Positions 1 through 64,000 of a DNA stretch of 64,000 nt are shown piece after piece. Under the pieces are notes generated by a model. The model was not told the DNA's origin. It ran no database searches and saw only the letters and a program-made list of their open reading frames with translations. Each line of letters begins with the position of its first letter. The first letter of the stretch is position 1. The position numbers were made by a program, and so were the translations under genes. Origin of the DNA: an uncultured Bacteroidales bacterium (GTDB lineage: Bacteria; Bacteroidota; Bacteroidia; Bacteroidales; F082); contig ONKA01000011.1 in NCBI GenBank assembly GCA_900318265.1, positions 1 through 64,000 on the forward strand, given 5' to 3'.

Positions 1-58
1 CAAGGTTCTTCTGCCTCCATTGGGAAGACCGTCGGTCGTGTTATGTATGATTCAACCA
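1..58 (-). CDS. 5' end of a gene running off the left edge
   Basis: Only 19 codons are inside the window, beginning MVESYITRPTVFPMEAEEP. The ATG lies about 37 nt downstream of a good -7 box (95-102, minus strand), and the frame stays open to the edge, so this is probably the true start of a gene. I do not recognise the product from so short a stretch. Confidence 0.45.
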
Positions 59-94
59 TATAAATTCCGATTTATCTGTTTCGCAATTCGGCTG

Positions 95-102
95 CAAAGA
101 TA
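95..102 (-). promoter_or_regulatory. Bacteroidota -7 box (TATCTTTG)
   Basis: Minus-strand TATCTTTG matches the TAnnTTTG consensus and precedes the partial gene at the left edge. Confidence 0.5.
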
Positions 103-201
103 ATAAAAAACAATCCATAAACGGGTCGAAGGTGGATGTGTCGGGAAAGTGGAGGTGGCCGCTTTTCCGTTTCATTGAGACGAGTCAAGAGAAAAATTCA
201 T

Positions 202-528
202 TTATTTCATTTTTTTCTTTTTCGGCTTCGGCTGTGGCAATGCATTACAAGTTTCGCGGACAAGCGCCGACAAATAATCCCTGTCGTCCACATCTTCAAT
301 GAAGAAATAGTCTTTTGCGCCATCGTAAGGGGGACGCATTTCGACGCTGCGCAATAGCGAACGGCCCGCCTCGGTTGGTTTCAGGTAGAAGCGGTTGTCG
401 CAGATGAGGCCGAAGATGACGCCGTCGCAATAGATGCCGTAGTCGCCGAACATCTTTTTCACCGTAATCTCGCCTGCACCTGCGCATTGGTCAGCGATGT
501 ATTGAACAAAGTCAGGATTGCTTGCCAT
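202..528 (-). CDS. TfoX N-terminal domain protein
   Basis: This 108-aa protein looks like a stand-alone TfoX_N domain: MFGDYGIYCDGVIFGLICD and the following FYLKPTEAG are typical of the family, and the C-terminus ends in a run of lysines. The domain occurs in competence regulators of gammaproteobacteria, but single-domain versions are widespread and of unknown function, so a competence role is not implied. The start at 528 is chosen because the -7 box at 556-563 excludes the longer reading frame that begins at 576. It is divergent from the acetyltransferase gene, and the two promoters lie within 40 bp. Confidence 0.8.
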   Translation of the reverse strand: MASNPDFVQYIADQCAGAGEITVKKMFGDYGIYCDGVIFGLICDNRFYLKPTEAGRSLLRSVEMRPPYDGAKDYFFIEDVDDRDYLSALVRETCNALPQPKPKKKKMK

Positions 529-555
529 GGTGTATGGTTGTCTTTTGTGATTGCG

Positions 556-563
556 CAAAGGTA
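556..563 (-). promoter_or_regulatory. -7 box (TACCTTTG) for the TfoX_N gene
   Basis: Minus-strand TACCTTTG about 28 bp before the chosen ATG at 528. Confidence 0.6.
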
Positions 564-584
564 CGATTATTCGCAATAAACCCC

Positions 585-592
585 TATCTTTG
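585..592 (+). promoter_or_regulatory. -7 box (TATCTTTG) for the GNAT gene
   Basis: Plus-strand TATCTTTG 17 bp before the ATG at 609, implying a leader of only about 10-12 nt. Confidence 0.6.
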
Positions 593-608
593 CCGAAAAA
601 TATCCCTT

Positions 609-1052
609 ATGCAAAACCTCATCATCAGCCCCATCACCATCGAGCATTTGGACCAATATGGTGCCATCTACGCTTCGGCGTTTTCGGGCGAGCCGTGGAA
701 CGACAACTGGTCGGTGGAAGATGCCACCATCCACGTCCGTGAACTGCTTGAATGCCAGCAACATTACGGCTTGGAATGTGTCGTGGATGGCGAAGTGGCA
801 GGCTTCATTTTGGGCAATTCGATGTTGTTCCACTATGGCCGCACCTTCGAGATCAACGACCTCGCCGTGGCACCCCAATACCAACGCCAAGGCATTGCCA
901 GCCGTTTATTGGAGCAATGCCTCGCCGAACTCAAGGCGCAGGGCATTGTAGGTTTTCATCTGATTACTGCTCGCGAAGGTGTCTTGCCCGCTTTCTATGA
1001 AAGATTCGGCTTCAAGAAAGAGGAACGGGTGATGCTGATGGGGATGGAGTAA
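609..1052 (+). CDS. GNAT family N-acetyltransferase
   Basis: A 147-aa single-domain acetyltransferase. The acetyl-CoA-binding segment is clear: INDLAVAPQYQRQGIASRLL, where QRQGIA is the Q/R-x-x-G-x-A motif, followed by the helix and the typical FYERFGFKKEE end. The substrate cannot be inferred. The start at 609 is preferred over the in-frame start at 522 because the -7 box at 585-592 lies between them. The upstream in-frame residues are antisense to the divergent TfoX_N gene start. Confidence 0.85.
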   Translation: MQNLIISPITIEHLDQYGAIYASAFSGEPWNDNWSVEDATIHVRELLECQQHYGLECVVDGEVAGFILGNSMLFHYGRTFEINDLAVAPQYQRQGIASRLLEQCLAELKAQGIVGFHLITAREGVLPAFYERFGFKKEERVMLMGME

Positions 1053-1078
1053 TAATTGTACATCCTAGACACAAAACA

Positions 1079-1112
1079 ATCCGCCATGCAAGCTTTTGCT
1101 CGAATGGCGGAT
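1079..1112. terminator. Hairpin between convergent genes
   Basis: Perfect 9-bp arms (ATCCGCCAT / ATGGCGGAT) with a 16-nt loop sit between the convergent GNAT and thioredoxin-like genes. The T-tract is weak, so it may be a bidirectional stem rather than a classic intrinsic terminator. Confidence 0.55.
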
Positions 1113-1135
1113 TTGTTCAATATAAACCACAAAAC

Positions 1136-2212
1136 TTACTTGTGCACGATCACCAAGCGTTGCGTGTTTCCGTTGCTAGTCCTGATGAAGTAGATGCCTT
1201 CTTGGTACTTGGCAGTCGGGATGACCAACTGCGACTCGTCGGTGCGGAAAGTCTCGACTTTCTGCCCGACTACGTTGTAAAGGCTTACCACGCCAAGGTT
1301 CTCGCCTCGGAGGGTAACGCTTTCGTTGGCGGGATTGGGGAACATGGTCAGCGTCGTGCTGTTTTCATCGACGCCGACGGTCATCTCGTAAACGATGTCG
1401 ACCTCGAAGTTGCCCGCCGAAGTGTTGACATACATCTTACCTTCGAAGTTCTCCTTCACAAGCACGTCGACATAGACATCAATAATGATGGTTTGTCCTG
1501 CCGTAACGGTCATTCCTTCGGTGACGTCTTGGCCATCATCCATGCATCGCAATGCAAAGATGGGGTCGGCAGTGAAGGCGTCAATGGTCACGTCTTCTGC
1601 GGTCATGTTGGAGATGGTCAGTTGGCCAGGCTGGTAGGTCTCACCGTCGTTGTAGATGTGCAAGGTCTGTGGGTTGACGGTCAGCGTGCCCGTGCAGTCG
1701 TGAGGCTGCAGGCCGTAACGTTGCATGGCATTGACCACATCTTGTGCCGAGAAGGGATAGAGATCCAGCAGGCCCTGGATGGGAATGCTGCGGTCAGGCA
1801 TGATGAGGACGAGGGTAGGGCAGGCCATGATGCCATAAAGGTCGAAGACCTCGTTGCCACCGCCGTCTTTACCCACGGTGGGGAACTCAACACCGTATTC
1901 GTTGGCCCACTGCTGGCAGACGGCATCGCTGTCGATGTAGGAGATCTCGATGTAGAACACATCGTGCATGTTGCAGCCCATTTGGGTATAAGACCCCGTG
2001 ATGTAAGGCGAGATCTGCTGGCATTGTCCGCATGAGTAGAAGAAGAAGTCGATGAAGACGGCTTGACCGCGGTCAAGGATCTCGAAGAGGTTGTAGGTCT
2101 GTCCGTGGCAGTCGGTGACGGTGAAGTCGACGGCCTCAGTGAGGTTGGTCTGTTGTGCGCGAAGACCTACTCCAAAGAGCAGGAACGCGAGGAGAATGTG
2201 GAGTTTCTTCAT
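1136..2212 (-). CDS. Secreted thioredoxin-fold protein with T9SS sorting domain
   Basis: 358 aa. A signal peptide (MKKLHILLAFLLFGVGLRA) is followed by a thioredoxin-like domain (about 25-165) with a Cys-x-x-Cys site in FYSCGQCQQ and the TlpA-like AVFIDFFFYSCGQC strand-helix start. A middle beta-rich region (about 170-280) leads to a C-terminal T9SS type A sorting domain beginning TMFPNPANESVTL and ending in GIYFIRTSNG. The product is expected to be exported to the periplasm by Sec and then moved to the surface or outside by the T9SS. The start at 2212 is chosen because it gives a clean signal peptide; an ATG 30 bp upstream would add a charged leader. The substrate is unknown. Confidence 0.85.
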   Translation of the reverse strand: MKKLHILLAFLLFGVGLRAQQTNLTEAVDFTVTDCHGQTYNLFEILDRGQAVFIDFFFYSCGQCQQISPYITGSYTQMGCNMHDVFYIEISYIDSDAVCQQWANEYGVEFPTVGKDGGGNEVFDLYGIMACPTLVLIMPDRSIPIQGLLDLYPFSAQDVVNAMQRYGLQPHDCTGTLTVNPQTLHIYNDGETYQPGQLTISNMTAEDVTIDAFTADPIFALRCMDDGQDVTEGMTVTAGQTIIIDVYVDVLVKENFEGKMYVNTSAGNFEVDIVYEMTVGVDENSTTLTMFPNPANESVTLRGENLGVVSLYNVVGQKVETFRTDESQLVIPTAKYQEGIYFIRTSNGNTQRLVIVHK

Positions 2213-2257
2213 GGTATGTATCTTTCTAAGGTTATTCTTCATGTTTGTTTTTGACTT

Positions 2258-2307
2258 CGGGACTACGGGACTACGAGATTTTTCTGTCTCGCAGTCTCGT
2301 AGTCTCG
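2258..2307. repeat. Intergenic inverted repeat of ACTACGGG/GAGTCTCG type
   Basis: Arms 2258-2278 and 2287-2307 pair over about 20 positions, with GACTACG repeated inside each arm, G-T pairs and one mismatch. It sits between two T9SS cargo genes read from the minus strand and could end the upstream transcript. Confidence 0.6.
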
Positions 2308-2338
2308 TGTCAAATATCTAAACTAAAAAAACGCATCA

Positions 2339-3211
2339 TTATTGTTTAGAGACGAGTTTTACGCTCTCGCCGTTTTCAGTGGTCACACGCACCATATAAA
2401 CACCCGCTTGATAGGAACTCATGTCGAGGATAGTCATGTTACCATCGACATTGCTTTCGTAAACCACCTGACCGAGAGCATTCATTACCGTGATGTGATG
2501 AAGACCTGGTGCAGCAATGTTCACGTGGTTCGTGGTGGGGTTGGGATACATGGCGACAGATTCGTTGCTTTCATTGATCCAGTCATAACCGTCGACATAC
2601 ACCCATGCCAACCAGCTATAGACCTCGCTGCTGACAGAAGCCACGTCCATCCAGCCATAGCCGTCAATGCCGAGCCAACGGCTGTTGGGGTTGCCTACAT
2701 CGGCAACGGCAGGAGCGGGATATTGGATGGAACCGTCATGGTAGAAGGTCAACCAAATGTTTTGTGTGCCGTCGATTTCAACGGGAGTGTCAAGTCTGAA
2801 GGGTACGACATCGCCCACAGTGCCGGTGATTTCGAACTGTTGTGTGGAGACCAAAGTTTCCGGTGCAGTCTCGCCACCCACGTAAATGTTGACCGTGTAA
2901 GTAGTGGCAAATTGCTCTTCACCTGCATCCAAGAAAGCGAACTGGGTGAAAGAACAGCCTTTGTACTCGCTCATCAGCTCGGCAGGGAACATGTAGCCCC
3001 AATTGAAGGGCATTCCGATGCCGATAATTTGCGGTGATGAATAATCACCGACATAAGAGAACCAAGAGCCTTCAGCAGGCAGTCGGTCCTGTGAAATCAT
3101 CACATTGCTCAATTCGTTAGCTTTCAGTTGGATTTCGCCACGGTGTTGGGCTTGTGCCACACCGATCATGGCGAAGGTACACATCAAAAAGAAGAATACA
3201 TTTTTGTTCAT
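2339..3211 (-). CDS. T9SS cargo protein of unknown function
   Basis: 290 aa with a signal peptide (MNKNVFFFLMCTFAMIGVAQA), a beta-rich body (about 22-215) that I do not recognise, and a C-terminal type A sorting domain starting AMYPNPTTNHVNI and ending GVYMVRVTTENGESVKLV. The body contains a stretch on extent and direction of hydrophobic strands (TVNIYVGGETAPETLVSTQQ) resembling carbohydrate-binding or cleaved-adhesin-like folds, but the resemblance is too weak to name a domain. It is followed on the same strand by the thioredoxin-like cargo gene, across a hairpin. Confidence 0.8.
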   Translation of the reverse strand: MNKNVFFFLMCTFAMIGVAQAQHRGEIQLKANELSNVMISQDRLPAEGSWFSYVGDYSSPQIIGIGMPFNWGYMFPAELMSEYKGCSFTQFAFLDAGEEQFATTYTVNIYVGGETAPETLVSTQQFEITGTVGDVVPFRLDTPVEIDGTQNIWLTFYHDGSIQYPAPAVADVGNPNSRWLGIDGYGWMDVASVSSEVYSWLAWVYVDGYDWINESNESVAMYPNPTTNHVNIAAPGLHHITVMNALGQVVYESNVDGNMTILDMSSYQAGVYMVRVTTENGESVKLVSKQ

Positions 3212-3301
3212 AATAATAAAATTTTGGGTGAATGTTTTGTTTGTTGATTAACTGTTCATTAAAAAGGACTTCATTGATTGTAATCTAATTGTTGGCGGCC
3301 G

Positions 3302-4102
3302 TTATTGAAAAATCATGTCTTCGCTGATATGGTTGATGATGGTGTTGCATTCCTCTTGGTCGTCATAGAAGAAGAGCCATAAGGCGCGTTCCTCATCGTC
3401 GGCAGCGGTGATGTAACCCATGTGGCCGTGGTTTTGCGCATCGTCCATGATGCTGTGGTTCCACTCTTTTTGGTGTTGGAGGTCGGGGTTAGGGACCGTA
3501 TTGGGATGAAGTCTTTCGTCGATCATCCCGATGACAAGGGAGCGCGCGACAGTCATGATGTAGTCGTCGTACGTGTCATTGGAGGGTGCTTGCTCTATTG
3601 GGCCTTGGCCGACGATGATGGCGGTGTTGGGCAGCAACGAGTCAGGGGTCTGGAAGCTGTTCATGACTTCGCGCATCTTGTCGGCAACGATGAGCGTGAA
3701 TCTCTCAATGTCTTTATCGGGGATTTGGCTGATGTCAGTCACGGTGTCGAAGATGGCGTCGTCCAAGAAATCGGTTTCGATGCCGACCCCCACCATGACT
3801 GGATTTTCATCGTTCGGACACTGGAATGCCGTGGAGTCGTATGACATGAAACCAAAATCCCATTTCAGGGCTTCCCAGTCCGTTTCGTTGTCGGCTTTCA
3901 GCAACAAGGCATCGATGCACTTTCCGTTGACGGATAAGTCGCCGAGATAGGCCACGGTGAGGTTGGCATTGTCGGCATACTTGCAGTACAATTCCATCGC
4001 AGCCTTTTGGCAGGGTGTTTTCTCTGGGGATGCAGTCCTTTCCTTGCAGGCTGACAGCCCCAAGGCAAGGAGTACGGCGAGATATGGAATAAAGCTTTTC
4101 AT
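3302..4102 (-). CDS. Lipoprotein, last gene of the ECF sigma operon
   Basis: 266 aa with a lipoprotein signal (lipobox LSAC at about residues 16-19). The remainder is acidic and soluble and matches no family I recognise. It starts 15 bp after the anti-sigma-like gene and so is probably co-transcribed with the sigma factor; as the third gene it could be the sensed envelope component or simply a target. That role is inferred only from position. Confidence 0.7.
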   Translation of the reverse strand: MKSFIPYLAVLLALGLSACKERTASPEKTPCQKAAMELYCKYADNANLTVAYLGDLSVNGKCIDALLLKADNETDWEALKWDFGFMSYDSTAFQCPNDENPVMVGVGIETDFLDDAIFDTVTDISQIPDKDIERFTLIVADKMREVMNSFQTPDSLLPNTAIIVGQGPIEQAPSNDTYDDYIMTVARSLVIGMIDERLHPNTVPNPDLQHQKEWNHSIMDDAQNHGHMGYITAADDEERALWLFFYDDQEECNTIINHISEDMIFQ

Positions 4103-4117
4103 AATATTCAGTTTTGG

Positions 4118-4519
4118 TTATTTAAAGGCTTTGTTGGCCAAAACCATGATGTCTTGCGCCGAGCAGCCGTTGTTGCACACGAAGTGGATGGTTTGGCTTT
4201 CCACCGTCACTTCCTCGGCCACGGGGAGTCCGTCGTTGGATTGGCTGGTGTGGGTCAGCCCGATGATGGCCACGCCAATCAAAATGCTGGCTGCGGCTGC
4301 GTAGGGTATCCAGCGTCTGTTGCGGTGCAATGGGAGAGGGGTGACATTCACTTCTGAAACGCCAGGCGCTTGTTGCGCCTTTTCAGCCCAATTCAGAAAA
4401 GATTTGTCGTCAGGGACTGACTTTTCGGCTCGCTCTTCCCACTGCTGGCGGTGCCGCCATTGGGTTTCGAAATCGTTTTGCTGTGTGCTTTGATGCGGTG
4501 TTTTTATATTGTCTTTCAT
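4118..4519 (-). CDS. Putative anti-sigma factor (single-pass membrane protein)
   Basis: 133 aa: a charged cytoplasmic N-terminus (about 1-68), one membrane helix (IPYAAAASILIGVAIIGL, about 71-89) and a short outer segment with two cysteines in VCNNGCSAQ. The size, topology and position 2 bp after an ECF sigma gene are those of Bacteroidota anti-sigma factors. There is no clear zinc-binding HxxxCxxC motif, so sequestration of the partner sigma is inferred from context. Confidence 0.7.
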   Translation of the reverse strand: MKDNIKTPHQSTQQNDFETQWRHRQQWEERAEKSVPDDKSFLNWAEKAQQAPGVSEVNVTPLPLHRNRRWIPYAAAASILIGVAIIGLTHTSQSNDGLPVAEEVTVESQTIHFVCNNGCSAQDIMVLANKAFK

Positions 4520-4521
4520 CG

Positions 4522-5058
4522 CTATAGATTGTTTTCTTTTTCGTACATTTTCTTTAGTGTCCGCTTGAGTCGGGCGATGCGCATGGCTGTGGCACCCACC
4601 GTACTGTCGGTCATTTCGGCGATTTCCTTATAGGAGAAGCCATCGAGGAAGGCTCGGATAACAACGCCGCTTTCTTCAGGCAATGTCTCGATAAGTTGTT
4701 GCAGTTGCTGGTAGCTGTCGTTGCTTGGCCCGTCATCTTTTGTATCCTCACTTTCCGTTTCGATAGGCTCTGTTTGCGGACTTCTGACGTCTTTGCGTCG
4801 GAGCATCAACATGGTGTTGGTGGCAACCCGCCACACCCAAGTCTTTTCCGAGCTGCGTCCCTCGAAGCTTTTGAAGCTTCGCCATAGGTTCATGATCACT
4901 TCTTGGACGCAGTCTTCAGTGTTCCAAGCGCTCCCAAGTCTATAGTCGGAACAGATATGCCAAATCATAGCCTTGTGACGAAGTATCAAGGCATTGAATT
5001 CAGCATGGCTGGTTTCGATGCGGCTTTTTTCGGCCTCTTGTGACTCGGAAGATGCCAT
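4522..5058 (-). CDS. ECF-type RNA polymerase sigma factor
   Basis: 178 aa. Region 2 is present (EDCVQEVIMNLWRSFKSFEG, then TWVWRVATNTMLMLRR) and region 4 ends with a helix-turn-helix (GFSYKEIAEMTDSTVGATAM followed by RIARLKRTLKK). It directs core RNA polymerase to a small regulon, usually in response to envelope signals. It is the first gene of a three-gene operon with an anti-sigma-like protein and a lipoprotein; a -7 box lies at 5100-5107. Confidence 0.9.
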   Translation of the reverse strand: MASSESQEAEKSRIETSHAEFNALILRHKAMIWHICSDYRLGSAWNTEDCVQEVIMNLWRSFKSFEGRSSEKTWVWRVATNTMLMLRRKDVRSPQTEPIETESEDTKDDGPSNDSYQQLQQLIETLPEESGVVIRAFLDGFSYKEIAEMTDSTVGATAMRIARLKRTLKKMYEKENNL

Positions 5059-5099
5059 TTTTTATTGTGTCTATTTGTGTCTTTTGATTTTTTTAGTTG

Positions 5100-5107
5100 C
5101 AAAAGTA
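5100..5107 (-). promoter_or_regulatory. -7 box (TACTTTTG) for the ECF sigma operon
   Basis: Minus-strand TACTTTTG about 42 bp before the sigma gene start; housekeeping-type sequence. Confidence 0.5.
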
Positions 5108-5233
5108 GATTGAAAAATAACGTCACTTTGTGTTTTTTTTTCAATAAAATGAATTTTTTTTCATGCAGCTGTTATTTTTTCCCGTTTTTATGCACCTAAA
5201 GAAACGTTAACATTATCACTAATAATTGCAATT

Positions 5234-6043
5234 ATGAAACGGACATTTATCTTTTCAATTCTGACCTTGGCATTCATGATGGTTTGCCAAAGTGCATTTG
5301 CCTATGATTACTACGTCAATGGCATCTATTACCGCAAAGTTACGCAACAACTCCCAGGTGGCGGTTGTGGCGAAACCTACCTGATCGTGGTCAACGACGA
5401 CGAGCAAAACACCTATTCCGGTGATGTGGTCATTCCTGAAACGGAGACCATCAACGGAGAAACCTACAGGGTGCGCTACATCGGCAGCGAAGCATTCTTC
5501 GGCTGCATCAACCTTACCAGCGTCACCTTGCCTAGCACCATCGTGAACATCGGTTACCATTCGTTTGCCGACTGCCATCTTTTGGAGTATATCGAGCTTC
5601 CTGCCGGTATGCAACAGATCAACTCGAATGCCTTCAGTTTCTGCTATGAACTCGACTACATCTTCATTCACAGCACCGAGCCTTTCTTCCTTTGGGATGA
5701 CGCTTTTGCCGACATCAACGACCATGTGCACATTGTGGTGCCCTGCAACTGCATTGAGGCCTTCGAAGCTTCAGAGGAATGGCAAGGCATCCAACTCTAT
5801 GACGATTGCGGCAATGTGGGCATCGGAGAAAACGAAAACGCCACTGTGAGCATCTATCCCAATCCCGCCATAGAAACCCTTACCATCGAAGCCGAAGGTC
5901 TCGTGACCATTGTCGATGAGATGGGCCGCGTCGTGAGAACCTTGTTTGTGGACAACAAACAAACCATCGATTTGCAAGACCTTCCTGGTGGCTTATATTT
6001 CGTGAAAGCTGGTACTGAAGTGAAAAAGGTTTTGGTAAAGTAA
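5234..6043 (+). CDS. BspA-like leucine-rich repeat protein with T9SS sorting domain
   Basis: 269 aa: signal peptide (about 1-23), then LRR_5/BspA-type repeats between about residues 75 and 165 (YIGSEAFFGCINLTSVTLP, NIGYHSFADCHLLEYIELP, INSNAFSFCYELDYIFI), then a type A sorting domain from about 195 (VSIYPNPAIETLTIEAEGL to GLYFVKAGTEVKKVLVK). Proteins of this type are surface-exposed or secreted and often mediate attachment. It is a lone gene followed by a strong terminator. I saw no clear -7 box upstream, only an AT-rich tract. Confidence 0.85.
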   Translation: MKRTFIFSILTLAFMMVCQSAFAYDYYVNGIYYRKVTQQLPGGGCGETYLIVVNDDEQNTYSGDVVIPETETINGETYRVRYIGSEAFFGCINLTSVTLPSTIVNIGYHSFADCHLLEYIELPAGMQQINSNAFSFCYELDYIFIHSTEPFFLWDDAFADINDHVHIVVPCNCIEAFEASEEWQGIQLYDDCGNVGIGENENATVSIYPNPAIETLTIEAEGLVTIVDEMGRVVRTLFVDNKQTIDLQDLPGGLYFVKAGTEVKKVLVK

Positions 6044-6065
6044 TGAGGTTAACTTGTTTTCAATG

Positions 6066-6103
6066 ACAAAAAATCCGAAAGCAGCTGCTTTCGGATTTTT
6101 TTA
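6066..6103. terminator. Strong bidirectional intrinsic terminator
   Basis: AATCCGAAAGC / GCTTTCGGATT arms around an AGCT loop, with an A-run before and a T-run after, serve the convergent LRR and DUF362 genes. Confidence 0.9.
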
Positions 6104-6120
6104 TCTCGCCATCTAGAATA

Positions 6121-7113
6121 TCAGTCTTTCTTGTCGATGCTGACGATGGTATATTTCCGTGTCCCAAGGCCAATCTTTTCGGCGTACTCCACGGTATGGG
6201 TGCCGTGTTTCTTGTTGATGCGTTCTTGCAAAGGCTTGGCGTCATCGCCCTTGCTGCTGATGTGATTGAATACGAGGTCGAGGCAGGCTTGGTCGAGGGC
6301 TACTGGGTCGGTGGAGGCCAGAATGCCGATGTCCTTGATGCGCGGTGCGGCAGGATGTCCGTCGCAGTCGCAGTCCACCGACATGTTGTTCATCACATTG
6401 ATGTAAATGATGTCTTTGCCTTCTTGCTTGAAATAGTCGTGTACGGCCTGTGCGGCAGCGGCCATCGACTCAAGGAAACTGTCTTGTTTGGCGATTGTCC
6501 AATGCTTTTGGCTCTTGCCCGCAGAGTGGATGTAGAGCTTTCCGGCGGTAGAGGCCACGCCGATGCTCTGGTTCTTCAGTACGCCGCCGAAGCCGCCCAT
6601 GGCATGTCCCTTGAAGTGGGCCAGGTTGATCATGAAATCGTAGTTTTGCAGGTGTGAGCCTACGATGTCGTATTGCAGATGCTTGGTGTCTTTGATGGGC
6701 AGTTGCATTTCGCCTTCCTCGTCCATGATGTCAACGGTGGCGATGTCGTTGTAGCCGCGTTCGGCGATGGCCTGACGGTGCTTTTCGGTGTCACCACGGT
6801 TGCCGCCGTATGCCGTGTTGCATTCCACGAGGGTGCCGTTCACCTTTTGTACCAGGTTTTTGATCAGTTCGGGGCGCAGGTGGTTGCTCTTCGACGACTC
6901 GCCAGTGGAGATTTTCACTGCCACACGACCATGAGCCTCCACGCCTAAGGCTTCATAGATGTGTACCAGCCCTTCTGGACTGATGTCGGTAGTCATATAA
7001 ACTGTTGCTGTCTCGCCTTCGGTTGTGGGTGGAGCGGGTTGATGTGTTTGTGCATGGCATGAAGCCATTCCTAATGAGCAAATCATGGCCATAATGATAG
7101 TGCTTTTAGTCAT
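6121..7113 (-). CDS. DUF362 domain lipoprotein
   Basis: 330 aa with a lipobox (GMASC, about residues 15-19). The rest is a DUF362 domain (about 45-325): RVAVKISTGESSKSNHLRPE, the INLAHFKGHAMGGFGGVLKN block and the late ILASTDPVALDQACLD block are typical. Many DUF362 proteins also carry a ferredoxin domain; this one does not. The biochemical function is unknown. It begins 25 bp after the flavin-reductase-like gene, so the two probably form an operon of exported redox-type proteins. The start at 7113 gives the lipoprotein signal; the ATG at 7158 does not. Confidence 0.85.
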   Translation of the reverse strand: MTKSTIIMAMICSLGMASCHAQTHQPAPPTTEGETATVYMTTDISPEGLVHIYEALGVEAHGRVAVKISTGESSKSNHLRPELIKNLVQKVNGTLVECNTAYGGNRGDTEKHRQAIAERGYNDIATVDIMDEEGEMQLPIKDTKHLQYDIVGSHLQNYDFMINLAHFKGHAMGGFGGVLKNQSIGVASTAGKLYIHSAGKSQKHWTIAKQDSFLESMAAAAQAVHDYFKQEGKDIIYINVMNNMSVDCDCDGHPAAPRIKDIGILASTDPVALDQACLDLVFNHISSKGDDAKPLQERINKKHGTHTVEYAEKIGLGTRKYTIVSIDKKD

Positions 7114-7138
7114 ATTATTGTTATTTTGTGATGTAATG

Positions 7139-7747
7139 TTATCTCTTCCATGCCCCAATCACCTCGCCGACATACACCGTATGGATACCGGCATCGAAAC
7201 CGTCGTACCATTTCTTGGGCGTGTCGTTTCGGAAGTCTTGTTCCGTCTGATGCCATGCCGTCATGGTCTCGCATTCGATGACCAGGTTGGCTTCTTCGTA
7301 ATAGGGCGTGCCGTGTTCGGTATAGGCCACATGCAGGCCGAGGGCAGCGGCCTTATCGCCGTCACGACCGCTATACTTGCTCATATACTGCCAAATCTTT
7401 GGGTCATCAAACTGCATGATGGTGAAGCGTGGGTGACGTTCCATAAACTCCCATGTGTAGCGTGCAGGCGCCACATACACCGTCACTGCCGGACGGTCGT
7501 GGCCAAGGTAATTGCCGATGCCGCCCCAACCAATGGTCATGGCGTTGTTCTCGGTGGTGTCGCCCGAGCAAAGGATGAGGTTCTCGGTGAACCATGCGAA
7601 GCCGTTCTTTTGAAATTCTTGCTGCACATCGAAGGCAGTCAACTCGTTGTTTTCCTTATTCATTGTTTCGTCTTTTTGTTCCTGTTGTTGAGGACTGGCA
7701 CAGCCGATGAGGGCGAGGCAGAAGAGGGTAATTAAGTGCTGTTTCAT
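7139..7747 (-). CDS. Flavin reductase-like (FMN-binding split barrel) lipoprotein
   Basis: 202 aa. A lipoprotein signal (LALIGC) is followed by a flavin-reductase-like domain: NAMTIGWGGIGNYLGHDRPA, then VYVAPARYTWEFMERHPRFT. Cytoplasmic relatives bind FMN; an exported, lipid-anchored form is less usual and suggests an envelope redox role, perhaps with the DUF362 protein behind it. The start at 7747 is fixed by the lipobox and by the -7 box at 7773-7780; the frame upstream (to 7951) is antisense to the EamA gene. Confidence 0.82.
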   Translation of the reverse strand: MKQHLITLFCLALIGCASPQQQEQKDETMNKENNELTAFDVQQEFQKNGFAWFTENLILCSGDTTENNAMTIGWGGIGNYLGHDRPAVTVYVAPARYTWEFMERHPRFTIMQFDDPKIWQYMSKYSGRDGDKAAALGLHVAYTEHGTPYYEEANLVIECETMTAWHQTEQDFRNDTPKKWYDGFDAGIHTVYVGEVIGAWKR

Positions 7748-7769
7748 TGAAAATGATGTGTTTATTGAA

Positions 7770-7800
7770 GCGCAAAGATAAACAATTTCTATCTTTGCGC
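7770..7800. promoter_or_regulatory. Palindromic divergent promoter
   Basis: Perfect 11-bp arms GCGCAAAGATA / TATCTTTGCGC with a 9-bp spacer contain the outward-facing -7 boxes of both the flavin-reductase gene (7773-7780, minus) and the EamA gene (7790-7797, plus). Confidence 0.7.
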
Positions 7801-7805
7801 CCGAA

Positions 7806-8786
7806 TTGTTTATCGGAGAACTAATATCATTAGGCGTAGCCGTTTCGTGGACTGCCACTGCCTTGTTTGCGGAGGTGGGCTCGAAGCGTATGGGCTCGCT
7901 GCCGTTCAACACCATCCGTATGACGATGTCGCTGGTGTTTCTTGCCGTCACGCTGTGGCTGGTGATGGGCGTGCCTTATCCACGTTATGCCGATGGCAGC
8001 ACTTGGACTTGGCTGTTGCTCTCGGGCTTGGTGGGCTATGTCATCGGCGACTACTGCCTGATGCAAGGCTACATTAAGATAGGTTCTCGTTTCGGTCAAC
8101 TCTTTATGACTTTGTCGGCACCTACGGCAGCAGTCACGGGACGGTTGCTCCTTGGTGAGCAGATGCGCCCCATCGCCATCGTTGGCATGGTCGTCACCCT
8201 GAGCGGCATTGCGCTTTCGATATTGTCGAAGAGCGACAAATCCGATCATCATGCCATCCATTTCAAGTTACCAGCGAAAGGCATCTTTTTCGCAGCGATG
8301 GCAGGCATTTGCCAAGGCTTCGGCTTGGTGCTCAGCAAGGTGGGATTGACGCATTACGACGCTGCCCTCACTGCCGCTGGCATCTTAGGCGATTCGGTCT
8401 TTGCCAATGCCGTGTTACCTCTGCCTGTCAGCGTCAGCATGTCCTTTGCCGCCACCACGATCCGCGCTTACATCGGATTGGTGGGCTTTTTCCTGGCGCT
8501 GGTTTTGTTCAACAAAGACGGACTTGCCCAGTTGCGTCACGCCGTGAACGACCGCAAGGCGATGTGGTGCGTGCTGGCATCCACTATATTCGGACCTTTC
8601 ATCGGAGTCAGCGCGTCGCTATTGGCCACGCAATTCACCTCGGCGGGCATCGCACAGACACTCTTTGCGCTCACGCCCATACTTATCATTGCTCCGGCAG
8701 CCATCCTTTTCCATCAAAAGGTGACCATACGCGAAGTCATAGGCGCTGTCATCAGTGTCGTTGGAGTGTGTCTGTTTTTTGTGTAA
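7806..8786 (+). CDS. EamA/DMT-family transporter with TTG start
   Basis: 326 aa, ten predicted membrane helices in two EamA halves; the first begins at FIGELISLGVAVSWTATALF and the last ends REVIGAVISVVGVCLFFV. The family exports or imports small metabolites; the substrate is unknown. No ATG exists before residue 29, which is already past helix 1. The start must be the TTG at 7806, only 8 bp after the -7 box, so the mRNA is probably leaderless or nearly so. Confidence 0.85.
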   Translation: MFIGELISLGVAVSWTATALFAEVGSKRMGSLPFNTIRMTMSLVFLAVTLWLVMGVPYPRYADGSTWTWLLLSGLVGYVIGDYCLMQGYIKIGSRFGQLFMTLSAPTAAVTGRLLLGEQMRPIAIVGMVVTLSGIALSILSKSDKSDHHAIHFKLPAKGIFFAAMAGICQGFGLVLSKVGLTHYDAALTAAGILGDSVFANAVLPLPVSVSMSFAATTIRAYIGLVGFFLALVLFNKDGLAQLRHAVNDRKAMWCVLASTIFGPFIGVSASLLATQFTSAGIAQTLFALTPILIIAPAAILFHQKVTIREVIGAVISVVGVCLFFV

Positions 8787-8806
8787 CCCATTGGATTTCA
8801 CAAAAA

Positions 8807-8840
8807 AAGATGCGGAACCAGAACCCTTGTCCCGCATCTT
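8807..8840 (+). terminator. Hairpin after the EamA gene
   Basis: AAGATGCGG / CCGCATCTT with a 16-nt loop, 20 bp after the stop codon; no T-run follows. The rest of the 236-bp gap up to 9022 holds the promoter region of the next operon. Confidence 0.6.
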
Positions 8841-8942
8841 AAAACTAACTCAAAATTCATCCTAGTACAGTATGACAAAAATCTGCTGCAAAGTAACGAC
8901 CTTTCCAAAAACCGTATAATCCCCATTGATTGGTATTTTGTA

Positions 8943-8960
8943 TATGGGAATATCCCCATA
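8943..8960 (+). promoter_or_regulatory. Possible operator palindrome
   Basis: TATGGG-N6-CCCATA lies about 33-50 bp upstream of the -7 box, an activator-type position for the hemerythrin/regulator operon. Confidence 0.35.
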
Positions 8961-8992
8961 TTTGGCGATTCGTTATTAATGTGGTTTTTTAT

Positions 8993-9000
8993 TATTTTTG
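8993..9000 (+). promoter_or_regulatory. -7 box (TATTTTTG) for hemerythrin operon
   Basis: TATTTTTG 21 bp before the chosen ATG at 9022. Confidence 0.6.
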
Positions 9001-9021
9001 CAACATCAAAACAGATACATC

Positions 9022-9723
9022 ATGCCTAAAAAGAAAAAACCATTCTCAAAAGACACCAAATTGGCTGAATTGTTGACGGATGACCGTAGGCTGTTGCAAT
9101 TGTTGCCCCGTTTCGGCATCGGATTGGGCTTTGGCGACAGGAACGTGAATCAAGTGTGTCAAATGAACCATGCCGACCCCGAACTCTTTCTCATGGTATG
9201 CGAAATCTACTCCGACAGCAGTTTCCGACCTTCCCAAGAGGAGCTTCAACATATCGACATGGGCAACCTGCTTTCGTATCTGAAAGCCTCACACCAGTAT
9301 TATCTCGACGAACGTTTCCCGCACATTGAGCACCATTTGCAACGCATCGTTGATGCATGCGGGCAAAAATACGGCCCCATGCTTAGCCATTTCTATGACG
9401 AATACAAACAGGAAGTGATGCGCCACATCCAGTATTACGAGGAAGAAGTGGTTTTCCCCTATATTGAGGCCCTGCTCAAAGGACAACGTACCGACTCTTA
9501 CAAGATTACCGAGTTCGAGCATAACCACACCAACATCCAGGATGTGCTCGACGACATGATGAACATCCTCCTCAAGTATCTTCCTGGCGATATCCTGCCT
9601 AAGGAACGCATTGAGATCTCGTTGGATATCATGGAGTTGAGCGACGACTTGAGCCGCCATTCACTTATCGAGGAGCGCATCCTCGTCCCATACGTTGAAT
9701 CCATTGAAAACGCCCAGCCATGA
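9022..9723 (+). CDS. Hemerythrin-domain (ScdA/RIC-like) protein
   Basis: 233 aa. The N-terminus (KDTKLAELLTDDRRLLQLLPRFGI) resembles the ScdA_N/DUF542 segment, without its usual cysteine. A hemerythrin-like helical domain (about 95-230) carries spaced metal-ligand candidates: H in ERFPHIEHH, E in YYEEEVVFPYIE, H in EFEHNHTNIQD and H in SRHSLIEERILVPYVE. Relatives repair iron-sulfur clusters after NO or oxidative damage. Its stop overlaps the regulator's ATG, so the two are translationally coupled. The start at 9022 was chosen over 8998 because the -7 box ends at 9000. Confidence 0.82.
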   Translation: MPKKKKPFSKDTKLAELLTDDRRLLQLLPRFGIGLGFGDRNVNQVCQMNHADPELFLMVCEIYSDSSFRPSQEELQHIDMGNLLSYLKASHQYYLDERFPHIEHHLQRIVDACGQKYGPMLSHFYDEYKQEVMRHIQYYEEEVVFPYIEALLKGQRTDSYKITEFEHNHTNIQDVLDDMMNILLKYLPGDILPKERIEISLDIMELSDDLSRHSLIEERILVPYVESIENAQP

Positions 9724-10307
9724 GAAACCGCGTCATCATTTGCGAAGCATCGGAGATCGTCGCCAATGGCCTGGCCGAGATGATTAATGGCATGGCGCAG
9801 TTTGATGTGGTGCTACGCGTTGATAGTCCCGAAAGGATTTCAGAGAAGATCTTGTCCTCCAACGCCAATATGCTCATCATCGATCCCGTGTTGTTGGGCT
9901 ACCAAAACAAAGATTTTCTGCTCCAACTCGGCAAGGAGCACCCCAATGTCTTCATCGTTGCTCTGGTAACCACCTATCTTGACCATTCTTTCTTGACACC
10001 TTACCATGGTGTCATCGAACTGAACGACAGCCGTGCCAAGATCATCGATAAGATGAACGAATTAGTACAAAACGAGGCCTCGAAAAACTCGGACGACGTG
10101 GAACTTTCCAAACGCGAGACCGACGTGTTGGTTGCCGTCGCCAAAGGCATGATGAACAAAGAGATTGCCGAGCAGATGAACATTTCCATCCATACGGTCA
10201 TCTCGCACCGTAAGAACATCACCCGTAAAACAGGCATTAAGTCAGTGTCGGGCCTAACCGTCTACGCCTTACTAAACAACCTGATTGACGAGAAGGACTT
10301 GATCTGA
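9720..10307 (+). CDS. LuxR/NarL-type response regulator
   Basis: 195 aa. An N-terminal receiver-like domain (about 1-115) keeps a candidate phospho-Asp in LIIDPVLL but has a divergent acidic pocket. A C-terminal LuxR helix-turn-helix (about 125-190) reads LSKRETDVLVAVAKGMMNKE, then SIHTVISHRKNITRKTGI. No histidine kinase is nearby, so it may be an orphan or an atypical receiver. ATGA overlap with the hemerythrin gene makes an operon. Joint control of that operon in response to redox or NO stress is inferred from the partner. Confidence 0.87.
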   Translation: MRNRVIICEASEIVANGLAEMINGMAQFDVVLRVDSPERISEKILSSNANMLIIDPVLLGYQNKDFLLQLGKEHPNVFIVALVTTYLDHSFLTPYHGVIELNDSRAKIIDKMNELVQNEASKNSDDVELSKRETDVLVAVAKGMMNKEIAEQMNISIHTVISHRKNITRKTGIKSVSGLTVYALLNNLIDEKDLI

Positions 10308-10334
10308 CAAGGGTTTTATCATTAATAAGGTAAA

Positions 10335-11234
10335 CTAGACTTTTGAAATGTGGATATCCTTTGGAAGGACAGGGTTCACTGTGTCCTCCGACTCACAGTT
10401 GGCTTTGGCCATCTTTAGCCCATACATCACCGTTTCTTCGTAGTTCACACCCATGGCATAACCATGAATCACGCCGGCAAAGAAGGCATCGCCCGATCCC
10501 GTTACGTTGATGATGCGAGTAGACAGGGCAGGATAGGAGAGAGACTCACCTCCAAAACAATGAATCACACCACTTGAACCAATGGTTAAATAGACATTAT
10601 TTATACCATTGGTATACAATGTTTTTGCAGCCTTAGCCATATCGTTTTCTCCAGTGATTTGAAGGGCTTCGGCCTGGTTGCATTTGATAGCAAAGATAGC
10701 ATGTTTTTCGGACTGCTTCATGGCTTCGACCAAACGCATGGCCTTGCCTGGTGAGACCGTATCGATGAACAAAGGAGGCTCGCAATGGTCAATGAGATAG
10801 GCAAGGGCTTCGACGCTGAGCAGGGTGTCGGCCACGACCCATTCGGACTCATTGATGGCATCCATCTTGCCTTTGAGCCATGCCAAATCCATACGGTCAT
10901 TGATGCTTGCATCGGAAACCGCCGAAACCATGTCGCCCGTTTCGTCATTGAAACTGAGGAAAATGGGACTTTTCGCTTCATATTGGCTTGATTGCGAAAG
11001 ATCCATGCCGATGTCCCTGCAGTCGGCAATCATCTTTTTTGCGAAATCATCATTGCCGAAAACGCTTACCAGTCTCACATCATGACCCAGCAGGCAAAGG
11101 TTATGGGCAATGTTGCGGGCTACGCCGCCATGATGGAAAGCGATAGCACCAGGAGTACAGCCCTTGGTGCTGGACTCGGCAAGAGACGAAACTGCAATGT
11201 CGACATTGGATTCTCCGATGACGGTAATCTTCAT
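10335..11234 (-). CDS. PfkB-family sugar/nucleoside kinase, pseudouridine-kinase-like
   Basis: 299 aa ribokinase fold. The early GESNVD and GGVARNIAHNL segments are close to those of pseudouridine kinases (PsuK), and the catalytic signature NVTGSGDAFFAGVIHGYAMG carries the anion hole and Asp base. It would phosphorylate a sugar or nucleoside with ATP. No pseudouridine glycosidase (psuG) is in the window, so the exact substrate stays open. The start at 11234 fits the -7 box at 11256-11263. Confidence 0.8.
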   Translation of the reverse strand: MKITVIGESNVDIAVSSLAESSTKGCTPGAIAFHHGGVARNIAHNLCLLGHDVRLVSVFGNDDFAKKMIADCRDIGMDLSQSSQYEAKSPIFLSFNDETGDMVSAVSDASINDRMDLAWLKGKMDAINESEWVVADTLLSVEALAYLIDHCEPPLFIDTVSPGKAMRLVEAMKQSEKHAIFAIKCNQAEALQITGENDMAKAAKTLYTNGINNVYLTIGSSGVIHCFGGESLSYPALSTRIINVTGSGDAFFAGVIHGYAMGVNYEETVMYGLKMAKANCESEDTVNPVLPKDIHISKV

Positions 11235-11255
11235 GATTCCTCGGTTTTGGATGGA

Positions 11256-11263
11256 CAAAAGTA
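11256..11263 (-). promoter_or_regulatory. -7 box (TACTTTTG) for the PfkB kinase
   Basis: Minus-strand TACTTTTG 22 bp before the ATG. Confidence 0.55.
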
Positions 11264-11332
11264 GAAATTTTTGTGATAATTTGGATTTCTCATTTTGTTT
11301 TTGTTATTTCGTGGCTTCAAAACCAACGTGTT

Positions 11333-11563
11333 ATGGCACAAAACAAGAAGAGGAAGCGTCGCAACTACAAATACCATGCGATCACCTTCAAATTGTCGGC
11401 AGGGCAATACCGTTCTCTGCGCAATTACTGCAAAGCCCGCCGCACGACGCCCATCAAGCTGATTAAGAAAAACATAGAACGGTTCATCACGGCCTACGAA
11501 TACGAGGTTCCCCAGGATTTGTACCTCACGGAAAACCAATTGGACCTGTTCAGTGAGAATTGA
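11333..11563 (+). CDS. Small basic protein, conserved-looking
   Basis: 76 aa, beginning MAQNKKRKRRNYKYH. The N-terminal 15 residues are very basic, followed by a mixed region (KLSAGQYRSLRNYCKARRTT, then PIKLIKKNIERFI) that could form a ribbon or helices and bind nucleic acid. It overlaps the convergent recR gene by 14 bp at the 3' ends. I do not recognise the family. The start at 11333 avoids a hydrophobic upstream extension that lies in promoter sequence. Confidence 0.6.
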   Translation: MAQNKKRKRRNYKYHAITFKLSAGQYRSLRNYCKARRTTPIKLIKKNIERFITAYEYEVPQDLYLTENQLDLFSEN

Positions 11564-12161
11564 ACGGGATGCGATTTTGGATGGATCTGCCTAAGGTCAC
11601 CTCGTCCACATATTCCAAGGCGTCGCCCACGGCTATGCCTTTCGAAATCACCGATATCTTTCCTTTAAAGTCATTCAGTTGCCTGAAAATGTAGAAGTTG
11701 GTCGTGTCGCCCTCGATGGTGGCGGGCAGGGCCAAGATGATTTCCTTGATGTCTTCTTTTTGCGTACGTTGCACGAGTTGCGCAATCTTCAAATCGTTGG
11801 GCGAGATGCCTTCGATGGGGCTGATGACGCCACCTAGGACATGGTAAAGACCGTTATAAGAGGCCGTCCTTTCGATGGCCAGCACATCGCGCATGTCGGC
11901 CACCACGCAAAGCGTGTTCTCGTCGCGACGCGGGTTGCCACAGATGGAACACACCTTGGTGTCGCTGATGTTGTAGCACCGCTCGCACAGCATGATGTTG
12001 TGTTTCATCTTCAGGAGCGAGTCGGCCAACTGCTCGGTCTCCAAATCATCGCTATTAAGCAGATGCAAGGCCAAACGCAAGGCTGTCTTCTTGCCGATGC
12101 CAGGCAGCTTCGAAAGCGACTCCACGGCGTTCTCTAACAATATGGATGAATACTCTGCCAT
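11550..12161 (-). CDS. recR: Recombination mediator RecR
   Basis: 203 aa, usual length. Contains the HhH start LSKLPGIGKKTALRLALHLL, the four-cysteine zinc finger CERCYNISDTKVCSICGNP, and a Toprim domain starting LCVVADMRDVLAIE. It loads RecA onto gapped DNA with RecF/RecO. A -7 box precedes it at 12175-12182, divergent from the MORN gene. Confidence 0.96.
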   Translation of the reverse strand: MAEYSSILLENAVESLSKLPGIGKKTALRLALHLLNSDDLETEQLADSLLKMKHNIMLCERCYNISDTKVCSICGNPRRDENTLCVVADMRDVLAIERTASYNGLYHVLGGVISPIEGISPNDLKIAQLVQRTQKEDIKEIILALPATIEGDTTNFYIFRQLNDFKGKISVISKGIAVGDALEYVDEVTLGRSIQNRIPFNSH

Positions 12162-12174
12162 ACAATAATCGCGG

Positions 12175-12182
12175 CAAAATTA
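12175..12182 (-). promoter_or_regulatory. -7 box (TAATTTTG) for recR
   Basis: Minus-strand TAATTTTG 14 bp before the recR ATG. Confidence 0.55.
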
Positions 12183-12193
12183 AGTTATTTCCT

Positions 12194-12201
12194 TAAATTT
12201 G
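12194..12201 (+). promoter_or_regulatory. -7 box (TAAATTTG) for the MORN gene
   Basis: Plus-strand TAAATTTG 23 bp before the ATG at 12224; back to back with the recR promoter. Confidence 0.6.
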
Positions 12202-12223
12202 CAGCCTCAAAACCGAAGAAATC

Positions 12224-12901
12224 ATGAAAAGATATTGCTTCCTCCTCACCATGCTGTTGCTTGCCATGACCGCCGCGGCCCAAGATTACAACCAGACCGA
12301 CGACAAGGGCCGCCGTCAAGGGGCTTGGCGCGACTACTATTCCAATGGCCAGCTGCGTTATGAGGGCGAGTTCAAGAACGACAAGTGCAAGGGCACTTTC
12401 CGCTATTATGACGAACAAGGCAACTTGAAGGCGACCAACGAGTTCGACAAGTCGGGCGAGCGTGCCTTGAACAAGACCTACGCGCCCAACGGCAGGGTGG
12501 TGGCCACGGGTTATTACCTGAACCAAAAGAAAGACGGGGAGTGGAAGTACTATGATGCGCAATCGGGTCAGCTTCGTTTGGTGGAGGACAACAAAGAAGG
12601 CAAGGTGCATGGTTGGTCAAGGATCTACAATCCACAGAATGGTGTGCTGGCCGAGGAAACGCAATTCGTTGAAGGCCAACCCGAAGGCCAATGCAAGAAA
12701 TACTCCGACACAGGCACGTTGATTATGGAATGCCAATACCACGTCGGACTACTTGAAGGCCCCACCAAGACCTATTATCCCAGCACCGCCCTAAAAGAGG
12801 AGGGACAATACACCAAAGGAAAGAAATCAGGTACATGGAAAACCTACAACGAGGAGGGCGACGTCATCGCCGAAGAGGCCTTTGGAGAGTTCGTATATTA
12901 A
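12224..12901 (+). CDS. Exported MORN-repeat (YwqK-like) protein
   Basis: 225 aa. A signal peptide (about 1-20, cleavage near AAAQ) is followed by at least six MORN-2/YwqK repeats of the G-x-W-x-x-Y-Y-x-N-G-x-L-x-x-E-G form, e.g. QGAWRDYYSNGQLRYEGEF, DGEWKYYDAQSGQLRL and SGTWKTYNEEGDVIAEE. Many database relatives are labelled antitoxin, but in Bacteroidota these exported proteins have no shown toxin partner, and none is adjacent here. Function unknown. Confidence 0.85.
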   Translation: MKRYCFLLTMLLLAMTAAAQDYNQTDDKGRRQGAWRDYYSNGQLRYEGEFKNDKCKGTFRYYDEQGNLKATNEFDKSGERALNKTYAPNGRVVATGYYLNQKKDGEWKYYDAQSGQLRLVEDNKEGKVHGWSRIYNPQNGVLAEETQFVEGQPEGQCKKYSDTGTLIMECQYHVGLLEGPTKTYYPSTALKEEGQYTKGKKSGTWKTYNEEGDVIAEEAFGEFVY

Positions 12902-12906
12902 TTAAC

Positions 12907-12957
12907 GAAACCGACCACTTATAGATTCCCGAGGGAATGACATAAGTGGTCGGTTTC
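12907..12957. terminator. Long bidirectional terminator hairpin
   Basis: Perfect 16-bp arms (GAAACCGACCACTTAT and its complement) enclose a smaller ATTCCC/GGGAAT hairpin, between convergent MORN and TPR genes. Confidence 0.85.
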
Positions 12958-12967
12958 TATATGAAAA

Positions 12968-13378
12968 CTAATTACATCTCTTCAAATAATCCTCCAAGTT
13001 AGGACGACCATACTTATCTGCCAACTTGTAATACTCGCAAGCCTTGTCTTCATCGTTCTTCATGTAGTAGGTCCTACCCATGTTGAAGTATGCATCGGCA
13101 TAGTCAGGCTTCAACTCAATGGCTTTCTCGAAATCGGCGATGGCTTCATCATACTTCATGGCATTCACCTTGGCACAACCACGGTAGTAATAAGCCTCAA
13201 AGTTGTTCCTGTCGTATTTGATGGCCTTGGTAAGGGTTTCCTCGGCTTTTTTGAATTCGCTGTATCGCAACAGCTGCTTAGAGCCTTCTTCGGTAAGAAT
13301 GCGTGATTTGGCGGGGTTTTCGCAGCTCATCAGGACAAGCGCGAAAAGGGTAGTGAGTATCAAAGCTAATTTCTTCAT
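12968..13378 (-). CDS. TPR lipoprotein
   Basis: 136 aa: a lipoprotein signal (LVLMSC, about residues 14-19), then about three TPR units (EFKKAEETLTKAIKYDRNNF, YYYRGCAKVNAMKYDEAIAD, YFNMGRTYYMKNDEDKACEY). Probably an envelope scaffold for protein-protein contacts; partner unknown. It has its own -7 box at 13397-13404, so it need not be read from the DUF2279 gene upstream. Confidence 0.85.
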   Translation of the reverse strand: MKKLALILTTLFALVLMSCENPAKSRILTEEGSKQLLRYSEFKKAEETLTKAIKYDRNNFEAYYYRGCAKVNAMKYDEAIADFEKAIELKPDYADAYFNMGRTYYMKNDEDKACEYYKLADKYGRPNLEDYLKRCN

Positions 13379-13396
13379 TTCAATGATTAATTTCTG

Positions 13397-13404
13397 CAAA
13401 GGTA
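13397..13404 (-). promoter_or_regulatory. -7 box (TACCTTTG) for TPR lipoprotein
   Basis: Minus-strand TACCTTTG 19 bp before the ATG; overlaps the gap after the DUF2279 stop. Confidence 0.55.
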
Positions 13405-13413
13405 CGGCTTTTT

Positions 13414-14295
13414 TCAGAAATAGAGCCAATGCCAGACGAATTTATCGGAAGCATTGTATTCCAAGGCTGGTACAGGCAATTTGATGAAACTCAACGCACG
13501 TAGTACGGCTTTGAGATAGCGGTTCTCGACGGGCAGTTTGGCCAAGTCGACACCAGGGGCGAGATAGAACTGTCGCACTCGGTCGAAGTCGGGGGTAGGC
13601 TGGGGCTCAACCATACCTTTGGCTCCATAACCGACGTCGACAGTGAGCCATTCGGGGAAGTAGCTATCAGAAGACAAAAACAATTCTTTGATATTGAAGG
13701 CTGCCCAAATGGTGATACCGTTGTAGTCTTTCAAGGCTTGGCTGACCAGATTGTGCCCCAATTCTTCAGGGTTGTATTGGGCGTATTCGGTAGGATGGAA
13801 AGAGTATTTCAGGCTGATGCGTTGTTCTTCCCATAGCAGTTGTTGGGCCGTGTAAAGCGTAATTCCGCCCACATCAGCAGCCATGTCGCCCCAAGAAAAG
13901 CCCCAACCTTCGTATCCGCCATCCATAACTTCGATGGTAGTCATGAAAAGCAATGAGTAGGCCCCGCCAAAAAGGGCAGATCGCTTTGCATCCAAGCCAG
14001 CCAAGCGCATGCTTTCGTCACCAAACACGCAGGTGTGGTAGGAAGTGGTGGCGTGACACAACTTATCCATCTGAAGCCAATCGCCGTTGTCGTTGATGGT
14101 ATGCATGCCGATCCATTGGCAATCCTTGAACCACAGCTGGTTCAATCCAATTATAGTACCCGTATAGATCGCTGCGTCTGCACCTGCCACGATTTTGACG
14201 TTTCTGCGCGTAATGGAATCATCGGCTTGTTCAGCCCACACAGGGCAAAACGCCAAGACGAGAAGAATTGCGATTAGCTTGTGTTTTATTTGCAT
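13414..14295 (-). CDS. DUF2279 (YfiM-like) exported protein
   Basis: 293 aa with a signal peptide (about 1-21). It has the DUF2279 features: repeated hydrophobic segments, a MDKLCHATTSYHTCVFGDE block and the GFSWGDMAADVGGITLYTAQ block. Such proteins are predicted outer-membrane or periplasmic and have no known biochemical role. It lies between the phosphohexomutase and the TPR lipoprotein on the same strand, spaced 27 bp and 35 bp. Confidence 0.75.
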   Translation of the reverse strand: MQIKHKLIAILLVLAFCPVWAEQADDSITRRNVKIVAGADAAIYTGTIIGLNQLWFKDCQWIGMHTINDNGDWLQMDKLCHATTSYHTCVFGDESMRLAGLDAKRSALFGGAYSLLFMTTIEVMDGGYEGWGFSWGDMAADVGGITLYTAQQLLWEEQRISLKYSFHPTEYAQYNPEELGHNLVSQALKDYNGITIWAAFNIKELFLSSDSYFPEWLTVDVGYGAKGMVEPQPTPDFDRVRQFYLAPGVDLAKLPVENRYLKAVLRALSFIKLPVPALEYNASDKFVWHWLYF

Positions 14296-14322
14296 AAACC
14301 CTTATACAGTATACTTTTGCAA

Positions 14323-15666
14323 TCATCCAAATCTGTGGACGATTCCGGTCACGGTTTCGATGATTTCTTTCAATCTGGCCTCGCTCTTGGCCTCACAGAG
14401 GAAACGCAGATAAGGCTCCGTGTTTGAAGGCCGGATGTTGAGCCACCAATCGGGATAATCGAGGCGGTAGCCGTCGAAATCGAGGAAACGCTCGGGCTTT
14501 TCAATCTGGGTGAAGTGATCGCGGACGGCGTCCATGGCTTCCTGCTTGCGCTCAAGTTTGAAGTTAATCTCGCCGGAATTGGAATAAGGCGTGATCTCGT
14601 CGATGATCTGGCTCATGGTCATGCCTTCTTTCTTGCGCTCGGCCAAGAGTCGGAGCACGATGGAGGCGGCTAAGAGGGCAGAGTCGGAGTAGTAGAAGTC
14701 GCGGAAATAATAGTGTCCCGCCAGTTCGCCGCCGTAGCAACCGTCCAGCTCGCGGAGTTTCAAGGCGGCATAGGCACGACCCACACGCCAGGTCTCCACC
14801 TTGGCCTGATAGCGGTCGAGGTATTCCTGTATGGCACGCGAGCTGCGGATGTCTTGCAGAACAATGCCTTTTTGTTTTTGCTCTCCAATAAAATAGTCTC
14901 CCAAGAAGGCTATGATGAGGTCGGGACTGATGAAGCGTCCTTTCTCGTCGATGAAGGTGATACGGTCGGCGTCGCCATCGAAGAGGAGACCGATATCGCA
15001 TTTTTCTTTCTTCACCAAAGCCTTGATTTGCTCTTGCGCATGGGCTTCCAAGGGGTTGGGTTCGTGGTTGGGGAAGTTGCCATCCAAGGTGTCGTTGATG
15101 TAATGCGCCTCACCGATGAGCTCGTGGACGAAGATGGACGACATGCCATTACTGCAATCCACGGCGATGTTGAGGTTGTCGTGCGGCCCCACAAACTGCT
15201 TCTGGAAAGCCAGGTAGTCGGCATAGACATTCTTCTCACGAATGATGCCTTTCTTCTCGCATGGCACAGCGGTTTTGTCACTTGCCACAAGAGCTTCCAG
15301 TCGATTCAAACCGGTGTCGTAGCCCACGGGAAGGGCATCCTTGGCCGAAATCTTCAGTCCGTTGTGATGCTTAGGATTATGCGAAGCGGTGATTTGGATG
15401 GATGCTCCGTAGCCATATTTTGCCGTCGTCCAATAGACCAAAGGCGTAGTGGAAAGGCCGATGAAGTCGATGTTTTTGCCACGTTCGGTGAGGCCTCGGG
15501 TAAGGGCGTCGAACAGGGTCGGGGAGGAGAGGCGCATGTCGCGTCCCACGAGATAGGTGTCGGTGTCGAGCACATCAGGCAGGAAATAGCCGATGCGGTA
15601 GGCGATGGTCTCGTTGAGGTCTGTGCCCCATTCGCCACGGATGTCGTATGCTTTGAAGGCTTTCAT
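14323..15666 (-). CDS. Phosphomannomutase/phosphoglucomutase
   Basis: 447 aa alpha-D-phosphohexomutase. Visible motifs: N-terminal FKAYDIRGEWG, catalytic phosphoserine loop ITASHNPKHHNGLK, metal-binding LFDGDADRITF, sugar-specificity GELAGHYYF, and the C-terminal phosphate site RPSNTEPYLRF. It interconverts mannose- or glucose-6-phosphate and the 1-phosphates for glycan precursors. The sequence alone does not decide which. A REP-like element lies just upstream of its start. Confidence 0.92.
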   Translation of the reverse strand: MKAFKAYDIRGEWGTDLNETIAYRIGYFLPDVLDTDTYLVGRDMRLSSPTLFDALTRGLTERGKNIDFIGLSTTPLVYWTTAKYGYGASIQITASHNPKHHNGLKISAKDALPVGYDTGLNRLEALVASDKTAVPCEKKGIIREKNVYADYLAFQKQFVGPHDNLNIAVDCSNGMSSIFVHELIGEAHYINDTLDGNFPNHEPNPLEAHAQEQIKALVKKEKCDIGLLFDGDADRITFIDEKGRFISPDLIIAFLGDYFIGEQKQKGIVLQDIRSSRAIQEYLDRYQAKVETWRVGRAYAALKLRELDGCYGGELAGHYYFRDFYYSDSALLAASIVLRLLAERKKEGMTMSQIIDEITPYSNSGEINFKLERKQEAMDAVRDHFTQIEKPERFLDFDGYRLDYPDWWLNIRPSNTEPYLRFLCEAKSEARLKEIIETVTGIVHRFG

Positions 15667-15710
15667 GGTATCAGTTGTTCAGTTATTCAGTTGTTCAGTT
15701 AAAGCAGGTT

Positions 15711-15781
15711 GCTGAGCCTGTCGAAGCACCGTCATAGTATCAGTCGGCCCTTCGACCCTTCGACGAGCTCAGGGCTCATGG
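15711..15781. repeat. Inverted pair of REP-like GAGCC-TGTCGAAG elements
   Basis: GCTGAGCCTGTCGAAGCACC (15711-15730) and an inverted relative at 15746-15781 (CCCTTCGACGAGCTCAGGG core) flank the gap before phosphohexomutase. The same family is found inside parE at 39007-39069. A run of TCAGTTGTTCAG/TTATTCAG repeats (15671-15698) adjoins it. Confidence 0.75.
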
Positions 15782-15790
15782 ACCTTAACT

Positions 15791-16894
15791 CTATCTAATT
15801 CCTCTTTGATTCAACGCTTGTTGGTATTTCTGGGCATTGCGGTTGTGTTCGGCCAGGGTCTTGGCAAAGTTGTGGTAGCCAGAGAAGTCCTCCTTGGCGC
15901 AGAAATAGAAATAATTGTTGTCCTCGGCGTTCAGCACGGCCTTGATAGAGACGATGGACGGAATGCAGATGGGTCCAGGGGGCAGGCCAGGATATTTATA
16001 GGTGTTATAGGGTGATTCTATTTCCTTGTGGCGGTCGAGCACACGCTTGATGGTGAAGTCATTCCAGGCAAAGACAAGCGTGGGGTCAGCCTGAAGCAGC
16101 CAGTTTTCCTTTAGTCTGTTGAGGTAAACGCCGGCCATCCGTGGCATCTCGTCGCTCATGTTGGTCTCCTTGTTGACAATGGAAGCCAAAGTGCTGACTT
16201 GTATGGGCGTCAAGCCTTTGGATTGGGCTTGTTGCTTGCGTTCCTCGTTCCAGAACTTATTGTATTCCTGAAACATACGGTTGACGAAGCCTTCGGCATC
16301 GGTGTTCCAATAGAACTCGTAGGTGTCGGGCAGGAAGAGGGCAGGGATGGTGTAGTTGTTGAAGCCCAGTTGCTTGACATAGTCCTGGTTGTGAAGCAAA
16401 CGGGAGATGGAGGAGGAGTCGGCCTCGATTTGTTCGGCGATGCGGCCTGCCAGTTGGTCGACATTACGCATGTTGTTGAAGGTGACCTTCACGGGTGTTT
16501 GCAGTCCGCCACGCAGCATGTTGACCAGCTGGTTGTTGGTCATGCCGTTTTTCAACACGTAATGGCCAGGATGGACGTTGGCGGGAAGTTCCTTTTTCCC
16601 AGCCAGCCAGTCGAAGCTCTTTTCATTGACGATGCAATGCGTTTCCTTCAAGAGGGCTTTCACTTGCTCATAATCCGAGTCTGTTGGTATGAACAGTTCG
16701 ACGGCTTTCCCGTCAGCGGTCTTCACATTGGGTGACATGACGGTTTTGTAGCCCCAGTAGCCGAAGGCGACGGCAAAGATCAGCAGGATGATGAGCACGA
16801 GCCACACAGTGCGCTTCGCGCTTTTCCCGTTTTTCTTCTTGCCGCTTTTGCGCGGCTTTTTCTCATCGGGGAGTTTGGTTTCTATTTTGACCAT
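15791..16894 (-). CDS. mltG: Endolytic murein transglycosylase MltG
   Basis: 367 aa, family length. A basic cytoplasmic tail (about 1-28), one membrane helix (VWLVLIILLIFAVAFGYWGY), a LysM-like region, then the YceG catalytic domain with the active-site Glu in ASIVNKETNMSDEMPRMAGV and the late LQADPTLVFA and PGLPPGPICIPS blocks. It cuts nascent peptidoglycan strands at the outer face of the inner membrane. A -7 box lies at 16918-16925. Confidence 0.95.
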   Translation of the reverse strand: MVKIETKLPDEKKPRKSGKKKNGKSAKRTVWLVLIILLIFAVAFGYWGYKTVMSPNVKTADGKAVELFIPTDSDYEQVKALLKETHCIVNEKSFDWLAGKKELPANVHPGHYVLKNGMTNNQLVNMLRGGLQTPVKVTFNNMRNVDQLAGRIAEQIEADSSSISRLLHNQDYVKQLGFNNYTIPALFLPDTYEFYWNTDAEGFVNRMFQEYNKFWNEERKQQAQSKGLTPIQVSTLASIVNKETNMSDEMPRMAGVYLNRLKENWLLQADPTLVFAWNDFTIKRVLDRHKEIESPYNTYKYPGLPPGPICIPSIVSIKAVLNAEDNNYFYFCAKEDFSGYHNFAKTLAEHNRNAQKYQQALNQRGIR

Positions 16895-16917
16895 TTGTGT
16901 TTTCTTTGTTCAGGCCA

Positions 16918-16925
16918 CAAATGTA
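16918..16925 (-). promoter_or_regulatory. -7 box (TACATTTG) for mltG
   Basis: Minus-strand TACATTTG 24 bp before the ATG. Confidence 0.55.
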
Positions 16926-16985
16926 CAACTTTTTCCTGATTTTGGTTTCTTGGGGTTAGAATAACTCGTCGTTGTAATCGTCATC

Positions 16986-17963
16986 TTATTCTTCGTCGTC
17001 AGGTACATCAGGCAGGACGCCCTCTTCCATAGTCCTTTGGTATTCCTCGTCGGTGGGATAGTTGATGAACATTTTGCGTTTCAGGTTTTTCCACGAATGG
17101 AAATCAACATCGTAATAACCACAATCACCTATACTCAGATCTGTCCAACGGTCTTTTTCGGCAGTGTAGTTCCAGCTGTCGGGAAAACAAGTGCGGACCT
17201 CCCACTGCAAACGCGGAATATCCCCGTTGGGCTTTGTTATAAATATCCATTTGTAACCCTCGGAATACACCATTTCGTTGTCGGAAAGCGGATAGATTGC
17301 CAAATCCAAGCTCTTTGCGCCGTCATTGACAGTTACAGTAGAGTCTTTTATGCTGATTTTCTTGGCGTTAGCGATGATTTCTGGCGCAGGAATGGCATTG
17401 GTTATACTATATGCGGAGAACTTTTTAGTGTCGAAAACAAGTTCGGGCATAGGTTTTGAAACCGGATAGTTGGCAAAATATTGCCTGTCAAGTCCTTGGA
17501 TTTCATCAACTTCGCAAGCGTGGGTAAAAATCCGCTGTTTGTCTTCCTTGGTGTCGAAATAACAGAGGTCTTCTTCGTACTCTACGGGTTCTCCATAAAT
17601 CTCGGTCAAGTGGCTCATGACTGTAATTTGCTTGTAATCAGGTGTTTGAGCGTCGCATTTGGAGACCGCGAAAATCCATTCGTACTTTTTGAAATCAACT
17701 TTTTCGCAACTTTTATCGCGGTCGATTTTGTACGCGAAGTCTTTGCCGTCCTGAATAACATACAGACTATCGGCGGTGATTCTTAGGGCTGTGATATTTG
17801 GGCAGTCGTTGGACCATTTGTGAAGTTTCACAATCGCCGTTTGTTGAGCATTGGTTTCAATGGTGGCAGAATCGGTGTTTGCCGTGTTGTTAATGTTGTT
17901 TCCACCACCGCACGAAACCAACATTGCAGCACAAGCCAAAAGAATTATTGATATTTTTTTCAT
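16986..17963 (-). CDS. Lipoprotein of unknown function
   Basis: 325 aa. The N-terminus has a lipobox (AMLVSCGGG, Cys near 18), followed by an Asn/Thr-rich linker and an acidic body with no domain I recognise. Paired cysteines in the body (NDCPN, DKSCEK, SKCDAQ, DLCYF, HACE) could form disulfides outside the cytoplasm. The tail DVPDDEE is acidic. Codon use resembles the neighbours, except for somewhat more AT-rich DNA. Confidence 0.75.
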   Translation of the reverse strand: MKKISIILLACAAMLVSCGGGNNINNTANTDSATIETNAQQTAIVKLHKWSNDCPNITALRITADSLYVIQDGKDFAYKIDRDKSCEKVDFKKYEWIFAVSKCDAQTPDYKQITVMSHLTEIYGEPVEYEEDLCYFDTKEDKQRIFTHACEVDEIQGLDRQYFANYPVSKPMPELVFDTKKFSAYSITNAIPAPEIIANAKKISIKDSTVTVNDGAKSLDLAIYPLSDNEMVYSEGYKWIFITKPNGDIPRLQWEVRTCFPDSWNYTAEKDRWTDLSIGDCGYYDVDFHSWKNLKRKMFINYPTDEEYQRTMEEGVLPDVPDDEE

Positions 17964-17992
17964 CGTTTAAAGTTATTAATTATTGCCGACTG

Positions 17993-18000
17993 CAAATGTA
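17993..18000 (-). promoter_or_regulatory. -7 box (TACATTTG) for the lipoprotein
   Basis: Minus-strand TACATTTG 30 bp before the ATG. Confidence 0.5.
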
Positions 18001-18167
18001 ATGGTTTTTTGAGAAAAGTGGTGAATTTTGAAAAAAACATCCAATAAAAACAAATGGATTGTGCCCAATGCAGCGCAGATGACTGAGAGCATTCACACTA
18101 CAGTCAATGTTGCCTACATTCTTCATGGTGACAAAGGTAATGACTTTCCGTCAATTGTCATCAAACA

Positions 18168-18689
18168 TTAATCTTTTCTAATTAATTGAAACTCAAGTTC
18201 GTCTAAAAAACCGTCCTTTGACCTAATCCATTCCTTTTTCCTTCCGCAAAGCACGAAGCCTTGGCCGACAAACAATTGCTGGCTTTCCAAATTGGTCTCA
18301 TCAATGGAACAATACACCTGATGCAGCATGACATCCTTGAAGAGATATTCAATGCACAAAGCCAAAGCGGCCTTGGCATAGCCCTGCTGGCGGAAAGCCT
18401 TGTCAATGAGAATGCCCAAGCCCGCCCGTTGGTTGATGGCATCATAGTCAAAGATATCGATACAGCCTATAGACAGTCCGTTTTCGGTCAGGTCGATCAT
18501 TAGGCGAAGCTGCTTGTTGCTCAACAAGTCATTATTGCCCAAAAGGAATTGCTCGATCTGGAAACGGGTATAGGGCACATGCGTTCCGCTCACCCGCCAG
18601 ATGTCGCGGTCGTTCTCCCAAAGGAAAATCTGTCCGGCATCCTCGGGCTCGGCACAACGGAGGGTTATCGTGTCATTCTTGATGAACAT
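18168..18689 (-). CDS. GNAT acetyltransferase (RimJ/RimL type)
   Basis: 173 aa. The RimJ/RimL-like layout is visible: ITLRCAEPEDAGQIFLWEND near the start, the acetyl-CoA site LGILIDKAFRQQGYAKAALA, and Asn/Phe residues of the end, ETNLESQQLFVGQGFVLCGR. Related enzymes acetylate ribosomal-protein N-termini, antibiotics or small amines; the substrate is unknown. A -7 box (18771-18778) excludes a start at 18773; the ATG at 18737 is an alternative, but the domain begins right after 18689. Confidence 0.82.
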   Translation of the reverse strand: MFIKNDTITLRCAEPEDAGQIFLWENDRDIWRVSGTHVPYTRFQIEQFLLGNNDLLSNKQLRLMIDLTENGLSIGCIDIFDYDAINQRAGLGILIDKAFRQQGYAKAALALCIEYLFKDVMLHQVYCSIDETNLESQQLFVGQGFVLCGRKKEWIRSKDGFLDELEFQLIRKD

Positions 18690-18770
18690 TTTGTCCCATT
18701 TGTTGAAAATACCACTTTTCCAAGCAGGCTGGCACATAATTTGATTGACATAGCCCGCTAAAATTTTCGA

Positions 18771-18778
18771 CAAAAATA
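18771..18778 (-). promoter_or_regulatory. -7 box (TATTTTTG) for the RimJ-like gene
   Basis: Minus-strand TATTTTTG; implies a leader of about 75 nt to the ATG at 18689, or about 28 nt to 18737. Confidence 0.5.
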
Positions 18779-18858
18779 CACTTTTTGGTGCAATAAAGGT
18801 TGAAAAATAGCATTAATGAAACTATAAAACGGAAAAGAAACCATAAAAACTAGATAAG

Positions 18859-20334
18859 ATGAGAAAAGTGAGTTTGATGTTGATGCTTGCCGCAATGTTG
18901 GTGGCAACATCTTGTGAAGGAATGCTTAACAAAGCGAATGAAAACGAAAACAAGGCTGAACAGGAACAACTGCAAGGCGAAAACACCTCGCAAGTCGAGC
19001 AGGTTCAGCCCCGCGTGCAACGGACGGCATTTGTGCCTACCGAAAACACTCCCGACTTCGTTGACGCCGCTGAAAACAGTGTCGATGCAGTGGTGCATAT
19101 CATGACCAAAGTGGTGAAACAAAGCAACACCTACGAGGACTTCTTCGGAGCCTTGCTGGGCCAACTCTATGGCTACCCAGGGCAGACGCGCAACAATACG
19201 ATGGTGGCTTACGGCTCCGGCGTGGTGCTGACGCCCGACGGCTACATCGTCACCAACAACCACGTCGTGGAAGGCGCCGACGAGGTGGAGGTTACCTTTA
19301 ATAATAAGGTGAAGAAGACCGCCACCATCATCGGTACCGACCCGACCACTGACTTGGCCTTGATCAAAGTGGAAGCATCCGATCTTCCTTTCCTTACTTT
19401 TGGCGACTCCGACAATGTACGCATCGGCGAATGGGTGCTGGCTGTGGGTAATCCTTTCAAGCTGACCTCTACAGTCACGGCGGGTATCGTCAGCGCTAAG
19501 GCTCGTAACCTCAGCATTTTGGGTGAAGGAACTTCTGTGGAATCGTTCATACAGACCGATGCCGCTGTCAACCCGGGTAATAGTGGTGGCGCATTGGTGA
19601 ACACGAAAGGCGAGTTGATCGGCATCAATGCCGCCATTGCCTCACATACAGGTTCCTACGAAGGCTATTCCTTCGCCATCCCCTCCAACATTGTGCGCAA
19701 GGTGGTCGACGACCTTTTGCTCTATGGTACAGCCCAACGCGGTTTTCTTGGCGTGCAAATTGCTGAACTTACTCAAGAACTGGCCGAAAAGGAAGGCTTG
19801 GAAAACATTGAAGGCGTGTATGTTGGCGAGGTTACAGAAGGCGGCGCTGCCAAATTGGCAGGCTTGAAGGACGGTGATGTGATCACGGCCATCAACGGCA
19901 AGAAGGTGAACTCTACGACGCAACTCAAGGAAAACATCGGACAATACCGCCCTGGCGACAAGGTGGATGTCGAGGTGAACCGCCAAGGCCATCACCATCA
20001 TTATGAGCTTACTTTGCTCAACGAGGCTGGTAACGTGAATCTTGTTAAGAGCGGCGAGACGTTCTATAACTCCGAGTTTGGACTGATGTTGCAGCCCGTC
20101 AACCAAAATGAGATGAGCCGTCTGAACATCAAAAACGGTCTGAAGATTGTTGAAATCCGCCAAGGTCGTTTCATGAACTCGGGCGTGCCGGTCGACTTCG
20201 TCATCACCAAAGTGAACGGTTATTCCGTTAATGGCAAGTCGGACCTTGAGAATGCCTTGAAGAACAAACGTTCGCGCCGCACGACCATCGAAGGCGTGTT
20301 CCCGAACGGCATGACGGGCACGTTCTACTATTAA
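18859..20334 (+). CDS. degP: DegP/HtrA-type serine endoprotease
   Basis: 491 aa. A signal with a possible lipobox (LVATSC) precedes a trypsin-like domain with the His in YIVTNNHVVEGADEVEV, Asp in TDPTTDLALIKV and Ser in NPGNSGGALVN. Two PDZ domains follow (about 295-385 with FLGVQIAEL, and about 400-488). It degrades or refolds misfolded envelope proteins. The DNA between its stop and rpoD (20335-20544) shows no ATG-started gene; see findings. Confidence 0.94.
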   Translation: MRKVSLMLMLAAMLVATSCEGMLNKANENENKAEQEQLQGENTSQVEQVQPRVQRTAFVPTENTPDFVDAAENSVDAVVHIMTKVVKQSNTYEDFFGALLGQLYGYPGQTRNNTMVAYGSGVVLTPDGYIVTNNHVVEGADEVEVTFNNKVKKTATIIGTDPTTDLALIKVEASDLPFLTFGDSDNVRIGEWVLAVGNPFKLTSTVTAGIVSAKARNLSILGEGTSVESFIQTDAAVNPGNSGGALVNTKGELIGINAAIASHTGSYEGYSFAIPSNIVRKVVDDLLLYGTAQRGFLGVQIAELTQELAEKEGLENIEGVYVGEVTEGGAAKLAGLKDGDVITAINGKKVNSTTQLKENIGQYRPGDKVDVEVNRQGHHHHYELTLLNEAGNVNLVKSGETFYNSEFGLMLQPVNQNEMSRLNIKNGLKIVEIRQGRFMNSGVPVDFVITKVNGYSVNGKSDLENALKNKRSRRTTIEGVFPNGMTGTFYY

Positions 20335-20544
20335 TAAGTGGTGAAAAATCACTTTTTTCCCTGAGAAACAGAGGTTTCGGTACGATTATTGTAGTATTTT
20401 ACTTTTGGATTGGGAGTGAAACGGCCCAAAAGACGTTTCCTCCCAAGCCGGAAGATTATGCGAAAAAACTAAAACGTGGAGTTTGGTATGAAGAGAGAGA
20501 ACGTGAAAAAAAGCACTATAAACAATAAATAAGATTACGAAGAA

Positions 20545-21411
20545 ATGAGACAACTGAAAATTTCAAAGCAAATCACCAACCGCAATGCCGGTACTCTGGA
20601 CAAGTATCTGGCCGACATTGCGAAGGAGAGCCTGCTGACCACTGATGAGGAGGTCGAACTGGCTCAACGCATCAAGGCGGGCGACCAGGCCGCGTTGGAC
20701 AAACTGGTCAGGGCCAACCTGCGATTCGTCGTTTCGGTGGCCAAACAGTATCAGAACCAAGGTCTGAGCTTGCAAGACCTAATCGACGAGGGTAACTTGG
20801 GTCTGGTGAAAGCCGCCCAGCGTTTCGATGAGACGCGTGGCTTCAAGTTCATCTCCTACGCCGTGTGGTGGATCCGTCAGAGCATCCTGCAGGCCGTAGC
20901 AGAACAAGCCCGTATCATCCGCCTGCCCATGAATCAAGTGGGGGCATTGGCGAAGGTGAAGAAGGCCGTGGCGCTTTTGGAACAGAAGCTGGAACGCCGT
21001 CCCACCCTCAAAGAGATTGCCGATGAAGTCGGCATGGCGGAGGACAAGGTGGAGCAACTGTTGAACCTCAACTCACGCACCGTGTCGACCGATGCACCTC
21101 TCGACGACGAGGACGATGCCAACTTCTTGGATGTCTTCGTCTCCGACGACGAGCCACAGACCGATGCCTCGGTGGAGCAGGAGTCGACGAGCCGTGCCAT
21201 CCGAAACTCACTCGACATGCTCAACGAGAAGGAACGCACCATCATCTGCATGTACTTCGGCTTGGGCACCTCGCGTGAATACTCCCTGGAAGAGATCGCC
21301 ATGAAGCTCAACATCTCGCGTGAGCGCACCCGCCAGATCCGCGACCGCGCGTTGAAACGGCTGAAGAGCGCACCCAACTCGCCGCTCTACCAGATGTACA
21401 TGAACCAATGA
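20545..21411 (+). CDS. rpoD: Primary RNA polymerase sigma factor RpoD
   Basis: 288 aa, the length usual in Bacteroidota, lacking region 1.1. Region 1.2 (TLDKYLADIAKESLLTTDEE), region 2 (LQDLIDEGNLGLVKAAQRFD, AVWWIRQSILQAVAEQAR), region 3 and region 4 with the -33-type helix-turn-helix (SLEEIAMKLNISRERTRQIR) are all present. It directs transcription from the TAnnTTTG promoters seen throughout the window. Confidence 0.97.
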   Translation: MRQLKISKQITNRNAGTLDKYLADIAKESLLTTDEEVELAQRIKAGDQAALDKLVRANLRFVVSVAKQYQNQGLSLQDLIDEGNLGLVKAAQRFDETRGFKFISYAVWWIRQSILQAVAEQARIIRLPMNQVGALAKVKKAVALLEQKLERRPTLKEIADEVGMAEDKVEQLLNLNSRTVSTDAPLDDEDDANFLDVFVSDDEPQTDASVEQESTSRAIRNSLDMLNEKERTIICMYFGLGTSREYSLEEIAMKLNISRERTRQIRDRALKRLKSAPNSPLYQMYMNQ

Positions 21412-21447
21412 AAAAAGTGGGATTCCGAATTGGAATCCCGCTTTTTA
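21411..21447 (+). terminator. Intrinsic terminator of rpoD
   Basis: AAAAAG-t-GGGATTCC / GGAATCCC-g-CTTTTT with a GAATT loop, starting at the stop codon. Confidence 0.9.
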
Positions 21448-21448
21448 C

Positions 21449-21456
21449 TATATTTG
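21449..21456 (+). promoter_or_regulatory. -7 box (TATATTTG) for sodB
   Basis: TATATTTG directly after the rpoD terminator, 29 bp before the sodB ATG. Confidence 0.65.
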
Positions 21457-21484
21457 CAGCCACGAACATTTAACAAACAACTTT

Positions 21485-22063
21485 ATGAAATACGAACTCA
21501 TCCAATTGCCTTATGAGGCAAACGCTTTGGAGCCCGTCATCAGCAAGGAGACCTTGGGCTTCCACCATGGCAAACACCTGAATGCCTACGTCAACAACCT
21601 CAATGCCGCCATCGAAGGCACGAAATACGAAGACATGCCTTTGGAGGACATCGTGAAGACCGCTGACGGTGGCGTATTCAACAACGCAGGCCAGATTTTG
21701 AACCACAACCTGTATTTCACGCAATTCCGTGCCCCGAAGGCCGACAACAAGCCCACGGGCGTGATTGCCGAGTGGATCGACAAACAATTCGGCTCTTTCG
21801 AAGCCTTCAAGGAGGAATTCACGAAGAAAGGTGCCACCTTGTTCGGCTCGGGCTGGGTGTGGCTCTCCGTCGACAAGGACGGCAAACTGCAAATCACGCA
21901 GGAAACCAATGCCGGCAACCCCGTGCAACGCGGCTACAGGCCTTTGTTGACCTTCGATGTTTGGGAACATGCCTATTACATCGACTATCAGAACCGCCGT
22001 CCCGACCATCTGAACGCCTTGTGGCAAATCATCGACTGGGACGTGGTGAACGAAAGACTCTAA
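21485..22063 (+). CDS. sodB: Iron/manganese superoxide dismutase
   Basis: 192 aa, complete. Metal ligands: His in FHHGKHLNAY, His in QILNHNLYF, and Asp/His in the signature FDVWEHAYYIDY; LFGSGWVWL is also typical. It converts superoxide to peroxide in the cytoplasm. Enzymes of this group in the order are often cambialistic, and Fe versus Mn cannot be settled here. It has its own promoter and terminator. Confidence 0.96.
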   Translation: MKYELIQLPYEANALEPVISKETLGFHHGKHLNAYVNNLNAAIEGTKYEDMPLEDIVKTADGGVFNNAGQILNHNLYFTQFRAPKADNKPTGVIAEWIDKQFGSFEAFKEEFTKKGATLFGSGWVWLSVDKDGKLQITQETNAGNPVQRGYRPLLTFDVWEHAYYIDYQNRRPDHLNALWQIIDWDVVNERL

Positions 22064-22081
22064 ACGAAACACATCTAAAAG

Positions 22082-22116
22082 AAAATCGCGGCGGGGAAGG
22101 ACCTCGTCGCGATTTC
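22082..22116. terminator. Bidirectional terminator after sodB
   Basis: AAATCGCG / CGCGATTT arms with a wobble-paired inner stem, then a T-rich run; between convergent genes. Confidence 0.8.
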
Positions 22117-22121
22117 TGTTT

Positions 22122-24740
22122 TTATTGGGCTTTCATGATCCGATGTATGCTTCGGCTATCACCGTAGTCGACATGCATGATATAGCTGCCAGGACTCAAT
22201 CCGCTTAGGTCGAAGACGAAATGATTGTCGGAAACAGCTTTTTCCATCAGCAGATGGCCATAGACGTCATAAACGCGTACATTCTTAATGGCTTTTTCTG
22301 TTGTGATACTCAATGACGAAGTGAACGGATTGGGAAAGATCTGGCAGACAGCGGTATCTTCGTCAACACTGTCAAAATAGCGGAAATGCGCCACATAGTC
22401 CTCGGAGGCCGTCACCTCGAACGTATAGGTAACATCGGTAGAAACCTCAATGCCGTTTTTGGTCCAATTAATGAACTCATAGTTCTCGTTGGCTGTGGCC
22501 GTCAAGGTGCATGAAGTGCCGTAATTGTAGTTGCCTGCGCCTGTTACTGTGCCGCCTTCAATTGGGTCAGCGGTGGCATTGATCAGATAGTTGTTAATGG
22601 TGAAGTGTGCCACGTATGTCGCCGACTCGGTCACCGTGAAGCTATACGTCGGGTTAGTCGACACTTCTGTGCCGTTTTTCGTCCAATTGACGAAGCTGTA
22701 ACCCGTATTGGCCGTGGCCGTCAAGGTACAAACATCACCGAAATCGAAGCCTCCGCTACCCGTGACGACACCGCCTTCCGCTGGATCGGAGCTTGCGGTG
22801 ATGATGTAACTCTGCGACGAGAAGTTAGCCACAAGGTTACGATTGCTTTCAACGGTGAAAGTGAAGTCGGCCTGTGACGAAACCTGATTGCCGTTCTCCG
22901 TCCAATTAATAAAGGTATAACCTGTATTGGCCGTGGCGTGAACGCTACAATTTTGTCCGTAGTTATAAGTACCGCCGCCTGTAACGGTGCCTCCATTACT
23001 CGGGTTAGCGGTAACACTGACAGTGTAGGTGTTTACAGAAAAATGGGCGACATAATCAGCCGTTTCGTTCACAGTGAAGCTATAGCTCGGGTTAGTCGAC
23101 ACTTGGGTGCCGTCCTTGGTCCAGTTGACAAAGGTGTATCCCGTGTTAGCGGTAGCAGTCAAAGTGCAGGTCTCGCCGTAGTGATAGCTTCCATCACCTG
23201 TAACGACACCACCTTCAGTGGGATCTGCATGTGCAGTGATGGAATACGTTTGGGGTGAGAAACGAGCCTCGAGGTTGCGGTCGCCCGTAACGGTAAAGGT
23301 GTAGTTGGCTTGCGAGGTCACATAATTGCCGTTTTCTCTCCAATATTCAAAAGTGAAACCTGTTGCAGCGGTGGCTGAGACCGTACAGCTTTGTCCATAG
23401 TCATAGGTGCCGCCGCCCGTAACGGTACCTCCGTTAGTCGGACTGGCCGTCAGGTCAATGGTGTAACTGTTGGCCGAGAAATGTGCAATATAGGTCGCAG
23501 ATTCGGTCACGGTGAAGCTATAAGTGGGGTTGGTCGACACCTGGGTGCCGTCTTTCGTCCAGTTGACAAAAGTATAACCATTATTGGCGGTAGCGGTCAA
23601 GTTGCAGGTCTCGCCTTGGTTATAGCTGCCGCTTCCAGTTACGTTACCGGCACCCGTAGGATCGGCGGTAGCTGTGATGGTAAAGGCAGTGGGCATGATG
23701 GAAACCTGTTGGATGTTTCCGCCCACCATGGGATAGTTGGTGGAAACGACGCGGATGCGATAGCCATTACCTGTTGTGACATTGGGGATTTGTGCAGTGA
23801 TGCTTCCGCTGGTGTTAGTGGTGACGCGTCCTAATTCAGTAGGAGACGTGAAGTTTCCATAGGCATCGGAGAGTTGTGCGATGACTTGGTTGGCTGCTTT
23901 GTTGAGATTGTCGGGCGACATAGTACCCGTCAGAGTGAACGGAATGGTGATGTTAGCGCCAGGTGTGAAACTGCTGGAGGCCAATTGGCCCATCGTAAGG
24001 GTGGGGTTGTAAACAAGCAGCAAGTCGTCGATAAACAAATCGTCACTTGAATTGCCGGATCCAGGGGTTTCGTTGGTTGTAGCTGTCATGAGGATATATC
24101 GAATATCCGTGCAAGGACCATTGTTGTTGAACGGAATGCTCAATCGACGCCATGTGTAGGCACCATTTGCTGTTGATGTTCGGGTAAACGACAACGCCGC
24201 AGTAGCCACATGCATCTCAGCAGGAGACTCAGTGCCGTTGGCAATGATCCGGTAATCCGCATCACCATGGACAACGGCTTTAACCTGGGCCTTTTCGCTA
24301 GTACTGGTACAGCGGAAGCACACCCAAATCGTAAGAGAGTCGGGAAGTTGGTTAATGGGAGTGTTAAAGGCGTTATCGGAACGTTGTGTGTAATTATAGT
24401 TATCCGCGCCTGTAGACGATGTGCTACCAGCATTCATGCGACCGTTGGTGATGTTGCCGTTGGCCAAAACACCCCAAGTGGAATGTGGGTAAAGACGAAC
24501 ACTCTTATTTCCGCTGGAATTAGGACGTGTTTGAGAAGACTGTTCGATTTGACTCGTCAACATAAACGACCATCCGCCTGTTGCCGTACCTCCCGAATGC
24601 CAATGCGTGGGCTCACTGACGCGATTGGTCCATTGCTCGAAGCCACGATTGTCGAATTGAGGACCATATTGGGCAAATAGATTAATTCTTAAAAAACTGA
24701 TAATGAATAAAATAGATAAAAACTTTAGGTTGTTTTTCAT
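22122..24740 (-). CDS. Large T9SS surface protein with six divergent InlB-type B repeats
   Basis: 872 aa: signal peptide (about 1-23), a jelly-roll-like N-terminal region (about 25-250, with PDSLTIWVCFRCTSTSEKAQ), then six ~72-residue repeats (about 354-786), each built as VTGxGxYxYGxxCTLTATAN, then GYTFVNWTKDGxxVSTNPTY and ending in an AHF or ARF strand. The repeats are of the List_Bact_rpt / divergent InlB B-repeat type (Flg_new_2). A type A sorting domain begins at about residue 800 (CQIFPNPFTSSLSITTEKA). Two repeat classes alternate (A,B,A,B,A,A), differing in the last strand. It is probably displayed at the surface for adhesion or glycan binding. A -7 box is at 24770-24777. Confidence 0.9.
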   Translation of the reverse strand: MKNNLKFLSILFIISFLRINLFAQYGPQFDNRGFEQWTNRVSEPTHWHSGGTATGGWSFMLTSQIEQSSQTRPNSSGNKSVRLYPHSTWGVLANGNITNGRMNAGSTSSTGADNYNYTQRSDNAFNTPINQLPDSLTIWVCFRCTSTSEKAQVKAVVHGDADYRIIANGTESPAEMHVATAALSFTRTSTANGAYTWRRLSIPFNNNGPCTDIRYILMTATTNETPGSGNSSDDLFIDDLLLVYNPTLTMGQLASSSFTPGANITIPFTLTGTMSPDNLNKAANQVIAQLSDAYGNFTSPTELGRVTTNTSGSITAQIPNVTTGNGYRIRVVSTNYPMVGGNIQQVSIMPTAFTITATADPTGAGNVTGSGSYNQGETCNLTATANNGYTFVNWTKDGTQVSTNPTYSFTVTESATYIAHFSANSYTIDLTASPTNGGTVTGGGTYDYGQSCTVSATAATGFTFEYWRENGNYVTSQANYTFTVTGDRNLEARFSPQTYSITAHADPTEGGVVTGDGSYHYGETCTLTATANTGYTFVNWTKDGTQVSTNPSYSFTVNETADYVAHFSVNTYTVSVTANPSNGGTVTGGGTYNYGQNCSVHATANTGYTFINWTENGNQVSSQADFTFTVESNRNLVANFSSQSYIITASSDPAEGGVVTGSGGFDFGDVCTLTATANTGYSFVNWTKNGTEVSTNPTYSFTVTESATYVAHFTINNYLINATADPIEGGTVTGAGNYNYGTSCTLTATANENYEFINWTKNGIEVSTDVTYTFEVTASEDYVAHFRYFDSVDEDTAVCQIFPNPFTSSLSITTEKAIKNVRVYDVYGHLLMEKAVSDNHFVFDLSGLSPGSYIMHVDYGDSRSIHRIMKAQ

Positions 24741-24769
24741 AAGGCTTAAAGGTTGAAAAAAAGAAAATG

Positions 24770-24777
24770 CAAAAATA
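24770..24777 (-). promoter_or_regulatory. -7 box (TATTTTTG) for the repeat protein
   Basis: Minus-strand TATTTTTG 30 bp before the ATG at 24740. Confidence 0.55.
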
Positions 24778-24827
24778 GAGGATTATTCAAAAGATGAAAA
24801 CGAAAATCAACCAATCTCTATTTTTTC

Positions 24828-24835
24828 TACCTTTG
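24828..24835 (+). promoter_or_regulatory. -7 box (TACCTTTG) for the outer-membrane protein
   Basis: TACCTTTG 20 bp before the ATG at 24855. Confidence 0.6.
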
Positions 24836-24854
24836 CGGCCTCAATTGTTCAATC

Positions 24855-25547
24855 ATGAAAAAAGCATTTTTCTTATTAGCACTGATGCTTTTGGCGGTTT
24901 CCGTAAAGGCACAGTGGACACTTCAAACCTACGGCGAGTACGACTACACCCGCACTTCGGGAAGCACCGCATCTTGGGCTTTGTTGGGCGACTACCAACT
25001 GGCCGACAACTTCAACATTGGCTTGGGTTATCAAGTCACGACTTTCAACCGTCACGCCATCAACCTGCAATGGCAGACCAAACTGCTGCAAGCCAATTGC
25101 GGCACGCTCTATCTGGAAAACCGCTATCTCTACCGTTTGTTTCCCAATTACGACTTGCAGGAATTCAACGGCGTCTTGGACTTAGGCTGGCGCAACCGGC
25201 ACTTCAACTTCCAGTTGGGCTTGACCAACCGCTACATTGCTCCCATACCATTGCGCAAGAACGGCGGCATGGATGTGACCTTCGAACCAATGAACGTCAC
25301 TTTCTGCGTTGAAGGCAACCTGTTTGACCAGGAACATCCGTGGAATGTGGGTGCCCGCATCTCAAATTACAGGGACTTCGTCATCGAGCGCTTCACTTTA
25401 TTTTTCTATAGCGTGAACGGCTATTACGACTTCGGCAATGGCTTGCGTCTGACATCGGAGTTCGGACTGCATCCGTGCGGAGTGCTCAACCTCTCGTCGC
25501 AATACAACGGCTGGTTTGGCAATGTCGGTCTCGTCTGGAAACCATAA
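24855..25547 (+). CDS. Outer-membrane beta-barrel-like protein
   Basis: 230 aa, signal peptide (about 1-19, AQW after the cut). The body is a run of amphipathic strands rich in aromatic residues and Asn (e.g. FNIGLGYQVTTFNRHAINLQ, GYYDFGNGLRLTSEFGLHP), ending in a strand closing on FGNVGLVWKP. This is typical of 10-12-strand barrels of unknown function. It is likely in the outer membrane. Confidence 0.72.
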   Translation: MKKAFFLLALMLLAVSVKAQWTLQTYGEYDYTRTSGSTASWALLGDYQLADNFNIGLGYQVTTFNRHAINLQWQTKLLQANCGTLYLENRYLYRLFPNYDLQEFNGVLDLGWRNRHFNFQLGLTNRYIAPIPLRKNGGMDVTFEPMNVTFCVEGNLFDQEHPWNVGARISNYRDFVIERFTLFFYSVNGYYDFGNGLRLTSEFGLHPCGVLNLSSQYNGWFGNVGLVWKP

Positions 25548-25625
25548 AATCGCAAGCGATTTTATCTCTAATTCATCAAATTGACTTCAACAAATCTCCA
25601 AATTCTCTAATTCTTGACAAAAATG
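25546..25625 (+). repeat. Dispersed hairpin-plus-tail element, copy 1
   Basis: AAAATCGCAAGCGATTTTA hairpin followed by an AT-rich tail with CTCTAATTC and AATTCTTGAC; copy 2 is at 53308-53391. The hairpin can end the barrel gene. Confidence 0.7.
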
Positions 25626-26537
25626 AAGAAGATCCATCTTTTAATAATATGTGCTGCATCTTTAGTAATCTTTGCAACAAACTGCAACCGTCTTGACGTC
25701 GCAGGCATGGTCATCAACCGCAGCGACACTGAAGAACGCGTGGCCGATTGGCTCGACTACAACGCCCAAAACGGCGAACCCGTCATCGAGAACGCTCCCG
25801 ACGAGTATCATGTCTATTCCTGCTCCGACTCGCACTATTCCGAGCGCGACAGCATCGTGCCGCAAGGTGAGAACGACCGTCTTTACAAATACATCACCGC
25901 CGAGCGCAACGACCCGAAGGCCATCTTTGCCATCCACGCCGGTGACATGGTCAACGAGAGCGGAGAGGCCGGTTTCAGAATGACCAACGATGCGCTTCAG
26001 TTTGATCCAAAGACTCAAGCAAAAGACGACCCATGTTTCTTGGTCATGGGCAACCACGATGTGTATTTCGACTGCACTCCTTTCTTCAAGCAGTATTTCC
26101 ATACCTCGACCTACACCGTGACAGTGAATACCGTCAGCGGATACAAAGATTTGTTCATCTTCCTGGATTCGGGAAACGGCACCCATGGCAAGCGTCAGCT
26201 GGAATGGTTGGAGAAGAAGCTTTCGCATCGCGACGACTACCGTCACTGCTTCGTCGTCAGTCACAACTGGTTGTTCCGCACATCATACAACTACACCACC
26301 ACTCCTGCTGCCAACCTGCCACAAGATGAGCAGTATGCCTTCATGGACTTGATGAGCAACAGCAATGTGGAGATGGTCATCATGGGTCACTTCCACATGC
26401 GTGAACAACGCCAGTTCGGAGGTGTGCAATACATCATGACCGACAACCTCAACGATGGCAAGGTGACGCCGAGTTATCTGGTCGTCAATGTGGGGGAGAG
26501 GGTGACATACGCGTATGAAGAGTTGTCAATGGAATAG
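25623..26537 (+). CDS. Metallophosphoesterase lipoprotein
   Basis: 304 aa. A lipoprotein signal (LVIFATNC) precedes a calcineurin-type phosphoesterase. All metal motifs are visible: D-x-H in YSCSDSHYSE, GD in AIHAGDMVNE, GNHD in LVMGNHDVYF, H in CFVVSHNWLF and G-H-x-H in IMGHFHMREQ. It is expected to hydrolyse a phosphate monoester or diester in the periplasm or at the outer membrane, dependent on two metals. The ATG at 25623 is used; an in-frame TTG 9 bp upstream is possible. Confidence 0.9.
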   Translation: MKKIHLLIICAASLVIFATNCNRLDVAGMVINRSDTEERVADWLDYNAQNGEPVIENAPDEYHVYSCSDSHYSERDSIVPQGENDRLYKYITAERNDPKAIFAIHAGDMVNESGEAGFRMTNDALQFDPKTQAKDDPCFLVMGNHDVYFDCTPFFKQYFHTSTYTVTVNTVSGYKDLFIFLDSGNGTHGKRQLEWLEKKLSHRDDYRHCFVVSHNWLFRTSYNYTTTPAANLPQDEQYAFMDLMSNSNVEMVIMGHFHMREQRQFGGVQYIMTDNLNDGKVTPSYLVVNVGERVTYAYEELSME

Positions 26538-26568
26538 GCAAATAGTGGCGAGATAATAAAGTATTACC

Positions 26569-26576
26569 TATTTTTG
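26569..26576 (+). promoter_or_regulatory. -7 box (TATTTTTG) for the tandem-repeat protein
   Basis: TATTTTTG 25 bp before the ATG at 26602. Confidence 0.6.
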
Positions 26577-26601
26577 CAGGGTAAACATCAATTTGACTAT
26601 C

Positions 26602-27099
26602 ATGAAAACGCCTATTCAAAGAACCATGATGACCTTGTTGTTCTGCTTTGCCTTTGTCAGTGGCTTCGCGCAGGTGAAAGTGTACAAAAACAACTCCTCC
26701 TATAGCGGCGATGTGATCTGCAATTTGAAGGGAGACAAAGTGTATCGAGGCAATTCATCCTATTCGGGCGATGTGCTCTGCCACGTTGACGACAACAAGG
26801 TTTACCGAGGCAATTCCTCCTACAGTGGTGACATCCTTTATACCATCAGAAATGGTAAGGTTTACTCGGGTTCTTCTTCCTATTCCGGAGACGTGGTTTT
26901 CACCATTCGGGAAGGTAAAATCTACAAAGAGAATTCGAGCTATTCGGGTGACATTATTGCCAACAAGAAAGGCAACAAAGTCTACAAGAACAATTCAAGC
27001 TATTCAGGCGACGTCGATTTCAATCTTTCTGGCGACGTTACCATCGAACAGTTTGTGGCCATTTGGTATGCGGTGAAATATTGTTGGTATACGCGCTAA
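26602..27099 (+). CDS. Secreted protein of six 20-residue tandem repeats
   Basis: 165 aa: signal peptide (about 1-23), then six tandem 20-aa repeats (about 25-145) each carrying K-V/I-Y-x-x-x-S-S-Y-S-G-D, e.g. KVYRGNSSYSGDILYTIRNG, and a short aromatic tail (FVAIWYAVKYCWYTR). At DNA level the unit is 60 bp with synonymous drift, so the protein pattern is under selection. Repeats of this size would form a small beta-solenoid or a flower-like fold. No sorting domain is present, so it may stay in the periplasm or outer membrane. Confidence 0.82.
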   Translation: MKTPIQRTMMTLLFCFAFVSGFAQVKVYKNNSSYSGDVICNLKGDKVYRGNSSYSGDVLCHVDDNKVYRGNSSYSGDILYTIRNGKVYSGSSSYSGDVVFTIREGKIYKENSSYSGDIIANKKGNKVYKNNSSYSGDVDFNLSGDVTIEQFVAIWYAVKYCWYTR

Positions 27100-27108
27100 A
27101 CAATTGTT

Positions 27109-28263
27109 TTAGAACCTATAAACCAAGATTCCTTTGAGCATCCAATCGTGGAAAATGCCTCTAAAACCGAGGTCGTCCACATAATTTGGGACTTCCATTT
27201 GGCTGGCATCGAAGGCGTCGCGGCTGCGGAAATAAAAACGGTTATAGGTGAATTGGGTGGAGAAGAAGAAGCGCCACATAGTAAGGCTAATGGCGGCACT
27301 TCCGATATAGTTGGGCATGGGATAACACCAAATCTTCGATACCTTTTCGCCTGTTTTATGAAAGTCGCCCGACTCAACATCAAGGTCATATTGGTAAGAA
27401 GTGGTTTTCAGGTAATTGACCAGAGTTATCACCGGCATAGCCGTCAGATTAATGGTGAGATTGCGCAGGCCTTCGTCGCGAGGACCTGTAGGATCCTTGT
27501 GCCAAGGCACGAAGTTGACAGAATAGCCGCCACCAATTGAAGCCTGCATGGTGGAGAAGCAATCCAGCATATTGTAGGTGTCCCATGAGGCCTCAGGGGA
27601 GTTGTATAGGCTGCCTTGCATATAGCGTGCCGTCAGCATCCATGAGCCTGCCGTATGGCGTTGTATGAGACCAATCTTATAGGCGGCAGGGTAGGCGAAA
27701 CGCATGTTGTTGAAAACGTAGTAACCGTCAGCAGTAAAATTCTTCAAAATGGCAGCCTCTTCGGTGATGATTTCGTCGTGAAAATAGTCGTCGTCACTCT
27801 CTTGACCAATGGTCATGGAAGAAATGAAAGGATTGGAGATTTTGCTATAATTGAACTTTGCGCCCCACGACTTGCCCATGATGCCTAAGCCAAATGCACT
27901 CTTTTTCCAAGCGCTTCGAGGCCCCACTTCCAAGCTGTAACTCAAGCCGACATTGCCATAACCCACTTCAAGGCCTATCTTCTTGCAGAGATTTTCGGAG
28001 AGGCTGTACTGCGACAAGCCTGCTATCCTTTCATTGTTAGCGAAATCAATCATGAAGTCGACATCTACATCGAAACCCGCCTTTTGGCCCGTAGTGAACA
28101 AACCTAATGATAAACAAGCTTTTGAGGGTTGGTAAATACGCGCTGTGTCGACATCGTCCCGTTTGATTAGGAACTCGTATGCCTTTTGCAAAAAAACGGG
28201 CTCTTGTGCATACAACGACGCAACACTGCAAAATAGGAGAATAAGAGTAATAAGTTTTTTCAT
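27109..28263 (-). CDS. DUF4421-like outer-membrane protein
   Basis: 384 aa with a signal peptide (about 1-20). The DUF4421-type start (KRDDVDTARIYQPSKACLSL) is followed by repeated amphipathic strands and a final aromatic strand ending GILVYRF, consistent with an outer-membrane barrel. Function unknown. The ATG at 28263 gives a clean signal peptide and follows a -7 box at 28281-28288; the 28344 start does not. Confidence 0.75.
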   Translation of the reverse strand: MKKLITLILLFCSVASLYAQEPVFLQKAYEFLIKRDDVDTARIYQPSKACLSLGLFTTGQKAGFDVDVDFMIDFANNERIAGLSQYSLSENLCKKIGLEVGYGNVGLSYSLEVGPRSAWKKSAFGLGIMGKSWGAKFNYSKISNPFISSMTIGQESDDDYFHDEIITEEAAILKNFTADGYYVFNNMRFAYPAAYKIGLIQRHTAGSWMLTARYMQGSLYNSPEASWDTYNMLDCFSTMQASIGGGYSVNFVPWHKDPTGPRDEGLRNLTINLTAMPVITLVNYLKTTSYQYDLDVESGDFHKTGEKVSKIWCYPMPNYIGSAAISLTMWRFFFSTQFTYNRFYFRSRDAFDASQMEVPNYVDDLGFRGIFHDWMLKGILVYRF

Positions 28264-28280
28264 AGATGATGATTTGGTCA

Positions 28281-28288
28281 CAAATATA
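28281..28288 (-). promoter_or_regulatory. -7 box (TATATTTG) for the DUF4421-like gene
   Basis: Minus-strand TATATTTG 18 bp before the ATG at 28263. Confidence 0.6.
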
Positions 28289-28300
28289 GTGTTTTTACTA

Positions 28301-28340
28301 AATTGCCCGTCAAGAACGAACTTGACGGGCAATTTTTTTT
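28301..28340. terminator. Intrinsic terminator
   Basis: AATTGCCCGTCAAG / CTTGACGGGCAATT with a 6-nt loop and an eight-T run on the plus strand. It lies after prolyl oligopeptidase and before the DUF4421-like promoter. Confidence 0.85.
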
Positions 28341-28354
28341 GCATAAAACAGCGA

Positions 28355-30499
28355 TTATTTCGCCTCCTTCGGATAACTCAATCCCATGTTATAAAGGATA
28401 AACGAATAAATATCAGCCTGCTCCTCAAGGACTTTGGAAATCGGCTTGCCACCACCGTGACCGGCCTTGGTGTCGATACGGATGATCTTGGGCTGGTCGC
28501 CAGTTTGGGCAGCCTGCAAGGTGGCCGCATATTTGAACGAGTGAGCGGGCACCACACGGTCGTCGTGGTCGGCCGTGGTGACCATGATGGCGGGATAGTG
28601 CACATCCTCGCCGCTCTTGATGGTGTGCAGCGGCGAGTAGGCATACAAAGCCTTGAACATGGCCTCGTCGTCCTCGCTGGTGCCATAGTCGCTTGCCCAG
28701 TTCCAACCGATGGTGAAGAGGTGGTAGCGCAGCATATCCATCACGCCGACTTGCGGCACGGCCACAGCGAAGAGGTCGGGACGCTGGTTGACGACAGCAC
28801 CGACGAGCAGACCGCCGTTGGAGCCACCGTTCAAAGCCAAGTACTTCGGCGAGGTGTAGCCATTATTGATAAGGTATTCGGCGCAGGCGATGCAGTCGTC
28901 GAAGACATTTTGCTTCTGCAACTTGGTGCCGGCAATGTGCCATTCCTCACCGTATTCGTTGCCACCGCGCAGGTTCATCTGGGCATAGATGCCGCCGTTC
29001 TCGATGAAAGGCAGGCGCGAGGTGCTAAAACCAGGATTAAGGGTGATGTTGAAGCCACCGTAGCCATACAAGAAGGTCGGGTTGGTACCGTCTTTCTGCA
29101 AGCCTTTCTTGTAGGTCAGGAACATCGGGACCTTGGTGCCGTCCTTCGAGGTGACGAAGACCTGCTCGGTGACATAGTCGTCCGACTTGAAGTCGATGGC
29201 AGGAGCACGGAACACGGTGGAAGTGTTGTCGTCAATGTTATATTGATAGATCGTGGTCGGGAAGGCGAAGGAAGTGAAGGCGTAGAACACTTCTGGCTCT
29301 TCGTATTTGCTGCTGAAACCGACGGCACCGTAGGTCGGCAGGGCAATCTCGTGGAGTTGTTGGCCGTCCATGGTGTAGACGTAGGCGTGGTTGGCTGCGT
29401 CCTTGTCGTAGGTAACGATCATCTTGCCCTTGGCGAGGCTGATGCCAGCAATGACATTATCGCTTTCGGGAATCACGTCGACCCAGTTCTCCATCTGAGG
29501 GGTCTTGGCCGGCACGCGGCAGATGCGACCCTTGGGGGCGTTGTAGTTGGTGAAGATATACAACGTGTCGTTGATGACGTCGATGGGACCGTATTGGTAG
29601 TCCATGTCGTCAGCGATTTGCACGAACTTACCCATCGCGTCTTGCATGTCGCGGATCCACAGCGTGCTGCCCGCACCTTGACCGCTCTCGAAGAGGAACA
29701 TGTAATGCTCATCCTCGGTGAGGTCCACCTGGTGGAAATAGCGCGGCTGGGCGGGGTTGCTATAGAAGAGTTCGTCTTGCTCCTGGGGCGTGCCGAGTCT
29801 GTGGTAGTAGATTTTATGGTTCTCGTTGACGTTGCTGAATTCCTTGCCGGCTTCTGGGCGGTCGTAGGCGGCATAGAAGAAGCCATCCTTGTACCACGAA
29901 GCACCGGTGAACTTGGCCCATTCGATGTGGTCGGGGAGGAGTTCGAGGGTGGCCATGTCCTTCACGTAGATCTCGACCCAGTCAGAGCCGCTGCGTTGGA
30001 TGGTGTAGGCCATGTATTTGCCGTCGTTGGAGAAGCTGATGCTGCCCAATGAAACGGTGCCGTCGTCAGAAAGCTTGTTGGGGTCTAACAAGACGGTGGG
30101 TTCGCCGTCGAGTGTCTCCTGCATATAGATGACACTTTGGTTTTGGAGGCCGTCGTTCTTCGAGTAGATGTAGCGGCCGTGTTTCTTCGAAGGCATGCCG
30201 TAGCGTTCGTAGTCCACGAGTTGCGTGAGGCGATCCTTAAGGGCGCTGCGGAAGGGGATGTGGCTCAAGTAGTCTTGCGTGACTTCATTCTGCTCCTTGA
30301 CCCATTTGGCGGTCTCGGCGGAAGTGTCGTTTTCGAGCCAACGGTACGGGTCGGCGACCTTCGTGCCGAAGTAGTCGTCAACGACGGTGGTGTCTTTTCG
30401 CGTCTCGGGGTAAGCCTTGACGGAATAGCGTTGCGGCTGTTGGTTGCAGCCGAAGAGGGTGATGATACTGCCCATAACTAATAAGGTGAGTTTTTTCAT
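28355..30499 (-). CDS. Prolyl oligopeptidase-family peptidase (lipoprotein)
   Basis: 714 aa, family length. A lipobox (ITLFGC) is followed by the N-terminal segment PYRWLENDTSAETAKWVKEQ, a seven-blade propeller, and the alpha/beta-hydrolase domain with Ser in LNGGSNGGLLVGAV, Asp in TADHDDRVVPAHSF and His in KAGHGGGKP. It would cut short peptides after proline in the periplasm. The ATG at 30499 is preferred; translation upstream of it runs through simple repeats. Confidence 0.94.
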   Translation of the reverse strand: MKKLTLLVMGSIITLFGCNQQPQRYSVKAYPETRKDTTVVDDYFGTKVADPYRWLENDTSAETAKWVKEQNEVTQDYLSHIPFRSALKDRLTQLVDYERYGMPSKKHGRYIYSKNDGLQNQSVIYMQETLDGEPTVLLDPNKLSDDGTVSLGSISFSNDGKYMAYTIQRSGSDWVEIYVKDMATLELLPDHIEWAKFTGASWYKDGFFYAAYDRPEAGKEFSNVNENHKIYYHRLGTPQEQDELFYSNPAQPRYFHQVDLTEDEHYMFLFESGQGAGSTLWIRDMQDAMGKFVQIADDMDYQYGPIDVINDTLYIFTNYNAPKGRICRVPAKTPQMENWVDVIPESDNVIAGISLAKGKMIVTYDKDAANHAYVYTMDGQQLHEIALPTYGAVGFSSKYEEPEVFYAFTSFAFPTTIYQYNIDDNTSTVFRAPAIDFKSDDYVTEQVFVTSKDGTKVPMFLTYKKGLQKDGTNPTFLYGYGGFNITLNPGFSTSRLPFIENGGIYAQMNLRGGNEYGEEWHIAGTKLQKQNVFDDCIACAEYLINNGYTSPKYLALNGGSNGGLLVGAVVNQRPDLFAVAVPQVGVMDMLRYHLFTIGWNWASDYGTSEDDEAMFKALYAYSPLHTIKSGEDVHYPAIMVTTADHDDRVVPAHSFKYAATLQAAQTGDQPKIIRIDTKAGHGGGKPISKVLEEQADIYSFILYNMGLSYPKEAK

Positions 30500-30507
30500 T
30501 ATTAAGG

Positions 30508-30573
30508 GTTTAAGATTTAAAGATTCAAAATTCAAAGATTTAAACTTCAAAGATTCAAAATTCAAAGATTTGG
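30508..30573. repeat. AT-rich tandem repeat AAAGATTCAAAATTC
   Basis: Near-copies of AAAGATT(C/T)AAA(A/C)TTC lie directly upstream of the prolyl oligopeptidase start, in its 5' untranslated region. A related block is at 44934-44965. Confidence 0.65.
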
Positions 30574-30586
30574 ACTCAGTTTTTTG

Positions 30587-30620
30587 TCGCTTCGCGTCAC
30601 TGCGAGGGGCGAAGCAGTCC
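30587..30620. repeat. Palindromic repeat of the GTCACTGCGAGG type
   Basis: GCTTCGCGTCACTGCGAGGG followed by GCGAAGCAGTCC matches the widely dispersed GTCATTGCGAGGAGCGAAGC palindrome family; the ends fold on GCTTCG/CGAAGC. Confidence 0.7.
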
Positions 30621-30635
30621 ATTTTATTTGAGTGA

Positions 30636-30643
30636 CAAAAGTA
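30636..30643 (-). promoter_or_regulatory. -7 box (TACTTTTG) for prolyl oligopeptidase
   Basis: Minus-strand TACTTTTG; leader of about 135 nt contains both repeats above. Confidence 0.5.
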
Positions 30644-30693
30644 CGATAATTTGGTGGAATGGGTGAATTATTCTTTTGCATTTCAAAAAACTT

Positions 30694-30733
30694 CGCCAAC
30701 TCGCCGAATGAAAATCCGCCAACTCGCCGAATG
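30694..30733. repeat. Direct repeat at the island edge
   Basis: CGCCAACTCGCCGAATG twice (30694-30710, 30717-30733), where the sequence becomes AT-rich. Confidence 0.7.
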
Positions 30734-30825
30734 GTAATATGTAAGGTTCTTTAAATCCTTGTTATTATGTGTTTTATGGCTTTATCGAAAATAAAAACAA
30801 TAATGAGACAATCTAGATTCGCATT

Positions 30826-31533
30826 TTATATAAAGTGGATGTAGTGCACTACTTTATCAATGAAATCTTCATAGTCGTTGTATATTACGGCAGAGGAGAA
30901 ATCACCGTATTGAGTGTTTGATTCACTAACAATAAAGTCAGTTTTGCTCTCGTAGAAATGAACATAGTCGGTTTTGTCAACAATGGGTTGGTTAATTTCA
31001 GGCAGGTGAATAACAAAAAGTAAAGTTTTGGTAGGGGTATGGATTGAGGTTTGGATATTATCTTCTGAGAGTGTGAGATACTTTGTTGCATTGTGAATGG
31101 TAAACTCTTCCCATTTTTGTATTAAACCTTGCTTGTTATAATAGGGCAGTTTCTCTGGGATAATAAAGATTTGAAAATAAGGTATGTTTGCGCAACGAAT
31201 GTTGGCTGTTTCTCCCAGCATATTTTCAAAATAGTTGTTGGAGTTTTGTGAGTAGTTTTGCATCACGAATTTCACTCCAATTCCAGCAACTGGTTTTTGC
31301 CTGTGTTTGATTGTAATATCAACCACTTTGTCAATATAGCGTCCGTCGAGTTTTTCCTCTTTTCCGTCGCCGATTCCTAAAGAGCAGACCGAATAACCAA
31401 CGCCAAGACGTTCTTTCAGGTCTTTTGCTATTGCACCATGCAGAATTTTAAGTTTTTCGTTACTCCGCGACCCTGTTTCGAGAAACTTTTTAAAAGAGTT
31501 TCCTACTACTGTCAGAAATTCTTGATTGTCCAT
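30826..31533 (-). CDS. Putative type II restriction endonuclease
   Basis: 235 aa from the ATG at 31533. It overlaps the methyltransferase 3' end by 44 bp. A PD-(D/E)xK-like core is suggested by KVVDITI followed by GIGVKFVMQNYSQNSNNYFE, where VKF could be the x-x-K strand. The acidic start KLDGRYIDKVVD and the ENMLGETANIR stretch resemble Bacteroidota endonucleases paired with adenine methylases. It is named mainly from its partner. The DNA is AT-rich, suggesting transfer. The recognition site is unknown. Confidence 0.62.
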   Translation of the reverse strand: MDNQEFLTVVGNSFKKFLETGSRSNEKLKILHGAIAKDLKERLGVGYSVCSLGIGDGKEEKLDGRYIDKVVDITIKHRQKPVAGIGVKFVMQNYSQNSNNYFENMLGETANIRCANIPYFQIFIIPEKLPYYNKQGLIQKWEEFTIHNATKYLTLSEDNIQTSIHTPTKTLLFVIHLPEINQPIVDKTDYVHFYESKTDFIVSESNTQYGDFSSAVIYNDYEDFIDKVVHYIHFI

Positions 31534-32944
31534 ATTTTTCACTTAGTTTATAGTTCAGGTATTGTTCTAAATCTTTTGAAGCGAAGGTGTAATAACCGCC
31601 GCTTTTGTAGTTTTTCAAAAGTTTGATGTAATCGATAAAATCAATTGAGTATATGAGTTCCTGTATTTCTTCAAACTCAATATCGGTCAAGATGTATAAT
31701 CCGCTATACAAACCTTTCCCTTCTGGTACTTTTTCAAGTTTAATGCTGTTTCTGTCTTTGATAATTGTATTGATAGCATATTTCATTTTTGAAACATCCT
31801 TCAAGGCCTGTGTCCTGCCGAATAGATACCAGTATTGGTCACCTTCAATATCTCTGCCTTTTGAGAGTTTTTCGACATTGTCCAATAGATGAAGATATGC
31901 TTCTTGATTTTCCTTAAAAAAAACCAATGGTATAGGTTTTCCCATGTTGTCATAAGGATAAATGCATTTGCTCCATTTCCCGGTTGAGGCTTTGAGTATT
32001 TCTATTGTTCCTTCGTTGAAATCAAAATCTCCAATAAAAACCTTGTCCGCTAATGTCGCAAAACCATTTTTCACCGAAGTATAAGGATACGAATGTCCCG
32101 TTTTAATGGATTTTAATTCGGTAAGTTTCTCGCTATTTGCTAAATAGAAACAATTCCCGATGTATATTTCATCAAGAGAAAGACTGCAAAGAAAACGGTT
32201 GGTTAAGTATTCTTCATCAAAACTGTAGTATTCAATTCCGTCGCAAGTTTTGTTGTTTTGGAATCTTGAAATCAGTGTGTATGTTGTGGCTTCAAAAGGT
32301 TGGAAGTGCCCTAAATCGATGACTCCTGTTAGATTTTTGTAGTGATTTATGTATTTCCGAAGATGGTTACCTGCTTTACTGCTTAACCATGAACTTGGTG
32401 TAATTAGGCACATTAATCCATCTTTTGAGAGCATATTAAATCCAATCTCAAAGAATACAATGAACAAATCTGTCATTCCTTGTTCAGCAAAACGGTATTT
32501 TTTGACAGAATCATAACTATCTTCTAAATTGTGGACCCTTACATAGGGAGGATTACCGAAAACGAAATCCATCTTCCCATTGAATCTGTCAATTTTCAAA
32601 GTATCAGCATTGGTAATGTCCCATTGAACATTAGTTAGTCCAAATTCCGATGCCGTGTTACTCAAATTCTGAAAACATGCCTTGCATTCATCAGCATCTA
32701 ATTCAATGCCGTGAATATAGTTTTCCAACTCATGCTTTAGAGTGGATAAGTCATTGCTTTGTGCGAGGAATGATAAACAATACCGTTTTACAATTTCTTT
32801 GAGGAAAGCACCATCTCCACAACTATTGTCTATGGTGTGTTTCTTAAGTATTCGATTGTCGTTATATCCTCCAAAGTCAAGGATAAGTTTGACTAAATAC
32901 TCAGGCGTATAAACCCGTCCATGCTGTTTGACTGCTTTTGCCAT
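31490..32944 (-). CDS. N6-adenine DNA methyltransferase (Eco57I/TaqI-like)
   Basis: 484 aa. SAM-binding motif I is DNSCGDGAFLKEIVKR, and the catalytic motif IV is NPPY in DFVFGNPPYVRVHN; the opening GRVYTPEYLVKLILD is common in these enzymes. The C-terminal half is probably the target-recognition region. It is the first gene of an AT-rich restriction-modification pair and should protect the host site against the downstream nuclease. It lies next to a palindromic element, so its promoter must lie within or near that element. Confidence 0.9.
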   Translation of the reverse strand: MAKAVKQHGRVYTPEYLVKLILDFGGYNDNRILKKHTIDNSCGDGAFLKEIVKRYCLSFLAQSNDLSTLKHELENYIHGIELDADECKACFQNLSNTASEFGLTNVQWDITNADTLKIDRFNGKMDFVFGNPPYVRVHNLEDSYDSVKKYRFAEQGMTDLFIVFFEIGFNMLSKDGLMCLITPSSWLSSKAGNHLRKYINHYKNLTGVIDLGHFQPFEATTYTLISRFQNNKTCDGIEYYSFDEEYLTNRFLCSLSLDEIYIGNCFYLANSEKLTELKSIKTGHSYPYTSVKNGFATLADKVFIGDFDFNEGTIEILKASTGKWSKCIYPYDNMGKPIPLVFFKENQEAYLHLLDNVEKLSKGRDIEGDQYWYLFGRTQALKDVSKMKYAINTIIKDRNSIKLEKVPEGKGLYSGLYILTDIEFEEIQELIYSIDFIDYIKLLKNYKSGGYYTFASKDLEQYLNYKLSEKYGQSRISDSSRKLF

Positions 32945-32964
32945 ACGCTAATTGTTTCATTATT

Positions 32965-33142
32965 GCGTTTGGCAATCTGTTCCCTACGAACACGGTGCGT
33001 GGGCAGTTTTGCCCAAACACTGCGGTCGTAGGAAACCGAATTACACAGACAAAACGCCCACGCTGTGGGTGTTTACAATCTGTTTTCGGTGTAATTTTGA
33101 AATTTCCTACGTTTCAGTGTTACTCAAACAAATAGCAAACGC
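32965..33142. repeat. 178-bp nested palindromic element
   Basis: Ends GCGTTTG / CAAACGC enclose several nested stems: TTCCCTACGA with TCGTAGGAAA, GGGCA-GTTT-TGCCC, AATTACAC with GTGTAATT, and AAACGCCCAC-GCT-GTGGGTGTTT. It fills most of the 483-bp gap between the divergent methyltransferase and NA37 operons; the rest of the gap (33143-33426) shows only a weak reading frame and the next promoter. Confidence 0.65.
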
Positions 33143-33383
33143 TTGGTTTATAATATGTTAGTTGCTTTTAGATTCTATGTGTCTTTTATTTCGTTTTTAG
33201 GGTTTGTCCATGCAAAAATAAGAATTATTCCGTATAAGAAAGAATTGTTGTATAGAAAAATCGGGATTTCCGATTTATTCTCAGTTGTTGCAAATTTTGC
33301 AATAACTGCCCGACTATTTCCATTTTGGAAAATGTCAGGAGTTCGAAAATAAGAATCGATTAGGTTTTAAAGAAAATAATTGT

Positions 33384-33391
33384 TATTTTTG
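33384..33391 (+). promoter_or_regulatory. -7 box (TATTTTTG) for the NA37 operon
   Basis: TATTTTTG 36 bp before the ATG at 33427. Confidence 0.6.
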
Positions 33392-33426
33392 CAGCTGAAT
33401 GTTTGGATAATAAATAGAATAAATAT

Positions 33427-34467
33427 ATGACCGAATTAAAGAAAAAAGGGCACGATATCAACATTAAAGGAATCGTTATCCATCAAGTGATAAAAGAAGC
33501 ACATACCACAAGATGCAATTTAAATTTGGCAAAACAAGTTATTTCTCCAAAAGATAGAGAGAAATTGTTTGTGGCCAATATCAAGGATTCATATTATAAA
33601 AAGTCCAATCCTACATATGGAATCTTTGGCGAAGATGATAAATCATTCCAGAATCTGTTGTCAAAGTACTATATCCATAAAGAAATTGATTTTTATACAT
33701 TTTCCATTGAAGCGACGGATCTTTATAAGAAGAAAATAAAGGACGTTTCTCCAGCAACAGGTGGACATTTGGTTTTTGTTCATTATGTTAATACAACAGA
33801 AAAACAAGACTTTATGTTGGTGTTGACAATTAACAACAAAAACGGTTTTGTCATAGATGATAATCTTCATATCAAAGACATTAAACGTCTTGATTTAGAT
33901 AAAATAGATGTAGCTTGCTTGATTAATATAACAAAATGGAAGGAAATTGTAAAAGGGAGAGATCGAGAATCGAAGACATACCTTTCATTTGTTAGAGGGA
34001 ATAAGGATATTAGTATATATTTCATGAGTTTTATTGATTGTAATGATAATAAAACAAGTTCGGAATCTACAAAACGATTGGTGAAAGCTATTAATAAATA
34101 TTGTGAAGAACAAGGAATAGAAAGAGATATTGCTATTCAAAGGAAAAACAGTATTTACGATTATTGCTTGGACTGTATTAAATCAAAGAAAGCAATACAA
34201 TTAAGCGCCATATCAGCCTTGTTTGATTTTGAGAATCCAAATAGTTTTATGGAATTTGCAGCACAAGAAGAATATGGAGTAAGCGAAATAATAAGCGGAG
34301 ATAGCAATCAGCTGAGAAAAATGAAATATACATATTATAGAGGTAAAGATTTAACTATTATTTTTGACAATCAGCAGCTAGACAAGACCGTCTTTTATGA
34401 CAAGAAAAAGAAGCAATTAACGTTTAAACAATTACCGGAAGAACTCATTAATCAATTGGATAAATGA
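33427..34467 (+). CDS. NA37 (YejK/NdpA-like) nucleoid-associated protein A
   Basis: 346 aa, near the family length. NA37 hallmarks: IVIHQVIKEAHTT near the start, GGHLVFVHYVNTTEKQDFML followed by LHIKDIKRLDLDKIDVACLI, and YLSFVRGNKDISIYFMSFID. Family members bind DNA or the nucleoid; the enzymatic role, if any, is unknown. Its stop overlaps the next ATG (ATGA). It is much more AT-rich than the core genes. It heads a four-gene operon that ends with RhuM. In this context a defence or element-encoded role is plausible but not shown. Confidence 0.8.
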   Translation: MTELKKKGHDINIKGIVIHQVIKEAHTTRCNLNLAKQVISPKDREKLFVANIKDSYYKKSNPTYGIFGEDDKSFQNLLSKYYIHKEIDFYTFSIEATDLYKKKIKDVSPATGGHLVFVHYVNTTEKQDFMLVLTINNKNGFVIDDNLHIKDIKRLDLDKIDVACLINITKWKEIVKGRDRESKTYLSFVRGNKDISIYFMSFIDCNDNKTSSESTKRLVKAINKYCEEQGIERDIAIQRKNSIYDYCLDCIKSKKAIQLSAISALFDFENPNSFMEFAAQEEYGVSEIISGDSNQLRKMKYTYYRGKDLTIIFDNQQLDKTVFYDKKKKQLTFKQLPEELINQLDK

Positions 34468-35576
34468 TGCTTGATGATTTTATCAGAATAGTTGAAAACA
34501 ATTCTGTGAGGATTGAAAACGGAACTCTTTTTTGTGATGATTGGGAAGTTTCCGATAAAGAGATTCTACAATATTTAATAGATAATGATTGTTTTGAACA
34601 AAGCATTTATCTTGATGAAATAAAAATAGGGTCTTCTATTAATTTTGAATTATCAACATCGAAACTTCGTAATATTGGTTTCTATGATACTTGTGAAAAC
34701 TTTATTGCCAAAAATAAGTTTGAACAACCAGATGAACCGTATTACATTTATGAAAAAATTGATTCTGATGGTTTTATCGAACAGTATAAAGCAGTTCAAA
34801 GATTTATAAAATCTATTCAAAGCATAGCAAAACACACCTTTCAAGAAGCTGGTGCGTTAGATTTGGTCGTCTCAAATGAAAAACAGTCGGTTGTATTTAA
34901 TTGTGATTATTCATATGAAGATGTGATTAATCTTGATGACAAGAATTTGAAGCAATTATCTACTATTTCTGATACATTATGTGAGAATAATTTTGAGAAA
35001 AAGAATTTAATTATAAATGAGATAATAGATTTTGTATCTAAATATGCGACCCAATTAAGTGTTGTTTTGGGAAACATTGAAGAACTATCTGCAAATTGTG
35101 AAAATGCTTATCAGTTTTATATTAGTGGTTATTCATCAAACAAATTCAAATTTGAAATAAATACAAAAGCAATAGAGTATACAAGTAGAATACAGACCGT
35201 AATAAATGAAGCTCAAACAAAGTTAATCGCTATCCCAAGTGCATTCGTTTTAGCTGCATTAGCAATGGAATTTGATGAGTTTCGATTGTTGTTAAATGTG
35301 AAAAATGTAGTTACAGTATCAAGCCTTTTTGTCTTCGCGGTACTCATACAACTGTTTATTTCTAATCAAAAAAACATTTTGAGAATTATTAAAGCAGATG
35401 TTGATGATTACAAGTCTGCTTTTGATAAAACAAAGATAGAATTATTATCACAAAAGTTTAGTTGCGTTGACGATTCATTAAAAAAGCAACAAACACGTCT
35501 ATGTACTATTACAACGCTTTTGTGGACAATCCCATCTTTGTTGTGTTTATATCTTATCTTATCACAATTCATGTAA
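34464..35576 (+). CDS. Membrane protein of the NA37 operon, unknown family
   Basis: 370 aa. A soluble, acidic N-terminal part (about 1-245) is followed by three hydrophobic segments: LIAIPSAFVLAALAM (about 253), TVSSLFVFAVLIQLFI (about 284) and LLWTIPSLLCLYLILSQFM at the extreme C-terminus, with a charged helix between the second and third. A long cytoplasmic domain plus a C-terminal membrane bundle is the architecture of many defence effectors, but no known family is recognised. It is coupled to both NA37 genes (4-bp overlap before, 4-bp gap after). Confidence 0.7.
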   Translation: MMLDDFIRIVENNSVRIENGTLFCDDWEVSDKEILQYLIDNDCFEQSIYLDEIKIGSSINFELSTSKLRNIGFYDTCENFIAKNKFEQPDEPYYIYEKIDSDGFIEQYKAVQRFIKSIQSIAKHTFQEAGALDLVVSNEKQSVVFNCDYSYEDVINLDDKNLKQLSTISDTLCENNFEKKNLIINEIIDFVSKYATQLSVVLGNIEELSANCENAYQFYISGYSSNKFKFEINTKAIEYTSRIQTVINEAQTKLIAIPSAFVLAALAMEFDEFRLLLNVKNVVTVSSLFVFAVLIQLFISNQKNILRIIKADVDDYKSAFDKTKIELLSQKFSCVDDSLKKQQTRLCTITTLLWTIPSLLCLYLILSQFM

Positions 35577-35580
35577 AACT

Positions 35581-36609
35581 ATGGAACAAAAAACAATAAA
35601 ACATATTTCTATTCACCTTGTCGGCAATAAATCCGCTGAAGATGGTGTTGTATTGTCAAAATCAAATCTCGTTGTCAATGATGAGATTAATAGTCTGTTG
35701 GTAAATTATTTTCTCGCTCCTTTTTCCTCCGAAGAATACTTCCAACTCTACCACGACAGCGGTATTGAGTACAATGTGGTTTACGGAGCTGTTTCCCAAA
35801 TCTTTGACGCCCCAGAAACACTATATGACCAATCCTTAAACCTCGCCAAACATCTCTATGACCAAAGCACTCACCCGAAAATCAAAGGCGGGGAGTTCTA
35901 TACTGTTTATTTCAAAGATTGTATTGTGGATGGTGACACAGTGGATGCTGTTGGCTTGTTTAAGTCGGAGAACAAATACACTTTTTTGAAAGTGCTGCGA
36001 GAGGACGGCAATTTCAATCTTGAAAGCGAACAGGGTATTAATATCAATAAACTGGACAAAGGCTGCCTTATCTTCAACAAAGAACGCGAAAACGGCTATG
36101 TCGTTGCGGTCGTGGATAATACTAACAAAGGCATTGAAGCCCAATACTGGATTGATGACTTCTTGCACATCCGCCAACGCAAGGACGAATATGCCAACAC
36201 TCAAAATGTGATGGCAATGGCCAAGAACTTCGTTACCAAGGAATTGCCCAAGGAGTTTGAAGTTTCAAAGGCGGATCAAATCGATTTGTTAAACAAGTCG
36301 TTGAAATTCTTCAAGGAAAAAGACACGTTTGATATTGAAGATTTCGCCAATGAAGTTATCGAACAACCAGAAGTGATTGAAAGTTTCCATAGTTTCAGAC
36401 GTAATTACGAATCGAAAAATGATATTACTATAGACGATACCTTTGCCATCTCTGATCATGCTTTCAAAAAACAACAGCGGAGTTATAAGCGCATTATCAA
36501 CCTCGATAAGAAAATCCAAATCATTATCAACGGCAACCGCCAGAATGTGGAACAAGGCGTGGATGAAAGAGGCAAGTTTTATAAGGTATATTATAGCATG
36601 GAAGAATAA
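35581..36609 (+). CDS. NA37-like nucleoid-associated protein B
   Basis: 342 aa. A second NA37-type protein: GGEFYTVYFKDCIVDGDTVD, then AVGLFKSENKYTFLKV and a C-terminal region with IIINGNRQNVEQG. It is only distantly similar to protein A. Its base composition changes from AT-rich at the 5' end to more balanced in the middle, so it may have a different history from the two genes before it. The RhuM gene follows after 3 bp. Confidence 0.75.
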   Translation: MEQKTIKHISIHLVGNKSAEDGVVLSKSNLVVNDEINSLLVNYFLAPFSSEEYFQLYHDSGIEYNVVYGAVSQIFDAPETLYDQSLNLAKHLYDQSTHPKIKGGEFYTVYFKDCIVDGDTVDAVGLFKSENKYTFLKVLREDGNFNLESEQGININKLDKGCLIFNKERENGYVVAVVDNTNKGIEAQYWIDDFLHIRQRKDEYANTQNVMAMAKNFVTKELPKEFEVSKADQIDLLNKSLKFFKEKDTFDIEDFANEVIEQPEVIESFHSFRRNYESKNDITIDDTFAISDHAFKKQQRSYKRIINLDKKIQIIINGNRQNVEQGVDERGKFYKVYYSMEE

Positions 36610-36612
36610 GAT

Positions 36613-37599
36613 ATGACCAACGAAACCCAATTTATACTATATCAACTTCCTGATGAGGAAGGAGTAATTCAAGTGGTTGTCAAGGATGAAACAATCTGGG
36701 CAACACAGAAGGCTATGGCTCAGCTTTTTGGTATTGACAAATCTGGAATTAGTCGCCACATTGCCAACATCTTAAAAGAAGGTGAATTGAAGCAAGAAAT
36801 GACCGTTGCAAAAATTGCAACAGTCATTAATAGGGGTAAAAGAGGTGAGGTTGAAGAACTAGCTGATTTTTACAACCTTGATATGATTATTTCCGTTGGT
36901 TACCGTGTCAATTCAACTAAAGCGACCAAATTCAGAATTTGGGCTACCGGCGTACTCAAAGAGTATATCAGAAAAGGTTTTGCCCTTGACGATATCCGCT
37001 TGAAAAACCTTGGTGGTGGCGGTTATTGGAAGGAACTCTTGGAGCGCATCCGCGACATTCGTTCTTCGGAGAAGGTCTTTTACAGACAAGTGCTTGACAT
37101 TTACGCCACAAGCATCGACTACAATCCCCAAGCCGATATTTCCATTGAGTTTTTCAAGCGGGTGCAGAACAAGATCCATTATGCCGTGCATGGGCAGACT
37201 GCCGCCGAGGTCATTGTCAGTCGCGCAGATGCCGAAAAAGAATTCATGGGATTGATGACTTTTGAGGGCGACAGACCGCATCTGAAAGACGCCGTCATTG
37301 CAAAGAACTATCTGGATGAAAAGGAGTTACGGGCAATGGGGCAGATTGTTTCAGGATACTTGGACTTTGCAGAACGACAAGCTGAACGCCAACAAGTCAT
37401 GACTATGAAAGACTGGGCGGCACATTTGGATAACATTTTGACCATGAGTGGTGAAAAACTGCTTCAAGGCGCAGGAACTGTATCGCATCAACAAGCCATT
37501 GAACACGCTACCAACGAATACAAGAAATACCAGCAACGCACGTTGAGCCAGGTAGAGAAAGATTTCCTTGAGAATATCAAGACTTTACCGACAAAATAA
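36613..37599 (+). CDS. RhuM-family protein 1
   Basis: 328 aa. The RhuM layout is clear: a helix-turn-helix-like start (IWATQKAMAQLFGIDKSGIS), then YNLDMIISVGYRVNS, the RIWATGVLKEYIRKGFALDD block and the RIRDIRSSEKVFYRQVLDIY block. RhuM genes are found in pathogenicity and restriction islands and have no proven function. Here it is the last gene of the NA37 operon, ending 3 bp from the convergent parE stop. A paralogue is at 61064-62104. Confidence 0.9.
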   Translation: MTNETQFILYQLPDEEGVIQVVVKDETIWATQKAMAQLFGIDKSGISRHIANILKEGELKQEMTVAKIATVINRGKRGEVEELADFYNLDMIISVGYRVNSTKATKFRIWATGVLKEYIRKGFALDDIRLKNLGGGGYWKELLERIRDIRSSEKVFYRQVLDIYATSIDYNPQADISIEFFKRVQNKIHYAVHGQTAAEVIVSRADAEKEFMGLMTFEGDRPHLKDAVIAKNYLDEKELRAMGQIVSGYLDFAERQAERQQVMTMKDWAAHLDNILTMSGEKLLQGAGTVSHQQAIEHATNEYKKYQQRTLSQVEKDFLENIKTLPTK

Positions 37600-37602
37600 C
37601 CC

Positions 37603-39594
37603 CTACATCTTATCCATCTCCGAATCATCCTCAATCCTAAGATTGTCGATGATGAACTTCTGGCGCTCCATGGTGTTTTTGCCCATGTAGTATTCCAGTA
37701 GTTCCTTGATGCCGAAGTCGTAGCGCAGGATGACGGGCTCAAGGCGCATGTTGGGGCCGATGAAGCCACGGAACTCATCAGGGGAGATTTCGCCCAAGCC
37801 TTTGAAGCGGGTGATCTCAGCCTGTTTGCCACATTTCTCCTTGGCGGTGATGCGTTCTTCGTCGCTATAGCAGTAGTAGGTCTCCTTCTTGTTGCGAACG
37901 CGGAACAGCGGCGTCTGCAAAATGTAGACATGGCCGTTGCGCACCAGGTCGGGATAGAACTGGAGGAAGAAGGTGAGCATCAACAGGCGGATGTGCATAC
38001 CGTCGACATCGGCATCAGTGGCGATGACGATGTTGTTGTAACGCAGGTTCTCGATGTCCTCATCGATATTCAAGGCGGCTTGCAGCAGGTTGAACTCCTC
38101 GTTCTCGTAGCACACTTTCTTGGTCATGCCCAAGCAGTTGAGCGGCTTACCGCGCAGGCTGAACACGGCTTGGGTCTGCACATCGCGGCTCTTGGTGATG
38201 CTTCCCGATGCGGAGTCGCCCTCGGTGATGAAGATGGTGCTTTCGAGGCGTTTCTCGTGGTTGGTATTGAGGTGGATGCGGCAGTCGCGGAGCTTGCGGT
38301 TGTTGAGGCTGACTTTCTTGGCACTCTCTCGGGCAGCTTTCTTGATGCCGGCAATCTCCTTGCGCTCCTTCTCGTTGGCTTGAATTTTCGCCTGCAACAC
38401 GCTGACCGTCTCAGGATTTTTGTGCAGGTAGTTGTCCAGGTGGCGCTTCAGGATGTCGAAGACGTAAGTCTTCAGGAAGGGGCTGTCATTGGTGCCATCG
38501 GGGTTGTTAGGGGCGAGATGGGTGGAACCGAGTTTGGTCTTGGTCTGTGCCTCAAACACAGGCTCTTGAATCCTTACGCACAAGGCGCAAATCAGGCCTT
38601 GGCGGATGTCAGCAGGCTCGTATTCCTTTTGGTAGAACTCGCGCACCACGCGGGCATAACCCTCGCGGAAAGCGGACTGGTGTGTGCCGCCTTCGGTGGT
38701 ATGCTGTCCGTTGACAAAGGAATAGAAGTAGTCACTCGACTGCCCGTTCACGTGAGTGAAAGCGGCTTCAAAGTCGCCGTCCTTGATGTGTATGATGGGG
38801 TAGAGGCCTTCGCCTTCCATGTTGTTCTGCAAGAGGTCGAGGAGGCCATTCTTGGAATAATAGCGTTTGTCGTTGTAGATCAGGCTCAAGCCACGATTGA
38901 GGTAGGCATAGTTCCACACGCGCTTCTCGATGTATTCATCCACATAGTGAAAGTTACCGAAAAGCGCAGAATCCGGGATGAACTCTGTTAAAGTTCCAGT
39001 ATCTAAGGCCCCTGAGCCCGTCGAAGGGCCGACAGTAGGGTTAGGTCCCTGAGCCTGTCGAAGGGCCGCATCTACTGGAATAATTCCCGAATCATTAATC
39101 AACTTTCCCTGTGCAAACTCCACAATCCTTGTCTTACCCTCGCGGATAGACTGCACCTTGAAATAGGATGAAAGCGCGTTGACAGCCTTTGTACCCACGC
39201 CATTCAAGCCGACCGACTTCTGGAACACCTTGCTGTCGTATTTGGCACCCGTATTCAGTTGTGAGACGGCCTCCTTAAGCTTTCCAAGTGGGATGCCGCG
39301 GCCATAGTCGCGGATGCTTACTTTCTTGGCAGCCTTGTCGACTGTCACCTCGATCTTCTTGCCGAAGCCGGAGGTAAACTCGTCGATGGAGTTGTCGATC
39401 ACCTCTTTGATGAGCACATATATGCCGTCGTCCTGCGAGGCGCCGTCACCGAGTTTGCCAATATACATACCCGGACGGCGACGGATGTGCTCCATGTCCT
39501 CAAGGTGGACAATGCTGTCGTCGTTATAGTTTTCAGTGGTAGGAATAGGGTCGCTATCTTGCGTAAAAATATCGTCTTCGTTGATTTCGCTCAT
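37603..39594 (-). CDS. parE: DNA topoisomerase IV subunit B
   Basis: 663 aa. GHKL ATPase motifs: [32 protein letters not shown]; Toprim motifs: TEGDSASGS and [14 protein letters not shown]. It decatenates chromosomes with ParC and is essential in most bacteria. The [20 protein letters not shown] start is of the Bacteroidota ParE kind rather than GyrB. An in-frame insertion of about 23 residues (from [13 protein letters not shown] to [10 protein letters not shown]) is encoded by a REP-like repeat at 39007-39069. A -7 box is at 39612-39619. Confidence 0.92.
39007..39069. repeat. REP-like repeat inside parE
   Basis: Two direct copies of a CCTGAGCC(T/C)GTCGAAGGGCC unit (39007-39031 and 39045-39069) separated by 13 bp, in frame within the topoisomerase gene. 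Confidence 0.85.
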
Positions 39595-39611
39595 AAAAAA
39601 TGATTTGGGCG

Positions 39612-39619
39612 CAAATTTA
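39612..39619 (-). promoter_or_regulatory. -7 box (TAAATTTG) for parE
   Basis: Minus-strand TAAATTTG 18 bp before the ATG. Confidence 0.55.
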
Positions 39620-39631
39620 CGAAAAATTTCG

Positions 39632-40915
39632 TCAGAATAAACTCTTCATTGTGGTTTTCACCCATCCCCAATCTTCTTTATCGGGAATCAGCTGCACCAA
39701 TCGGCTTCCTGTTTGTTTGTGGAACACAATCCATTGATAGACAAACAATGCCGTGTAAGTCAGCGTGGTGGTGATGGCTGCGCCTAATATACCTAAAGTA
39801 GAGATTAAAATAAATGCTGATATCAGTGTGACACTGAGTCCGATAAGCGATGCGAATAGATTGTATTTAGGTTTGCCCATGCCAGAGAAATAGTTCGACA
39901 AAACGGTGTGCGCAGAGAAAAACACAATACCAGGTGCCATCAGCAAGATGACAGGACGAACATCGGCAAATTCACCCGAAAACAGCCACTCGAAAAACGT
40001 TGAGGGTAGCAGACAGATCACCAACATGGCGGTGAAGGTCAGCAGGACAGAGAGTTTCATGAAACGCAAGGTGAGTTGGGACGCACGCTGCTTGTTTTCG
40101 GTGTTGCTCAAAGCAGAGAATTCCACCAGACCGATGCTTTGGCTCACGATATTCACACCTTCTGTGACTTGAGTGCCAGAGGCATAGACTCCGATGGACC
40201 TTTCGTCGCAGTGGATGTTCAACAGATACAGGCTCAAGCGTTTGTTCAATGTACTGACCAAGGTTGAAAGTTGCATGAAAGCGCCATAATGCAGCATTTC
40301 TTTCAGACTGTCTTTCAAAGGCTCTCTGCTTTCTCGTTTTAGGGTGGGGAAGAGCAGGATCCATCCAATGAGGGTAGCCAAACTATAACCACTGAGTTGA
40401 GAGTAGAGCAGGGCTTTTGCCGTCCTCAAATCCAAGGCGAAAATCAACACGGTCATCATCGTGACTTGTGTCAGTATCTGTATGATAAACAGCCAATTAT
40501 AAGTCGATACTTTCTCTTTCCCTAGAAAATGGTTGAGGTTGAATTCATGTAGGCTATAGACGAAGGTCATCAGCAGCACGAGCCAGGCATATCCTTCGGG
40601 CACAATAGTATGGAAAAAAACAGGGAAGAAATGCAATGCAGAGAACAGCAAGGCATAAAAAAGCATTACGACACCAATCCAACCGTATGAGATCTTCATC
40701 AGCGTGGCGAGCTTCTTTCGTGGGGCGAAGTAGACCAGACCACTGCCAGCTATCAGCTCGATGCCTATTAATAAGAAGGTGATGTCGGTCTGTGCGATGA
40801 AAGCCTTGCCCCATTCCGCTGCACCAAGACACTTGGTGCCCATAATGAGGGTAGCCAACTGTGTCAGCACATTGACCGCTCTTGCCGCACCCGTACCAAG
40901 TATTTTTTTAAACAT
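39632..40915 (-). CDS. Polysaccharide flippase (Wzx/MATE-like)
   Basis: 427 aa with twelve or more predicted membrane helices. The pattern of the oligosaccharide-flippase family is visible: [20 protein letters not shown] at the start, GGxQL-type loops and the late [20 protein letters not shown] block. It is expected to flip lipid-linked glycans across the inner membrane. No glycosyltransferase is adjacent, so it may work with a cluster elsewhere. A -7 box is at 40941-40948. Confidence 0.85.
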
Positions 40916-40940
40916 CAGACCTTCCTATTCTTAAAGATGG

Positions 40941-40948
40941 CAAAATTA
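40941..40948 (-). promoter_or_regulatory. -7 box (TAATTTTG) for the flippase
   Basis: Minus-strand TAATTTTG 26 bp before the flippase ATG; back to back with the next promoter. Confidence 0.5.
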
Positions 40949-40971
40949 CAAAAATTCTTCTTACTTTTGCC

Positions 40972-40979
40972 GCTTCTTT
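40972..40979 (+). promoter_or_regulatory. -7 box (TACTTTTG) for the PQQ lipoprotein
   Basis: TACTTTTG 15 bp before the ATG at 40994. Confidence 0.55.
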
Positions 40980-40993
40980 CCCCAGATTGAAAA

Positions 40994-42574
40994 ATGAAAC
41001 GAATCCTTCTATACTTATTGCCAGTTTTGTTGTTCTTTTCATGTGTGGACCAGCATAAACAACCTATAGAGGAACCAACACCCGAACATGAAATCGTCGA
41101 CACCGTTCCCGAAGTGTCCGTCGTTGAGCCTTTCCCTGATACTGTATTTGCTTCTGCAGAGAAACTCTTGGTGCAAATCGATACGATAGACAAGACTTTG
41201 CCCTCAACATTAGCCAGCATTGAGGATGCCTACAAGAACAAACCTGGCATCTTCACTTTCAGAGGCTCATCTTCCCGAATCCCGAATTTCTCTGGTCATT
41301 TGACCGATGACTCCATCCAATTCAAGGTGGACTGGGTGTTTACGACGAGGACTGACGGCTTCAAGACTTCGGTTGGCGTGTTTGAAGGTGGCTCGGGCTG
41401 GACTGGCCAAGCGTTATATGTGAATTGGCCCGACAGTATCGTTGAACAATTCAAGGCGAATCCTGCATGCCGCAACCTTCACAATCAGGAGATCATACTC
41501 GCTTCCCTTTGTGGAGATGTGTATTTCATTGATTTTGAGACTGGTGAAAAAAGCAGGGAATGCCACAATGTGGGCAATGTGCTGAAAGGCACGCCTGCCC
41601 TCAATACCGATTTGAACGGACATGTCTACATCGGCCATGGCGCAAAAAAAGAAGCGACGTTTGGCACCCAGGTATTTGACTTGTTCTCGCATAAGATGAT
41701 CAACACCTTTGGAATCGACCCAAAGGCTTGGCGCGGTTGGGGCGGTTACGACTCGTCTCCGGTGGAAGCGGGCGGATTCTTGTTCCGTCCTGCCGAAAAC
41801 GGCACCATATACAAATATTATGTCGGCGATGGCGGCTACACGCTCCAATCCACCATGCGCTATTCCACCACATCAGCCAAGAAATCACCTGGCATGGAAT
41901 CGTCGATGGCCGTATGCCGAAACTATGGCTATATTGGCGACAATGCAGGCAACATATTGTGTATCAACCTAAACACCCTGTGTCCAGTATGGCATTATTG
42001 GAACCACGACGACACCGATGCCTCACCGATTGTGGAAGAGGAAGACGGCATACCTTACGTCTACACGGGATGCGAAGTGGACCATCAGGGCAATGCAGGT
42101 TTTTGTTATTTTGTGAAACTCAACGGCTTGACGGGTGAATTGGTGTGGGAAGACACCATCCCTTGCCGTAAGCTTCATTTCGGCGACAACACCAGCGACG
42201 GTGGCATGTATGTCACGCCATTGATTGGTGGAGGCGACTGCGAAGGCATGATTTTCAGCGCGTTCTGCCTGCATACAGCGCAATCGCCAGACATTTTCGT
42301 GGCATTTGACAAAAATGACGGCAGTGAGCTTTACCGAATCAATCTGAAATGCTATTGCTGGTCGTCGCCAGTGGCTTTCTATAACGACCGGAACGAGATG
42401 TTTGTCTTTTTCGGAGATGTGATGGGCAATGTCTATCTCATCAAAGGGAAAACAGGCGAAATCGTGGCTACGGCCAAGATTGGAACTAATTTCGAGGCAT
42501 CGCCCATTGTTGTCGACAACAAAATAATTATTGGATCAAGAGGAAATAAAATCTACAAGTTATCGTTACAATAG
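40994..42574 (+). CDS. PQQ-like beta-propeller lipoprotein
   Basis: 526 aa. Lipobox (LLFFSC at about 12-17), a Pro/Glu-rich linker (about 20-75), then propeller repeats carrying the turn seen in PQQ/BamB-type blades: DNAGNILCINLNTL, GLTGELVWEDT, GDVMGNVYLIKGKTGEIVAT. Such outer-membrane or periplasmic propellers serve as scaffolds or sugar/quinone-binding proteins. The co-factor cannot be told from the sequence. The hydrolase-LysM gene begins 3 bp later, so the two are one operon. Confidence 0.82.
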   Translation: MKRILLYLLPVLLFFSCVDQHKQPIEEPTPEHEIVDTVPEVSVVEPFPDTVFASAEKLLVQIDTIDKTLPSTLASIEDAYKNKPGIFTFRGSSSRIPNFSGHLTDDSIQFKVDWVFTTRTDGFKTSVGVFEGGSGWTGQALYVNWPDSIVEQFKANPACRNLHNQEIILASLCGDVYFIDFETGEKSRECHNVGNVLKGTPALNTDLNGHVYIGHGAKKEATFGTQVFDLFSHKMINTFGIDPKAWRGWGGYDSSPVEAGGFLFRPAENGTIYKYYVGDGGYTLQSTMRYSTTSAKKSPGMESSMAVCRNYGYIGDNAGNILCINLNTLCPVWHYWNHDDTDASPIVEEEDGIPYVYTGCEVDHQGNAGFCYFVKLNGLTGELVWEDTIPCRKLHFGDNTSDGGMYVTPLIGGGDCEGMIFSAFCLHTAQSPDIFVAFDKNDGSELYRINLKCYCWSSPVAFYNDRNEMFVFFGDVMGNVYLIKGKTGEIVATAKIGTNFEASPIVVDNKIIIGSRGNKIYKLSLQ

Positions 42575-42577
42575 TCT

Positions 42578-43555
42578 ATGAAAAGAATAATTATCATACT
42601 GAGTATGTTGGTTCTCGTATTGCCAACGGTCTCATTTGCACAGTTAATCGCTTGTCGCGACTCCATACCGAACGGCTACGACTTTTGGCTCTATCTGCCT
42701 GATGATTACAATGATACAGTTCCCGAAAAACCGCTCGTCATGTTCTTGCATGGCAGGAGCTTGTGTGGAAAGAACCTGGCTAATGTGCGGCGTTACGGCT
42801 GCATCGACGCCATCGAAAGAGGACGTAACATCGATGCAGTGATTGTTGCACCCCAGACGCAAAACACTTGGAATCCAGACAAAGTGCACGAAGTCTACGA
42901 CTGGGTGAAGACACATTGCGCCATCGACACCAACCGGGTCTATGTGTTGGGAATGAGTTTAGGCGGATATGGCACCATCAATTACACGGCATCCTATCCC
43001 GAAACGGTGGCTGCTGCTATGGCTTTATGCGGTGGTGCTTCCATCAAAGGACTGTGTGGACTGAATCAGGTGCCGCTGTGGATCATCCATGGCACTGCCG
43101 ACAAAGACGTTCCCTTGTATTGTTCGCAAAAGGTGGTGGACGAAATGGTGCAATGCGGCGACACTAGTCTCTTGCTGTTCGACAAGTTGAGAGGCGAGGC
43201 CCACTCCAAGCTGGCACGCATCTTCTATCTCGAGCAGACCTACGACTGGCTGTTCGCCCATTCCTTGGCCGATTCGGTCCGACAGGTCAACAAGGACTAC
43301 ACCATCTCGACGGCCATCATGAACACCGCCTACAACGACTTGGTGAAAAGAACAGACTTGAAAATCGTCGACTCCAGACCGTCAAAGCCGACCTATGTGG
43401 CCAAGACCGAAGCTCAGTATTACGTCATCAAGAAAGGCGACACTTTGAGCAAGATTGCCGCACGAAACCATACAACCATCAACACCCTATGCCGTCTCAA
43501 TGGCATAAAGAAGACGGCCAAATTGAAGATCGGACGACGCATCAGGGTGAAATGA
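42578..43555 (+). CDS. Secreted alpha/beta hydrolase fused to a LysM domain
   Basis: 325 aa: signal peptide (about 1-22), an esterase/PHB-depolymerase-like hydrolase (about 25-240) with Ser in VLGMSLGGYGTINY, Asp in HGTADKDVPL and His in RGEAHSKLA, then a C-terminal LysM (about 280-325: YYVIKKGDTLSKIAARNHTT, then LCRLNGI). LysM binds peptidoglycan or chitin-like glycans, so the esterase may act on cell-wall acyl groups or be anchored to the wall. It follows the propeller gene directly. Confidence 0.87.
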   Translation: MKRIIIILSMLVLVLPTVSFAQLIACRDSIPNGYDFWLYLPDDYNDTVPEKPLVMFLHGRSLCGKNLANVRRYGCIDAIERGRNIDAVIVAPQTQNTWNPDKVHEVYDWVKTHCAIDTNRVYVLGMSLGGYGTINYTASYPETVAAAMALCGGASIKGLCGLNQVPLWIIHGTADKDVPLYCSQKVVDEMVQCGDTSLLLFDKLRGEAHSKLARIFYLEQTYDWLFAHSLADSVRQVNKDYTISTAIMNTAYNDLVKRTDLKIVDSRPSKPTYVAKTEAQYYVIKKGDTLSKIAARNHTTINTLCRLNGIKKTAKLKIGRRIRVK

Positions 43556-43570
43556 TGCCAGAGAAAAAGA

Positions 43571-43604
43571 AAAACGACCCACCAAAACGATGGGTCGTTT
43601 TTTG
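43571..43604. terminator. Bidirectional intrinsic terminator
   Basis: AAAACGACCCA / TGGGTCGTTTT with a 9-nt loop and a T-run, between the convergent hydrolase and MFS genes. Confidence 0.85.
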
Positions 43605-43621
43605 TGTAGGTTATTGGCTTC

Positions 43622-44923
43622 TTAATCCACCTTGATGTCTTTGTTGACATTCTTCGAACCCCAGAGGGCGTAGAAGAGCAAGAAGGCGAGGCCAACGACA
43701 ATCACCCAGTAGCTCTGGAGATAGCCGACACCGCCCAGGCCGTCAACGATGGCGTTTTGGAGCAGGGGCAGGATGCCGCCACCGCAAACCAAAGCCATAA
43801 AGATGCCGGAAGCCTTTTCGGTGTACTTGCCTAGACCTTCAACAGCGAGGTTGAAGATGCCGCCCCACATCACCGAGGTGCAGAGACCGATGCAGACCAA
43901 GAAGGCAGCGTTGAGCGGGATGTTCTCCATGCCGAAGCCATGAGCGCCATTGAAGGCGGGGAACTTGACCATCGTGGAGGGACCGAACATGGCCAACAGG
44001 GTGAGAATGATGCCGATAGCAGATACCGTAGTCAGCATCGCTTTGGCCGACACTTTACTGCCGATGATGCCACCGATCAGACGACCGATCAGCATCAAGA
44101 ACCAATAGGTGGCAGCCACCGAGCCGGCTACGGCTTCGGCGTTGACGCCGCTGCCCAACACATTAAGCTCGGGATTCTGGAGCCATTTGTTCAAGACATT
44201 CGGGATGCCCACTTCGACACCGACATAGATGAAGATGGCGATGGCACCGAGCACGAAGTGGCGGAATGCCATGGGACCTTTGCCCTTTTCCACTTGTTTG
44301 ACAGCGTCTTGCTTCTGTTCGTTCTCCGGAATCTTGGTCAGCAGGATGACGATGAATGCAAAAGCGAAAATGCCCAAAGCCGTGTACATCAGCGGGAAGA
44401 CGTCGCTAATCTTGGCATCAACGATGCTGGGGATGAGCAAGCCCGTGATAATGATGACAGCGGTACCACACAACGAGTTGAATGAGCCACCGATCTGGAT
44501 GAGTTGGTTGCCTTTGTTGCCACCACCGCCCAAACGGTTCAGCATCGGGTTGACCACGGTGTTGAGCAGGCACATGCTGAAGCCCGCCACGAAAGCGCCG
44601 AGGAGATAGACAGCAAAGCTGCCAAAGACACCCGACAAGGTCTGGATGCCGACGCCGATAAAGCCCACGATGACAGCGATGAGGGCGGTCTTCTTGTAGC
44701 CTTTCTTCTGGAGCAAGTTGCCAGAAGGAATGCCCATCACTGCGTAGGCGATGAAGTTGGCGAATACGCCCAAGGTGCCTTGCCAATTCGGGATCTTAAA
44801 CTGGTTCTTCAGGATGTCGCCCATGGGCGAGGCCAGGTTGGTGACGAACGAAATCATACCGAACAAGAGAATCATCACAATGATCGGGATGAAGTAGTTC
44901 TGTTTCTTTACGGTTGTTTCCAT
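43622..44923 (-). CDS. MFS sugar transporter (galactose/glucose type)
   Basis: 433 aa with 12 predicted membrane helices. The start (MILLFGMISFVTNLASPMGD) and loop GNLLQKKGYKKTALI are of the FucP/GluP-like Bacteroidota sugar-proton symporter group. It is the last gene of the galactose operon (galK to transporter), and the galM gene ends 36 bp before it. Galactose is the likely substrate by context; glucose is possible. Confidence 0.85.
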   Translation of the reverse strand: METTVKKQNYFIPIIVMILLFGMISFVTNLASPMGDILKNQFKIPNWQGTLGVFANFIAYAVMGIPSGNLLQKKGYKKTALIAVIVGFIGVGIQTLSGVFGSFAVYLLGAFVAGFSMCLLNTVVNPMLNRLGGGGNKGNQLIQIGGSFNSLCGTAVIIITGLLIPSIVDAKISDVFPLMYTALGIFAFAFIVILLTKIPENEQKQDAVKQVEKGKGPMAFRHFVLGAIAIFIYVGVEVGIPNVLNKWLQNPELNVLGSGVNAEAVAGSVAATYWFLMLIGRLIGGIIGSKVSAKAMLTTVSAIGIILTLLAMFGPSTMVKFPAFNGAHGFGMENIPLNAAFLVCIGLCTSVMWGGIFNLAVEGLGKYTEKASGIFMALVCGGGILPLLQNAIVDGLGGVGYLQSYWVIVVGLAFLLFYALWGSKNVNKDIKVD

Positions 44924-44933
44924 TGATATTTGA

Positions 44934-44965
44934 GATTTAAAGATTTAATATTCAAAGATTTAAAT
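44934..44965. repeat. AT-rich AAAGATTTAA repeat
   Basis: Two or three near-copies of AAAGATTTAA(A/T) between galM and the transporter gene, like the repeat at 30508-30573. Confidence 0.55.
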
Positions 44966-46015
44966 AATTGAAAACTTGAAGATGATCGTTTCATTATATT
45001 CTTCACCAGAGCGCAGGAAGGTGCTGGGGAAGTTGGGTTTGTTGGGCGAGTCGGGGAGGGCTTGGCACTCCAAGGCGACGCCTGAATAGTCCTCGTAGAT
45101 GTGGCCGTTCTTGCCTTTTGGACAGCCCGAAAGCCAATTGCCGGTATAGACCTGCACACCGGGTTGTGTGGTGTAGATCTTCACCATGCGGCCTGTGCCT
45201 TCGTGCGAGAGTTCGGCAGCTAGGCAGAGTTTGTCCTTCTCGATGCCGTCGATGACCCAGCAACTGTCGTAACCCTTGCCATTAATAAGGTCTGGATAGG
45301 GTTCTTTGATGTCGCGACCGATGAGTTTGGCTTGTGTGAAGTCCAAAGGCGTGTCGGCCACTTGTCGCATCTCACCCGTAGTAATCAACTCGTTGGTGGC
45401 GGGCAAGAAACGCGAAGCGTTCAGCCGTAGATTATGGTCGAGGATGTCACCGTTGCCTTCGCCTTTCAAATTAAAATAGGTGTGATTGGTCAGATTGACG
45501 ATGGTAGTGTCCGAAGAATAGGCACAGAAGCGGATGTTCAACTCGTTCTCGTCGTTGAGGGTGTAATATACCTTTGACACCAGCTCGGCGGGATAGCCCG
45601 CCTCGCCGTCGGCGCTTAAGTAGGTGAACACCACACTGTCGCCGTTGATGCGGCTGGCCCATTTCTGGTTGGCGAAGCCGATGCTGCCGCCATGGAGATG
45701 GTGCTTGCCGTCGCTGGTATTGATCTCAAGCTGGTATTCCTTGTCGTCAATCTTGAATCGGCCATTGGCGATGCGGTTGGCGAAACGGCCAGGCGTCTTG
45801 CCCGCACAAGGGCCATCGTTGAAATAATCCCACGGGTGTGGATAGCCGAGGACGATGTCTTCCATGTGGCCGTAGCGGTCGGGCGTGACGATGCTCACTA
45901 TGCCCGCTCCGATATCGCTCAATTGCACCTTCACGCCGTTGGCATTGGTCAGGGTGTAGAGCTTGATGTCTTTGCCGTCAGGGGTCTTGCCCCAGGTTTT
46001 TACTTCGATGTTCAT
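44960..46015 (-). CDS. galM: Aldose 1-epimerase (galactose mutarotase)
   Basis: 351 aa. Catalytic His in NLTNHTYFNLKGEG and the early His in GKHHLHGGSIGFAN match the family, and a catalytic Glu is found in the late GVALECQALPDSPN. It interconverts alpha- and beta-galactose for the kinase. It lies between the nucleotidyltransferase and the transporter in the operon, with a 94-bp gap upstream that holds a long hairpin. Confidence 0.94.
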   Translation of the reverse strand: MNIEVKTWGKTPDGKDIKLYTLTNANGVKVQLSDIGAGIVSIVTPDRYGHMEDIVLGYPHPWDYFNDGPCAGKTPGRFANRIANGRFKIDDKEYQLEINTSDGKHHLHGGSIGFANQKWASRINGDSVVFTYLSADGEAGYPAELVSKVYYTLNDENELNIRFCAYSSDTTIVNLTNHTYFNLKGEGNGDILDHNLRLNASRFLPATNELITTGEMRQVADTPLDFTQAKLIGRDIKEPYPDLINGKGYDSCWVIDGIEKDKLCLAAELSHEGTGRMVKIYTTQPGVQVYTGNWLSGCPKGKNGHIYEDYSGVALECQALPDSPNKPNFPSTFLRSGEEYNETIIFKFSII

Positions 46016-46038
46016 ATTGTTTCAAATTCGGAATGTGG

Positions 46039-46101
46039 AATGCGGAATGCTGAATGTCGCAATGCGGCGCTGGGCTTCGCCCTAATTCAGCATTCAGCAT
46101 T
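46039..46101. repeat. Intercistronic palindromic repeat of GAATGCTGAAT type
   Basis: Arms 46039-46055 and 46085-46101 (AATGCGGAATGCTGAAT and its near complement) with a GGGC-TTC-GCCC tip at 46072-46082, inside the galactose operon. Confidence 0.75.
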
Positions 46102-46109
46102 CATAATAC

Positions 46110-47015
46110 CTAATTCCATAAACTATTGGGATAAACGCCCTTCTCAATCAGCTCGCGGATCTTGCGCATCACGTCCGGTTTGTCTTCCTTGTAGGTGACG
46201 CCAAACCACGAGGCGTTGCTCGAAAGCACCTTCAGTTTGGCCGAACCGTCGTGGATGCTCTGGTTGACCATCAGCGGGATGAAGAATTCGGCTTTGATGT
46301 TGGTCTGGGCAGGACCCTTCAGGAACTCGACAAAGCCTTTCTCTGAATAGGCGAAGAAATCAGGGGTGAAGCCAAAGAAATTCATGGAAACTAAGGAATC
46401 CATATCTAAGGGATGTGAGCCCGTTTCGTCGGTGTAGGCCGCGCCACCGTCTTCGGTGTGACCGATGGCGGTGCGCTCTACGATGGTCTGCAGGTTGCCT
46501 TCCGCGTCGGCGGTGCAGATGCCGCGACTCACCGTGCCGAAGTCCGACATGGTGTTGCGCAGCTTGTAGGCGACCATGCTGTAAGCGCCTTTCTTGCCTT
46601 CGCATTCCATAAGATACTTGGCCAAAACCTCGTAGGCTTCCTTGCCGTAGAAGTCGTCGGCATTGATGGCGGCGAAAGGCTCGTGGATCACGTCCTTGGC
46701 CATTAAGACAGCGTGGCAGGTGCCCCAGGGTTTCACGCGACCTTCGGGGACGCTGAAGCCTTCCGGCAGCTTGTCGAGGGATTGGTAGACATATTCAACG
46801 GGGATGCCGAATTTCTCCGTGTTGTTGACTTTCTTGAAGGCTTCGGCGAAGTCCTCGCGGATGACGAAGACCACCTTGCCGAAGCCGGCGCGCTTGGCGT
46901 CATAAATGGAATAATCGAGAATGGCTTCGTTGTTAGGGCCGACGCCATCCATCTGCTTCAGGGCACCGTAACGCGAGCCCATGCCTGCGGCTAAAACTAA
47001 AAGGGTTGGTTTCAT
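46110..47015 (-). CDS. Sugar-1-phosphate nucleotidyltransferase-like protein
   Basis: 301 aa. The Rossmann-like nucleotidyltransferase start LVLAAGMGSRYGALKQMDGV with the G-x-G-x-R signature is followed by the NADDFYG metal/sugar site and the KPDVMRKIRELIEKGVYP tail. It would join a hexose-1-phosphate to a nucleotide. In this galactose operon it is the only candidate here for activating galactose-1-phosphate, since no galT is seen in the window. It starts 5 bp after the T9SS gene. Confidence 0.82.
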   Translation of the reverse strand: MKPTLLVLAAGMGSRYGALKQMDGVGPNNEAILDYSIYDAKRAGFGKVVFVIREDFAEAFKKVNNTEKFGIPVEYVYQSLDKLPEGFSVPEGRVKPWGTCHAVLMAKDVIHEPFAAINADDFYGKEAYEVLAKYLMECEGKKGAYSMVAYKLRNTMSDFGTVSRGICTADAEGNLQTIVERTAIGHTEDGGAAYTDETGSHPLDMDSLVSMNFFGFTPDFFAYSEKGFVEFLKGPAQTNIKAEFFIPLMVNQSIHDGSAKLKVLSSNASWFGVTYKEDKPDVMRKIRELIEKGVYPNSLWN

Positions 47016-47020
47016 AGTGT

Positions 47021-50000
47021 TTATTGTTTGATAACTTTTCTTATAATGCTATTTCCTGAATGGTCGAATATCTTCACCACGTAGAGGCCTTGCGGTAATC
47101 TTCCGAGGTCTATGGTGGTTTGCTTGCTTTGCTTCATTAGGCGGCCTGTGAGGTCGTAGATTTCAGCATGGCCAAAATCATCCGTGGTAATACTCAAAAG
47201 GCCTGTGGTTGGATTGGGGTAAATGATAGTTCCAAAGTCGTTAGAAAGGTCTTCCAAACCATCGTAAAGCTCGCCAAATATCGGTAATCCCGAGTTGGTC
47301 ATCTGAGTGTCTTCTACCCAATGGAAATAGGTGTCAGGTACGGTTTGGTCGGTCACCCAATGGTCTAGGGCAGTCAGCAGGTCATCTGTTTGCAATCCTC
47401 CTACCATAACGGGTTCCGACATGGTCCATGATGTGCCACTACCATCAAACATGGCGCAATTTTCAATCGTGCCTTGGTTGTCGAGACTAATCTCTTGAGG
47501 GTAGATGGAGTAACAGTTCGTAATGATATTGTTTTCTTTATTGACACCTACAATTCCAGACACGATTTCAGGAACATTGGATTCCAACAATGTCGAATAG
47601 CAATTGCGTATGCGACATCTTCCATTCCAAGCATCATAATTAGATTCTCCTATGATACCGCCTAACGATGTGGAGTTTCCCGAGACCCTCATAAGGTCGC
47701 CGACGAAATAACTGTTTTCGATGACAACACCTGTCCCGCTACCCACTAAACCGCCGCAACAGGTACCATTCGAGGTCACAATCCCATCAGAAAAAGAGCA
47801 ATTCCTAATAGTACTACATACCGCTTCACCGACAAGACCGCCGCAATAGTTTTCGGAAGTACAAATAGAGTTTCGCACATGACAGTTGTCAATCTCTGAA
47901 TGTTCCCAAATATGGCTGGCAATGCATCCAACACGACTGAAATATCCCGTGCTTGAATTGATGAATTCACAGTCAGAGAAATACAGATTTCGCACGATGC
48001 CATCAGTACGGGAAATAAAGGCATTGGTGCCACGTAGTCCGCTGATAGTGAAACCGTTGCCTTCTATAGTGGCTTTAAAGCCGTTCCAAATGGGGTCATG
48101 GAGCGAAGACCACAGACCATCGGAGAGGTCGATGTCGTTGACAATGCTTATGGTCTTATTATTTAGTGAGGATCCAGGGTTGCAATTATAGCCGTTTACC
48201 ACCGAGAGGAGCCAAGCCATACCTTCAGTAGTGCTAATGGTGATATTACCTAGGGAATCGGTATCATAGCCATCAGGTTGTGAAATGACTTTCCAGAACC
48301 AACGTTCGTCATCGGGCCATGACAGATGGGCGGAAACGGGCTCGGACTCTTGGTCGCCATAGACCGCTGTCACAGCGAAATCCATATTCCAATCCTCAAA
48401 GCAACTGTAATCATATGCCAAGTGTATATCGCCATGTATGACATCGAAAAGCTGTCCGTTAAGGTATATGTTGAATGCTGTAATAAGGTCGTTTTCCATG
48501 GGTTTCGATTCCCATCCTAATACCTTCTGTTCTCCATTAGGGCCTTCAATATAGGCTCTGATAATAAAGTTATAAGGATATCCCAAAGATGTAAATCCAT
48601 CATTCATCCAAATCAGATCGCCTTTTCCAACTACCGCAGGCCCATCATCAATAGCCCAAGGATAGCGTCCGTAGGGATCGTCCGTGTTGAAGCCTATCCA
48701 TAATTGCTTGCCTTCTTCAATATAAATATCTTCTGACAATCCGTAGTCGTTCATCACAAAGAGTACCGTGTCGCTGCCGACAGGGGCATCGTAGCAAAGC
48801 TCCGGCTCATATTCGCCTTTCCAAACCCTGATGGAATAATTCGTCCTATCTTGTGTGGGCATGAATCCGACCGCCTTGATGCGCCAGCCTACATAATCCT
48901 GCAAATCTTCAGTGTCAAAACGATGGGCACAGGGCCAGTTGATATGGGTAGCTGCCCCGATGAGACTATAGTATTCGCAGTCCGACCATGTGATAGGATG
49001 CAGATTTGGCGTGTAGTTTTCTGGGTAATCCCATGTGAAACGGACCCGATTGCTGCTTTTGATTTCATATTGAAAGTTGGTCACGGGTCGAGGTGGTGTG
49101 TGGCTGGCGAAGTTGCTCTCACACGAGCCTGTAGGAAACACATTGTAGTCGCTTACCTTATAATAATAAGTGCCTTGAGAAACTGTATCGTAGTATTCGA
49201 ATGAATCTTGTGTCTCGTCCTTGGGTAAAACGCCGACGATGTGGTAATTGTTTTGCGAAGCCTCCTTGCGGTAAATCTCATAAAACGTCCTGATGTCTTC
49301 GCGTTGAGGGATGTCGTCTTCCTTGTCCCATGTGAGATGGCAGACTATCAATTCGTCGTTTAGAGGCTCTGTCTCCACTTCGAAGTTTTCTGGTGGATAA
49401 CAGGGACGCACGTCGATGGTCTTCGGGCATGACTCGTTGGGACAATCATACCACCAAGCATCATACACATTCACGATGGTATAGTCGTGAATGCCTAACG
49501 GAACGTTGTAATCGATGAAGCCTTCTTCTTCCGGGTCTAAACCATGGGCAATCAGTTCACCATCGCGATAGAGATCTGTATAGCTGATGGCTGATGCACC
49601 GCCATTGCCCGGGCCAATGATACCGATAGCCAAACCTTGTTGTGTGCCGGTTCCAGGGTCAAGGAGCGGCTGCCAGCCATTTTCGGGGTCATAAATACGG
49701 GCTTCGCCAGTCGTGGTCTGCCCCATAACGGTGCGAGGGATGATATTCACGCCACCTTTAAGGCTGCCAGTGAAAGTGGCTATGAACCAATAGGTTCCAG
49801 CAGGTATTTCTCCAGGGTACAAATCGGCCTCGATGCAAGCTATAGGTCTGTTCACCTCGGTAAAATCATCTTCGCTAGTGCGGTAGATGTGCTTTAGGTA
49901 GGTGGAGCCTTTTACATTGGTTTCCAAATCGCCTGCAATCAATTGTCCACCATTTAGGGGGTCGCCATCATATATGGTCATGTACACTCCCGTAAGCGTT

Positions 50001-50617
50001 GAAATAGGTGTGGCATCTTGATAGAGGTAAAAACGAAACCCATAAACCCCGCCCGCCGACCATCCGTTGGGCGTGTCAAATTTGTCCATGACCATGATGC
50101 CATCGTCGCGGTTTACGTTGAAGCCGTAGGCCGTCAAACTGTCATGTAAGGCGCTCACGTGCCAGCCGTTGTTGTAGCCTGCGCCAGAATGGGTGACAAG
50201 TCCTCCCACATATCCGTAAGGTTCTATGCGATAATTGGTCCATGTCAGTTCCACTGTGTTTTCGTCCACAAAGGAGCCTTTGAAGAATTGTGGACTAAAG
50301 AAATGAGAGCAGGGATAATAATGGAGATAGTGTGAAATGGCTTCGGAAATCGTATCGGTATAAACAGCTGCTACAGAAAAAGTGTATTCCTCGTTTGACT
50401 GCAAAGTGTCGGTATCAATCTGGTATTCAGTCGTGTCGATATCACCCAACTCAACATCGTCAAGCCATAATCGGTAGCCAAGCAGCCCCTCGGGATTGGT
50501 GGGAGGCAGCCAAGAGGCGAACCCTGTTTCGCAAACGCTAAGCTCACGCGGCGGCTCCTGGGCCAGAAGACTCAGAGAGACGAAAAGCGCGAATACTATG
50601 GCGATAGGCCTTTTCAT
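47021..50617 (-). CDS. Giant T9SS cargo protein with FN3-like and GLUG-like repeats
   Basis: 1198 aa: signal peptide (about 1-19), a fibronectin-like opening (FASWLPPTNPEGLLGYRLWL), a jelly-roll-like stretch with NGWSAGGVYGFRFYLYQDAT, further fibronectin-like segments (for example LTWDKEDDIPQREDIRTFYE, RFTWDYPENYTPN), a beta-helical GLUG-like region (about 860-1060, with GGLVGEAVCSTIRNCSFSDG and GGIIGE motifs), and a T9SS type A sorting domain (about 1123 on, TIIYPNPTTGLLSI). It is an extracellular or surface protein. It lies, unusually, between galK and the nucleotidyltransferase with only 5-bp gaps. Confidence 0.9.
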   Translation of the reverse strand: MKRPIAIVFALFVSLSLLAQEPPRELSVCETGFASWLPPTNPEGLLGYRLWLDDVELGDIDTTEYQIDTDTLQSNEEYTFSVAAVYTDTISEAISHYLHYYPCSHFFSPQFFKGSFVDENTVELTWTNYRIEPYGYVGGLVTHSGAGYNNGWHVSALHDSLTAYGFNVNRDDGIMVMDKFDTPNGWSAGGVYGFRFYLYQDATPISTLTGVYMTIYDGDPLNGGQLIAGDLETNVKGSTYLKHIYRTSEDDFTEVNRPIACIEADLYPGEIPAGTYWFIATFTGSLKGGVNIIPRTVMGQTTTGEARIYDPENGWQPLLDPGTGTQQGLAIGIIGPGNGGASAISYTDLYRDGELIAHGLDPEEEGFIDYNVPLGIHDYTIVNVYDAWWYDCPNESCPKTIDVRPCYPPENFEVETEPLNDELIVCHLTWDKEDDIPQREDIRTFYEIYRKEASQNNYHIVGVLPKDETQDSFEYYDTVSQGTYYYKVSDYNVFPTGSCESNFASHTPPRPVTNFQYEIKSSNRVRFTWDYPENYTPNLHPITWSDCEYYSLIGAATHINWPCAHRFDTEDLQDYVGWRIKAVGFMPTQDRTNYSIRVWKGEYEPELCYDAPVGSDTVLFVMNDYGLSEDIYIEEGKQLWIGFNTDDPYGRYPWAIDDGPAVVGKGDLIWMNDGFTSLGYPYNFIIRAYIEGPNGEQKVLGWESKPMENDLITAFNIYLNGQLFDVIHGDIHLAYDYSCFEDWNMDFAVTAVYGDQESEPVSAHLSWPDDERWFWKVISQPDGYDTDSLGNITISTTEGMAWLLSVVNGYNCNPGSSLNNKTISIVNDIDLSDGLWSSLHDPIWNGFKATIEGNGFTISGLRGTNAFISRTDGIVRNLYFSDCEFINSSTGYFSRVGCIASHIWEHSEIDNCHVRNSICTSENYCGGLVGEAVCSTIRNCSFSDGIVTSNGTCCGGLVGSGTGVVIENSYFVGDLMRVSGNSTSLGGIIGESNYDAWNGRCRIRNCYSTLLESNVPEIVSGIVGVNKENNIITNCYSIYPQEISLDNQGTIENCAMFDGSGTSWTMSEPVMVGGLQTDDLLTALDHWVTDQTVPDTYFHWVEDTQMTNSGLPIFGELYDGLEDLSNDFGTIIYPNPTTGLLSITTDDFGHAEIYDLTGRLMKQSKQTTIDLGRLPQGLYVVKIFDHSGNSIIRKVIKQ

Positions 50618-50622
50618 GATAA

Positions 50623-51768
50623 TTACAGTCTGCGGGCTCCGTCGCTGATTACAACATCATAAACCTTCGGTTCATGTCCGAATTTGGCGGCGAATTTCTG
50701 TTTGGCCGTGGCGATGAAGGCGTCATACAGTTCTTCCTTGACGAGGTTGATGGTGCAGCCGCCGAAGCCGCCACCCATCACACGCGAACCGGTCACGCCG
50801 CATTCCTTGGCGATGTCGTTGAGGTAGTCCAGCTCTTCGCAGCTCACCTCGTAGAGTTTGCTCATGCCGTAGTGTGTGCCGTACATGCGGTCGCCAACGG
50901 TCTCGTAATCACCTTTTTCCAAGGCATCGCATACATCGAGGACGCGCTGCTTCTCACCGATGACATATTCCGCACGCATGTAATCCTCGGCAGGTATCTC
51001 CACGTCGATCTCGTTGAGCATGGCCATGGTCGCATCGCTCAAGTATTTCACCTCTGGATGCATTTTGGCGATGTGGGCGCAAGCATTTTCGCACGACTCA
51101 CGGCGACTGTTGTAGGCCGACGAAGCCAATTCGTGCTTCACCACAGTGTCGAGCAGTACGACCTTGTAACCTTGTGGATTGAAGGGGAAGTACTCGAACT
51201 CCATCGTGGCGCAGTTGAGGCGCATCAGGTGGCCGGCCTTGCCGAAGAGGGAAGCGAACTGGTCCATGATGCCGCACTTCACGCCCACATAGTTATGCTC
51301 CGTTGCCTGACCGATACGTGCTAACTCGAACTTGTCGATACCAAGGTTGAGTAACTCGTTGAGTGCGAATGCAAAAGTGCTTTCCAAGGCTGCCGAAGAC
51401 GACATGCCAGCCCCGATGGGCACATTGCCGTAGAATACGGTGTCGAAACCTTGCAATTGATAGCCTCGTTTGATGATTTCGCGGCATACGCCAAAGATGT
51501 AGTTGGCCCAGTGTAAATGAGGATTGTCTTCCTCGTTCATGCTAAATTCGCAATAGTCCTCCTTGTCGATGGAGTATGCGCGGACTTTGTCGGTGCCGTT
51601 GAGCCTTATCACGGCGTAGATGCCTTTGTCGATAGCGCCGGGAAACACGAAACCTCCATTATAATCGGTGTGTTCTCCAATGAGGTTGATACGGCCTGGT
51701 GAAGTGTAGGCAACACCCTCGTTTCCAAAGCGTTGCTTGAAGATAGATTTCAATTCTTCAATGGTCAT
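50623..51768 (-). CDS. galK: Galactokinase
   Basis: 381 aa. GHMP kinase motifs: the galactokinase signature GRINLIGEHTDYNGG, ATP loop VPIGAGMSSSAALESTFAF and late GGGFGGCTINLV. It makes galactose-1-phosphate. First gene of the operon. The ATG at 51768 (MTIEELKSIF) is preferred to the in-frame ATG at 51789 because it fits the promoter spacing and typical length. Confidence 0.96.
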   Translation of the reverse strand: MTIEELKSIFKQRFGNEGVAYTSPGRINLIGEHTDYNGGFVFPGAIDKGIYAVIRLNGTDKVRAYSIDKEDYCEFSMNEEDNPHLHWANYIFGVCREIIKRGYQLQGFDTVFYGNVPIGAGMSSSAALESTFAFALNELLNLGIDKFELARIGQATEHNYVGVKCGIMDQFASLFGKAGHLMRLNCATMEFEYFPFNPQGYKVVLLDTVVKHELASSAYNSRRESCENACAHIAKMHPEVKYLSDATMAMLNEIDVEIPAEDYMRAEYVIGEKQRVLDVCDALEKGDYETVGDRMYGTHYGMSKLYEVSCEELDYLNDIAKECGVTGSRVMGGGFGGCTINLVKEELYDAFIATAKQKFAAKFGHEPKVYDVVISDGARRL

Positions 51769-51797
51769 AGATATAAAATGTTTGTTCAATTTGGGCG

Positions 51798-51804
51798 CAA
51801 ATTA
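51798..51804 (-). promoter_or_regulatory. Imperfect -7 box (TAATTTG) for galK operon
   Basis: Minus-strand TAATTTG, one base shorter than consensus, about 30 bp before the galK start. Confidence 0.4.
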
Positions 51805-51837
51805 CTAAAAAATTCGGTTGTTAGGGCTGTTTTTTTC

Positions 51838-51845
51838 TATTTTTG
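51838..51845 (+). promoter_or_regulatory. -7 box (TATTTTTG) for the fucosidase
   Basis: TATTTTTG 18 bp before the chosen ATG; divergent from the galK promoter about 35 bp away. Confidence 0.55.
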
Positions 51846-51862
51846 TGGAAAATTTGATGATT

Positions 51863-53302
51863 ATGCGTAAAGCAGCAACTTATATTGTCTTGGCAAGTCT
51901 GGCCTTGGCCTCCTGTGCCCACCGTCCAGAGCCAAGCGGCCCCATTCCAACCCAGCAACAACTGGAATGGCAACAGCTTGAAACATACGCTTTTATCCAT
52001 TTCGGCCTGAACACCTTCAACGATATGGAATGGGGCTTTGGCAACACGCCGTCCTACACCTTCAATCCTACGAATTTGGACTGCGAGCAGTGGGCCAAGA
52101 CCTTGAAAGCCTGCGGGATGAAGGGGGTGATCCTTACTGCGAAACACCACGACGGTTTCTGCCTTTGGCCGACCGAGACCACGGACTATTGCATCAGGAA
52201 CACCCATTATAAAAATGGGGAAGGGGACTTGGTCAAGGAACTGGCGGAGGCCTGCAAGAAGCACGGTTTGAAGTTCGGCCTTTACCTCTCGCCCTGGGAC
52301 CGCAACCAGGCGGATTACGGCTATCAGGCTTATGTGGACATCTATCACAAACAGATTGAGGAACTTGTGAGCAACTATGGACCCTTGTTCGAGTTCTGGT
52401 TCGATGGTGCTAATGGCGGTACAGGTTGGTATGGAGGCGCCGACGAGATGCGCTCCATCGTTGCCGAGCAATACTACGACTATGAGAAGGCGAGGAGCAT
52501 CGTATGGGAATACAGCCCCGAAGCGAGCATTTTTGGCGGTACTGTCCCGACCTTGCGTTGGATTGGCAACGAGGAAGGCAAGGCCAATGCCACGCAGTGG
52601 TGCATGTATAAAACTGATTTTGAGTCGCTTAATAACACCAAAGCCCTGCAACAAGGCTATCGTGATGGTGAGGCATGGCTACCTGCCGAGGTGGATGTCT
52701 CCATTCGTCCAGGATGGTTTTATCATGAGAGTGAGGATGACCAAGTGAAGACTATGGAACAACTGATGGATTTGTATTACCAAAGTGTGGGACATAATAC
52801 CAATCTCTTGCTCAATTTCCCCGTGAATCAAGATGGTAGGATACCGAGCATTGACTCGGCCAATGCCGTGCAATGGTATCAGAAGTTGCAAGATGAGTTT
52901 TCCGACAACCTGCTGAAAGACTGTAAGGTGACTGCCAGCAACACAAGAGGATGCAGATTCAAGGCCATGAATGTGTTGAACAACGAGTACACCCATTACT
53001 GGGCAACGGAAGACAACATCCATCAAGCTGAACTCATCTTTGAATTTCCTCAAACTACGGCTTTCAACCGCTTGTTTTTGCAAGAGTATATTCCTTTAGG
53101 ACAGAATGTTGACGCATTCTATTTGGACTATTACTTTAATGGTAAATGGTTGCCTATTGAAACCAATGAACCTACCACTACAATTGGATACAAGCGACTG
53201 CTTCGTTTCCAGATCGTTAAGGCCGATAAGTTAAGAATTAGGTTTAAGGTATTTAAGGGCACTTTGTGCATTAATAAGGTTGGTGCGTATTATGTTGAAT
53301 GA
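51863..53302 (+). CDS. Alpha-L-fucosidase (GH29), lipoprotein
   Basis: 479 aa. Lipobox (LALASC), then a GH29 catalytic domain (about 35-330) with the nucleophile Asp in EFWFDGANGG and the early AKHHDGFCLWPT block, followed by a C-terminal beta-sandwich (about 345-479). It releases terminal L-fucose, probably from host glycans; the DNA lies divergent from the galactose operon, so fucosylated galactosides are a plausible common diet. The ATG at 51857 is an alternative start, giving MIMRKAA. Confidence 0.94.
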   Translation: MRKAATYIVLASLALASCAHRPEPSGPIPTQQQLEWQQLETYAFIHFGLNTFNDMEWGFGNTPSYTFNPTNLDCEQWAKTLKACGMKGVILTAKHHDGFCLWPTETTDYCIRNTHYKNGEGDLVKELAEACKKHGLKFGLYLSPWDRNQADYGYQAYVDIYHKQIEELVSNYGPLFEFWFDGANGGTGWYGGADEMRSIVAEQYYDYEKARSIVWEYSPEASIFGGTVPTLRWIGNEEGKANATQWCMYKTDFESLNNTKALQQGYRDGEAWLPAEVDVSIRPGWFYHESEDDQVKTMEQLMDLYYQSVGHNTNLLLNFPVNQDGRIPSIDSANAVQWYQKLQDEFSDNLLKDCKVTASNTRGCRFKAMNVLNNEYTHYWATEDNIHQAELIFEFPQTTAFNRLFLQEYIPLGQNVDAFYLDYYFNGKWLPIETNEPTTTIGYKRLLRFQIVKADKLRIRFKVFKGTLCINKVGAYYVE

Positions 53303-53307
53303 ATATG

Positions 53308-53391
53308 AAAAATCGCTTGCGATTTTTGTCTCTAATTCAATAATATGACTTCAGTAATTCTCCAATTCTCCAATTCTTGATAAAAAAGAAA
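53308..53391 (+). repeat. Dispersed hairpin-plus-tail element, copy 2
   Basis: AAAATCGCTTGCGATTTTT hairpin, then a tail matching copy 1 (25546-25625) with TCTCTAATTCA, ATGACTTCA and CCAATTCTTGA. It can end the fucosidase and lies directly before the UDG-like gene. Confidence 0.75.
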
Positions 53392-53955
53392 ATGATAGAA
53401 TATCATCCACTGAAACCGTTTCTCCCAGAAAACGCGAGAGTCTTGTTCCTCGGCAGTTTCCCGCCGCCAAAGAAGCGCTGGTGCATGGACTTTTTCTACC
53501 CCAACTTCATCAATGACCACTGGCGCATCGAAGGGCAGATCTGGTTCGGCGACAAGAACCATTTCGTCGACGTCGATCGCAAATGCTTCAAAATGAATGA
53601 AATCATGGCATTTCTGAATGAAAAAGGCATCGCTTTTTTCGACACGGCTACGGCAGTCAATAGGTTGAAAGACAATGCCTCGGACGCCTTTTTGGAAATC
53701 GTGGAGCATACTGATATTGATGCGTTATTGAATCAGATGCCGCAATGCCACGCCATCGCCACGACGGGCGAAAAAGCCACCATCGAAGTGTGCACTTATT
53801 TCATTATCGATACGATCCCTTCGCCCAATACAAAAGTGGCTCTTGAAGATGGTTTATCTTTGTATCGATTACCCTCATCTTCAAGAGCCTATCCATTATC
53901 ATTTGACAAAAAGGTTGAAGCCTATCGCAGGATGTTTGAGGCGGTGTTTACCTAG
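53392..53955 (+). CDS. Uracil-DNA glycosylase-superfamily protein
   Basis: 187 aa from the ATG at 53392. RVLFLGSFPPPKKRWCMDFF carries a glycosylase-superfamily G-x-x-P motif, and ATTGEKATIEVCTYF fits the second half. Members excise damaged bases; the exact specificity is not visible. Its 3' end overlaps the convergent sir2 gene by 8 bp. Confidence 0.8.
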   Translation: MIEYHPLKPFLPENARVLFLGSFPPPKKRWCMDFFYPNFINDHWRIEGQIWFGDKNHFVDVDRKCFKMNEIMAFLNEKGIAFFDTATAVNRLKDNASDAFLEIVEHTDIDALLNQMPQCHAIATTGEKATIEVCTYFIIDTIPSPNTKVALEDGLSLYRLPSSSRAYPLSFDKKVEAYRRMFEAVFT

Positions 53956-54700
53956 TCATCAAGGCGTCAATTGCTGGCAGGATCTCACCGGATTTGCCTT
54001 CGAGGTAGATGTCTGTGATGTAGTTCGTATAGGTCGAAGGCTCCATGTTGATTTCGATAATCTTGGCGCCGTTGCGCTTGGCGATGCCAGGAATCATATT
54101 GGCTGGACTGACTTGCCCCGAAGTGCCGATAATGACAAAAGCGTCGCAGTTCTCGGCAGCACGCACCGAGCCGTAATAGGCGTCTTCGGGGATGCCTTCG
54201 CCGAAGAAGATGAAGTCGGGCTTCATCAGGCCGCCGCACTGGGCGCAACGGGGCGGTTCCTCAGTGAGTGTCAGGCTCTTAGCATCGACCTTGTGGCCGC
54301 ATTTGGTGCAGACGAAGCGCGACATGTTGCCATGGAACTCATACACCACGCTGTTGCCTGCCACGGTGTGCAGGTCGTCGATATTCTGTGTGATGACGCT
54401 GCTCAAACGGCCTTCCTTCTCCCATTTGGCCAGGACGAGATGCCCGGGATTGGGTTTGATGTCCTTGTTGCTGAAGAAGTTATAGAACACCTCGCGGATG
54501 ATCTTCCACGACTCCTTGGTGTGGCGATAGTAGAAGTCGATGTCGAGTGAGTTAGGGTCGTACTGGTTCCAGATGCCGCCCTCGCCACGGAAAGGCGGGA
54601 TGCCGCTCTCAGCCGAAGTGCCGGCGCCGGTGAAGCCCACGATGTTCTTCGCCTTGGAGAGGATTTCGGCGGCTTGCTTGATTTTTTCTTCGTTATTCAT
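53948..54700 (-). CDS. NAD-dependent protein deacylase (Sir2 family)
   Basis: 250 aa. FTGAGTSAESGIPPFRGEGG is the NAD-binding signature, catalytic His is in VVYEFHGNMS, and the zinc cysteines are in CTKCGHKVDA and CAQCGG. It removes acyl groups from lysines and makes O-acyl-ADP-ribose. A 152-bp dispersed element begins 7 bp before its start codon and supplies the whole 5' region. A macro-like gene lies beyond the element, divergent. Confidence 0.93.
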   Translation of the reverse strand: MNNEEKIKQAAEILSKAKNIVGFTGAGTSAESGIPPFRGEGGIWNQYDPNSLDIDFYYRHTKESWKIIREVFYNFFSNKDIKPNPGHLVLAKWEKEGRLSSVITQNIDDLHTVAGNSVVYEFHGNMSRFVCTKCGHKVDAKSLTLTEEPPRCAQCGGLMKPDFIFFGEGIPEDAYYGSVRAAENCDAFVIIGTSGQVSPANMIPGIAKRNGAKIIEINMEPSTYTNYITDIYLEGKSGEILPAIDALMTR

Positions 54701-54706
54701 AGCGTG

Positions 54707-54858
54707 TTGTTTTTAATCACAAAACTTGCAAAACCCGACAAAACCTTATTGCTTGGCATAGGAAAGCGGCCAACCGGCACGCTTTCCGGCGGCGACGCAG
54801 TTGCGCAGCCGCCCACGCTAAATGATGGTTTTGTATGTTTTGTCGGTTTTGTGACATA
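54707..54858. repeat. 152-bp dispersed element, copy 1
   Basis: Near-identical to 62673-62824 (about nine in ten bases by eye). Inverted ends (TCACAAAACNNGCAAAAC with GTTTTGTCGGTTTTGTGA) flank a GC-rich hairpin core (GCGGCCAACCGGC to GCAGCCGC). Confidence 0.9.
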
Positions 54859-54915
54859 GATTATATTTCGATGCAAAGTTATACAAAAAATCTTGCTGGA
54901 TAAGCTGAAAATTTG

Positions 54916-54923
54916 TATATTTG
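54916..54923 (+). promoter_or_regulatory. -7 box (TATATTTG) for the macro-like/radical SAM operon
   Basis: TATATTTG 27 bp before the chosen ATG; the surrounding 50 bp closely resembles the BRO promoter at 58579-58628. Confidence 0.65.
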
Positions 54924-54949
54924 CAAAGTAAATGAAAGCATCACGGAAT

Positions 54950-56401
54950 ATGCAAACACAAAACCAAAGAGTCTATAAAGGCATTGAGCGACCATTATAT
55001 ACGCCAGATGCCATTTCTTCATTGAAGCCTGATGAAGTGTTCGTTTTTGGCAGTAACCTTCAAGGGCACCACGGCGGTGGTGCGGCACGCATTGCACAGA
55101 TGAGATTTGGCGCCATCTATGGACAGGGCGTCGGCTTGCAAGGACAAAGCTATGCCATCCCAACCATGCAAGGTGGTCCCGATACCATCCAGCCCTATGT
55201 CGACCGGTTCATTGCCTTTGCCATGGATCATACGGAGCTGTTTTTCTATGTCACACGCATAGGATGTGGCATCGCTGGCTTCAAAGACCAAGATATCGCT
55301 CCTTTGTTTGCCGATGCATTGGACATAGAGAATGTTTGTTTGCCTGAATCTTTCACAAAAATCATCGAGCAACTATCGCCAAGGAGACCTAACGAACCTT
55401 TCCCTGGAATCACACGCACCACTAGCATCAGATTGTACCAACAAGGACAAGCCCGCACCTTGGCAGATATAGCCATGGCACTTAATGATCAGAATCATTA
55501 TTCTGATTTGGAAAGCTTTATGCGGGATTTTGACGATGTGATCAAATCGTATAGGGAAAGGGGTACCGTTAGTTTTGAGATTTGCAAGATGGTTAAAGAG
55601 CTAATACGGGACAATGAGTCGACATTGTTTTCAAATTACGGCTATCTGGATTTTGATAAGTTTATCGAAATGGTGGACAATCTGTCTGCGTCAGATGAAA
55701 ACAATCCTTTGGAAATCATATACAGCCGAAGGGAGAAGACCAAAATGTTGAGACTTGCGGCTTTGCTCAACGACATTATGCATTACACCACCGCATCTGA
55801 TTTAATGAATGATTTGAGTTCAATTGCATACGGTAGGTTTAATTGTGGTGACAATCGCTTTATGAACGACCCATTCCGTTATCCGCTTTCCTATTTCAAG
55901 CAAGGGCTGGAACTGTTATGGGATGAGATTCAAGATAACGGTTATATGAGTAATGCGCTTTTGGAGAAAAAGATGTTCACCGAACACGAAGAAAGCGTAG
56001 ATGAGTACGGACTGAAACATGTTATCAGAAACGAGTACAAGCAAGACGGCCCCGACCATCCGGAAGTGTATTATCCGAAAAGGATAGGTACGGCTCCCGT
56101 GTATCTGCTTGACGATAACTATCTGGATCATTGTTCGGGAAGGCCATTGCTTGTCAAGTCATGTGGCGACGGCAAAGGCCCTTATGCACATCATACTTTG
56201 TATGAGATGGAGCTTGTCGAAGGCATTCTCAGGGGTGAATGCAGAAAAGGCAATTACGAAGAGATAGGAGGTTATTATATTCCTGTTGGTGATGATTCAA
56301 AGCCTATCTTCAAACAAGGACATGGAAAAATGGAGTTTGATATCCTTCCTGACAAAAGTCGTTTTTTGCAAAGAATACGCAAGAACGCAGGGCATTGCTA
56401 A
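54950..56401 (+). CDS. A1S_2505-like (macro-like) domain protein with unknown C-terminal half
   Basis: 483 aa. Residues about 15-125 match the A1S_2505 phage-type non-structural protein family: EVFVFGSNLQGHHGGGAARI, GAIYGQGVGLQGQSYAIPT and VTRIGCGIAGFKDQDIAPLF. Phage proteins of this kind are about this domain alone. The remaining ~350 residues are new to me: a helical segment (about 160-330), then a beta-rich C-terminus with CSGRPLLVKSCGDGKGPYAH and IGGYYIPVGDDSKP. Its stop overlaps the next ATG by one base. The start at 54950 is chosen over 54932, which would leave a leader of only about 4 nt. Confidence 0.72.
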   Translation: MQTQNQRVYKGIERPLYTPDAISSLKPDEVFVFGSNLQGHHGGGAARIAQMRFGAIYGQGVGLQGQSYAIPTMQGGPDTIQPYVDRFIAFAMDHTELFFYVTRIGCGIAGFKDQDIAPLFADALDIENVCLPESFTKIIEQLSPRRPNEPFPGITRTTSIRLYQQGQARTLADIAMALNDQNHYSDLESFMRDFDDVIKSYRERGTVSFEICKMVKELIRDNESTLFSNYGYLDFDKFIEMVDNLSASDENNPLEIIYSRREKTKMLRLAALLNDIMHYTTASDLMNDLSSIAYGRFNCGDNRFMNDPFRYPLSYFKQGLELLWDEIQDNGYMSNALLEKKMFTEHEESVDEYGLKHVIRNEYKQDGPDHPEVYYPKRIGTAPVYLLDDNYLDHCSGRPLLVKSCGDGKGPYAHHTLYEMELVEGILRGECRKGNYEEIGGYYIPVGDDSKPIFKQGHGKMEFDILPDKSRFLQRIRKNAGHC

Positions 56402-57279
56402 TGGAAGCATTTGGCAAAGAAATACAGATTAAACGTTTCGGTTGTAACTGCTTGGATGAACCAGGGCAACCCATCGACCCGTCGGTCAACCTATTCGTCA
56501 AAGTCACCAAAAGCTGCAATGCCCGTTGCCTGTTTTGTAGCAATGCTGAAACCTCGATGCCCAGCGTGCCTTTCAATGTGCCCAAATTGCTTGAAATCAT
56601 AAGGGAATTGAAAGCCGCAGGAATCAGAGTGAATCGAGTGAACATCACGGGCGGAGAGCCTTCGGTGGTTTCGGCATTGGTGGAGGAAATCCTTCAAAAG
56701 ATGGAGGATCCTGTCTTTACTGATTTACACTTGCATCTGAACACAAATGGGCTGCTGCCACAATCCCAGAGACTTATGCGTCATCCGCGTTGGGATAGCA
56801 TTTCCATGTCGCTTCATCATTATGACTTGTCCAAACTCTCTGAATTATATGGATGTGAAATCCCAAACAGGGCGTTCGACTTTGAAGGAATCGACAGGCA
56901 ACGTCTTAATGCCAGCTGCAACTTGATCAAAGGATACATCGACTCTCCCAAGGAAGCCTCCAAAATGCTTGATTTCGCTTTGGAGCTTGGCCTTCCCAGG
57001 ATCGGATTTGTCGCCTTGATGAAAGTGAACGCCTTTTGTCAAGACCATTTTGTGGATTTGGAGGACATCCATCTTGACACCCTTCCACATGTCTATTTCA
57101 CCAAGTCTATGGATAGGGGTAGTGACTGTAAATGCTCTAACTATCTTTACAACAAAAACTTGAAGATATTGGAGATTTATATGCGAAACTATGCCAATCC
57201 CCAGTATTGTGAATCGTCCTTGGTCTATGATGGTGAGTTTTTGCGTCAGGGCTTTCATCAAAACAACATCATCTATTGA
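56401..57279 (+). CDS. Radical SAM protein 1 of the macro-like operon
   Basis: 293 aa. The radical SAM cluster is CNARCLFC in KVTKSCNARCLFCSNAE, and the SAM-site ITGGEPSVV follows. The C-terminus holds more cysteines (DCKCSNYLY, QYCESSL) which might bind an auxiliary cluster, and ends DGEFLRQGFHQNN. It is not a viperin: the flanking motif differs. The substrate is unknown. It is translationally coupled to the macro-like protein and followed after 3 bp by a second radical SAM enzyme. Confidence 0.82.
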   Translation: MEAFGKEIQIKRFGCNCLDEPGQPIDPSVNLFVKVTKSCNARCLFCSNAETSMPSVPFNVPKLLEIIRELKAAGIRVNRVNITGGEPSVVSALVEEILQKMEDPVFTDLHLHLNTNGLLPQSQRLMRHPRWDSISMSLHHYDLSKLSELYGCEIPNRAFDFEGIDRQRLNASCNLIKGYIDSPKEASKMLDFALELGLPRIGFVALMKVNAFCQDHFVDLEDIHLDTLPHVYFTKSMDRGSDCKCSNYLYNKNLKILEIYMRNYANPQYCESSLVYDGEFLRQGFHQNNIIY

Positions 57280-57282
57280 AGT

Positions 57283-58548
57283 ATGACGATAGCTGAACTA
57301 TACGAGTCAAGGAAGGACGATCCGCGGTTGAACACTTCATATCCGTTGCATCCTGAGGATTGGGCAAAATATCGTGTGGAGGGGCCGCTTCCTTTCAACG
57401 ATGAAAAACGGCTCTCGTTTTATATCCATATTCCTTTTTGCAGGCAGCTATGCTCGTTTTGCGAATACACCCGAATGCTTTGCCCTCATGAAGGCTTGCA
57501 GGAACGTTATCTTCGTACAGTGGCCAAGGACATCAGGCATTTCAAAGAGCAAAACCATGGCTTCACGCTTATGGGTTGTGATATAGGAGGTGGTACGCCC
57601 ACCGCTTTGTCGGAAAAGAACTTCTTGTTGCTGATGGAGGTATATAGGAACGCCTTGTCGGGATTGGAGCTTTCTTCTGGATACGAGCCAAGTATTGAAG
57701 CCACTTTCGACACCCTTACGGAAGCGAAATTAAAGGGTGTTGTAAATGCCGGCATACACAGGTTGTCTTTGGGAGTACAGTCTTCCTGCGATGCCATCAT
57801 GAAGAGACATCGTCGGTTGGGCAGTGATGAGAGACAGATGTCGGATGGGCTTGCCATGGCTGAAAAAATCGGCATCAAAAAGGTAAACCTTGATTTCATG
57901 TATGGCTTTCAAGGACAAAAAGAGGCTTCGATCGACCGGGACCTCGAACTTATCGGCCACCTGCATCCGCAACAAGTCACGTTATATGAATTGCGGACAA
58001 ACATGCTTGCATCAAATGCTTCTCTTTCGAAAGAAGCGTTGTATGACCAATATTCACAGTATTACGATGGTATTATAGGTCTGGGCTATAAAGGAAGGTT
58101 TGGCCAAAACACATTCTCCCTGGATGCCGATGATTATGGCGTTTCATCATATCTCAAAGAAAGAATGATCAACGGTGCATCATACAAAGGATTTGGCTTG
58201 TCGGCACAAAGCATGAGCTGCGCTGGGGTTTCGTATAACGTTGGGAAACTGTCGAAGGATCCCATGCAAGCCTTGAACGAAAATGGCTATCAAGAAGAAT
58301 ACACTTATTTGTTGCCTTCAAAAGAGCAGGCCGCCAAGTATATGGCCATATCCGCCTACCATGGCTCTTTTTCTGTAAATAGGCTGTTGGAGTTGGGAAT
58401 AGACAAGGATTTCTTGGATAAAAGACTTGATTTCTGTTTCTCACAAGGCCTTTTATTCATGGGTGAAAATGACAGAATATTTGTTACCAAGAAAGGTTTT
58501 GCCCATTATGGAGCGGTGTTTTCGCTGTTCTATGGGGATGAGGGCTAG
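57283..58548 (+). CDS. Radical SAM protein 2, HemW/HemN-like
   Basis: 421 aa. FYIHIPFCRQLCSFCEYTRM holds the CxxxCxxC cluster in the HemW-like context, followed by GGGTPTAL, HRLSLGVQSSCDAIMKRHRR and NLDFMYGFQGQ; the C-terminal domain (about 300-421) is of the HemN_C kind. The Cys-x-Phe variant of HemW's CxxxCxYCDF differs, and a true heme-chaperone is expected elsewhere, so this is probably a specialised paralogue acting with the two upstream proteins on an unknown substrate. Confidence 0.82.
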   Translation: MTIAELYESRKDDPRLNTSYPLHPEDWAKYRVEGPLPFNDEKRLSFYIHIPFCRQLCSFCEYTRMLCPHEGLQERYLRTVAKDIRHFKEQNHGFTLMGCDIGGGTPTALSEKNFLLLMEVYRNALSGLELSSGYEPSIEATFDTLTEAKLKGVVNAGIHRLSLGVQSSCDAIMKRHRRLGSDERQMSDGLAMAEKIGIKKVNLDFMYGFQGQKEASIDRDLELIGHLHPQQVTLYELRTNMLASNASLSKEALYDQYSQYYDGIIGLGYKGRFGQNTFSLDADDYGVSSYLKERMINGASYKGFGLSAQSMSCAGVSYNVGKLSKDPMQALNENGYQEEYTYLLPSKEQAAKYMAISAYHGSFSVNRLLELGIDKDFLDKRLDFCFSQGLLFMGENDRIFVTKKGFAHYGAVFSLFYGDEG

Positions 58549-58609
58549 GGTTGTCCGATTCGTCTTGTGTTTTCTATAAAAAAATCATGCAAAATAATCT
58601 GAAAATGCG

Positions 58610-58617
58610 TATATTTG
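58610..58617 (+). promoter_or_regulatory. -7 box (TATATTTG) for the BRO gene
   Basis: TATATTTG 28 bp before the ATG at 58645. Confidence 0.65.
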
Positions 58618-58644
58618 CAGAGTTAATGAACAATTGGAAAAACT

Positions 58645-59502
58645 ATGACACAAAAGCAAGCCATACAACTATTTGAGGAAAAACGGGTGCGTACCGCATG
58701 GGATACTGACAGGGAAAAATGGTGGTTTTCCATCGTTGATGTGGTTTCCGTGTTGACAGACAGCGACTATCAAACAGCGCGAAAATATTGGAAAGTGCTG
58801 AAAGGCAGACTAATAAAGGAGGGATTTGAGTTGGTAACAAATTGTTACCAACTGAAAATGCAGTCCACTGATGGCAAGCGTTATCTTACCGATGTTGCTG
58901 ATACAGAACAACTTTTCCGCGTTATCCAATCCATTCCGTCGCCGAAGGCAGAGCCTTTCAAGCAGTGGATGGCACAGGTGGCGGCCAAACGCATCGACCA
59001 AATGCAAGACCCCGAGCTCTCCATTGAACAGGCCGTGGCCGATTATCGCAGGTTGGGTTATTCGGAGGCATGGATCAATCAGCGGATAAAGTCGATTGAG
59101 GTTAGGAAGCACCTGACCGATGAGTGGAAGCGCGCTGGATTGGAGGAAGGCGTGCAGTTTGCCTCGCTGACCGATATCATCTATCGCCAGTGGAGTGGCC
59201 TTTCCGCCAAGGAATACAAGCAATTGAAGGACTTGAAGAAAGAGAACCTGCGCGACAACATGACGGACCTTGAAATTGCCATCAATATGCTTGCGGAGGC
59301 CACTACGACACAGATTTCAAGGAACGAGAATCCAAAGGGAATGGCCGAGAGTGCTGGTATTGCCCGCCGAGGCGGAGCCGTGGCGAACGATGCACGCAAG
59401 GCCGTGGAGAAAGAAACAGGGCAGTCAGTGGTCTCGCCATTGAACGCCAAACAGATTGCACAGGGAGAGGCGGAATTGCTGTTGGATGGCGAGCAGGATT
59501 AA
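58645..59502 (+). CDS. BRO-N/DinD-like phage-type antirepressor protein
   Basis: 285 aa. The BRO-N start (REKWWFSIVDVVSVLTDSDY, RKYWKVLKGRLIKEG) is followed by the DinD-like half with RRLGYSEAWINQRIKSIEVR. Proteins of this kind bind DNA and are common in prophages, islands and SOS regulons. It has a promoter like that of the radical SAM operon, which suggests joint control or duplication. No phage structural genes are present. Confidence 0.85.
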   Translation: MTQKQAIQLFEEKRVRTAWDTDREKWWFSIVDVVSVLTDSDYQTARKYWKVLKGRLIKEGFELVTNCYQLKMQSTDGKRYLTDVADTEQLFRVIQSIPSPKAEPFKQWMAQVAAKRIDQMQDPELSIEQAVADYRRLGYSEAWINQRIKSIEVRKHLTDEWKRAGLEEGVQFASLTDIIYRQWSGLSAKEYKQLKDLKKENLRDNMTDLEIAINMLAEATTTQISRNENPKGMAESAGIARRGGAVANDARKAVEKETGQSVVSPLNAKQIAQGEAELLLDGEQD

Positions 59503-59510
59503 AAAAGTTG

Positions 59511-59518
59511 TATATTTG
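59511..59518 (+). promoter_or_regulatory. Orphan -7 box (TATATTTG)
   Basis: TATATTTG just after the BRO stop; only a nine-codon frame (ATG at 59522) and the long palindrome lie downstream. Confidence 0.45.
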
Positions 59519-59621
59519 CGGATGAAAATAAGAAAACAAAAGGAATAATTTGAAATCAAAATATTGAAACACAAAAAGATAGAATAAACTAACATAATAA
59601 TAGCATTTGCTATCGTTCGGA

Positions 59622-59739
59622 TTCATCTGAAATGTGAGAAGTTTCTAATTGAGTTAATACCGAAGGAAGTTAGCAGATGCCACGCCAAGGCGTGGGTCTG
59701 ACTTTCGGTGTTATGGCACTTCTCACAGCCACAGATGAA
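59622..59739. repeat. 118-nt imperfect palindrome
   Basis: Nested stems: TTCATCTG/CAGATGAA at the ends, GTGAGAAGT/ACTTCTCAC, ACCGAAG/CTTTCGGT, and the tip CCACGCC-AA-GGCGTGG (59680-59695). It fills much of the 353-bp gap between the BRO and lipoprotein genes. It could be a small RNA, a MITE or a transcript-folding element; overlapping short frames on either strand look like by-products. Confidence 0.7.
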
Positions 59740-59855
59740 AAAGTTAAGGCTCACGTCTTTCTTTTTGTTCTTTCTGAACATAGCCAACAAATTAAGAAAT
59801 TGTTTAATCAAAAAAAACTGATGAGCCAACAGGATAAAATGGGCAATATGGTAAA

Positions 59856-60338
59856 ATGAAAACAAAACTGTTAGTATTAATGCTGATTGCGGCAATGTCT
59901 TTTGTTTCTTGCCAGAAAGAAAATGTTGACAATGGAACAACTCACAACGAAGTTATCAATAATGACGACAATGGCGGGGATAATAACGGAGGAAACGAAA
60001 ATGGGGGAAACAATAATCTTTATTTTCGTTTTAGTAGTACAGGCACAAATTTGGATTGGCGTTCTGGAAGAACTTCTGTATATTTTGAATCAAATACGGA
60101 ATGGTCGGTCACATTAGACAAATCACATTTTGGTGCTTCTGCTTCTGTTTCCCCGACATCTGGTAACGGAAGAGGTAGTGTAATGGTTTCGTATGGAGAA
60201 GAAAATGATCATTACAACTGCTCCGATTATTTGTATGTTAAGTTCAGGTATGTTGACAAAGTTTACTCCAATGGTGACAAACACTATGATGTTAAGTCAT
60301 ATACCATAACAAGACGATACCATTTAATTGAACCTTAA
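59856..60338 (+). CDS. BACON-like lipoprotein
   Basis: 160 aa. Lipobox (SFVSC) at about residue 19, an Asn/Gly-rich linker with tandem GGNxNGG, then a single beta-domain with VYFESNTEWSVTL and SVSPTSGNGRGSVMVSY, like the BACON or related carbohydrate-binding folds. Its DNA is AT-rich and the gene looks acquired. It opens a cluster with two small membrane proteins. Confidence 0.72.
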   Translation: MKTKLLVLMLIAAMSFVSCQKENVDNGTTHNEVINNDDNGGDNNGGNENGGNNNLYFRFSSTGTNLDWRSGRTSVYFESNTEWSVTLDKSHFGASASVSPTSGNGRGSVMVSYGEENDHYNCSDYLYVKFRYVDKVYSNGDKHYDVKSYTITRRYHLIEP

Positions 60339-60349
60339 CGCCATAACAT

Positions 60350-60766
60350 ATGCTTGTAGAAAGAACTTTTTCTGTTGTAAAGAATCCAACGGGTGACCGA
60401 GGAGTGTGTGCCTTTTGTCCAATAAATGAGGTATGTTTGAAATTTGTAGATAGGCAAAGTGGGGAGGTAATCGCTGAACAAGTTGATGGTTTTTCAAGGC
60501 AGTCTTTGGATTATCGTTCCATAAATTTTGTCAAAATAACTTCTGAACAAGCGTCTATTTGTCGAAAAGCGTTTCCGAATTATATGATTAAAGAAACTAC
60601 TCCAAAAGAAATCCACCGAATTGTAGGAAAGGGGGGCAATACAATTGTGGAATCTGAAAGTTGGTTTGGAATGATTGGGCAATACATTCTCGTTACAATT
60701 GTTGCAGTGCTAATAATAGCACTTATTGGACTGATATTTAGTGGTATTGGAAGTTTATTCAATTGA
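60350..60766 (+). CDS. Tail-anchored protein of unknown function
   Basis: 138 aa: a soluble front with two or three cysteines (GVCAFCPINEVCL, ICRKAF) and a C-terminal membrane helix (YILVTIVAVLIIALIGLIFS). Cys-x-x-Cys might bind metal. No family is recognised. It begins 11 bp after the lipoprotein and ends within the following gene. Confidence 0.6.
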   Translation: MLVERTFSVVKNPTGDRGVCAFCPINEVCLKFVDRQSGEVIAEQVDGFSRQSLDYRSINFVKITSEQASICRKAFPNYMIKETTPKEIHRIVGKGGNTIVESESWFGMIGQYILVTIVAVLIIALIGLIFSGIGSLFN

Positions 60767-60771
60767 GAATT

Positions 60772-60981
60772 ATGGTGGCTTTAATAATACTAATTGTGTT
60801 ACTTGTCCTCATATTCTATGTTGGTAGTGACAAAGCGAAGGAAAAAGGCCATGATTGGTTGGTTGTTCCAATACTTTTGTTTTGCTTTCTTGCAGTATTG
60901 ATATTTGGCGTAAAATCATGTGTGAAGAATTCAAATCATCCTCCAAGATACGATTATTACGATGATAGAACACCAAGGTAG
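60772..60981 (+). CDS. Small two-helix membrane protein
   Basis: 69 aa with two hydrophobic segments (ALIILIVLLVLIFYVG and VVPILLFCFLAVLIFGV) and a charged tail (PPRYDYYDDRTPR). A TTG at 60763, overlapping the previous stop codon, is an alternative start. The function is unknown; the gene looks like a partner of the previous one. Confidence 0.55.
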   Translation: MVALIILIVLLVLIFYVGSDKAKEKGHDWLVVPILLFCFLAVLIFGVKSCVKNSNHPPRYDYYDDRTPR

Positions 60982-60987
60982 AACTAC

Positions 60988-61056
60988 TTAATCGTATAAC
61001 TCCACAAACTCATACGTATTCCCCATAGCATCAAGGAATTTTATAAAATCCTCCTC
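60988..61056 (-). pseudogene. Displaced 3' end of a prdX-like gene
   Basis: On the minus strand, 22 codons ending in TAA encode EEDFIKFLDAMGNTYEFVEL plus YD, nearly the same as the end of the intact gene at 62144-62668 (EDFIKFLEAMGNSYEFVELYD), with mostly synonymous base changes. The rhuM stop abuts it. This looks like a remnant left by insertion beside the prdX 3' end. Confidence 0.82.
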
Positions 61057-61063
61057 GAAGAAG

Positions 61064-62104
61064 CTATTCTTTTCCTTTTACCTGGCTCTCGATGAGCTTC
61101 TGCTCACGCTCAAATTGCTCGATAAAATGTATTTCTACGGGCGTCAACTCATTCTTTGTCCGTTCCTTGAACTTGTCGTATTCGGCGTCAGCCTTGGCCT
61201 TTGCCAGTTGCGCTGTAACACGTCCTGCATGTGATAAAATGTCTTTTCTGGAAATGCGTAGGAAGTCATCCAGAATAGCTATCCAGTCTTTCATGTACAT
61301 TGGCCGGTGTTCCTCGGCCTGCAGTTCGGCAAAGTCAAGATAAAGACTTACAATGCGGTTGAGAGTGGCGATTTCTTCTTGGGAGAGATAGTTCTTTGCC
61401 ACTTCTGCATCTGTCTTCTTTGGTAGGGCACCTGTCCAAGAAGTCAATCCCATGAAATCTTTTTGGGCATCGGCGCGGTCAAAGATGATTTCCGCTGCCG
61501 TATGTCCATGTACCGCATAATGCATCTTGTTCTGTACCGTCTTGAAAAACTCCTGTGTCATCTCAACTCGTGGGTCGTAGTCGATGCTAAGGGCATAGAT
61601 TTCAAGCACCTTCCGATAAAAAACCTTTTCGGATGAGCGTATATCGCGGATACGAGCCAAAAGTTCATCGAAGTAATTGCCTCCTCCAGCCTGTTTCAGC
61701 AGGTCGTCATTCATCGCAAATCCCTTCACAAGGTATTCTTTCAGCACGCCAGTGGCCCACATGCGAAATTGGACACCGCGATAGGAATGTACACGATACC
61801 CGACGCTGATAATCATGTCAAGGTTGTAGTATTCAACCATGTGCGTCTGCCATTTTCCGTCAATGGCTCCGTGTTGAGTGGTTGTTGCAAAATATGCAAC
61901 AACCACTTCTTTATTCAATTCACCTTCTTCAAAAACGTTCTTGATATGTCTTGAGATGGTGGACTTGTTGCGTTGGAAAAGCTCTGCCATCTGGTCAAGG
62001 TTGAGCCAAACCGTCTCTCCCTGCAAATGCACCTCTATTCGTGACACCCCGTCAGGAGTCTGATAGAGTAGAATCTGCCCTAAGTTTTCTTGATTTGCAT
62101 TCAT
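61064..62104 (-). CDS. RhuM-family protein 2
   Basis: 346 aa. Same layout as the copy at 36613-37599: VWLNLDQMAELFQRNKSTIS, YNLDMIISVGYRVHS, FRMWATGVLKEYLVKGFAMN, and RIRDIRSSEKVFYRKVLEIY. The N-terminal helix-turn-helix-like part differs more than the middle. The gene is bracketed by the intact prdX and a duplicated prdX tail, which suggests arrival as a small mobile cassette. A -7 box is at 62121-62128. Confidence 0.9.
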   Translation of the reverse strand: MNANQENLGQILLYQTPDGVSRIEVHLQGETVWLNLDQMAELFQRNKSTISRHIKNVFEEGELNKEVVVAYFATTTQHGAIDGKWQTHMVEYYNLDMIISVGYRVHSYRGVQFRMWATGVLKEYLVKGFAMNDDLLKQAGGGNYFDELLARIRDIRSSEKVFYRKVLEIYALSIDYDPRVEMTQEFFKTVQNKMHYAVHGHTAAEIIFDRADAQKDFMGLTSWTGALPKKTDAEVAKNYLSQEEIATLNRIVSLYLDFAELQAEEHRPMYMKDWIAILDDFLRISRKDILSHAGRVTAQLAKAKADAEYDKFKERTKNELTPVEIHFIEQFEREQKLIESQVKGKE

Positions 62105-62120
62105 GGTGTACTTTTGAGGG

Positions 62121-62128
62121 CAAAAATA
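62121..62128 (-). promoter_or_regulatory. -7 box (TATTTTTG) for rhuM-2
   Basis: Minus-strand TATTTTTG 17 bp before the ATG at 62104. Confidence 0.55.
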
Positions 62129-62143
62129 GCAAAAAAAGATTCA

Positions 62144-62668
62144 TTAATCATACAGCTCCACAAACTCATAACTATTCCCCATCGCCTCCAAAAACTTGAT
62201 AAAGTCCTCCTGGCTAATGATAATCGTCCCCGTGTTGTCATTGGGATGGAAGCTCAGGCGAGGGGCATTCAAAAGGTTCTTGTCGATGAAGAGATGCACC
62301 TCGTGGTTCGCGTCGTTGATGAGGCCGAAGGGGGAGACGCTGCCCGGTTTCAAGCCGAGGTATTTCTCCATCCTCGCCTCCGAGGCGAAGGTCAGCTTGC
62401 CTTGGTGCAGGCGTTGCTCCAAGTCGTGGATGTCCATCTGGTGCATGCACTCGAAGATGACGAGGTAGTGTTTGTTGCCCTTGTGGTTCCTGAAAAATAG
62501 GTTCTTGCAGTGCGTCGCTTCAAATTTGCCCCAGTAGGCCAACGACTCCTCGATGGAACCCAACGGCGGGTGAAACTTGATGTCAAAGTCGATGCCGAGG
62601 CCAAGCAGGGTATCCACTACCTTCTGCTGCCGTTCACTTAAGGGTTGGTTTATCTCTGATGGTTTCAT
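62144..62668 (-). CDS. prdX: Prolyl-tRNA editing-type (Ybak/ProX-like) protein
   Basis: 174 aa. The YbaK/aaRS-associated fold is visible: LGIDFDIKFHPPLGSIEES, KNLFFRNHKGNKHYLVIF and SVSPFGLINDANHEVHLFID, ending FIKFLEAMGNSYEFVELYD. Relatives hydrolyse Ala- or Cys-tRNA(Pro). The start at 62668 lies only 5 bp from the 152-bp dispersed element, which thus supplies its whole leader. The upstream frame to 62782 is inside that element. Confidence 0.88.
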   Translation of the reverse strand: MKPSEINQPLSERQQKVVDTLLGLGIDFDIKFHPPLGSIEESLAYWGKFEATHCKNLFFRNHKGNKHYLVIFECMHQMDIHDLEQRLHQGKLTFASEARMEKYLGLKPGSVSPFGLINDANHEVHLFIDKNLLNAPRLSFHPNDNTGTIIISQEDFIKFLEAMGNSYEFVELYD

Positions 62669-62672
62669 TTTC

Positions 62673-62824
62673 TTGTTTTTAATCACAAAACTTTCAAAAC
62701 TTGACAAAACTTTTTTGCTTGGTTGTGGAAAGCGGCCAACCGGCCCGCTTTCCGGCGGCGACGCGGTTGCGCAGCCGCCCACACCAGATGATGGTTTTGT
62801 ATGTTTTGTCGGTTTTGTGACATA
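62673..62824. repeat. 152-bp dispersed element, copy 2
   Basis: Same length as 54707-54858 and aligned without gaps. It fills the whole gap between uvrA's stop codon and prdX's start codon. Confidence 0.9.
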
Positions 62825-62825
62825 A

Positions 62826-64000
62826 TTACAACTTGCTTTTCAACGCTTTCCCTGTATATGATGCCTTGCACTTCACCAAGTCCTCTGGCGTGCCTTCAAA
62901 GACGATTTCGCCGCCTCTGTTGCCGCTTTCGGGACCCAGGTCGATGACCCAGTCTGCCGACTTGATGACATCCATGTTGTGCTCGATGATAATGACGCTG
63001 TGGCCGTTGGCAATCAAGGCGTTGAACGATTCCAACAACTTATTCACATCGTGGAAATGCAGGCCCGTGGTCGGCTCGTCGAAGATGAAGAGCGTGGGCT
63101 TCTCCACCTGACCCTTGATGAGGAAATAGGCCAGCTTCACGCGCTGCGCCTCGCCGCCTGAGAGCGAACTCGACGACTGCCCGAGCTTCAGATAGCCCAA
63201 ACCGACCTCCTGCAAAGGCTTCAGGCGGTTGACGATGCGCCCGACAATGGGGGTCAGTCGCTCCGACGAGTGCTCGAAGAAGTCGATGGCCTCCTCGATG
63301 CTCATGTTGAGGATGTCGGAGATGTGCTTGCCGTCGTATTTGATCTCCAATACCTCTTCCTTGAAGCGCGTGCCGTGGCAGGCCTCGCAAGGCAGGTAGA
63401 CATCGGCCATGAACTGCATCTCGATCTTTTGCACGCCCTCGCCCTCACATTCCTCGCAGCGGCCGCCTGGCACGTTGAACGAGAAGAAGGCAGGCTTGAT
63501 GCCACGCAGTTTGGCCAGTTTTTGCTCCGAGAACAGCGTCCGAATCTCGTCGTAGGCCTTCAGGTAAGTGGCCGGATTGGAGCGCGATGACTTGCCGATT
63601 GGGTTCTGGTCGATGAACTCGACGGCTTGGATGAGGCGCAGGTCGCCTTCCAAGGCACCGTAACTACCGCATTTCTCGGCGTTCTCGCCCAGCTGCCGCT
63701 TCATGGCGGGGTAGAGCACATCCTTCACCAAGGTCGACTTGCCCGAGCCGCTCACGCCCGTGATGACGGTCATCATGTTGAGCGGGAAGCGCACGGTGAG
63801 GTTCTTTAGGTTGTTCTGCGTCGCGCCTTTAATGACGATGGCGTTGGCGCTCTTGCGTCGGCGGGTGGGTACGGGGATGCTCATCTTGCCCGTGAGGTAT
63901 TGCGTGGTGAGGCTCTTCTCGCAATGAACGAGGTCCTTGATTTCGCCCTCAAACACGACTTCGCCACCAAAGGCACCCGCCATTGGTCCGATGTCGATGA
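62826..64000 (-). CDS. uvrA: Excinuclease ABC subunit A, C-terminal part
   Basis: 391 codons before the right edge; the frame continues upstream of the edge (IDIGP before MAGAFGG), so this is the end of a ~940-aa protein. Visible: second Walker A ([18 protein letters not shown]), zinc-finger cysteines in [14 protein letters not shown] and CEACHG, ABC signature [15 protein letters not shown] and Walker [18 protein letters not shown]. It finds bulky DNA lesions with UvrB. Edge: truncated by the window. Confidence 0.95.

Follow-up and report, generated by a model that had tools for sequence, protein, structure and literature searches.

Three genes that overlap or nearly abut on the forward strand of a contig from an uncultured Bacteroidales bacterium raise the question of whether they act together and, if so, on what. 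A sequence-only reading of the window, i.e., the whole stretch of 64,000 nucleotides analysed here, had described them as an operon of an A1S_2505/macro-like protein and two radical SAM enzymes, and had suggested a nucleotide- or ADP-ribose-related modification, perhaps in phage defence or mobile-element biology. The features of the locus are:

53948-54700, minus strand: Sir2-family deacylase, a resident border gene outside the cassette
54880-54936, plus strand: direct-repeat copy before g1, about 82% like 58575-58630
54950-56401, plus strand: g1 (483 aa), A1S_2505 domain of predicted macrodomain fold followed by an unplaced C-terminal region
55037-55354, plus strand: A1S_2505 domain of g1 (residues 30-135), predicted macrodomain fold (NF049995, AF2 and PDB macrodomain matches)
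55424-56398, plus strand: unplaced C-terminal part of g1 (residues 159-483), seen only beside g2 and g3
56045-56068, plus strand: motif DGP[CD]HPEV (g1 residues 366-373), from alignments
56162-56182, plus strand: motif CxxGKGP (g1 residues 405-411), with C, G, K, G and P invariant in alignments
56401-57279, plus strand: g2 (292 aa), putative MoaA/viperin-like radical SAM enzyme
57283-58548, plus strand: g3 (421 aa), putative HemN/HemW/NocN-like radical SAM enzyme
58575-58630, plus strand: other direct-repeat copy, before the BRO gene, paired with 54880-54936
58645-59502, plus strand: BRO-N gene (PADLOC candidate PDC-S13), a neighbour in a variable slot outside the cassette

The open reading frame of g1 extends from 54932 to 56401 (plus strand), with an ATG at 54932 and a further in-frame ATG at 54950 in the ORF list; that of g2 starts at 56395 or 56401 and ends at 57279 (plus strand). 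The tight spacing described earlier holds, with g1 and g2 overlapping by one base when the ATG at 56401 is used and g2 and g3 separated by 3 bp. All three genes are intact and under purifying selection, dN/dS being 0.06-0.17 in the seven of 12 comparisons with computable dS and the remaining five comparisons being saturated.

The order g1-g2-g3 is kept in 10 of 10 loci, the window included, which lie on a plasmid, on a phage-like contig and at several places in chromosomes, and neighbouring genes of the trio either overlap slightly or are no more than 15 bp apart; homologues of g1 and g2 are neighbours every time rather than usually apart. The distribution is patchy, with g2 present in six of 172 family genomes, all six also carrying g1, and a full or C-terminal g1 in seven of 173. 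Among 395 phylum genomes both the g1 C-terminal profile and the trio+phage g2 profile returned G000 only, and a g2 search of 393 order genomes returned G000 and G919; no relative of g1 was found in viral contigs with either the C-terminal profile or the full-length protein. One copy of the trio lies among phage tail genes, directly before the tape-measure gene, another is carried on a Prevotella plasmid, and trio-free (empty) sites were seen at comparable loci, all of which supports the suggested mobile-element biology. The trio is a compact mobile unit in gut Bacteroidales, the genes of which travel together. Eight of the ten loci encode the A1S domain as part of g1; it is a separate gene downstream of g3 at the plasmid locus and is absent from g1 in G075, where another A1S gene lies on a different contig; thus, the invariant core consists of the g1 C-terminal region and the two enzymes.

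The divergent Sir2 and the downstream Bro-N gene are both present as described (Pfam), and both were rejected as partners of the trio. Sir2 was identified in 51 of 99 genus genomes, mostly without the trio, which also sits elsewhere; three of the 12 Sir2 loci read (L235, L237 and L242) hold the trio, the cargo of this slot being varied. L234 and L238 have BRO next to Sir2 but no trio, and a BRO query matched the window alone among the trio loci searched. The 57-bp repeat around the window trio resembles a copy of a Bacteroidetes-type promoter, and the nine further trio loci showed no comparable repeat in the flanking 200-250 bp or so. As the repeat is promoter-like and missing there, site-specific insertion through it was rejected and no integrase-type target is claimed.

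The N-terminus of g1 (residues 30-135) matches NF049995 (A1S_2505_Nterm) with 142.3 bits against a cut-off of 45, over model positions 1-109 of 109, and the entire domain is thus a member of the A1S_2505 family. Its macro-like character is borne out at the level of the fold, the AF2 model (pLDDT 96.3) having macrodomains among its PDB structure matches, so that in the predicted structure the A1S_2505 domain is a macrodomain fold. No match to a macro family was found in Pfam, and the best match of the A1S_2505 profile among PDB sequences is TARG1 (E 0.0077). Relative to the macrodomains of TARG1/OARD1, DarG and alphavirus nsP3 the domain is compact, with 8-15% identity in the rows shown, and the Asp following GCGL in TARG1 aligns with Ala in g1. 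The family corresponds to phrog_2072, annotated as of unknown function, and a g1 query matched 414 of 50,697 phage records, among the matches listed always inside residues 3-156. The extension of g1, which the earlier reading could not place, matches no Pfam family above cut-off over its C-terminal 325 or so residues and nothing better than E 0.16 among PDB sequences; the whole-g1 model (pLDDT 40.7, from five rows at 84-91% identity) gives a C-terminal fold that is not interpretable.

Both g2 and g3 belong to the Radical_SAM family (PF04055; 50.4 and 58.0 bits, respectively, against a Pfam cut-off of 29.5) and carry intact CX3CX2C clusters, at residues 39-46 (56515-56538) and 53-60 (57439-57462), invariant in the alignments. 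The extra C-terminal cysteines of g2, C243 and C245, are indeed invariant (13 of 13 aligned rows), as are C15 and C173, also outside the cluster. The closest solved structures to g2 are MoaA (6.4e-13) and viperins (3.3e-12), the viperin matches being limited to the radical-SAM core, and PADLOC gives a weak pVip match (7.9e-10). The equivalog cut-offs of NCBIfam are reached for neither MoaA (48.4 bits, cut-off 325.25) nor viperin (35.0 bits, cut-off 180), g2 is under the cut-off of all maturase models shown, and its C-terminus has motifs of its own, CxCxNY and DG-L-GF. The HemW/HemN likeness of g3 extends to STM4012, under every NCBIfam equivalog cut-off shown (HemW, 130.7 bits against 205.4; HemN, 104.1 against 324.95; STM4012, 127.9 against 380); in the PDB it matches the HemN structure 1olt (2.8e-33) and NocN (1.1e-24). 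Homologues of g3 were searched by sequence in phages only, where the matches are HemN-like.

In the g2 tree the trio sequences form one clade (100/100) inside a trio+phage group (93/93). Upstream genes were inspected at the best 19 of 79 viral g2 loci (L075-L093), the other 60 having E values of 1e-18 or weaker and including seven outgroup rows of the tree. Phage g2 relatives mostly adjoin small protein genes, and a terminal Cys is encoded by the gene immediately 5' of g2 at 20 of 22 phage loci, near-duplicates included (L089 may have a 50-aa ORF in between), against a background at L075-L093 of 25 in 335 ORFs of at least 80 aa, Cys-ended partner genes included. The same position 5' of g2 is occupied by g1, which ends in Cys at six of ten trio loci, against 3 of 174 ORFs of at least 120 aa in a set that includes the window. 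A 29-column match between the phage partner N-terminus and g1 residues ~188-215 scores 20.4; column shuffles give 10.5 +/- 1.9 (one in 300 reaching this score) and comparison targets A2, A3, A5, A7 and reversed g1 give 8.0-12.5. The hhalign probability of this leader match is only 0.8-3.7%, one of the comparisons using 14 of the 17 phage rows. This resemblance, noticed post hoc like the Cys-end signal, is no more than suggestive of homology between g1 and the phage partner N-terminus. Any equivalence is loose: four of ten g1 proteins have no terminal Cys, and some phage partners have no counterpart of the internal Cys that is invariant in g1. No Cys-ended small ORF common to the trio loci was found outside g1 within 1.5 kb, and the four closest trio copies have an out-of-frame Cys-ended stretch inside g1.

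Relatives of the A1S domain include ARH-A1S and NUDIX-A1S fusions, and A1S-domain genes also occur in NrtR-NUDIX / vWA-A1S / ARH operons of this genus. Upstream of the plasmid trio, and co-oriented with it, are genes for ARH, NrtR-type NUDIX, DUF6717 and DUF1810, and this is the only trio locus with an ADP-ribosylglycohydrolase and a NUDIX regulator; in G075 a NUDIX gene is directly upstream. No ADP-ribose gene was recognised near the trio at four loci (L038, L039, L041 and L073), and neither ARH nor a NUDIX regulator of the plasmid type was found in the 64-kb window. Of the modification suggested earlier, it is the ADP-ribose context that stands, through the fusions, the operons and the plasmid locus. 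PADLOC recognised no known system for the trio beyond the pVip match, and the trio neighbours are PADLOC candidates only; the link to mobile elements holds, that to phage defence being circumstantial.

We tentatively propose, with a little less than even confidence, that the trio is a mobile cassette for protein modification, with the g1 C-terminal region as the radical-SAM partner. In such a cassette g2 and g3 would apply radical-SAM chemistry to a dedicated partner protein, namely this region of g1, the likeliest site being in or close to the block of its conserved Cys (CxxGKGP) and GPxHPEV. In most copies the macrodomain is fused to this partner; it would bind or trim an ADP-ribose-type ligand and may tie the modified product to NAD/ADP-ribose conflict biology, with a possible role in defence or in competition between mobile elements. 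The conserved D, H, E, K and C of g1 could equally form an enzyme site.

An alternative that we regard as unlikely is a small-molecule pathway. Here g2, working as viperin or MoaA does, would start from a nucleotide or a derivative of ADP-ribose, g3 would follow with another radical reaction, and the resulting toxic or signalling nucleotide would be bound or hydrolysed by the macrodomain of g1, itself an enzyme. MoaA and the viperins are the nearest solved relatives of g2, and the pVip match and the macrodomain with its ADP-ribose context are in keeping with this; however, g2 falls far under the MoaA and viperin cut-offs with viperin matches confined to the core, its phage family mostly adjoins small protein genes, and the macrodomain is absent from the G075 g1 and encoded separately at the plasmid locus.

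An RNA- or ribosome-modifying or repair cassette, with radical-SAM enzymes acting on tRNA or rRNA and a macrodomain for RNA 2'-phosphate/ADP-ribose chemistry, is improbable. RlmN-like-reading radical-SAM genes precede phage g2 in eight of 22 loci and, at a distance of about 3 kb, in L089 (for that of L075 Pfam gives Radical_SAM only), and a KptA RNA 2'-phosphotransferase gene lies near g2 in L058, but KptA was seen at this one locus and none of the three trio proteins gave a recognisable match to an RNA-binding family (Pfam, NCBIfam). The HemW score and the 1olt match of g3 would also fit a cofactor or haem maturation set with g2 as partner enzyme, which is quite improbable given that g3 is under the HemW, STM4012 and HemN cut-offs and that a presence in seven of 173 family genomes is unlike housekeeping. 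Although the slot beside Sir2 carries varied cargo, three accessory genes hitch-hiking in variable slots with no joint function would hardly retain one order in ten diverse loci, with such small gaps and under purifying selection, and this explanation is very improbable.

A broader and rather doubtful possibility is that the protein-modification cassette represents a new class of conflict systems, in which g2-type enzymes modify the tails of partner proteins that are small and Cys-ended in phages and mostly macrodomain-fused in bacteria and mobile elements, the bacterial form coupling its product to phage-host ADP-ribose signals. If true, the trio would join radical-SAM protein modification with ADP-ribose-based phage-host conflict, a link not found in the literature searched. 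The widespread A1S_2505 family gains a predicted macrodomain fold, and the analysis points to a phage radical-SAM family with an unusual Cys-ended partner.

The combination of the three genes was likewise not found under any named system in the literature searched, in agreement with the earlier reading. In the STM4011-STM4014 cluster MoaA-like and HemN-like radical-SAM enzymes adjoin (STM4011/STM4012), a pairing shared by the trio; its further partners differ from g1, and g3 is well under the STM4012 cut-off. With the prokaryotic viperins g2 shares the radical-SAM core but neither the score nor the C-terminal motifs. The ARG-centred conflict systems, as described in section 3.8 of Iyer et al. 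2022 (PMC9503650), comprise genes for a NUDIX/NrtR-type regulator, an ADP-ribosylglycohydrolase and vWA; operons of this kind in the genus contain the A1S domain and the plasmid trio follows ARH and an NrtR-type NUDIX, whereas neither was found in the window in its plasmid-type form and the main text of that paper on these systems has 0 occurrences of 'radical SAM'. Cassettes for RiPP and protein maturation by radical-SAM enzymes, whether MoaA-like maturases or HemN-like class C methylases such as NocN, pair the enzyme with a dedicated partner gene, as does the trio; g3 resembles NocN, and phage g2 relatives lie behind small Cys-tailed proteins. The partner in the trio, in contrast to a short precursor, is a protein of 291-483 aa that mostly bears a macrodomain.

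The three adjoining genes proposed by the sequence-only reading were recovered by ORF reading over the same span of the window:

54950-56401, + strand: g1, ORF, frame open from 54932
56401-57279, + strand: g2, radical-SAM protein
57283-58548, + strand: g3, radical-SAM protein

The A1S_2505 domain placed by that reading at the N-terminus of g1 was confirmed: NF049995 A1S_2505_Nterm covers residues 30-135 with 142.3 bits (cut-off 45). Family profiles likewise match g2 and g3 as the radical-SAM enzymes they were taken to be. Divergence between the window and its relatives is mostly synonymous, with dN/dS of 0.06-0.17 in the seven of 12 comparisons that were computable (the remaining five were saturated) and lowest for g2; the trio genes thus behave as working genes.

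The order g1-g2-g3 is maintained in all ten loci, the window included. Full-length g1 or its C-terminal part was identified in seven of 173 family genomes, all from the window's genus (the window's own G000, G104, G113 twice, G126, G058, G100 and G075), and the order is preserved at seven further places in family genomes, while nearly all the remaining matches listed for the g1 query span roughly the A1S_2505 domain only. The g2 search identified seven copies in six of 172 family genomes, all six also carrying g1; G100 is absent from these matches though its g2 adjoins g1 at the locus. Additional copies of the trio are present in G919, a Bacteroidales MAG from another family, and on plasmid pE2-28 of Prevotella sp. 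E2-28. Among 395 genomes from the phylum, the profile of the g1 C-terminal region matched only that of the window itself, and among 72,556 plasmids it matched one. The trio system is therefore rare.

The A1S_2505 domain is separable from the trio core. On pE2-28 it is a separate gene 3' of g3, with a 291-aa g1 lacking the domain, and it is also missing from g1 of G075, whose other A1S_2505 gene lies on a different contig; the invariant core therefore comprises the g1 C-terminal region, g2 and g3. The C-terminal region has 45 invariant columns across eight aligned rows. They are most concentrated in a block of 69 columns, 18 of them invariant, that contains DGPxHPEV...CxxGKGP...YE; in the two short versions of g1 this block lies close to the protein end. 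Searches of this region gave nothing above the cut-off in Pfam and no relative among PDB sequences.

The g2 protein is similar to the MoaA and viperin cores and has full-length relatives in phages (28-35% identity, records of 7 to 735 kb), with which it shares C15, C173, C243, C245 and the motifs CNL-KGYID and CxCxNY. In a tree that also took in seven other radical-SAM rows, the eight trio rows form one clade (100/100), and the trio and 18 phage rows form one moderately supported group (93/93). The phage loci inspected were the 19 strongest of 79 viral loci (L075-L093) together with L054-L056. Among these 22, with the near-duplicates L076/L077 and L082/L083/L087 counted, the gene just 5' of g2 encodes an 81-211-aa protein ending in Cys in 20, the exceptions being the close relatives L054 and L085; at L089 a possible 50-aa ORF intervenes. 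Many of these partners, found at the three loci below and 17 further ones, have Ser/Gly/Cys-rich tails, and they look like uncharacterised RiPP-like precursors. A conserved 43-69-aa peptide with a Cys in GAACGQL is encoded less than 400 bp downstream of g2 in nine of the 22 loci, in eight of which a gene reading as RlmN-like precedes; the L075 peptide gave no match in Pfam or PHROG. NadR-like genes occur near g2 in six of the 22 (Pfam check for L055 only).

Small genes beside the g2-type radical-SAM gene in phage loci
L075 5686-5997: Cys-ended partner, just before
L081 5678-5974: Cys-ended partner, just before
L088 5484-5993: Cys-ended partner, just before
L075 6897-7028: GAACGQL peptide, downstream
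L076 6901-7050: GAACGQL peptide, downstream
L079 5897-6028: GAACGQL peptide, downstream
L084 6916-7050: GAACGQL peptide, downstream
L086 7227-7370: GAACGQL peptide, downstream
L090 6870-7079: GAACGQL peptide, downstream
L092 5635-5766: GAACGQL peptide, downstream
L093 6850-6987: GAACGQL peptide, downstream

Two more distant phage radical-SAM proteins, at L100 and L106 (match from 6001), end in Gly/Ser/Cys-rich tails of their own: GGSCHSPSGGGCH; GGGCSHGGAGGGCR. Two single phage records, LR756501 (L054) and IMGVR_UViG_3300031813_000003 (L089, L168), each hold an A1S_2505 domain and a g2-type gene, far apart.

The likeness of g1 to the phage partner lies in three signs, noticed after the fact and in loci several of which are close relatives: like the partner gene, g1 stands immediately 5' of g2; it ends in Cys at six of ten loci (the window, L035, L037, L039, L040 and L073, but not L036, L038, L041 and L053); and it shows a short profile match to the partner N-terminus (14 of 17 phage rows used), equalled by one of 300 shuffles. 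The Cys patterns differ, however, being terminal in the phage partners, whereas the invariant Cys of g1 is internal. A putative protein modification system is the simplest account of a partner protein strictly linked to two radical-SAM enzymes, and of phage relatives in which such an enzyme stands beside a small protein with a Cys tail.

The 9.8-kb contig of G919 is filled by the trio and phage genes, the trio lying directly 5' of a tail tape-measure gene (phrog_25337, 1.5e-50) and preceded by short genes without clear match that are tail-like by position only; the contig may represent a prophage integrated in the host or else phage DNA that binning assigned to the MAG. The trio adjoins Sir2 in the window, G104, G113 and G126. 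Sir2 is present in 51 of 99 genus genomes, and three of 12 Sir2 loci inspected hold the trio (L235, L237, L242). BRO directly adjoins Sir2 in L234 and L238, which are empty sites without the trio; a different gene stands beside Sir2 in L236 (no PADLOC match), L239 and L241, and the neighbour in L240 resembles the ATP-binding gene adjoining the trio in L035 and L036. A 57-bp segment 5' of BRO (58575-58630) recurs 5' of g1 (54880-54936). As raw occurrences of PADLOC candidate families, which are not proven defence genes, the window has PDC-S13 (BRO) and PDC-S05 (RhuM), and PDC-S01 ATPases lie near the trio in L037 and L041; L035 has a UvrD/GajB-like helicase nearby. Two copies of an intergenic repeat of ~155 bp, ~90% alike, lie upstream of Sir2 (54707-54863) and ahead of the UvrA-like stretch that closes the window (62673-62828). 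The Sir2 protein (53948-54700) appears strongly conserved, its best-matching genus proteins being 99-100% identical and the DNA thereabouts only ~87-92%.

The AlphaFold model of the A1S_2505 domain (72 sequences, mean pLDDT 96.3) had TARG1 as its best Foldseek match in the PDB (E 0.017, prob 1.00, TM 0.62), with no match reaching E 0.001. Nearly all the best 50 PDB rows are macrodomains, and two are Vtc4 chains. The rows listed by a second alignment are macrodomains or designs on a macrodomain scaffold (Z to 11.4), and the sequence profile weakly placed TARG1 first in the PDB (0.0077). Against viral models, the seven matches at E 0.001 or better were phage proteins of the same kind, followed by models titled macro-domain proteins (E ~0.05).

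Genes for an ARH (ADP-ribosylglycohydrolase), an NrtR-type NUDIX and a DUF6717 protein and two DUF1810 genes lie 5' of g1 on the same strand of pE2-28, and a NUDIX gene is directly upstream of the trio in G075; no ADP-ribose gene was recognised near the trio in L038, L039, L041 and L073. The macrodomain fusion and the plasmid neighbourhood place the trio in ADP-ribose biology. Among 31 distinct non-trio A1S_2505 places, drawn from a longer list and mostly with 1.5 kb of flank (L008-L030; L043-L046, L048, L049, the second domain of L050, and L051, which belongs to a different genus), raw counts gave an ARH-, NrtR-NUDIX- or vWA-like gene in the same protein or stored stretch at 20, and ARH or NUDIX at 16. 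Fusions of the domain to ARH (PF03747, 8.2e-39) and NUDIX (PF00293, 5.1e-22) were found; the vWA label denotes a match (7.9e-40) to a plasmid gene so annotated, and the vWA-like gene of L042 gave no match in Pfam. In L050, a divergent A1S_2505 gene (7076-8125) follows a long ADP-ribosylglycohydrolase-like ORF (4364-6928). The term 'radical SAM' is absent from the main text of PMC9503650; the gene set around the domain (ARH, NrtR-NUDIX, vWA) resembles the ARG-centred conflict systems proposed there, as described in section 3.8.
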